Virus record (IMG/VR): IMGVR_UViG_3300046003_002179
Location: 1-27,836 of that record
DNA from: a virus
Length of the DNA stretch: 27,836 nucleotides
Strand: one strand, 5' to 3'
Shown: piece after piece, positions 1-27,836 of the stretch
How positions within the stretch are numbered: position 1 is the stretch's first letter
How the letters are laid out: every line of letters begins with the position of its first letter
Notes under the pieces: model-generated
Databases searched by the model: none
Told to the model about the DNA's origin: nothing
What the model saw: the letters and a program-made list of their open reading frames with translations, nothing else
Position numbers and translations under genes: made by a program

Positions 1-182
1 TGGCTACTATTAATACAAGGACAGGAATGCCAATGTATAAGCCAAGAGAAATCACATCAGCATTAAGAGATACCTATGAGGTAATGAAAACCTTAAATGC
101 TCTTGAAGAAAAAGTAAATGAGCAATTATTTGAAAGCATGAAAACTGTGGGGAATAAAGAAATTAATCACTTTGAAACATAA
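1..182 (+). CDS. Small hypothetical protein, first base cut by window edge
   Basis: An open frame runs from base 3 to a TAA at 180-182. The window opens with tgg, so the ATG very probably begins one base before the window, giving a protein of about 60 residues starting MATINTRTGMPMYKPRE. The second half (ALRDTYEVMKTLNALEEKVNEQ) is predicted helical and could form a short coiled coil. I do not recognise the family. It lies 25 bases upstream of the ferritin-like gene and on the same strand as the terminase, so it is probably co-transcribed with the head genes. A terminase small subunit or small head-assembly protein is conceivable from position, but nothing in the sequence shows DNA binding. 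Confidence 0.6.
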   Translation, partial: ATINTRTGMPMYKPREITSALRDTYEVMKTLNALEEKVNEQLFESMKTVGNKEINHFET

Positions 183-207
183 ATTATTAACTTAATATTT
201 AAATAAA

Positions 208-666
208 ATGGCAGGAGGTAGTAAAAGTTTAGCTAGTTTCTTCGGAGATGATGAAGAAATGGAAATGAAATCAGGAATGAAAAATGAAAAAGAGGGGACA
301 GGTAAATGCTGTCCAACTGACTTAATAGGTTTATTATTTAAAGCTAGAAATGATGCACACATTAGTCATCTTTTGCAAAAGGATAAAACCTTAGCAAGAC
401 ATGGGGCTTTTAATGATTTCTATGATGGTATTCTAGGGCAGATAGATACTTTTTGTGAAAGTTATATGGGGCTGTACACTGTTACAGACCTTACAGTGCC
501 CACTAGTTCAGTAATAACTGAACCAGTTTCATACTTTACAAATCTCTATGCCAAGGTACAAGAGACTAAAGAAGAAGTTACAGAAGGTTATCTACAGAAT
601 CAGTGTGATAGCATTAGTGAGTTAATTGCTCAGACTTTATATAGATTTAAAAACATAGTTACTTAA
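208..666 (+). CDS. Dps/ferritin-like four-helix protein with an FFGD-type N-terminal tag
   Basis: 152 residues. Residues 1-35 are a flexible acidic/basic leader containing SLASFFGDDEEMEM; the rest is helical. Residues 45-90 read like the iron-binding core of Dps: H65, D80 and E84 have the same spacing as H63, D78 and E82 of E. coli Dps, and H54 (or H51) lies about where the other catalytic His of Dps (H51) would be. Dps proteins oxidise Fe(II) at the dimer interface and protect DNA; whether this one does is inference. It ends with a long helix (about 112-148). The start ATG follows an AT-rich leader (aataaaATG). The gene sits just before the terminase, so a virion or DNA-packaging role is plausible. 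The FFGD tag recurs in the scaffold protein. The ferritin-like call is fairly sure, the function is not. Confidence 0.6.
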   Translation: MAGGSKSLASFFGDDEEMEMKSGMKNEKEGTGKCCPTDLIGLLFKARNDAHISHLLQKDKTLARHGAFNDFYDGILGQIDTFCESYMGLYTVTDLTVPTSSVITEPVSYFTNLYAKVQETKEEVTEGYLQNQCDSISELIAQTLYRFKNIVT

Positions 667-671
667 ATTTT

Positions 672-827
672 ATGGAGATGATAGAGCAAGATTTACAAAC
701 TCACATCATGGATAAGATTGCTTATCATGAAGAACTGAGAGATAAATATGAAGCTGTAGAAGAATATGAGAAATGTTCCTATCATCGAGATGAGATTAAA
801 AGACTTAAAAAGATGATAGCAGAATGA
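672..827 (+). CDS. 51-aa helical protein with a UVR-like motif, coupled to terminase
   Basis: A 51-codon frame begins at ATG 672 and stops at TGA 825-827; the ATG of the terminase (824) overlaps it as ATGA, the classic arrangement for translational coupling. The protein is fully helical and charged. Residues about 28-48 (EAVEEYEKCSYHRDEIKRLK) match the pattern of the UVR motif of UvrB, UvrC and McsA, in which a helical hairpin with an RDxI core mediates protein-protein contact. In UvrB this motif binds UvrC; here the partner is unknown, and the terminase is the obvious candidate. A small-terminase role is possible from position but no helix-turn-helix is visible. The frame is maintained without internal stops and the coding bias resembles its neighbours, so I take it as a real gene. 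Confidence 0.65.
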   Translation: MEMIEQDLQTHIMDKIAYHEELRDKYEAVEEYEKCSYHRDEIKRLKKMIAE

Positions 828-2896
828 CAGAACCTCAAGTTCAAACAGAGATAAGGGACAAGTATGGAAAGTGGTTAGACACCTCTGTATTTAGAAAAGA
901 AGCCATACGATTTAAAAAGTATGGCTACTTCTGTTCTGATTATTGGGGGACTGCTGGATGGATGGCTTATTGGGAAGAACAACTTAAGAGATGTAAAGAA
1001 GGATATGAAATTGATGGACACAGAATAACTGGGCATCATTATATGTATCTTAACTTTTGTCAAATACAAGTTGTTGTAACTACTGATAAAAAAGCATCTA
1101 AAAAAGTTACTACATTTCCTGATTTTTGGGATGGAGATTATGACTACTTCTGGTCTTTGGAGATTGCTAGAAATGGTATTGACCCTGAAGACTTGGCAGA
1201 TTTAAAACTTGGAGTTACTCCTCACCCTGATTTTTTGATGGGTGGTTTCCACATGATTGTTGGGAAGAGTAGAAGAAAAGGTTATAGTTACAAGAATGGA
1301 GCAATTTCTGCTAACTATTATAATACTGAAAGAAAAGCTCAGATTATCATTGGGGCTTCTGAAAAGAAATTCCTTTATCCAAAGGGAACAATGGGTATGA
1401 CAAGTGATTACTTGAACTTTTTAAATGAGTTTACAGGGTGGAGAAAGTCAAGAGATTATGTTGACAAACAAGACCATAAGAAGGCATCTTTTAGGAAGAA
1501 AATAAATGGGGTGGATATTGAGTCTGGCTATCAGTCTGAAGTATTCGCCCTTACCTTTAAAGATAATGCAGATGCTGCAAGGGGAAAAGATGGAATACTT
1601 GTTCTATTAGAAGAAGCAGGAGCTTTCCCTAACCTAAAGGATTCATTTGCAGCAATCAAACCAGCACTTACTGCTGGTATTTACATCACAGGACAAATAG
1701 TTATTTTTGGTACAGGTGGGGATATGGAATCAGGCACAGTTGACTTTGCCGATATGTTCTATAATCCTGTAGCTTATGGTATAATGCCTTTTGTAAACAC
1801 TTGGGATGATAATGCTGAAGATACTATGTGTGGTTTTTTCCATCCTGTAAACAAAAACTTAGAAGGATTCTATGACACTCAAGGAAATTCAGACCTTGTA
1901 GCTGCACTAGAGTTTGAAATGGATAGGAGGAAAGTTATTCTTGAGAGTAGTACTAATAGTACTGCCTATCAAAAACATATTCAAGAGTTTGCACTCTGTC
2001 CTTCTGAAGCTTTCCTTACTGTGTCTACTAATGATTTTCCAGTTGTGGAACTTAGGGCTCAGTTAAATAAAGTTATCAGAGAGAAACTTATGCTTATTAA
2101 AGGAACTCCTGTAAACTTATCTAGGACAGAGACAGGTAAAATCTTGGCTCAACCTGATTTAATAAATAAATTAAATCCAATTACACATTATAAAATAAAA
2201 GAAGCTGACCTTACAGGTTGTCCAATAATATTTGAGTTTCCTTCTAATCCTCCTAAAGGATTATATAAAATAGGATATGACCCTTACAGACAAGACCAAA
2301 CTACAGGTGTGTCTCTTGCTGCTCTTTATGTTTACAAAACAATACAAAAAGGAAATCATACTAGGAATATTATTGTGGCAACTTATGTAGGTAGACCTTC
2401 TACAGCAGACTCTGTAAATAGAATAGCTGAACTATTAGCTGAACTTTATAATGCTGAAATAATGTATGAGAATGAAGTTCCTGATGTTAAGAAGTATTTT
2501 GAAAGAAGAAAAAAATTACATTTACTTGCAGCTCAACCTGATGGTGTAATTAGTAAAAACATCAAGAACTCTAGGGTAGCTAGGATATATGGTTGTCATA
2601 TGAATGAAAAGTTAAAAGATGCAGGAGCAAAATACATTAAACAATGGTTACTTGAAGAAAGAGATTTTGATGAAAATGGAGATGTACATACTAATATGGA
2701 TTATATTTATGATATAGGATTATTAGAAGAGTTAATTCTTTATAACAAAAAAGGAAACTTTGACAGGGTTATGGCTTTTATGCAAGTTATGTTCCAAGTA
2801 GAGGAAGATGAACTAGGAAAAGAGTATGGAGAAAATGATGTACAAACTGAACTTGCAAAAGAATTTGCTAATTTAGTGTTACATAAAAGAAATTAA
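824..2896 (+). CDS. terL: Terminase large subunit (ATPase plus nuclease)
   Basis: 690 residues, the usual size for a crAss-like TerL. It is the packaging motor: it docks on the portal, pumps DNA with ATP and cuts the concatemer. The N-terminal ATPase shows a degenerate Walker A at about 146-155 (VGKSRRKGYS) and a clear Walker B at 258-264 followed by catalytic acids (ILVLLEEAG, E263/E264). A coupling-motif candidate is FGTGG near 295-299. The C-terminal RNase H-like nuclease shows the first Asp at D486 (KIGYDPY), an acidic residue at E549 (IMYENE) and a late Asp at D647 (NFDRVM). The start at 824 is fixed by the ATGA overlap with the 51-aa gene. It is followed after 29 bases by the portal gene. 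CpG is almost absent (3 seen in 2.07 kb). Confidence 0.93.
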   Translation: MTEPQVQTEIRDKYGKWLDTSVFRKEAIRFKKYGYFCSDYWGTAGWMAYWEEQLKRCKEGYEIDGHRITGHHYMYLNFCQIQVVVTTDKKASKKVTTFPDFWDGDYDYFWSLEIARNGIDPEDLADLKLGVTPHPDFLMGGFHMIVGKSRRKGYSYKNGAISANYYNTERKAQIIIGASEKKFLYPKGTMGMTSDYLNFLNEFTGWRKSRDYVDKQDHKKASFRKKINGVDIESGYQSEVFALTFKDNADAARGKDGILVLLEEAGAFPNLKDSFAAIKPALTAGIYITGQIVIFGTGGDMESGTVDFADMFYNPVAYGIMPFVNTWDDNAEDTMCGFFHPVNKNLEGFYDTQGNSDLVAALEFEMDRRKVILESSTNSTAYQKHIQEFALCPSEAFLTVSTNDFPVVELRAQLNKVIREKLMLIKGTPVNLSRTETGKILAQPDLINKLNPITHYKIKEADLTGCPIIFEFPSNPPKGLYKIGYDPYRQDQTTGVSLAALYVYKTIQKGNHTRNIIVATYVGRPSTADSVNRIAELLAELYNAEIMYENEVPDVKKYFERRKKLHLLAAQPDGVISKNIKNSRVARIYGCHMNEKLKDAGAKYIKQWLLEERDFDENGDVHTNMDYIYDIGLLEELILYNKKGNFDRVMAFMQVMFQVEEDELGKEYGENDVQTELAKEFANLVLHKRN

Positions 2897-2898
2897 GT

Positions 2899-2910
2899 TA
2901 AATTTGTATA
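2899..2910 (+). promoter_or_regulatory. Putative Bacteroidota-type promoter -7 element before portal
   Basis: TAAATTTG (2899-2906) followed by TATATTAA fits the Bacteroidota -7 consensus TAnnTTTG and shares TTTGTATA with two other intergenic sites in this window (19982 and 24373). It lies 19 bases before the portal ATG at 2926. No good TTTG -33 element is seen at the expected spacing, so the call rests on the -7 element and on its recurrence upstream of genes. Confidence 0.35.
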
Positions 2911-2925
2911 TTAATACTTTTAAAG

Positions 2926-5322
2926 ATGGACCATAGTAGTAGAAGAGTTAGGCTAACATTAGCACAGAAAAATGCCCATGATGGACAATGGTTCAAGGAT
3001 AGAGCCAATAACATTAGAGGATTGGCTTTTACAAATGCCACCTATAATAATCAGATTTCAGAGTATAAAAGAAAAAAAGTAAATTACGATTTATTTAATG
3101 GCATTATTGATGCCAGAGATTTCGAGTATGTTGTAAAACCTTTTGGAGCACAAGCAGGAGAATTACCAGCTTCTTTTACAAATAAAGATATTGTTTCTAC
3201 TAGAATAAAGAAGTTATTAGGTATGGAAATGAAGAGACCTTTCTCTTATACTGTAATGGCTGTTAATGAAGAAGCAACAACTAGAAAAGAAACTGCAGAA
3301 TTTGACTTGATTAAACAATATGTTTCAGCTCAAATAATGACTCCCATACAACAACAACTTGAAATAAAATATCAAGAACAAGCTAAAGGAAGACAATTAA
3401 CTAAAGAAGAGCAAGCCCAGATACAACAACAAATGGCACAAGAGTTGCAGTCAATGACTCCTCCTGAAGTTAAGAAGTATATGGCTAGGGAACACCAAGA
3501 CCCTGCAGAAGCCTTAATGCAACAACTATTAAATATTACTGAACAAGACCAAGATGTAAAAAGGAAATTTGAAAAAGGACTTAAGCATGGACTTCTATCA
3601 GGTAATATGGTTTATTGGGTTGGGCAAGTAAGAGGTAAACCTGGTATGTTAGTTACCAATCCTATTAGATTTGATTATGATAAATCTCCTGATGTAGATT
3701 TTATTGAAGATGGGGAGTGGGCAATTTGTGAATATAGAATGACTCCTTCACAGGTAGTTGCTATGTTTGGAGAAGAGTTCACTGATTCAGAGATTGATTC
3801 TGTTTATAATTATTCATTGAGAGGTGCTCAAATTTATGAAGGAGAGTGGACTTTTAATGAAACTACAAATAAAGCTTCTAATGTTCTTAGTGTATTTCAT
3901 AGTGTATGGAAAGACTTAAGAAGAGTTGGATTTCTTACTGCTATTGATTTAAAGACAGGAGAAGAAAAAATGACTCAAGTTTCTGAAGACTATAAACTCA
4001 ATAAAAGTCTAGGAGATGTTAAGGTTGAATGGGAATGGATTCCTGAAGTATATGAAACTTATAATTTAATGAATGATGTCTATGTTTTTATGAGACCAGT
4101 ACAAGGTCAATTTAAAGATTTAGATAATATGTTTCAATGTAAGTTACCATATCTTGGTGCATCTTTTGATAATCTTAACTCAGAGGTTACTTCTCTTATG
4201 GATAGAATGAAGGTTTGGCAATACTATTACAACATTATAATGTATAGATTGGAACTCCTCCTAGCTTCTGATAAGGGTAAATTGATGCTGATGAATATTA
4301 ATGCTATTCCAAGGTCAGCAGGTATAGACATTGAGAAATGGTTATATTATGCAGAGGCTCTTAAAATTGGATGGGTTAATCCTAATGAAGAAGGAAATAA
4401 AGGTCTTGATGTAACCAATATGGCTAAAGAGATTAATATGTCTTTAATCTCAGATATTCAAAAATATATTGAACTTGCAGATTACATTGACAAACAATGT
4501 GGTAAATCAGTTGGTCTTGAAGATTCAATGTTAGGAGGAATTGCAACCTCAGCTTCTGTAGCAAACACTCAACAAAATGTTTCTTCCTCTACAGATATAT
4601 TAGAACCTTATTTTGATTTACATAATTATGTAAAAAGAAATGTTCTAACTGCACTAGTAGAACAATGTAAAATTTCTTATTCAGAAAAAGACACTGAAGT
4701 AGTATCCTATGGTTTAGATGATATGTCTAAACATATGTTGACTATTGATGCTGGGTTATTAGATGGGTCTAGTTATGGATTGTATATTTCAAATACAGCC
4801 AAAGCACATGAAGCTTTTGAATTAGTTAAAAATATGGCACATGCTGCAATGCAGGCTCAGACTATTAATTTATCTGATGTTATCAAAGTAGTAAGAGCTG
4901 GTGGAACTCAAGAAGCTGAAGAACAACTTATGGATGCTGAGTCAAGAAAAAGAGAAGAAGTTCAACAATCTCAAGTTGCTGCTATACAAGAGCAAGGTAA
5001 GAATGAAGAAGCCACTAGAGCTCATGAAATGGAACTTAAAGCTTATGATAGAGAAACTTCTCTTATGGAAATTGATGCTAAAGGACAACTTGATTTACAA
5101 AAACAAGCTTTATTATCTCTAGGATTTAATGAAGATAAAGACCTTGATAAAGATGGCACACCTGATATTATGGAAGTGTACCAAAAAGGAGTAGATGCTG
5201 ATTTGAAAATGAGAAAACAAAATCTTGATGAAAATAAATTTGAACACCAGAAAGAATATGATAAAGAGAAGTTAGCTATAGAAAAAAAGAAAGCTTCTCA
5301 ACCAAAAAGCTCTAATAATTAG
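2926..5322 (+). CDS. Portal protein
   Basis: 798 residues, at the large end for portals and typical of crAss-like phages. The portal is a dodecamer at one capsid vertex; it nucleates the head, serves as the DNA channel and binds the ring/tail proteins. Early residues carry the clip/stem-type region (NKDIVSTRIKKLLGMEMKRP, about 85-104), then a Gln/Glu-rich insertion (about 140-185), then the core with alternating Trp/Tyr motifs (EGEWAICEYRMTPSQVVAMF). The last roughly 150 residues are a long charged coiled coil, interrupted by a Ca-site-like loop at 737-747 (DKDLDKDGTPD). The call rests on length, layout and position between TerL and the scaffold and capsid genes; the fold itself is inferred. 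Only two CpG were seen in 2.4 kb. Confidence 0.85.
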   Translation: MDHSSRRVRLTLAQKNAHDGQWFKDRANNIRGLAFTNATYNNQISEYKRKKVNYDLFNGIIDARDFEYVVKPFGAQAGELPASFTNKDIVSTRIKKLLGMEMKRPFSYTVMAVNEEATTRKETAEFDLIKQYVSAQIMTPIQQQLEIKYQEQAKGRQLTKEEQAQIQQQMAQELQSMTPPEVKKYMAREHQDPAEALMQQLLNITEQDQDVKRKFEKGLKHGLLSGNMVYWVGQVRGKPGMLVTNPIRFDYDKSPDVDFIEDGEWAICEYRMTPSQVVAMFGEEFTDSEIDSVYNYSLRGAQIYEGEWTFNETTNKASNVLSVFHSVWKDLRRVGFLTAIDLKTGEEKMTQVSEDYKLNKSLGDVKVEWEWIPEVYETYNLMNDVYVFMRPVQGQFKDLDNMFQCKLPYLGASFDNLNSEVTSLMDRMKVWQYYYNIIMYRLELLLASDKGKLMLMNINAIPRSAGIDIEKWLYYAEALKIGWVNPNEEGNKGLDVTNMAKEINMSLISDIQKYIELADYIDKQCGKSVGLEDSMLGGIATSASVANTQQNVSSSTDILEPYFDLHNYVKRNVLTALVEQCKISYSEKDTEVVSYGLDDMSKHMLTIDAGLLDGSSYGLYISNTAKAHEAFELVKNMAHAAMQAQTINLSDVIKVVRAGGTQEAEEQLMDAESRKREEVQQSQVAAIQEQGKNEEATRAHEMELKAYDRETSLMEIDAKGQLDLQKQALLSLGFNEDKDLDKDGTPDIMEVYQKGVDADLKMRKQNLDENKFEHQKEYDKEKLAIEKKKASQPKSSNN

Positions 5323-5351
5323 AAATAGCTATAAGGAACTATTTTGAAATT

Positions 5352-5368
5352 ATTAAGTTTTAAACTTA
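5352..5368 (+). other. Short perfect inverted repeat between portal and scaffold
   Basis: TTAAGTTT-T-AAACTTAA is a near-uninterrupted palindrome in the 84-base gap between the portal stop and the scaffold ATG. The arms are entirely AT-rich with one G:C pair each, so it would be a weak RNA hairpin; a dimeric protein-binding site is equally possible. No run of T follows, so it is not a terminator. Confidence 0.3.
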
Positions 5369-5389
5369 AATTATATTAATATTTAACCT

Positions 5390-5397
5390 TAAATTTG
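5390..5397 (+). promoter_or_regulatory. Possible -7 element before scaffold gene
   Basis: TAAATTTG matches TAnnTTTG and ends ten bases before the scaffold ATG at 5407, a spacing that would give an almost leaderless transcript. It lacks the TATA-like continuation of the better sites in this window and has no clear -33 box. Confidence 0.25.
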
Positions 5398-5406
5398 AAC
5401 AAAGTT

Positions 5407-6558
5407 ATGGCAACAGAAAAAGCAACCCCAGGACAAGAGGAAAAAGCTGCGACATTACAAGATTTTTCATGGGATGACCCAGGGGATTTCTTTGGTATTG
5501 AGAACTCAGCAATTGAAAAAGATGAAGTAGGAGAAATCCTTGAAGTAGTCAAGATTGAAAAGGATGATGAAGGAGATAATGAAGAAGGTAAACCTTCAGG
5601 AAAGAATGAAGTATCATTCTTTGGAGATGAAGAAGAGGTAGAAGATAAAGGTGAAGAAACTAGTTTAAATCTGGAATCTACTAGAAAACCTGCTAAAGAA
5701 AATATATATGAGGACCTCTATGCAGAAATGAAAGAGGGAGGAATATTTCAAGCTGACCTTGAAGAAGGTGCAGTTCTTGATAGAGAAAAGTTCATTGAAT
5801 TACAGGATTTAGAAATAGAAGCTAGGGTAGATGAAGCTCTTGAAGGTTTTATGAAGGAACTCGATGAGGATGGTGCAGCTTTCCTTAAGTTTAAAAAGAA
5901 TGGTGGGTCAACTGCTGATTTTCTTAAAACTTATGGAACAACTACAGAAATTCCAACAGGAGACTTAGATGATGAAGCTCATCAAGAGAGAGTTAGCAGA
6001 TATTACTACAAAAATATTGAGGGATTAGATTCCGAAGATGTAGATGATAGGATTGAGTGGCTTAAAACTAGTGGAAAATTAGAGAAGTATGCTATTAAAA
6101 TAGATACAGACCTTAAAGAGAGAGAAGAACAAGCTAAAGAGAATCTACAGGTTCAGTCTAAAGCAGAGGCTAAAGCAGCTGAAGCCAAAAGAAAAGAATT
6201 TATAGATAGTGTCCAAGAAACATTAGATAATACTGATGAGATAGACAACTTTAAGTTTACTCCAAGTGAGAAAAAAAGTTTACACTCTTTTATTACTAAA
6301 CCATCAATAAAGGTAGGCAAGAATCTTTATGTTACTCCTTTTCAACAAAAGCTTAGGACAGCTTTAGCAGACAAAGGAAAAATGTTAATTCTGGCTAAAT
6401 TATTGAGTAATGATTTTGATGTGAGTGATGTAGTTGCTGCTAAGACTACTGAACAAACAAAAAAAGCTAAAAATGATTTACAAAGACAAAAAACTGTTGC
6501 TCCTATTAGTTCAGGAAAAGCAGAGACTAGAGAGAGAGGTTTAGCAGACTTCTTTTAA
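5407..6558 (+). CDS. Putative capsid scaffolding protein
   Basis: I start it at ATG 5407 (gttATGgca), giving 383 residues; an in-frame TTG twelve bases upstream is possible but less likely. The protein is strongly acidic in its first 100 residues, then helical and charged, with an Ala/Glu/Lys-rich coiled coil around 225-265 and a basic C-terminus. This composition, and its place directly before the major capsid gene, are typical of scaffolds that line the procapsid and are lost before packaging. Short aromatic-acidic motifs occur: DFFG at 27-30, SFFGDEEE at 70-77 and LADFF as the last five residues. Scaffolds often bind capsid protein through their C-terminus, so the terminal LADFF is a candidate contact. 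SFFGDxEE is shared with the ferritin-like protein near the window start. No protease domain is seen. Confidence 0.7.
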   Translation: MATEKATPGQEEKAATLQDFSWDDPGDFFGIENSAIEKDEVGEILEVVKIEKDDEGDNEEGKPSGKNEVSFFGDEEEVEDKGEETSLNLESTRKPAKENIYEDLYAEMKEGGIFQADLEEGAVLDREKFIELQDLEIEARVDEALEGFMKELDEDGAAFLKFKKNGGSTADFLKTYGTTTEIPTGDLDDEAHQERVSRYYYKNIEGLDSEDVDDRIEWLKTSGKLEKYAIKIDTDLKEREEQAKENLQVQSKAEAKAAEAKRKEFIDSVQETLDNTDEIDNFKFTPSEKKSLHSFITKPSIKVGKNLYVTPFQQKLRTALADKGKMLILAKLLSNDFDVSDVVAAKTTEQTKKAKNDLQRQKTVAPISSGKAETRERGLADFF

Positions 6559-6584
6559 AAATTTAAATTTTAAAAACAGAAATT

Positions 6585-8039
6585 ATGGCTAATGGAGTTG
6601 TAGGTAGTGCTTTAATTACCAAACAGATGCCTTGGCATGCAAACATGACTGAACTCAATCACTTGGGTAAAGCATTAATTGCAAAGCCAGACAAATTTGA
6701 ATCTAAAATTGGTCAGTTGTTTACTGCTCAAATGTATTCAGATAACCCTTTTACAGCGATGGCTATTAAAGAGGGAAGACAAGAAAATACCAACTCAAGC
6801 ACTTGGGAATGGGATATGCGAGGAGCTAATACTAGACCACTTGTGGTTTTAGATGCTATGGGTGTATCAACTGCTCAAGGTGGCTTCCGTTCAACTTTTA
6901 AGTTGAAATTGGATGAGAATTGGTATGAGCCTGGGGATATCATTAGTCCTGGTACAACCAACAAAAAATACCAATGTCGTGTGCAAGAAGAAGGAATCCC
7001 ATCAGGAAAAGGTACAGTTTATGTACTTCGTTTGATGAGTGATAACCCACAAGCTTCTGTACCTGCAGTGTACTTTAAAGCTGGTACACAATGGGGTAAA
7101 TTGTATGCTCAATATTCTGAAGCTGAAACACAATCTGGTAGTACCCAATACAGCTTGCCTGTAACAATGGAAAACAGAATGTCAAGATTCAGAAAAAAAT
7201 ATAAAGTAACTGGAGATGCTCATGATGAAGTATTGGCAGTGAAAATTCCTGATAGCAATGGTGTATACCATGATAGTTGGGTTAAATATGCTGAGGTAGA
7301 ATACTGGCAACAATGGTACAGAGAAATTGAAAGAGGATATTGGTACTCAAGAAGTACTGAAACTGTTCTTTCAGCTAATGGTAGACCATTAAGAACAGGT
7401 CCTGGATTACAAGAACAATTGGAGGATTCTCATATCCAAAGATACTCTTTCTTGTCTGCTAAACTTATTGAAGAATACCTAATGGGTATTTTCTATTCAA
7501 GAGTTAAACCAGGTGCTCAAAGACAAATTAGTGGTTACTCAGGAGAGTATGGAATGGTGGGCTTCCACAATGCTATACAAGATTGGGCTTCCAAAACTGG
7601 ATTTATCCAAGTTGTAGACAATTTGTTTATGCAAAAAACTTCATCTGAATACAATACCAATGCACTTTCTGCAGGGTATCAATTCGTGAAATATAGAATG
7701 GCAAATGGTGCTGAACTTACTTTAGTTCACAATCCTTTGTATGATGATAGAGAGATTAACTTTGAACTTGACCCTGTTACAGGATATCCTTTAGAGTCTC
7801 AAAGAATCACATTCTTAGACTTCTCAGGAAGTGGAAAATCATCTAACTGTAGAATTGTCAACAAAAACAAATCTTATAAACTAGGATATGTTGCAGGTTT
7901 GACTAATCCTTATGGACCAAATGATGGTAAATTGATGAGCCACTCTGGTAACTACTATGAAATGCATGTTGAGAAAATGTCAGGTATGCACGTAGAAGAT
8001 GTTGGTAGATGTGGGGAGTTAATCCTTTCAAGAAACTAG
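6585..8039 (+). CDS. Major capsid protein, HK97-fold type, crAss-like
   Basis: 484 residues, the usual size for the crAss-like major capsid protein, which builds the icosahedral head. The N-terminal region (MPWHANMTELNHLGKALIAK, about 14-33), the TWEW/MRGANTRP segment and the following beta-rich region resemble crAss-like capsid proteins as I recall them; the HK97 fold is inferred from that kinship. Codon use is slightly different from the flanking genes (more CpG, about 7), as expected for a very highly expressed gene. The start is the ATG in aaattATGgct, a start context repeated before several genes here. It ends with TAG and is followed within eleven bases by a strong terminator, so this gene closes the head transcription unit. 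Confidence 0.85.
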   Translation: MANGVVGSALITKQMPWHANMTELNHLGKALIAKPDKFESKIGQLFTAQMYSDNPFTAMAIKEGRQENTNSSTWEWDMRGANTRPLVVLDAMGVSTAQGGFRSTFKLKLDENWYEPGDIISPGTTNKKYQCRVQEEGIPSGKGTVYVLRLMSDNPQASVPAVYFKAGTQWGKLYAQYSEAETQSGSTQYSLPVTMENRMSRFRKKYKVTGDAHDEVLAVKIPDSNGVYHDSWVKYAEVEYWQQWYREIERGYWYSRSTETVLSANGRPLRTGPGLQEQLEDSHIQRYSFLSAKLIEEYLMGIFYSRVKPGAQRQISGYSGEYGMVGFHNAIQDWASKTGFIQVVDNLFMQKTSSEYNTNALSAGYQFVKYRMANGAELTLVHNPLYDDREINFELDPVTGYPLESQRITFLDFSGSGKSSNCRIVNKNKSYKLGYVAGLTNPYGPNDGKLMSHSGNYYEMHVEKMSGMHVEDVGRCGELILSRN

Positions 8040-8049
8040 GAGGCTATTA

Positions 8050-8083
8050 AAAAACTCTACTCTTTAACTAGAGTAGAGTTTTT
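8050..8083 (+). terminator. Strong hairpin terminator after the capsid gene
   Basis: A perfect 13-bp inverted repeat, AAAAACTCTACTC (8050-8062) and GAGTAGAGTTTTT (8071-8083), with an 8-base loop. The 3' arm ends in five T, as in an intrinsic terminator; the matching A run makes it potentially bidirectional. No obvious promoter follows, so downstream genes probably depend on read-through or on a promoter I cannot see. Confidence 0.85.
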
Positions 8084-8106
8084 ATTAGTCTTAAAAATAA
8101 AAAGCT

Positions 8107-8181
8107 ATGAGATGTGGATGTGGGAAACCAAAGCCTTTTGTTCCAGGTCAAAAACCTAGACCAAGACCTCTAGCAAGATAA
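8107..8181 (+). CDS. 24-aa Cys/Arg/Pro-rich peptide
   Basis: ATG 8107 to TAA 8179-8181 encodes a 24-residue peptide that opens MRCGCGKPKPF and then is rich in Pro, Arg and Lys, with net charge near +7 and no acidic residues. The composition is far from what random AT-rich DNA would give, and the C-G-C-G-K opening is striking. It lies between the capsid terminator and a GC-rich hairpin in the 268 bases that separate the capsid gene from the next large gene. It could be a nucleic-acid-binding or metal-binding micropeptide, a leader peptide, or chance. I do not know the family. Confidence 0.4.
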   Translation: MRCGCGKPKPFVPGQKPRPRPLAR

Positions 8182-8307
8182 GGGTATGTTGCTGGTTTGA
8201 TTACAAGTATGCAGGGGGGATTGAGTTCTCCCCACATACACCTTAACATACATTATGAATAAAGCATGACCCAATTAAATAAATGTATTAATTTAAAAAC
8301 AAGTATT
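8182..8307 (+). other. Non-coding spacer with imperfect GC-rich hairpin
   Basis: The spacer holds an imperfect hairpin, GTATG..GGGG (from 8207) pairing with CCCC.CATAC (to 8239) around a loop that includes TTGAGTT. No T tract follows, so it is not a normal terminator. Just before it, the first 23 bases of the spacer resemble a stretch of the capsid gene near 7883 (both read as GYVAGL in frame). An in-frame ATG at 8266 is possible for the next gene, but the better start is at 8308. Confidence 0.4.
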
Positions 8308-9102
8308 ATGGCATTAGTTGAAATTAGACCATTGGATATACCAAGATGGCATGGGAAAGAAGGTAAAGAAGCTTTCACTCAACCACACACAATTGAAGCA
8401 TTGTATGACCACAATTTAGGTGGTTATGCTACTGGCTTAACTGAAGAAGAAGCTGAGAAGTACGGCAAAAAGTTAGGTGTAGACCTTTCTAATACTTTCA
8501 ATCAAGACTCTTCCCACCCTTTTTGGGGTTCTAAAATGGGAAGAATAAAGTTGGAAAATGCAACTATGATTCTTGATGATTCAAAAGCATTAGAATTTGT
8601 TAAAGTAAGAGTGATGAAAGCTTCAAAGTATGTGGCTAATAGTCAGAAAGAGTATGATGAAGGATTGTTTCCTGAAGCAACACATGTAATCTATGATGAA
8701 TCTGAAGAGATTGGAATCAAGGCTACAAAAATCCAAAAGAAAAAGAAAGCTGTAAAACTTTCTTATGAGTTGGATAAAGCTTCTCAAGCCAACATTGTAC
8801 AAATCTTGACTGGAAAAAGTGTAAGAAACATGAGCCAAGACTTCATTGACATAGAAATTGATGAACTTGTCAACAACAGAACTGATGATTTTATAATGCA
8901 AGCTCAAATGGACAAAAAAGAATTGTCTATCAGAGGTGCTGTTTTAGAAGCAATCTTCAGAAACATTCTGACAAAAGAAGGAACATCAATATTTTATTTA
9001 AGTGATAAAATAGGGTTTGACTTTGAAAGTACCATTGAGTGGTTCAAAGACCCACAGAATCAGAATATGAAAGTGTCCATTTTGGATAAACTGAATAAGT
9101 AG
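8308..9102 (+). CDS. Conserved crAss-like structural-region protein, function unknown
   Basis: 264 residues when started at ATG 8308 (tattATGgca, MALVEIRPLDIPRWHG); a start at 8266 would add 14 residues with no conserved look. The N-terminus is rich in Trp, His and Pro, then comes HPFWGSKMGRIKLENATMIL at about 85-104 and a long charged helical region (KIQKKKKAVKLSYELDKA). The C-terminal half is helical with regularly spaced Ile/Leu and could be a protein-interaction domain. No catalytic motif is visible. Its position just downstream of the capsid gene and ahead of a ring-like protein suggests a head completion, connector or internal virion role, but that is inferred from context only. Confidence 0.65.
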   Translation: MALVEIRPLDIPRWHGKEGKEAFTQPHTIEALYDHNLGGYATGLTEEEAEKYGKKLGVDLSNTFNQDSSHPFWGSKMGRIKLENATMILDDSKALEFVKVRVMKASKYVANSQKEYDEGLFPEATHVIYDESEEIGIKATKIQKKKKAVKLSYELDKASQANIVQILTGKSVRNMSQDFIDIEIDELVNNRTDDFIMQAQMDKKELSIRGAVLEAIFRNILTKEGTSIFYLSDKIGFDFESTIEWFKDPQNQNMKVSILDKLNK

Positions 9103-9129
9103 TTTTCATAATTCTAAAACACAAGAGAG

Positions 9130-9849
9130 ATGAACATTAGAGAAATGCATTATGATTTTAAGCAAAAGCTTAATAAGATAGACTCTGAACAATACAGGAA
9201 TTTAAAAGTCCCTGAGATTGATTGGAAGCTAAATGAGGCAATAGATTTGTTTGTTAAAATTGTGGCACAGCCAAAAATTAAAGTTAATTTAGGCTTTGAA
9301 ATAAGTAGTAGAATTACAGATGATATTAGAAGTCTTGTTATTGATACTCTTTCTTTACCATTATCTGCGTTAGATAGTACACACTATCTTGCAACTTTAC
9401 CTTCTAACTATTTATACTATATAAGTATGGATAGCATGAAAATGAAAAAAGGTAATTGTACAGTTGATGCATTAAAGATTTTTGTGAGACAACATGATGA
9501 TAACTTCACAGCAAGTGTATTTGATAAATCTTCATTTGATTGGAGAGAAGTCAATATCAGATTCTACCAAGCTGGAATTAAAATTTATACTGAAGGAGAG
9601 TTCGAGGTTACACAAGCTTTACTTAGTTATATAAAGATTCCTGCAGTTGTTAATAACTGTGAGGATTACCCTCCATCAGGGTCTTATAAAACTTTAGCAG
9701 GTGTTACATTAACTGTCAATGTAAATTGTGATTTGCCTATTGAAACTCATAGAGAGATAGTAGATATTGCAGTTGCAATTACAACAGGAGATTTACAAAT
9801 TCCAGATTTACAAGTAAAAACGGGTAAAATGCAACTTAATCAGTTGTAA
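9130..9849 (+). CDS. Ring/adaptor-like connector protein
   Basis: 239 residues. The N-terminal 55 residues are helical with a pattern often seen at the start of Bacteroidota phage neck proteins (KIDSEQYRNLKVPEIDWKLN followed by EAIDLFV); the remainder is beta-rich, with a Tyr-rich strand LPSNYLYYISMDSMKMKKG near 95-113 and a C-terminal segment REIVDIAVAITTGDLQIPDL. Tail-tube or ring adaptors that stack below the portal typically combine an N-terminal helical hairpin with a beta-sandwich, and a second protein with similar architecture is encoded at 25883. The assignment to the ring/adaptor group is therefore reasonable, though which ring it would form cannot be told. The start lies 27 bases after the previous stop. 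Confidence 0.5.
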   Translation: MNIREMHYDFKQKLNKIDSEQYRNLKVPEIDWKLNEAIDLFVKIVAQPKIKVNLGFEISSRITDDIRSLVIDTLSLPLSALDSTHYLATLPSNYLYYISMDSMKMKKGNCTVDALKIFVRQHDDNFTASVFDKSSFDWREVNIRFYQAGIKIYTEGEFEVTQALLSYIKIPAVVNNCEDYPPSGSYKTLAGVTLTVNVNCDLPIETHREIVDIAVAITTGDLQIPDLQVKTGKMQLNQL

Positions 9850-9883
9850 ATTACTAATCTTAAATTATTAAAAATTAGAAATT

Positions 9884-10885
9884 ATGAGCAGACAAAGCGA
9901 TGTATTTCAAGTATTAGTTCCTACAACATTTGTAGCAAATGCAGCACCAGCTGCTTTAGCTTCATTAGCAGTAGGTACATTAGGATTTTATTCTTATCCT
10001 GATAACACCCCATTAAATCCTGCAACAGCTGCAGTTGGGACAGATTTTTATATGGCTGTTGGTATTACTAATCTTAAAGGACAAAGAGATGTAAACAAGT
10101 CAGCAGGAACTCACATTCAAGCAAAGCATATTATTGATGCTAACAAAAAAGCTTATGTTGCACCTGTGCAAATGGTTACAAATAACTCTTTAAAAGTTAT
10201 TCAATGTGGTAATGAAATTGGTGTAAAAATCGAAATCAGAAACCAACAAGCATACAGAGTTAATGGTTACAATCAAGTAGTTAAAAACTACCTTGTACCA
10301 ACTTCTGAGTGTGTTGATTGTAACACAACTTGTGAGGACACTAATTGTGCTGCAGTGCTTACTGCATTGGTAGCATTAATTAATAGTGACCCTGATGGTG
10401 TTGTAACTGCTACACAAGCTGTACCAACAGATTGTGATGGAACAACTTTAGATGGTAAACTTATCTTGACTGTAAATGCTCAAGCATTAGAAACTTTTTG
10501 TTCTATCAACTTGAACTATTTCACTCCAAGAGAAACTCTAATCATTGTAACTCCTATTGATGGTTTTGGACCAACAGTAATTGCTACTGAGATGGTTTAT
10601 GAAGAAGGTTCAGGATATGATGTTCAACAATTAGAGTATGAAGCAGGTGGATGGAATGGAAAACCAGGTCCATACAGAACTTATGCAAGTGGGCTGACCA
10701 GAAGTGGTTTCCAATACTTTGCAGTAGCTGCAACTCAGTACAGTGTTGTAAACATTAGTTATGACCAACATTCTGTTTCAGGGTGGAGAGGAGACATAGC
10801 TTTTGAAAGAACTATTGTTGCTAGTGATGATACCATTGCAAGTGCAGTTCTTGTAGCTGTAAAAAGAATTGGTGGATTAGCATAA
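9884..10885 (+). CDS. Putative auxiliary capsid or head decoration protein
   Basis: 333 residues, Ala/Val/Thr-rich with many short strands and little charge, as in capsid decoration or fibre-base proteins. A Cys cluster occurs at about 143-155 (ECVDCNTTCEDTNC), dividing an N-terminal domain (1-140, including VGTDFYMAVGITNLKGQRDV) from a C-terminal one rich in aromatic Gly motifs (GGWNGKPGPYRTYASGLTRS). The start is the ATG of gaaattATGagc. It is the last gene before the terminator at 10909-10941. In crAss-like phages an auxiliary capsid protein is encoded downstream of the major capsid gene, which fits here, but sequence alone does not prove it; a tail or fibre-anchor protein is the alternative. 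Confidence 0.45.
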   Translation: MSRQSDVFQVLVPTTFVANAAPAALASLAVGTLGFYSYPDNTPLNPATAAVGTDFYMAVGITNLKGQRDVNKSAGTHIQAKHIIDANKKAYVAPVQMVTNNSLKVIQCGNEIGVKIEIRNQQAYRVNGYNQVVKNYLVPTSECVDCNTTCEDTNCAAVLTALVALINSDPDGVVTATQAVPTDCDGTTLDGKLILTVNAQALETFCSINLNYFTPRETLIIVTPIDGFGPTVIATEMVYEEGSGYDVQQLEYEAGGWNGKPGPYRTYASGLTRSGFQYFAVAATQYSVVNISYDQHSVSGWRGDIAFERTIVASDDTIASAVLVAVKRIGGLA

Positions 10886-10908
10886 ACTTTTTATAAGTTA
10901 TTAAAACC

Positions 10909-10941
10909 AAAAATGGGGAGTATTTAATTCTCCCCATTTTT
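10909..10941 (+). terminator. Strong hairpin terminator
   Basis: Perfect 12-bp inverted repeat AAAAATGGGGAG (10909-10920) and CTCCCCATTTTT (10930-10941) around a 9-base loop; the 3' arm ends in TTTTT. It closes the 8308-10885 gene group and is followed by a candidate promoter, so a transcription-unit boundary lies here. Confidence 0.88.
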
Positions 10942-10965
10942 ATATGTTTACTTTACTTATTTCAC

Positions 10966-10977
10966 TAAATTTGTAAT
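10966..10977 (+). promoter_or_regulatory. Putative Bacteroidota-type promoter for the fibre genes
   Basis: TAAATTTG (10966-10973) followed by TAATAA matches the -7 consensus TAnnTTTG, directly after a terminator and 26 bases before the ATG at 10999. The -33 box is weak (TTTA around 10947-10950). Position after a terminator raises confidence. Confidence 0.42.
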
Positions 10978-10998
10978 AACTTAATAAACTCTTTTGAA

Positions 10999-12048
10999 AT
11001 GATAAACTATAGTGTAACATTCAAACAGGATGTTTATTCAATAAAAAATACAGGAACTAATCTTTTAAGCTTTGTTTTAGAAGCAATTAATGATTGTACC
11101 TCAGTAAATGCAGAAATTTCTACTGGAACTCTTCTAGCAAATGCAACCTACATACTTCCTCTTATATATGATTCAGTATATGAGATGACTGTAACAGATA
11201 CTGTTACTTTAGAAGTAGCAACTTTTCAAATCAATTATTTTGAAAATCTTGAACTTTCATTAATAGAAGACATTTACACAGTACTTTGTAACTGTAATTG
11301 TGGATGTGCTGATTGTGTTGATGTTAGTGCCAAACCTTGCCAAGACTTATTAACTGCTAAAGTAAGAACTGAAATGTATCTTTTACTTAGCAATCCTAGA
11401 TATACTGCTTATGTAGATATTGCAATGCAAACTGCTTTATGTTACACAAGACCTTCACTTTATTGTTCTCTTACAGAAGAATGGGTATCAGGTAATGCAG
11501 ATTACAATGAAAAACTAATAAAACAATTATTAGCTTTAAATTATTTAGCTATGTACTTCCAGGAGTTATCAGCTATTACTGTAACAGCAGATGTTGCCTA
11601 TTTAAATGAAAAGTTTAAAGTGGCTTCTCTTTTTTGCTGTATCACTAAATTAGATATTGATATTAATGCAGTAAAAGAATTAATAGATTCTACTTTAGGT
11701 ACTGTAACTATAAATGTTGGAGCTTATGTAAATGTGCCACCAACAACAGGAAATGTAACTTTAACAACTCCAAACAGAACTCCTTTAGTTTTACCTATTA
11801 GTGTCTTCCCTTATAATGATACAGAAGGTACACAAATACAAGCTATTAGAATTACCAGTCTTTTAGCAGGATTACCTATAGGCACTTTAAAATGGAATGG
11901 AGTAGATGTAGTAGTAGGACAAGTTATTACAGCTGTACAATTTGCAGCACACAATTTAGTATTCACACCACCTAATATAAACCTTGCTGATACAGATATC
12001 TTCACATATGCTGCACAGGATGGTAATGGTATTTGGTCAACTGATTAA
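10999..12048 (+). CDS. Multidomain fibre-anchor-like protein with Cys cluster and cadherin-like C-terminus
   Basis: 349 residues in three parts. Residues 1-95 form a small beta domain. A dense Cys cluster follows at about 97-107 (CNCNCGCADC), then a helical region (about 112-225, EMYLLLSNPRY, QLLALNYLAMYFQEL) that could be a trimerisation or attachment segment. Residues about 230-349 look like a cadherin/Ig-like domain, with VTINVGAYVNVPPTTGNVTL at the start and DTDIFTYAAQDGNG near the end. Similar bits head the next gene, whose first residues (GSVTINAGSYIPI) resemble this C-terminal module. These features fit an adhesin or fibre-attachment protein on head or tail. The Cys cluster could bind metal in the reducing cytoplasm or form disulfides in the virion. 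Function is inferred only. Confidence 0.45.
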   Translation: MINYSVTFKQDVYSIKNTGTNLLSFVLEAINDCTSVNAEISTGTLLANATYILPLIYDSVYEMTVTDTVTLEVATFQINYFENLELSLIEDIYTVLCNCNCGCADCVDVSAKPCQDLLTAKVRTEMYLLLSNPRYTAYVDIAMQTALCYTRPSLYCSLTEEWVSGNADYNEKLIKQLLALNYLAMYFQELSAITVTADVAYLNEKFKVASLFCCITKLDIDINAVKELIDSTLGTVTINVGAYVNVPPTTGNVTLTTPNRTPLVLPISVFPYNDTEGTQIQAIRITSLLAGLPIGTLKWNGVDVVVGQVITAVQFAAHNLVFTPPNINLADTDIFTYAAQDGNGIWSTD

Positions 12049-12050
12049 TT

Positions 12051-13511
12051 ATGGGAAGTGTAACAATAAATGCTGGAAGTTATATACCTATTATTATAGG
12101 TAGAGACACTGGAATTGGCAGTTCTTCTGGGAGTGCTTGTGGCTATGTAAGCAGAATGGTTATATATTATGATAGCAATTATAGTTTTGCTACTGTTCCT
12201 GTTATATGGTTAAATGCAAATGAAACAGGAGTTCCAGCTATAGGTTGGTATTCTCTTGATGCAATAGCTAGATACTGGGATGGAGTAGGATTTGTTACTT
12301 CTGTAGTTTGTGTTAATGCTACTCCTATTTCTTTAGGGTTTAATGTTGCAGCAGTAGGGTCTTGTACAGCAGTGGGAACTACTTATTATATTGCAGGAGG
12401 ACAAACTTTTGCAACTATGACTGCTATTTATACTGATGCAGCTTTAACAATCTTAGCACCAAATGGATATTATTCTAATGGGATTAATGTAAGACAATGG
12501 ACTGCACCAACAATGGGAGCTTCAGTTCTTTGTACTACTTCTATTCCAATAAGTTTAGGAGATGGGATAAGTTCAGGTTCAGCTTGTACTGATTTAGTAA
12601 GAACTACTTATTTTATAAATAATGCTTATACTTTCTTAACAACTCCTGTTATTTATCAAGATGCAAACTTGTTAATTCCTGTAGTTATTGGGTGGTATTC
12701 AGATGGTACAAATGCAAGATATTGGAATGGTAGTAGTTTAGGTACAGCCATAGCTTGTAATATTGGTACATATACTCTTTATAATTCAAGAACAACTTCA
12801 GTTTTATCTGGAACTTGTACTTCAGGAATAATTAGACCTATATGGATTTTAGCAACTGATACTTTTGCTACTGCAACTCAAATATGGAATAACAATGATG
12901 GAACAGGTATTCCTCCTATTGGTTATTATTCCTTTAGTCTGGAAGTAAGATATTGGAATGGACTTGTTTTAGGTCCTGTTCAAGCTTGTCCTACAGCTAC
13001 AACTTCTATTGGATTAAGTTTTGGAACTACAGCTGAGTTATCTTGTGCTGAACCTCTTCTTTTAGAATTTTGGTTTCCAACAGTTGATTTAACTTGGTCT
13101 AATGCTTCTTCAATAGGGACTGTTTCTTTCTATTTAGCTTCTCCTGAAGTCCCTCCTGTATCAGGTTTTTATACTGATTCTACAGGAATAGTTAGACAAT
13201 GGGATAGTGTAACAAGAAGTTTCTTAAGTACAACTACTTGTGCAACCCCCCCAACCTCATATGCTGTAAATATGACAACAGATAGTTGGGTTGATAATAG
13301 TTCAGCATGTGCTAATTATTTAACAATAGATTTAGAATTATTTAGTCCTGATAGTGTAATTATTCCTGGTAGTACAATATTATATATTGATAATACATTA
13401 ACAGTCGCATACACTGGTTTAGGATTATATCACATAACCTCTTATGGAGGAATAGTATCTATAGTAATAGAAGCAACAGGATTAGTGACAGAATATGGAA
13501 CACCATGTTAA
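12051..13511 (+). CDS. Six-repeat, cysteine-paired beta-rich decoration/fibre protein
   Basis: 486 residues with almost no Lys, built of six tandem repeats of about 75 residues after a 25-residue leader. Each repeat begins with a Cys, carries a pattern like TYYI-x-x-x-x-FAT-x-x-x-IY-x-DA, then GYYS-x-G-x-x-x-RYWNG, and ends with a second Cys about 57 residues after the first: C30/C87, C105/C161, C179/C236, C256/C313, C332/C397 and C420/C486. The final Cys is the last residue of the protein. Repeats of this kind are seen in surface and fibre proteins of Bacteroidota and their phages. The regular Cys pairs suggest one disulfide per repeat, formed after cell lysis. It begins two bases after the previous stop. 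Host or mucin glycan binding through the Trp/Tyr-rich faces is a guess. Confidence 0.5.
   Translation: MGSVTINAGSYIPIIIGRDTGIGSSSGSACGYVSRMVIYYDSNYSFATVPVIWLNANETGVPAIGWYSLDAIARYWDGVGFVTSVVCVNATPISLGFNVAAVGSCTAVGTTYYIAGGQTFATMTAIYTDAALTILAPNGYYSNGINVRQWTAPTMGASVLCTTSIPISLGDGISSGSACTDLVRTTYFINNAYTFLTTPVIYQDANLLIPVVIGWYSDGTNARYWNGSSLGTAIACNIGTYTLYNSRTTSVLSGTCTSGIIRPIWILATDTFATATQIWNNNDGTGIPPIGYYSFSLEVRYWNGLVLGPVQACPTATTSIGLSFGTTAELSCAEPLLLEFWFPTVDLTWSNASSIGTVSFYLASPEVPPVSGFYTDSTGIVRQWDSVTRSFLSTTTCATPPTSYAVNMTTDSWVDNSSACANYLTIDLELFSPDSVIIPGSTILYIDNTLTVAYTGLGLYHITSYGGIVSIVIEATGLVTEYGTPC
12138..13508 (+). repeat. Six tandem protein repeats of about 75 codons
   Basis: Codon units start near 12138, 12363, 12585, 12816, 13044 and 13308, each marked by the first Cys of a Cys pair and by an RYWNG- or RQW-type motif near its end. 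The repeats are diverged in DNA sequence, so they are old or under diversifying selection rather than freshly duplicated. Confidence 0.6.
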
Positions 13512-13528
13512 ATGAAAACCTTTAAATT

Positions 13529-13701
13529 ATGACAGTATAGCAGGAGGAACTAATGTAGCAATGGTATATTATATAGACTATGAAGGAAATCCAGCTACTG
13601 CTTTTTATGATGGACCATCAACTAGTGGATATACTCAAGTTAATTTTACTGCGACATCTATAACAGACCCAGGAGGTGCAGAAGTTTTAAATTGTACATA
13701 A
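13529..13701 (+). pseudogene. Small broken gene or sequence error: about 57-aa protein split by a frameshift
   Basis: An ATG at 13529 sits in the start context used by neighbouring genes (ttaaattATG) but its frame ends after three codons (ATG ACA GTA TAG). The adjacent frame is open from 13516 to TAA 13699-13701 and reads SIAGGTNVAMVYYIDYEGNP and onward, ending VLNCT. A single-base insertion near 13533 would fuse the start to this frame as MTSIAGGTNV. An intact 46-residue ORF can still start at ATG 13561. The protein is beta-rich and ends in a Cys-containing tail like its repeat-bearing neighbour, so it may be a detached fibre module. Real mutation, assembly error and simple use of ATG 13561 cannot be separated here. 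Confidence 0.45.
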
Positions 13702-13723
13702 CAAAATAAATAAATAAAAAATA

Positions 13724-15964
13724 ATGGCTAGTATTCCAAATCAAATAAAGTATCTATATGGGCAGGTAAAATGTTTAACTGTCCAAATAGACCAATGTTG
13801 TAATCAAGTGTTTGATTTTGTTCCTTATACAAATGCAGATAGAACTGTTGATTTAAATACTCAACAACTTCTTGTTGGACAAATAACAGCAAAATCTTTT
13901 ATTATTCCTCAAGTTGAAGACATTTCTGCAGCTAAAGGAATCCTTATTACTGTAGGAGGAGTGGGAACTATTAATAATCCTGATGGAATTGTTGTTATTA
14001 ACAATGGAAGAGAGAATTTAGGTGATGTTGGTTATTTAGGGTCTTTTATTACTTATTTAAGAAATACAGATAATATTGGATTTAGAGCAAGTTTAGAAGG
14101 AAATAGTGGGACTGGTTTTAGTGTATATATAGACCCTATTTCTGATAAAACAGGAAAAGCATTTATTGTTTCTGATGGGGATGATGGGGCTACTCTTTTT
14201 TTAGTTACTGAACTAGGAGATACTACAGCTAATTCCTTTATTAAAATAGGAGGTTTAGTAACTGAATATCTTATGGCAGATGGGTCTACTTCTTTAGGTG
14301 GAGGACTACCTACTCCTACTAATCTAGGATATACTCCTTCTCCAACTAATGGTATTGTAACTAGTTCTACAGGAACTGATGCAACTATTCCACTAGGGTC
14401 TAGTGTTAATGCAGGACTATTAAGTCCAAATGCTCAAACTTTTTATGGACAAAAAGTTATTGCCACTGGAGATTTAGGTTTTACTGATAGTTATTTATTA
14501 ACTAATGGTAGAATTAAATTAAGAAACAGTATTTGGACATTATTTGATGCAGATGATACTCCAACATTTACGGCAAGATTAAATCAATTTACTTTTTCAA
14601 ATGGAAATCATACTGCAGATTTAAAATTAAATTTATTAGTTACTACAAATCGAGAATATCAATTACCTGATAACTCTGGTACAATTGCATTAATATCTGA
14701 TTTAACAAACTATATTCCTCTTACAGGAACTACAGTTGGAAACCCTGTTACGGGTAATATAGTATTTATAGGCACAGACAAAGGAATTAGTATAAATAGT
14801 ATAGATAATGAAACTGGTAACGTTACAATATCAACAGATGGAGATGGATTACCTTATGTTAGATTAGGATTAACTGCTAGTGAAAATACTAGTACATTTA
14901 GAGCTGATAATATAAATACTAATAGTGTTTATCAACTGCCTAATGCTTCAGGTACAATGGCTCTATTGGAAGATTTAACTTTAAGAGTTTATGATGAAGG
15001 AAATGGAAATGGATATAGACTACAAGCAAGTAATCCTTTATACTTTGGTAATATTGGTGTTGATGCTGTAGATTTTTCTTATGCTGATGTAGATTCTCCT
15101 ATAGCTAATTATGGAGCAACAGGGTCTAGTTCATTTGCCACAGGTATTGATGTTATTGCAAGTGGTTATGCTTCTACTAGTTTTGGATTTAGAAATATTT
15201 CTGCAGGAGTAGGGGATTTTACTACTGGATTTAATAATCAATCAACAGGATATACAAATTTTTTAACAGGAATAGGGCATAGAGTTACTGGTATGAATGC
15301 TACTGTAGTAGGACAAGCTGCAGATATTATTACAAATTCAGTAGCAGATTTTAATATAGGAACTGATATAGTTTTTGCAGTAGGTAATGGAACTATTGCC
15401 AATGCTGACCCTACTTATACTGTACTAACAAGAAATACTGCTTTATTAGTAAGAAAAAATGGTGCAGTGGAAATAGAATCATCTGTGTCTGCAGCTTCAT
15501 TAATATTCCCTAATGGAATGGGAATTACAAATGTTTTTAATGCAGTGAGTCTTTTAGGATTTGGTGCTACTTATATGAAATTTGATATGGGCAGTTCAGG
15601 AAATGTTGTAATTAGTACATCATTAGCTGAATTTATTTTCACTAATGCAATGCAAGTATCAGCTTTAACAGTTTCACGTTCTGTTTCTTTTGCTATTATT
15701 AATAAAACTGCTAATTTTACATTAACAGTAGATAATAGAACAATAGAAGTAACAACAGCAAGTACTCAAACATTACCTACTGCTGTAAGTATACCTGGGA
15801 GAGAGTATAGAATTATAAATGCTAGTGTTGGAAATGTAATAGTTAATACTACATCTTCACAAACTATTGGGAATAAAAATGCAGAAACTAATACATCAAT
15901 TACCCTTCTACCTGAAGAGTGGTTAGATGTTATGAGTAATGGAAGTAATTGGAGAATAATTTAA
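13724..15964 (+). CDS. Large fibre protein with YadA-head-like repeats
   Basis: 746 residues, Gly/Asn/Thr-rich. The N-terminus (about 1-70: LYGQVKCLTVQIDQCCNQVF, then YTNADRTVDLNTQQL) resembles the leader of many Bacteroidota phage fibre proteins, with paired Cys at 25-26. The middle shows repeated beta segments containing YQLPDNSGTIALISD (about 310-324) and YQLPNASGTMALLED (about 406-420), which are near-duplicate modules. Residues about 461-540 carry YadA-head-like repeats (GSSSFATGIDVIASGYAS, TGFNNQSTGYTN). The C-terminal 70 residues (IPGREYRIIN to EEWLDVMSNGSNWRII) look like a capping domain found at the end of phage fibres. It is probably a trimeric head or tail fibre that contacts the host. 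The receptor cannot be told. Confidence 0.65.
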   Translation: MASIPNQIKYLYGQVKCLTVQIDQCCNQVFDFVPYTNADRTVDLNTQQLLVGQITAKSFIIPQVEDISAAKGILITVGGVGTINNPDGIVVINNGRENLGDVGYLGSFITYLRNTDNIGFRASLEGNSGTGFSVYIDPISDKTGKAFIVSDGDDGATLFLVTELGDTTANSFIKIGGLVTEYLMADGSTSLGGGLPTPTNLGYTPSPTNGIVTSSTGTDATIPLGSSVNAGLLSPNAQTFYGQKVIATGDLGFTDSYLLTNGRIKLRNSIWTLFDADDTPTFTARLNQFTFSNGNHTADLKLNLLVTTNREYQLPDNSGTIALISDLTNYIPLTGTTVGNPVTGNIVFIGTDKGISINSIDNETGNVTISTDGDGLPYVRLGLTASENTSTFRADNINTNSVYQLPNASGTMALLEDLTLRVYDEGNGNGYRLQASNPLYFGNIGVDAVDFSYADVDSPIANYGATGSSSFATGIDVIASGYASTSFGFRNISAGVGDFTTGFNNQSTGYTNFLTGIGHRVTGMNATVVGQAADIITNSVADFNIGTDIVFAVGNGTIANADPTYTVLTRNTALLVRKNGAVEIESSVSAASLIFPNGMGITNVFNAVSLLGFGATYMKFDMGSSGNVVISTSLAEFIFTNAMQVSALTVSRSVSFAIINKTANFTLTVDNRTIEVTTASTQTLPTAVSIPGREYRIINASVGNVIVNTTSSQTIGNKNAETNTSITLLPEEWLDVMSNGSNWRII

Positions 15965-15976
15965 CACCTAGAAATT

Positions 15977-17188
15977 ATGAGTGGATTTAGAAATGTTGTC
16001 ATTGCCCCTGAGATTCAAACAGATGCTGGCGGCAGACTTAGAGTATCTGAACTAACAAAGTTACATGATGGTAAAGTTTTAAATGAAGATAATTTATATA
16101 TTTGGGATAACCAAGGAACAGGGACATCTGTATGGGCAGCAAACAAAGTTAATCTTGCTGTAACATCAGGTCAATTTGTTGTTAGACAGACAAAAAGATT
16201 TAATCCTTATTCTTCAGGTAAAAGTCAATTAGTTGAATGTACATTTGATAATTTTCAAATACAAGCTAATACTGTTAAAAGAGTAGGATATTTTAGTTCT
16301 AATGCAGTATCACCTTATGCTTCAAATTATGATGGTGTTTGGTTAGAAAATGATGGTACAACTATTAGACTAAGAGCAGCAAGGTTAGGAGTGTCTACAG
16401 CAGATATTCCTTGGACATCTTGGGACAATTACTCTTTAATCTCTGGATATAATTGGGCTAACTTTACAATTGCTATTTTTGATTTTTTATGGTTAGGTGG
16501 GTCTCAACTAAGATTATTTATAAAAACAGATGCAGGATTTATTTTAGCACATACTTTTAAATATGCAGGAAGCTCTCCTGATACTTTTATCTATTCACCT
16601 AATCAACCAGTTAGATATGAAATTAGAAGTACAACTGGAGTAGGGTCATTTAGATATATATGTTCAGCTGTTTCAGCTGAAGGTGCACATGATGATGAAG
16701 GGTATAATGTTAGTGTACAATCTTTGTCTACAAATGCTATCCCTAGTAACACAGTTGCAACAATTGGAACAACTTATCCTATTTTAGCAGTTCGTAAAAA
16801 AGTAGCATTTAGAGATATGACTTGTAGATTTATTGGAACTGGGCTTAATCTAATTGCCAACTCTGATGCAGGAAGATGGTCAATACAATTGAATCCAACA
16901 TTATCTGCACCTCTTACTTTTGGAGACTTAACCCCAGTAAATGGCATAGAAAGGGCACTTGGTTCTACCACAGCACCAATAACAATAACTGTCACAACAC
17001 AAGGTAAAATTTTAGCTAGTGGAATTGTTTCAGCTAATACAAGTATTCAATCAGGAGTATTTGAAAAAGATTTTTTAAGTTATCTTGGATGCTCTATAAA
17101 TAATACAATGGATGTACTTGTATTATGTTTTACACCAATTACAGCAAGCATAACTCTTAATGCAACAATGACTTTTAAAGAATATTAA
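15977..17188 (+). CDS. Virion structural protein of the GRLRVSE jelly-roll-like family
   Basis: 403 residues. The opening (GGRLRVSELTKLHDGK, about 18-33), VVRQTKRFNPYSSGKSQLVE near 68-87, VKRVGYFSSN, the FDFLWLGGSQLRLFI segment near 168-182 and PNQPVRYEIRSTTGVGS near 208-224 are hallmarks of a beta-rich structural protein that I recall from many otherwise unrelated marine and environmental tailed phages. The exact location on the virion is not established to my knowledge; head fibre, tail or decoration are all possible. The start ATG (gaaattATGagt) follows the previous stop by 12 bases. It is the last gene of the fibre group before the compositionally different lysis cassette. Confidence 0.65.
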   Translation: MSGFRNVVIAPEIQTDAGGRLRVSELTKLHDGKVLNEDNLYIWDNQGTGTSVWAANKVNLAVTSGQFVVRQTKRFNPYSSGKSQLVECTFDNFQIQANTVKRVGYFSSNAVSPYASNYDGVWLENDGTTIRLRAARLGVSTADIPWTSWDNYSLISGYNWANFTIAIFDFLWLGGSQLRLFIKTDAGFILAHTFKYAGSSPDTFIYSPNQPVRYEIRSTTGVGSFRYICSAVSAEGAHDDEGYNVSVQSLSTNAIPSNTVATIGTTYPILAVRKKVAFRDMTCRFIGTGLNLIANSDAGRWSIQLNPTLSAPLTFGDLTPVNGIERALGSTTAPITITVTTQGKILASGIVSANTSIQSGVFEKDFLSYLGCSINNTMDVLVLCFTPITASITLNATMTFKEY

Positions 17189-17209
17189 TAAATTTAATAA
17201 TTACATATT

Positions 17210-17314
17210 ATGTACGGAGAAGATAAAAGAAAAGGAAGTTTAGACTTAAGAGCTATGATAGATAGTTATGGTAGACTAGTTAGAATGGTTAAAGCATACT
17301 TACCTGGAAAATAA
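17210..17314 (+). CDS. 34-aa basic peptide preceding the holin
   Basis: ATG 17210 to TAA 17312-17314, encoding a short basic peptide (MYGEDKRKGSLDLRAMIDSY and so on, ending AYLPGK). Its stop overlaps the holin ATG as TAATG, a coupling arrangement used repeatedly in this cassette, which is the main reason to think it is translated. It has a helical middle and net positive charge. I do not recognise it. Confidence 0.5.
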   Translation: MYGEDKRKGSLDLRAMIDSYGRLVRMVKAYLPGK

Positions 17315-17760
17315 TGAAATATATAAATTACATATTCTCATCGCTAATATTATTATTTGTTCCAATACAGGGGCTTTTAATTGCAGTAGTCTCAGCTATA
17401 GCTCTTGATACTTTTACAGGTATATTTAAAAGCGTAAAATTAATCGGTTGGAAAAGTATAAGGAGTAGAACGCTATCTAATATAATTTCAAAAATGACAT
17501 TGTACGAAATATGTATTTTGTTTCTTTTCTTGATAGATAAATTTCTCTTAAATGAATTTGTAGAACATTGGTTTGGATTTATTTTTATGTTTACGAAAAT
17601 ATGCGCTATCCTTTTAATCTTTATTGAATTAGTTTCAATCAAAGAAAATATTGAAGAGACTTTTAAAGTGGACATTTGGAAATTACTTAAAAAGTTTTTC
17701 TTGAGAGCAAAAGAAATAAGAAAAGATATAAATAATATAGTATATGGAACTACCGATTAA
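17314..17760 (+). CDS. Holin, phage_holin_4-like
   Basis: 148 residues with hydrophobic segments at about 7-33, 63-77 and 87-108 and a charged cytoplasmic tail (about 109-148). The first hydrophobic block runs into LDTFTGIFKS (31-40), the D-x-x-x-G-x-x-K-type signature of the toxin-secretion/phage-lysis holin family, followed by the helical linker SIRSRTLSNIISK. Holins accumulate in the inner membrane and open it at a set time so that endolysin or spanins can act. It overlaps the preceding peptide by one base and the following gene by 17 bases. CpG is frequent here (8 in 447 bases), unlike in the head genes. Confidence 0.75.
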   Translation: MKYINYIFSSLILLFVPIQGLLIAVVSAIALDTFTGIFKSVKLIGWKSIRSRTLSNIISKMTLYEICILFLFLIDKFLLNEFVEHWFGFIFMFTKICAILLIFIELVSIKENIEETFKVDIWKLLKKFFLRAKEIRKDINNIVYGTTD

Positions 17761-18004
17761 TTTTAAAGAATTTTCAAAAGACCCTATTAAGGGTTTGCTA
17801 TTCTTAGTGACTATTGCAGTTGGATACTTATACGTTGACAACAAAATGAACTACACTTCTCAGATAGATAAATGCGGAGTTAATGTCGAACAGTTAACTA
17901 AAAAAGTTGATTTATTAGACGAAAGGCTTAAAAAATCAGACAGTATCTTAGCAAGAGCTTCGGTAAAATTAGAGATGTTAGACCAAATAAAGGGATTGAA
18001 ATAA
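17744..18004 (+). CDS. Inner-membrane-spanin-like protein (TM plus coiled coil)
   Basis: 86 residues: a short cytoplasmic N-terminus, one transmembrane helix at about 17-31 (GLLFLVTIAVGYLYV) and a C-terminal periplasmic coiled coil (about 43-80, EQLTKKVDLLDERLKKSD). This N-in/C-out topology with a coiled-coil ectodomain is that of an i-spanin (Rz-like). The next gene, overlapping by one base (TAATG), is a lipoprotein with a coiled coil, as expected of an o-spanin. Together such proteins fuse inner and outer membranes in the last step of lysis. The call rests on topology and neighbours because spanins share little sequence; a general membrane coiled-coil protein is the alternative. Confidence 0.55.
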   Translation: MELPINFKEFSKDPIKGLLFLVTIAVGYLYVDNKMNYTSQIDKCGVNVEQLTKKVDLLDERLKKSDSILARASVKLEMLDQIKGLK

Positions 18005-18348
18005 TGAGAAAGATATTTATACTTTTTATACTGTTAGCTTCGTGCGAAAAGCATAATGCAAGCAAAGAAGAAAATAACGTAACAATTGATTCTACTTTTT
18101 CTAATAACATAGAGAGGATGGATAGTCTGTTAGTAAAAACTGAAGGGTTAGAGGATAACATTAAAAAAGTTGTTCATCAGAAAGATATTTTCAAAAAAGA
18201 AAATTATAGTCTAAAAGAAGAGATAGCCATTACAAAAGATTGTTTAGTTGTGGCTAATAAAAAAATAAATAAGATACCTAAAAAAAGGTCTTTTTTTGAT
18301 AAGGTCCTTGGAGTAAAAAAAGATTCAACAACAGATACAATTAAATAA
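18004..18348 (+). CDS. Outer-membrane-spanin-like lipoprotein
   Basis: 114 residues with a short signal peptide ending in a lipobox (LLASC, lipidated Cys at position 14) and no other membrane segment. The mature part is charged and helical with a coiled coil at about 35-85, then a basic stretch (KKINKIPKKRSFFD) and a Thr/Asp-rich end. As an outer-membrane lipoprotein paired with the preceding TM coiled-coil protein it fits an o-spanin (Rz1-like). It is longer than classic Rz1 and not Pro-rich. It overlaps the preceding gene by one base and is followed after two bases by a second holin-like gene. Confidence 0.55.
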   Translation: MRKIFILFILLASCEKHNASKEENNVTIDSTFSNNIERMDSLLVKTEGLEDNIKKVVHQKDIFKKENYSLKEEIAITKDCLVVANKKINKIPKKRSFFDKVLGVKKDSTTDTIK

Positions 18349-18350
18349 TT

Positions 18351-18593
18351 ATGGGATTTTGGAAAAACTTAATTAGTGATGATAATGATATAAATGAGAA
18401 ATCATTCGTAGGCGTAGTCTCATTTTTTGCAATGGTGTTTACATTAATAGCAGATGTTATTACAGGAATACTTGGACAGAAGTTAGTTATAGAAGAATTT
18501 ATATTTAATGGATTCTTAATACTAACATCTGTTAGTTTTGGAATATCTATGGCAGGAACGGTATTTAGTAAAAATAAAAAAGAAGATGAGTAA
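18351..18593 (+). CDS. Second holin-like two-TM membrane protein
   Basis: 80 residues with two hydrophobic helices at about 18-40 and 50-72 and a charged C-terminus (FSKNKKEDE). The N-terminus is acidic (SDDNDINEKS). Two TM helices with a charged tail resemble class II holins, or an antiholin acting with the first holin at 17314. The gene overlaps the endolysin start by eight bases (ATGAGTAA), placing it in the same translation block. The function is inferred from topology and context. Confidence 0.5.
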   Translation: MGFWKNLISDDNDINEKSFVGVVSFFAMVFTLIADVITGILGQKLVIEEFIFNGFLILTSVSFGISMAGTVFSKNKKEDE

Positions 18594-19197
18594 ATTAGCT
18601 GATTTACAAAAGAAACTTGGACTAACTCCTGATGGTATTTTAGGTAAGCAATCATTTGCTAAAATAAAAGAAGAGTGGGAAGTAAGTGATGAGCAATTAG
18701 CTCACATACTTGGACAAGCCGAACACGAAAGTGGGCATTTTAAATCAGAGCGTGAGAATGTAAATTACTCAGCAGAGGGATTAAGAAAAATATTTCCTAA
18801 GTACTTTACAGTTGAGCAAGCTGCTTCTTATGCAAGGAAGCCTGAGCTTATTGCATCAAGAACTTATGCCAATAGAATGGGTAATGGAGATGAAGCCTCA
18901 AAAGATGGTTGGAAATACAGAGGTGCAGGAAGTTTGCAATTGACAGGTAAATCAAATTTTAAAGAGTTCTCTGATTTTATTAAAGAAGACTGCATAGCTA
19001 ACCCTGACTTAGTTGGAACTAAATACTATTTTGAAAGTGCTTTATTTTTTTTTAAGAAGAATGGACTGCTTCCAATTGCTGTTACTGTAACTGAAGACTC
19101 TATTAAAAAAGTATCAAAAAGAGTTAATGGCGGAACTATTGGATTAGATGAGAGAATAAAGTTAACTAATGAGTGGTATAAAAAAATAAAGCAATGA
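18586..19197 (+). CDS. Endolysin, GH19 chitinase-like muramidase
   Basis: 203 residues from ATG 18586 (start chosen because it gives a proper N-terminus and overlaps the previous stop). Residues 4-26 resemble a partial peptidoglycan-binding repeat (LQKKLGLTPDGILGKQSFAK). Residues about 35-203 are a GH19-type catalytic domain with the catalytic Glu in GQAEHESGHF (E46 or E48), the following ERENVNYSAEGL, NRMGNGDEASKDGWKYRGAG and LQLTGKSNF, all standard for phage GH19 lysozymes. It would cut the glycan strand of peptidoglycan. There is no signal peptide, so it needs a holin for release. It overlaps the next gene by four bases (ATGA). Confidence 0.88.
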   Translation: MSKLADLQKKLGLTPDGILGKQSFAKIKEEWEVSDEQLAHILGQAEHESGHFKSERENVNYSAEGLRKIFPKYFTVEQAASYARKPELIASRTYANRMGNGDEASKDGWKYRGAGSLQLTGKSNFKEFSDFIKEDCIANPDLVGTKYYFESALFFFKKNGLLPIAVTVTEDSIKKVSKRVNGGTIGLDERIKLTNEWYKKIKQ

Positions 19198-19679
19198 ATT
19201 TTATAAAATCAAAATGGTTGGTGTTTATATTACTTAGTTTATTTTTATCGTCTTGTGCTGCAAGAAAGGTAAATATAGATAAAGTCGATTCTACTGTAAA
19301 AGTAGATAGCGTTTCTATAACCAAACAAGAGACAATAACAACTCAAGATAATCATATAAGCATTGTAACAAATACAGATGAGTTAGAGATAGTTCCGATT
19401 GACACCACAAAAGCTATCGTCATAGATGGAAAATCATATAAAAACGCAACTTTAAGATACAAAAAGTCACAAATAGTATTAGTAGATACAACTAAAATAA
19501 AAGTAGCTAAAAAGGCTCATATAGAGGTCAAAGTAAAAAAAGACATTAAAGTAAAAACTGCTAAAAAAGAAATTGATAAGAAAACAAACTATACTCTATT
19601 TTTTGGGATTATACTTATTATTCTTATACTATTAGTTTCTTTATATTTGTATAATAAGTTTAGTAAGTTATCGCTATAA
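19194..19679 (+). CDS. Unimolecular-spanin-like lipoprotein with C-terminal TM
   Basis: 161 residues. A signal peptide ends in a lipobox (LFLSSC, Cys 21). The mature part is a beta/charged periplasmic region rich in Asp, Lys, Val and Thr (SITKQETITTQDNH, KVAKKAHIEVKVKKDIKVK). A single strong transmembrane helix lies at about 133-153 near the C-terminus, with a short basic tail. Lipid anchor at one end and inner-membrane helix at the other is the topology of u-spanins such as phage T1 gp11, which bridge both membranes in one chain. It directly follows the endolysin with an ATGA overlap. A spanin-like pair is already encoded upstream, so the cassette may hold two disruption systems. Confidence 0.62.
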   Translation: MNFIKSKWLVFILLSLFLSSCAARKVNIDKVDSTVKVDSVSITKQETITTQDNHISIVTNTDELEIVPIDTTKAIVIDGKSYKNATLRYKKSQIVLVDTTKIKVAKKAHIEVKVKKDIKVKTAKKEIDKKTNYTLFFGIILIILILLVSLYLYNKFSKLSL

Positions 19680-19697
19680 ATCTATAAAGAAGACACT

Positions 19698-19970
19698 GTG
19701 AGCAAGAATCTTATTATTGGAAGGAAGACTTCATATAAATTAAAATATCCTATTATAACTAATACAATTACATTACCCCCTATTAGAAAAAATCAATTAT
19801 ACTATGGTGGAGGGCTAGAATACAAACCTTTAATTGGAGAAGAAATTAATATTGGCATACTATTAAAAACTAAATCTGACCAAATATATTCTGTATATGG
19901 GGGCATAGACTCAAGAGGAAATTACCAAATTGGTTTACAATCTTTTTGGAAAATAAAGTTACACAAGTAA
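19698..19970 (+). CDS. 90-aa beta-rich protein with GTG start, function unknown
   Basis: Starts at GTG 19698, since no in-frame ATG gives a sensible N-terminus. The product has alternating aromatic/polar residues in its second half (YYGGGLEYKP, QIYSVYGGIDSRGNYQIG, SFWKIKL), which looks like four amphipathic strands. Similar strand ends occur at the C-termini of some Bacteroidota phage spanin-region proteins, so it may be an outer-membrane-associated lysis accessory. CpG is absent here while frequent in the gene just upstream, marking a composition boundary at about 19680. No known family is recognised. Confidence 0.45.
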   Translation: MSKNLIIGRKTSYKLKYPIITNTITLPPIRKNQLYYGGGLEYKPLIGEEINIGILLKTKSDQIYSVYGGIDSRGNYQIGLQSFWKIKLHK

Positions 19971-19994
19971 ATATTTTTATTTACTTTTGTATAT
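19968..19994 (+). promoter_or_regulatory. Putative phage promoter, near-identical to the one at 24360
   Basis: TAAATATTTTTATT (19968-19981) followed by TACTTTTGTATATA. The -7 element TACTTTTG (19982-19989) fits TAnnTTTG. The first 14 bases are identical to a site at 24360-24373, which is also followed by a TTTGTATA element; the two then differ by one indel and one or two bases. The site lies 27 bases before the ATG at 20017 and after the end of the lysis cassette, so it should drive 20017-21947, which ends in a terminator. Confidence 0.55.
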
Positions 19995-20016
19995 ATCAAT
20001 CTTAAATAAAAACAAA

Positions 20017-20283
20017 ATGTCAAAAGTTAATTTAAACAAGAATTTAGTAGATTTAGATTTAAAGGAAATTCCTAATTCAAATGCTGGAAAACTTATAGCT
20101 AATTTGTTAGCACAAGATACTAAAGGAGATGCATTAAAGAAATTTTCACTTGCCACAAAATTATATAATGGGGAAGAGTTAGACCTTGACCCTAGTGATT
20201 TTAATCTATTAAAATCTTTTATAGAAGATTCAGTACAAATGTCAGTATTAGCAAAAGCCCAAATCCTTTTAATGATAACATAA
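20017..20283 (+). CDS. Small conserved phage protein, function unknown
   Basis: 88 residues from ATG 20017 (aaaATGtca, MSKVNLNKNLVDLDLKEIP); an upstream ATG at 19987 lies inside the promoter region and is unlikely. The sequence NAGKLIANLLAQDTKGDALK (about 23-42), then LYNGEELDLDPSDFNLLKSF and VLAKAQILLMIT, is a compact helical domain that I recall as a recurring small protein in Bacteroidota phages and mobile elements, without a known role. It is the first gene behind the promoter at 19982 and precedes the repeat-rich fibre gene by 15 bases. Confidence 0.6.
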   Translation: MSKVNLNKNLVDLDLKEIPNSNAGKLIANLLAQDTKGDALKKFSLATKLYNGEELDLDPSDFNLLKSFIEDSVQMSVLAKAQILLMIT

Positions 20284-20298
20284 TAAAAAATTAAAGCC

Positions 20299-21612
20299 AT
20301 GAAAAAAAATCAATTAAGTACACAAAGAGATGTAAATACAATTCCTTCTATTTGGGTAGCTGTCAGGGAATTACAAAATGTTCCAATAGGACCACTCTCT
20401 CCTTTTGAATATAATGCAAATGCTAGTGGTATTCAGCCAGTTTTAGGAACTAATGATGCTTCTGGAGATTATTCAACAATTGGAGGAGGTAAATACAATA
20501 CTGCTTCTAATTATTATTCAACAGTTAGTGGTGGTCGGGCTAATTGTTCTGGTGGCGATAAATCAACAATTAGTGGAGGATTTGAAAATATAGCTTCTGG
20601 TCTTTACTCAACAGTTGGAGGTGGAGGTAATAATAATATTACTGCAACTGGCGGAGTTATTGGTGGTGGTAGATATAATAATTCTAGTGGTGGTTATTCA
20701 GTAATTGCTGGAGGTGGTGGAGGTTGTACTCCGTATTTTTTTGGGAATACTGCTAGTGGATGTGCATCTTCTATATTAGGAGGGCAATCTAATATTGCAT
20801 CTGGCTCTTGTTCAGTAATTGGAGGTGGTTGTTTAAATGTTACTTCTGGAGAATTTTCAACAGTTAGTGGAGGAGGAGGGTGTATCTGTACTGGAAATTC
20901 TGGTTATCCAAGTTATATACCTTATTTTCTTAATCTAGGTAATATTGCTAGTGGCTGTCGTTCAACAGTTGGAGGAGGGCAACTAAATGTTGCTGGATAT
21001 GGTTCAACAATTGGAGGAGGATGTAGTAATACTGCTTGTCTAAGGGCTACTATTGGAGGAGGTGAACGAAATTGTTCTCATGGTATTTCTTCAACAATTA
21101 GTGGAGGAGATTGTAATGTAGTTAATAATAATTTTGGAACAATTGGTGGTGGTAGGAATAATATTTCGGGGTATTGTTCTTTCGTTGGCGGTGGTGGTTA
21201 TAATACTGCTTCAAGTGAAGCATCTACAATAGCTGGTGGTAAAAATAATTCAGCTAGTGGAGTTGCGTCTTTTATCGGAGGAGGAGGATTTTATCCTTAT
21301 GGTGGAAATACTGTATCTGGGTTTAACTCATTTATTGGAGCTGGTTATTGTAATATTGTAAGTGGCGATTTGTCATCTATAGTTTCAGGTTCTCGAAATA
21401 TAACTTCATCATCTTTTTCAGCTATTCTTGGTGGTAAGTCTAATACAACATCTACTTTTGATTGTGCTATGATTGTAGGTTCAAATATAACTGCAAATAG
21501 AGCTTGTACAACCTTTGTAAACAACTTATCTGTAATGAATATACCTTCTAGTAGTGTTGGTTTACCAACTGGTGCTGTGTGGAAAAATGCTTGTGTATTA
21601 ACAATAATTTAA
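20299..21612 (+). CDS. YadA-head-like repeat fibre/adhesin
   Basis: 437 residues. After a leader of about 55 residues (IWVAVRELQNVPIGPLSP) come about 20 short repeats of the type S-T-I-x-G-G-G-x-x-N-x-A-S-G, spanning residues about 59-385, often interrupted by Cys-containing loops such as GGGGGCTPYFFGNTASGCAS. This is the left-handed beta-roll motif of trimeric autotransporter heads (YadA, Hia) and of phage fibres. The C-terminus (SSVGLPTGAVWKNACVLTII) looks like a short capping peptide found on phage fibre proteins. A trimeric host-binding fibre is the best reading. CpG is commoner here (about 13 in 1.3 kb) than in the head genes, partly because of GGC and CGG-type Gly contexts. Confidence 0.65.
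   Translation: MKKNQLSTQRDVNTIPSIWVAVRELQNVPIGPLSPFEYNANASGIQPVLGTNDASGDYSTIGGGKYNTASNYYSTVSGGRANCSGGDKSTISGGFENIASGLYSTVGGGGNNNITATGGVIGGGRYNNSSGGYSVIAGGGGGCTPYFFGNTASGCASSILGGQSNIASGSCSVIGGGCLNVTSGEFSTVSGGGGCICTGNSGYPSYIPYFLNLGNIASGCRSTVGGGQLNVAGYGSTIGGGCSNTACLRATIGGGERNCSHGISSTISGGDCNVVNNNFGTIGGGRNNISGYCSFVGGGGYNTASSEASTIAGGKNNSASGVASFIGGGGFYPYGGNTVSGFNSFIGAGYCNIVSGDLSSIVSGSRNITSSSFSAILGGKSNTTSTFDCAMIVGSNITANRACTTFVNNLSVMNIPSSSVGLPTGAVWKNACVLTII
20473..21450 (+). repeat. About 20 tandem S-[TV]-[IV]-x-G-G repeats
   Basis: Recurring codons such as tcaacaattggaggagg and tcaacagttagtggagg, spaced by about 42-60 bases with occasional longer loops, encode the beta-roll repeats of the fibre above. 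DNA identity between units is high enough for slippage or recombination to change the copy number. Confidence 0.65.
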
Positions 21613-21626
21613 TAATTAAAAATAAA

Positions 21627-21947
21627 ATGGAAAATTTCACAATTCATATCTTTGGATATGGCGAGACTCAAATCAATTCAAAAGATTTGTCAATTAAAGT
21701 GTCAACTAGTATACTAACAAATGTAATTCCTTTAGTGGAAGCTATTTTTGCTAAAAAACCAGCAGATAACACTGCTACAGTAGATGGTTTTCATGCAATT
21801 AACATCTTTAATCATAATGACGTAAGATGGACAGAAAAAAATGGATTTAATGTAAAAGATGATGCAGGGCTTATTCCTCTTATTGATACTTTGATTGCAG
21901 AACTACAAGCTGTAAAAGATGCTGAAGTAGCACCACCAGTTGTATAG
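21627..21947 (+). CDS. Small protein after the fibre gene, function unknown
   Basis: 106 residues from ATG 21627 (ataaaATGgaa, MENFTIHIFGYGETQIN); an in-frame ATG at 21579 inside the fibre gene is less likely. The protein has an N-terminal beta strand pair, a central amphipathic helix (TSILTNVIPLVEAIFAK) and a C-terminal helix (LIPLIDTLIAELQAVKDAE) with a Pro/Val end. It lies between the fibre and the terminator, the position where fibre chaperones or small attachment proteins are often found. No known family is recognised, and the fibre-chaperone idea is context only. Confidence 0.55.
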   Translation: MENFTIHIFGYGETQINSKDLSIKVSTSILTNVIPLVEAIFAKKPADNTATVDGFHAINIFNHNDVRWTEKNGFNVKDDAGLIPLIDTLIAELQAVKDAEVAPPVV

Positions 21948-21955
21948 ATAATATT

Positions 21956-21988
21956 GGGTTATAAGGTTAAAAACTTATGACCTTTTTT
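21956..21988 (+). terminator. Intrinsic terminator after the repeat-fibre genes
   Basis: GGTTATAAG (21957-21965) pairs with CTTATGACC (21974-21982) across nine positions with one G-T wobble and an 8-base loop, followed by six T (21983-21988). This separates the fibre group from the sulfotransferase cassette. There is little room for a promoter before the next ATG at 22009, so the cassette is probably expressed by read-through. Confidence 0.8.
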
Positions 21989-22008
21989 AAACCAAAAATT
22001 ACCCAAAA

Positions 22009-22833
22009 ATGCAAAAACAAATTTTCTTTAATTCTTCCTTGCCAAGGGCAGGGTCTACACTTCTGCAAAACATAATGGCAGATAACCCAGAGTTTTATTG
22101 TACACCTACTAGTGGACTTATAGAATTGATACTTGCATCAAAACAAGTATATGCTCAATCCCCAACTTTCAGAGCACAGAATGAAACAGAAATGAATAAT
22201 GCTTTCTTATGTTATTGTAAGGGAGCAATGGATGGATATTTTAATATCCTTACTAATAAACCATATGTTCTTGATAAGAACAGAGCATGGGGGATTCATT
22301 ATTCTTTAGTAGAAGTTTTTACAGGTAAAGCTCCTAAAATGATATTTATGGTTAGAGACCTAAGAGCAATCTTTGCTTCTATGGAAAAGAACTTCCGTAA
22401 AAATCCAACTAAAGAAAATCATATTCAAAATAGTGACCAAATGGTAGGGACTACTTTAAGTAAAAGAATAGAGTTATGGTCTAATAATGTTCCTATAGGA
22501 ATTACTATGGATAGATTAAGAGATATTATTGACCAAGGTTTAGACAAAAAAATATTGTTTGTTAGATATGAAGACTTAATGAGTCAACCTGAAACAGAAC
22601 TTAAACGTGTATATGAGTATTTAGAACTTCCTTATTATGAAGGACATAATTTTGAAACTGTAACACAGCATACACATGAAGATGATTCTTTTCATGGTAT
22701 ATATGGAGACCACACTTTAAGACCTAAGTTTGAAAAACTCCCTAATGACTTTACTGAAGTATTAGGATTTGAAAATTGTCAAAATATTAAACAAGCATAC
22801 CCTTGGTTTTATGCCAAGTTTGGGTATGTCTAA
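22009..22833 (+). CDS. PAPS-dependent sulfotransferase, TPST-like
   Basis: 274 residues, cytosolic (no signal peptide or membrane segment). The 5'-phosphosulfate-binding loop is LPRAGSTLL at 11-19, equivalent to the PRSGTTL loop of sulfotransferases. The 3'-phosphate-binding motif is VRDLRAIFASM at 115-125, with a conserved Arg and Ser. RYEDLMSQP at 186-194 with the following helix is the standard dimer/end motif. These features point to a sulfotransferase that moves sulfate from PAPS to a hydroxyl on a glycan or tyrosine; the acceptor cannot be read. It is the first of four linked genes that include an APS kinase-like gene, which would make its donor. The next gene overlaps or closely follows it. 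Confidence 0.82.
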   Translation: MQKQIFFNSSLPRAGSTLLQNIMADNPEFYCTPTSGLIELILASKQVYAQSPTFRAQNETEMNNAFLCYCKGAMDGYFNILTNKPYVLDKNRAWGIHYSLVEVFTGKAPKMIFMVRDLRAIFASMEKNFRKNPTKENHIQNSDQMVGTTLSKRIELWSNNVPIGITMDRLRDIIDQGLDKKILFVRYEDLMSQPETELKRVYEYLELPYYEGHNFETVTQHTHEDDSFHGIYGDHTLRPKFEKLPNDFTEVLGFENCQNIKQAYPWFYAKFGYV

Positions 22834-22843
22834 AACTAAAAAT

Positions 22844-23713
22844 ATGAACATTATATTCGATATATCAGGTGGCTTAGGTAAAAATATTATGGCTACTGCT
22901 GTAATAAAAGCAATCAAAGCTAAATACAAAACAGCCAATCTTATCATAGTAACATCACATCCTGATGTTTTTATAGATAACCCAAATGTAAATAAAGTTC
23001 TAATTCATGGAACTACTGCTGGAATATACAAAGATTACATAGCAGGAAAAGATAATAAAGCATTTATTGCAGACCCTTATTCTTGTTCTGATTATTTAAC
23101 TGAGTCTAAAAATCTTATTGAAATATGGTGCAACCTTTATGGTATTCCTTATAAGAATGAATTGCCTGAACTCTTCCTCTCTAAAGCAGAGATAGAATAT
23201 TTTAGTCCTTTTTATAAACTGGATAAACCTATAATGGTAATTCAACCTTGTGGTGGTCCAAGAGAACAAGGTTTACAATATAATTGGGTAAGAGATATTC
23301 CTCCTACTATTATGGCTAAAATAATTAATACTTATAAAGATGAGTATGCTATTGTTCATATTAAAAGAGAAGACCAAATGAAGTATGAAAATACTATTGG
23401 TGCATTAGATAGTTGGAGAAGTATTGCTGTATTACTTATGTTATCTACTAGAAGACTTATGTGTGATTCTTCAGGACAACATATAGCTGCAGCATTAGGA
23501 TTACCAAGTCTTGTTTTATGGATTGGAACTAGCCCTAAAGTATTTGGTTATGATATGTGTCATAATATAGAGGCTAATGCCCCTGACAAAAAATTAAGTA
23601 TAGACCATATGTATTATCAAAGATTTCCTTTATATGAAGATATTTCAAAATGTCCTTATACAGAGTTAGACAAGATATTCAATGTTGAAGATATAATTAA
23701 AGCTTTAAAGTAA
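22844..23713 (+). CDS. Glycosyltransferase, GT9/heptosyltransferase-like
   Basis: 289 residues from ATG 22844; an alternative ATG at 22826 overlaps the previous stop (ATGTCTAA) and would add six residues. The N-terminal Rossmann half carries the GGLGKNIMATAVIKAIK loop (about 9-25), the GT9 equivalent of the GGxGD-type motif. The C-terminal half has CDSSGQHIAAALGLPSLVL and then WIGTSP (about 207-231), the usual nucleotide-sugar-binding motif of the heptosyltransferase family. IQPCGGP near 133-139 fits the interdomain strand. It would transfer a sugar from a nucleotide sugar to an unknown acceptor. Next to a sulfotransferase it may build or extend the glycan that is sulfated. It overlaps the next gene as TAATG. 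Confidence 0.75.
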   Translation: MNIIFDISGGLGKNIMATAVIKAIKAKYKTANLIIVTSHPDVFIDNPNVNKVLIHGTTAGIYKDYIAGKDNKAFIADPYSCSDYLTESKNLIEIWCNLYGIPYKNELPELFLSKAEIEYFSPFYKLDKPIMVIQPCGGPREQGLQYNWVRDIPPTIMAKIINTYKDEYAIVHIKREDQMKYENTIGALDSWRSIAVLLMLSTRRLMCDSSGQHIAAALGLPSLVLWIGTSPKVFGYDMCHNIEANAPDKKLSIDHMYYQRFPLYEDISKCPYTELDKIFNVEDIIKALK

Positions 23714-24168
23714 TGGGAATCTATTGGTTTACAGGACAACCTTCACATGGAAAAACTACATTAGCTAAATTACTTGTAAGTTATTTAGAGAATAAAGGTA
23801 GAAATGTATTTCATATTGATGGGGATGATTTAAGAAGCTTGACAGAGAATCAAAATTATTCTAAAGCTGGTAGGATAGATAATGTAAACAGTGCTCAAAA
23901 AATAGCACACTATCTACATAACAAAGGATATGAGGTAGTAGTTTCATTAGTCTCTCCATACATATCACAAAGAGAAGCCTTTAAAGATTTACTTGGGTAT
24001 GACCTTCATGAATTTTATGTTCATACTCAAGAAGTTAGAGAAAGAGATGCTTACAAGTCTTTAGACTATGAAAAACCTATTACTAATTATATCAATGTAG
24101 ATACTACAGCTATATCTCCAGAACAATCATTAGAAAAAATTATATGGTCAACAGAAAAAGACACATAG
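23713..24168 (+). CDS. cysC: APS kinase-like protein with shortened lid
   Basis: 151 residues against about 180-200 for typical CysC. Adenylylsulfate kinase phosphorylates APS to PAPS, the sulfate donor for sulfotransferases. The P-loop is GQPSHGKTT (8-16); DGDDLR (36-41) matches DGDNxR; NYSKAGRIDNV (48-58) matches FSxxDRxENI, though the Asp-Arg pair has become Gly-Arg; SLVSPY (78-83) matches the SFISPY strand; HTQEVRERD (104-112) matches the VDTxxxxCxxRD strand. The usual lid stretch between RD and the Pro-rich segment is shortened by perhaps 15 residues. It starts by TAATG overlap with the GT gene. Activity on APS is likely but not proven, since P-loop kinases of similar size act on other substrates. 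The symbol denotes similarity. Confidence 0.75.
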   Translation: MGIYWFTGQPSHGKTTLAKLLVSYLENKGRNVFHIDGDDLRSLTENQNYSKAGRIDNVNSAQKIAHYLHNKGYEVVVSLVSPYISQREAFKDLLGYDLHEFYVHTQEVRERDAYKSLDYEKPITNYINVDTTAISPEQSLEKIIWSTEKDT

Positions 24169-24347
24169 CTAAGACAATCACTTATCGTATAATAAGTACA
24201 CTAATAGGATTTATTATTGTATATACTTTAAGTGGTTCTTTAAAGATAGGAGCTTCTTTCAGTTTTATGGAAATTATATACAAACCTATACAATATTACA
24301 TACATGAAAGAGTTTGGTATAAATGGATTAAATATGGATTAAAATAA
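24144..24347 (+). CDS. DUF2061 small membrane protein
   Basis: 67 residues, opening in the last 25 bases of the APS kinase gene. The sequence KTITYRIISTLIGFIIVYTL then SGSLKIGASFSFMEIIYKPI and YYIHERVW matches the DUF2061 pattern: one N-terminal TM helix, then a second hydrophobic helix and the conserved YYxHERxW end. The function of DUF2061 is unknown; from memory it is found near sulfate-assimilation genes such as cysC, which fits this neighbourhood. A role in sulfate or nucleotide transport across the membrane is only a guess. The overlap and coupling with the kinase support a shared pathway. Confidence 0.72.
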   Translation: MVNRKRHIAKTITYRIISTLIGFIIVYTLSGSLKIGASFSFMEIIYKPIQYYIHERVWYKWIKYGLK

Positions 24348-24359
24348 AAAATAGATGTT

Positions 24360-24387
24360 TAAATATTTTTATTAACTTTGTATAATA
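24360..24387 (+). promoter_or_regulatory. Putative phage promoter, near-identical to the one at 19968
   Basis: TAAATATTTTTATT (24360-24373) then AACTTTGTATAATA. The -7 element TAACTTTG (24373-24380) fits TAnnTTTG and is followed by TATAATAA. The 14-base AT block is identical to the site at 19968-19981. The ATG of the next gene lies 16 bases after the element, giving a very short leader. It starts a new unit with the nuclease and ring genes. Confidence 0.55.
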
Positions 24388-24396
24388 AAACAATTA

Positions 24397-25179
24397 ATGC
24401 AACATCTAGTTATAGCAAATAAGATTAGGGCACACTTTAACCTCATAGTTTTTGATGAAGGTGCACATAGTTATACAGTAAGAGGCAGGGGATTAATTCC
24501 TGTCTCTACTTTAATTAAAGAATTTTGCAGACCATTTCATGCTCAATCTATCGCAAGTAATCTTGAAAGAAAAACAGGAAGACCTGCAGAAAGTTTTATA
24601 GAAGAGTGGGATGATATAAAAAATGAAGCTTGTAGATTAGGGACAAGAGCACATGATTTTGGAGAAAGATATGTAATTGATAAATTTAAAGTTCCATCTA
24701 CATTGACATTTAAGAATGTTAATGAGCACTTAAAAGCAGGTGAAGAGTTATCACCAAAAGAAAAAGCATTAATAAAGTTTTGGGAGGAACTCCCATCATA
24801 TTACATACCTATATTATTAGAGTTAAGAATGTTCAATGAAGAGTGGGGTATAGCAGGAACTGCTGATATTATTCTTCTTGACACTAGAGATAACACTTTA
24901 GTAATTGCTGATTATAAGACTAATAAAGATTTATTCAAACAGTTCTTAGACCAGAAATTATTGAGTATCTTTAGCGACATGAATGACACTCCTTACAGTC
25001 ATTATAAAATACAGGTATCAGCTTATGAAGCAATGATAGAAGAAACTGGATATAAAGTTTCAAGAAGAACAATAATTTGGCTAAAAGAAGATGGTAATTA
25101 TGAGCTATTTCACATGAGCAGTGTTGCCAAAGAAATAAAAGAATATCTAATTAAGAAAAAAGAATATTCAACATGGTAG
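24397..25179 (+). CDS. PD-(D/E)XK nuclease, RecB/Cas4-like
   Basis: 260 residues. It shows the RecB/Cas4-type order of motifs: GTRAHDFGE with a conserved His (H86), an upstream Glu/LELRMF strand (E142), GIAGTADIIL with the metal Asp (D157), VIADYKTNK with D172 and K174 of the D-x-K pair, then the QVSAYE motif with Gln and Tyr (about 206-211). This is a metal-dependent DNA nuclease fold. In a phage it may process DNA ends, degrade host DNA or help recombination or packaging. There is no helicase domain. The ATG is 16 bases after a promoter element. Its last seven bases overlap the start of the homing endonuclease, suggesting the latter inserted precisely at its 3' end. Confidence 0.82.
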   Translation: MQHLVIANKIRAHFNLIVFDEGAHSYTVRGRGLIPVSTLIKEFCRPFHAQSIASNLERKTGRPAESFIEEWDDIKNEACRLGTRAHDFGERYVIDKFKVPSTLTFKNVNEHLKAGEELSPKEKALIKFWEELPSYYIPILLELRMFNEEWGIAGTADIILLDTRDNTLVIADYKTNKDLFKQFLDQKLLSIFSDMNDTPYSHYKIQVSAYEAMIEETGYKVSRRTIIWLKEDGNYELFHMSSVAKEIKEYLIKKKEYSTW

Positions 25180-25877
25180 GAATTTATAAAATTGAAAATC
25201 TTATTAATGGAGAATTATATATTGGAAGTTCTAATAATATAAAACAAAGAAAAAATGCACATTTGTCTGCACTAAGACATAAAAAACATTATAATATTAT
25301 ACTTCAAAAGATGTTTGATATATACGGAGAAGAAAATATTTTAATTGATGTAGTAGAAGAAACAAGTTTAGAAATTTTAATAACTAGAGAACAATATTAT
25401 ATAGATATATTAAAACCTCAATATAATATTTGCAAATTTGCTGGAAGGTCAGTTGGTTATAAACACAAAGAAAAAGCTAAAATATTAATGAGTTTAGCAC
25501 ACATTGGCAGAGTAATAACTCAAGAGACTAAAGATAGAAAAAATAAAACTCTAAGAGGTTTAAAAAGAAGTGATGAAATAAAAAAGAAAATGAGTGAAAG
25601 ACTTATTGGACATACTTTAAGTGAGGAAACTAAAAAGAAAATAAGTTTAGCACACAAAGGAAAAATTATATTAGAAGAAACAAAGAAAAAAATATCTATT
25701 GCTTCTTCTAAAAGTGTAGTACAAAAAACAAAAGATGGAAAAATAATTAAAGTCTTTAAATCTATAAGAGAAGCTTCAAAAGAAATGAATATACCTGAAA
25801 CAAATATATCACAAGTTTGTTCAGGATATTCTCATAGAAAAACAGCTGGTGGATTTAAGTGGCAATATAAAACATAA
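25173..25877 (+). CDS. GIY-YIG homing endonuclease with NUMOD3 and NUMOD1-like domains
   Basis: 234 residues. The catalytic module (about 1-90) has GIY at 3-5, YIG at 16-18, catalytic Arg R26, His H30, metal-binding Glu E73 (REQYYID) and N86 (PQYNI). Residues about 95-175 hold several NUMOD3-like repeats, the beaded DNA-binding modules (KHKEKAKILMSLAHIGR, SEETKKKISLAHKGKI). The C-terminal 50 residues are NUMOD1-like (IREASKEMNIPETNISQVCS), a helix-turn-helix. It would cut an allele lacking the insertion and spread by repair copying. It lies free-standing between the nuclease and a ring-protein gene, with a seven-base overlap upstream. No intron borders are evident. Confidence 0.92.
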   Translation: MVGIYKIENLINGELYIGSSNNIKQRKNAHLSALRHKKHYNIILQKMFDIYGEENILIDVVEETSLEILITREQYYIDILKPQYNICKFAGRSVGYKHKEKAKILMSLAHIGRVITQETKDRKNKTLRGLKRSDEIKKKMSERLIGHTLSEETKKKISLAHKGKIILEETKKKISIASSKSVVQKTKDGKIIKVFKSIREASKEMNIPETNISQVCSGYSHRKTAGGFKWQYKT

Positions 25878-25882
25878 ATGCG

Positions 25883-26590
25883 ATGAGGGTTCAAGAAATT
25901 ATCCAAAGAATAGAGAGTTTATATAGCAAAGGAGTTCCATCTAGGAGCAGTAGATTAATGTCTCGTCAGATTTACTCTGTAATGCTTTCTATAAGAAGTA
26001 CTCTTATCTTTAACAAGATAAACAAAAAACAATTCATCAGTCTTTGGAATTATGTAACTCTTCCTTGTGTAGAGTTAATACAAGTTACTCAAAATGAATG
26101 TCCTTGTATTATAGCTCCAGGCTGTATGATTCTTAGAAGTAAATTTCCACTTCCAAAACCCCTCAATAGTATTAACAAGTATATGATAAAGTCTGTAACA
26201 TCAGTAGATGGACAGACTATTTTTGCTGAAGTAACTTATATCAGTAAAAATTATAGAAAGTATGATAAGTATACAAGCCTAAAACCTGATTTTTTTATTA
26301 AAGATGAGTACCTTTATATTTCTGTAGTAAGAAAAATGAAGGCAGTTACTGTTACACTATTGGCTCATGACCCTTATGAGGCTATGTCTTATCCAGGGAA
26401 ATGTGATATTACAAATGTTAATGTTTGTCCTGTTGCTCCTTTTGAAATAGATTTTTCTATTGATGAAGACTTAGTGAAGACTTTAATTGAAATGGTAGCA
26501 GCAGAACTATTGATAGTTTTCCAACCTAAAGAAGATACATTTGCTAATGGTCAAGATGATGGAGGACAAAATCCTCAACAAAGAAGATAA
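25883..26590 (+). CDS. Ring/connector protein, crAss-like
   Basis: 235 residues. The N-terminus is helical (RVQEIIQRIESLYSKGVPS, then LMSRQIYSVMLSIRSTLIFN), the middle beta-rich with Cys-Pro motifs (NECPCIIAPGCMILRS, about 74-89), and a helical stretch near the end (VKTLIEMVAAELLIVFQPKE) precedes a Gln/Asp-rich tail. This combination resembles the ring proteins that stack on the portal of crAss-like phages, as I recall them. The ATG at 25883 is six bases after the homing endonuclease stop and the stop overlaps the next gene by one base (TAATG). The exact ring (R1-R4) cannot be told. Confidence 0.58.
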   Translation: MRVQEIIQRIESLYSKGVPSRSSRLMSRQIYSVMLSIRSTLIFNKINKKQFISLWNYVTLPCVELIQVTQNECPCIIAPGCMILRSKFPLPKPLNSINKYMIKSVTSVDGQTIFAEVTYISKNYRKYDKYTSLKPDFFIKDEYLYISVVRKMKAVTVTLLAHDPYEAMSYPGKCDITNVNVCPVAPFEIDFSIDEDLVKTLIEMVAAELLIVFQPKEDTFANGQDDGGQNPQQRR

Positions 26591-27063
26591 TGAAAAATAT
26601 AAGAACAAGTTTCAAGTTACATAAAGCTAAAGGTTATACTACACTTGATGTTAATGAATATGCTAAGATAGCTAATGAGTATAATAAGCATATAATGAAA
26701 CTTATATTTGAAGGACATAAAATTAAACTCCCTTCAAGACTAGGAGCTATATCAATAAAAGGAAGATATAAACCTTTGACTCTTGATAAGGATGGTAATA
26801 TAAAAAGTAATAATGTAGATTTTAAAGCTACAAATGAACTTTGGGAAAAATGTCCTGAATGTAAAGAAAGAAAACAAAGAGTATTTTATTCAAATGAACA
26901 CTCAAATGGAGTTAAATATAGTTTCTTTTGGAGTAAGAAAAATGTAATAATAGCTAATAAAGTCTTTTATGAAATGACTTTTGTCAGAACTAATAAAAGA
27001 AAAATGGCAGACCTTATAATTAATAAGGGTAAAGAGTTTTATGTAGAACCAACTAGACAATAA
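26590..27063 (+). CDS. IHF/HU-like conserved protein
   Basis: 157 residues. The first 90 residues have the pattern of HU/IHF-like DNA-bending proteins: a helical start (VNEYAKIANEYNKHIMKLIF), then GHKIKLPSRLGAISIKGRYK (the turn and start of the beta arm, about 43-62), and VDFKATNELWEKCPECKERK near 79-98. The rest is basic with a FVRTNKRKM strand and a charged end. crAss-like phages carry HU/IHF-type genes near their structural genes, which fits. The Cys pair CPEC is unusual for the family. DNA bending or a virion-internal role is inferred. It overlaps the ring gene by one base. Confidence 0.5.
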   Translation: MKNIRTSFKLHKAKGYTTLDVNEYAKIANEYNKHIMKLIFEGHKIKLPSRLGAISIKGRYKPLTLDKDGNIKSNNVDFKATNELWEKCPECKERKQRVFYSNEHSNGVKYSFFWSKKNVIIANKVFYEMTFVRTNKRKMADLIINKGKEFYVEPTRQ

Positions 27064-27067
27064 TAAA

Positions 27068-27325
27068 ATGGAAAAAGCAATCACATCAACAACAAAAGAA
27101 GTAAAAGAATTACCTGCAGGTGCAAAAGTAATAAGCACAGAAACAAGAGTTTCAGTAAGAGAAATTTCAAATGGGTTTATTGTATGTAAAGATACAGAGA
27201 TTAAATATCAAATGAAAGACAAAGAATATTCTGATTGGATGAATAATAAAGTTGAAGTTTATTCTAAAGTAGACCCATTAGAAATTAAAATTGATGGGAA
27301 AAGTTTAGCTGATAGCTTTGAATAA
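27068..27325 (+). CDS. Small hypothetical protein
   Basis: 85 residues. It is polar and beta-leaning (AGAKVISTETRVSVREISNG, then FIVCKDTEIKYQMKDKEYSD) with an acidic C-terminus ending in KSLADSFE. The ATG follows the previous stop by four bases (TAATAAAATG). I do not recognise the family. The terminal KSLADSF is a loose echo of KSLASFF in the ferritin-like protein and of GLADFF at the end of the scaffold, which may be chance. Position between the IHF-like gene and a connector protein suggests a virion or packaging accessory role. Confidence 0.55.
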   Translation: MEKAITSTTKEVKELPAGAKVISTETRVSVREISNGFIVCKDTEIKYQMKDKEYSDWMNNKVEVYSKVDPLEIKIDGKSLADSFE

Positions 27326-27337
27326 AAAATAGAAAAG

Positions 27338-27836
27338 ATGGCAAGAGAGTTAGGGTATGTACCAATAGGGAGAATCTTCTCCAAGATAAGCAGAGACTTA
27401 GGATTAGATGAGTTTTCTGAAGCTGATGTAGTTGAATGGGCAGCAGAAGCTTTAGAAGCTATTGATGCAGTTACTATGTTAGAAGAGTGTGTTTACTTTT
27501 CTGAGGTAGTAAACCATCAAGCTCAAATGCCTCCTTATTCTAAAGCTATTATTCAAATAGCAAAATATAATAATAGAGACCAAGATTTAGGACATTATAC
27601 TGCAGGACAAGAAGAATACTTTAAAACTCTTTATCCTGCTCAAATTGCTGCAGAGATGTGTGCATCTGACCCCACTTGTTCCAATGCTCCTGTAAGTGAT
27701 TGCCCAGCTTGTGATACAGCAAAATATATTCCTGTAGACCCTGTAACAGGTTTTCCTATATTTGATTCTGATTTATATGTGTGGAAACCTTATATCAATG
27801 TCCAAATTGAATATATCAATTGGGCTAACTCTGATT
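27338..27836 (+). CDS. Ring/tail connector protein, crAss-like, cut by window end
   Basis: 166 codons are present, open to the window edge. The sequence MARELGYVPIGRIFSKISRD followed by LDEFSEADVVEWAAEALEAI is a helical opening that I associate with portal-proximal ring proteins of crAss-like phages, and the rest (PYSKAIIQIAKYNNRDQDLG, then a Cys-rich segment CASDPTCSNAPVSDCPACD) includes four or more Cys that could bind a metal. The ATG (aaaagATGgca) has a purine-rich leader. It continues the connector group begun at 25883. The rest of the protein is outside the window. Confidence 0.62.
   Translation, partial: MARELGYVPIGRIFSKISRDLGLDEFSEADVVEWAAEALEAIDAVTMLEECVYFSEVVNHQAQMPPYSKAIIQIAKYNNRDQDLGHYTAGQEEYFKTLYPAQIAAEMCASDPTCSNAPVSDCPACDTAKYIPVDPVTGFPIFDSDLYVWKPYINVQIEYINWANSD

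Follow-up and report, generated by a model that had tools for sequence, protein, structure and literature searches.

CysC-CysD-CysN-CysQ operons with a DUF2061 gene, such as one found in Flavobacteriia (L206), place an APS kinase family protein and DUF2061 beside the step that makes APS. The phage locus described here shares both families; however, it is without CysD, CysN, and CysQ, its kinase is lidless, and in its relatives a nucleotidyltransferase (NTase) appears to replace CysDN. In bifunctional PAPS synthases (Sat fused to APS kinase), adenylyl-transferring and APS-kinase-family domains are joined, much as they are joined or adjacent in the phages, but the putative phage adenylyltransferase is a NadM-like protein of 110 to 160 aa rather than a PF01747 protein. 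The NTase resembles the ATP sulfurylase Sat (PF01747) in its related nucleotidyltransferase fold and in its genomic position; in contrast to Sat, it falls below the Pfam cutoff, is much smaller, and lies nearer to NMN and pantetheine-phosphate adenylyltransferases. Two further systems bear on the transferases. Cyanophage sulfotransferases (S-SRM01, S-SKS1, and S-SCSM1) are homologous to the one described here, with about 28 to 31% identity; we found no kinase, NTase, or DUF2061 matches in their flanks up to 6 kb. The TibC-like heptosyltransferase family glycosylates autotransporters, and these enzymes (TibC/Aah, TIGR04414) have the GT9-like fold in common with our glycosyltransferase (TibC, Z of 19), which differs in being a separate, shorter protein without a TIGR04414 match.

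The DNA analysed (the window) is the 27,836-base virus record IMGVR_UViG_3300046003_002179. All negative results for the window are limited to this record, so a gene missing from it says nothing of the phage's remaining genome. Four closely packed open reading frames (ORFs) on one strand (22009-22833, 22769-23713, 23713-24168, and 24144-24347) probably form a mobile phage sulfation cassette, which is our best reading of the locus. The features discussed below are as follows:

20299 to 21612, + strand: repeat-rich fiber-like protein with STIGGGxxNxASG repeats (15 repeat-motif matches; similar ORFs in related loci)
22009 to 22833, + strand: PAPS-dependent-type sulfotransferase (ST), 274 aa (PF13469, 8.8e-17; PF00685, 2.2e-14)
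22826 to 23713 (start at 22826 or 22847), + strand: GT9-like glycosyltransferase (GT), from predicted structure
23713 to 24168, + strand: lidless APS-kinase-family kinase, 151 aa (PF01583, 1.5e-19; motifs)
24144 to 24168, + strand: kinase/DUF2061 junction, the NTase site of the relatives L001 and L002 (by comparison with L001 10142-10573 and L002 10142-10773)
24144 to 24347, + strand: DUF2061 small membrane-type protein (PF09834, 5.9e-16)

Four proteins mark the phage as crAss-like: the terminase, portal, and major head proteins have PHROG matches, and the ring protein at 25883-26590 matches CrAss_Ring_2 (PF25702, 1.4e-32). The preliminary description had placed four gene families, with overlaps and a TAATG junction, in a phage structural region. 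The families were borne out by Pfam for ST, the kinase, and DUF2061 and by predicted structure for GT; the surroundings agree in Pfam and PHROG; and the sequence contains both TAATG at 23711-23715 (the GT/kinase junction) and the kinase/DUF2061 overlap at 24144-24168. The TTG at 22769 that opens the GT ORF is only a mechanical start. ATG codons at 22826 and 22847 are also in frame, and similarity to a distant homolog begins near the latter (the L005 match starts at residue 29). Downstream of the cassette, 24397-25179 matches an exonuclease in PHROG, and 25173-25877 encodes a GIY-YIG/NUMOD homing endonuclease.

ST scored above the cutoffs of both Pfam families, PF13469 (Sulfotransfer_3; 62.5 versus 27 bits) and PF00685 (53.9 versus 22 bits). 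Its residues P12, R13, G15, S16, T17, R116, and S124 are kept in ≥95% of 27 aligned homologs, in keeping with the PAPS-binding motifs proposed earlier; we take them to be the 5'-phosphosulfate loop (PxxGST) and the 3'-phosphate Arg/Ser pair of PAPS enzymes. The closest solved structures are those of protein-tyrosine sulfotransferases (E = 3.5e-5). Judged from its sequence, ST is a PAPS-dependent-type sulfotransferase with intact motifs.

GT matched no Pfam family, including the GT9 profile PF01075, to which a homolog (L005, 6277-7158) came closer at 18.6 bits (cutoff, 22). Its AlphaFold model (pLDDT 92) aligned by VIA with the GT9 protein 3tov at a Z of 22.0 (263 residues; root mean square deviation, 3.4) and with Escherichia coli heptosyltransferase II (1psw) at 20.7, versus about 10.6 for other GT-B enzymes. 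The predicted structure is therefore a GT-B fold of GT9 type, as had been suggested from the letters of the gene.

The kinase exceeded the Pfam cutoff for APS_kinase (PF01583, 70.9 versus 21.1 bits) and keeps the P-loop, DGDxxR, GRxxN, SPY, and YExP motifs; P-loop, DGDxxR, RxxN, and SPY are invariant or nearly so in the alignment, and the fold assignment draws on these sequence comparisons only. In known APS kinases, a lid, KARxGEIKxFTG, holds APS. This lid is missing from the window kinase and from all its lidless relatives, leaving an alignment gap of about 18 residues, and is present in the CysC proteins of L163, L125, and L143 in the same alignment. The best NCBIfam matches were PRK05541, a short CysC-like subfamily, and apsK (TIGR00455), both below cutoff; the apsK score was 65.1 bits, against an equivalog-domain cutoff of 138.7. 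The earlier label "APS kinase-like" thus held for family and motifs and has to be narrowed to a lidless subfamily well short of apsK. Because the lid is lost and the apsK score is so low, we infer an APS kinase role from the protein's family and partners.

Scanning with the window ST yielded L001 and L002, and scanning with the kinase yielded L003 to L009. Co-occurrence of the four genes in other phages had been set beforehand as a point on which the preliminary description could fall; when this check was run, L001 and L002 proved to carry all four, each protein 61 to 71% identical to its window counterpart. The major head (capsid) protein of these contigs shares just 26% identity with that of the window, a disparity which suggests that the cassette moves horizontally between phages. 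ST, kinase, and DUF2061 are also present in L004 to L008, and, as read by eye, the contigs of several of these loci carry contractile-tail sheath-like genes. The cassette recurs, then, in distant crAss-like and contractile-tailed phages, and the same genes stand together on so many separate contigs that their grouping is far beyond chance.

Relatives carry one more gene, an HxGH nucleotidyltransferase (NTase) between kinase and DUF2061. We did not find the NTase at the syntenic kinase/DUF2061 junction of the window nor in any of the window's frames. The tail of the window kinase runs out of frame into the start of DUF2061, which is consistent with a deletion. The cassette had been called complete-looking; that description does not stand, since the probable source of APS in relatives is an NTase that the window does not have at the syntenic place. 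The companion claim, that APS has to come from the host, may be true of this fragment; for the cassette generally, it is probably wrong.

We scanned viral and cellular sequences with the NTase alignment, kept the best 80 loci of each, and recorded neighbors within 3.5 kb. An APS-kinase-family gene adjoined the NTase in all 80 of the best viral loci; ST was nearby in 29, GT in 29, and DUF2061 in 39, and 34 loci, many on short contigs, showed kinase and NTase only. A kinase was nearby in 43 of the best 80 cell loci. Phages of Stenotrophomonas, Clavibacter, and Xanthomonas, as well as L009, encode kinase and NTase as a single protein. Cellular fusions occur as well: the CysC-like kinase part has a clear lid in L148 and a divergent lid in L174. 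The NTase model (pLDDT 91) is closest, by fold and by sequence, to NMN and pantetheine-phosphate adenylyltransferases; an ATP sulfurylase (8a8g) ranked 16th in Foldseek (E = 9e-3). NTases of the relatives match CTP_transf_like and scored 13.8 and 14.7 bits against PF01747 (Sat), below its cutoff of 24.3.

The position of the NTase in cells points to sulfate activation. It directly precedes aprM-aprB-aprA in all six NTase-alone loci seen in SAR11, lies downstream of sulfite reductase and CysH in four Nitrospirae loci, and in the order Flavobacteriales occurs in the series CysC, NTase, CysQ, and then sulfotransferases. Among sampled neighbors, NCBIfam confirmed aprA, aprB, APS reductase, CysQ, and apsK; sulfite reductase matched only below cutoffs. 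We found CysD in none of 44 NTase genomes and Sat in 5, with no Sat found in the other 39. The five genomes with both NTase and Sat (two Nitrospiraceae, two SAR11, and one gamma MAG) led us to drop strict mutual exclusion of the two. CysH matched strongly in six of the seven Dadabacteria of the NTase genomes, and these six are without CysD and Sat. In one order, 196 genomes included 127 with CysD and 6 with NTase, with no overlap (P = 0.0016, uncorrected for kinship of the six). Since most of these are MAGs or single-cell genomes, gene absence from any one is never certain. "Candidatus Pelagibacter ubique" has aprBA and cysC and is without sat or a complete cysDN (PMC5069961). From its position in cells, its complementarity with CysD and Sat, and this gap, we infer that APS is the product of the NTase or, in SAR11, possibly its substrate.

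On balance we lean toward the NTase being a previously unrecognized third kind of ATP sulfurylase, distinct from Sat and CysDN, which phages carry and which SAR11, Dadabacteria, Marinimicrobia, and Flavobacteriales use; together with the lidless kinase, it would constitute a compact PAPS synthase for phage-encoded glycan sulfation. If so, it would fill the published gap in "Ca. Pelagibacter ubique," which has APS reductase and cysC but neither sat nor a complete cysDN (PMC5069961). Our literature search, which reached few subscription journals and no bioRxiv preprints, returned no account of alternative ATP sulfurylases, nor any of a crAss-like phage with a sulfotransferase.

The same pair of enzymes could instead make another 3'-phosphonucleotide donor, from which the ST-fold enzyme would transfer a group other than sulfate. 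The precedent is the O-methyl phosphoramidate pathway of Campylobacter, in which it is established that Cj1415-Cj1418 make CDP-phosphoramidate 3'-phosphate (PMC11800397). The absent lid, PRK05541 as best NCBIfam match of the kinase, and the CTP_transf_like match of the NTase all fit such chemistry. However, glutamine-kinase or amidohydrolase partners were not noticed among the ORFs read around the cassettes (these were read without models of those enzymes), the NTase adjoins APS reductase, CysH, CysC, and CysQ in cells, and some fusions carry a CysC part with a lid. We consider this possible but improbable, and less well supported than a sulfation cassette.

DUF2061 scored well above its Pfam cutoff (PF09834, 59.1 versus 23.1 bits), and we believe it belongs with sulfate activation because of its closeness to CysD in one order and the gene order of L206. 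Of the 37 genomes of that order that have CysD and a strong DUF2061 match, 27 have the two within 5 kb. L206 (Flavobacteriia) reads DUF2061-CysC-CysD-CysN and then continues with a CysQ-like ORF and genes for nucleotide sugars (CysD was named by profile, the others partly by eye). DUF2061 matches in "Acinetobacter phage MD-2021a" (L022) were rejected as phage loci: they adjoin leuBCD, on what seem to be contigs of bacterial origin recorded under a phage name. That record also carries ptsP and nudH and has a bacterial look.

A second alternative is that the cassette is an auxiliary metabolic set that boosts host sulfur metabolism for cysteine synthesis rather than glycan sulfation. DUF2061 adjoins CysH/CysD in host genomes, and the literature on virus-carried metabolic genes mentions cysC. 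Against this, we noticed neither a PAPS reductase nor a sulfite reductase in those viral cassettes that we read; ST and GT recur instead, often near fiber genes. This role, too, is possible, but we think it unlikely and less well supported than glycan sulfation. It and the phosphoramidate-type donor differ from our preferred reading in the kinase product and in the fate of the transferred group. Finally, it is very doubtful that the genes are unrelated cargo sharing a variable spot after the tail fiber: gene order and content do vary and some loci are without ST or GT, but kinase and NTase adjoin in 80 of the 80 best viral loci, crAss-like as well as contractile-tailed phages repeatedly carry ST, GT, and DUF2061, and the genes overlap or are separated by short intergenic distances.

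Returning to the sulfation cassette, we base each proposed catalytic step on the gene families, motifs, folds, and linkage presented above; the PAPS and sulfation theme of the preliminary description appears well placed in this respect. Most relatives have an NTase beside the kinase, and this enzyme most likely acts like an ATP sulfurylase, forming APS from ATP and sulfate. The kinase would then convert APS to PAPS, from which ST would move sulfate onto an acceptor, while the GT9-like enzyme may build or extend the glycan that carries it. DUF2061 is a small membrane-type protein that also occurs in host sulfate-activation operons. As the NTase is missing at the junction in the window phage, it may have been lost or placed elsewhere; APS would then be supplied by the host or by an NTase encoded at another site in the genome.

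The likely acceptor is either a surface glycan or a tail fiber bearing glycans. The fiber-like protein at 20299-21612, which has a Pfam UspA1_rep match below cutoff, is encoded just upstream of the cassette, and in L005 a neighboring gene encodes a TibC-like heptosyltransferase (121 bits; cutoff, 200). Repeat ORFs were commoner in loci with ST or GT (11 of 33 versus 1 of 47; P = 0.00016), a link we treat as suggestive only, since the two groups are unlike in locus length and in phage lineage. The adjacent tail fiber is, at a suggestive level, a candidate acceptor of glycosylation and sulfation. If the cassette functions in this way, phages carry and exchange a glycan-sulfating ability, with possible effects on how receptors are recognized, on the charge of the virion, or on binding to polymers such as mucus.

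Several related loci have additional genes. A small QIRYNT domain, which by itself matches nothing in Pfam or PHROG, precedes or is fused to DUF2061 in L002 (10540-10773) and L004 (8827-9261). An 86-aa protein is encoded between ST and kinase in L004 (7716-7976), and also in L006, L007, and L008. In L003 (6625-7994), a Sulfotransfer_2 protein and a Tet/JBP-like oxygenase match (below cutoff) lie directly before the kinase. Clavibacter phage 33 (L015) has a Sulfotransfer_4 match (4564-5142; 23.4 versus 22.8 bits) about 450 bases before its kinase-NTase fusion.
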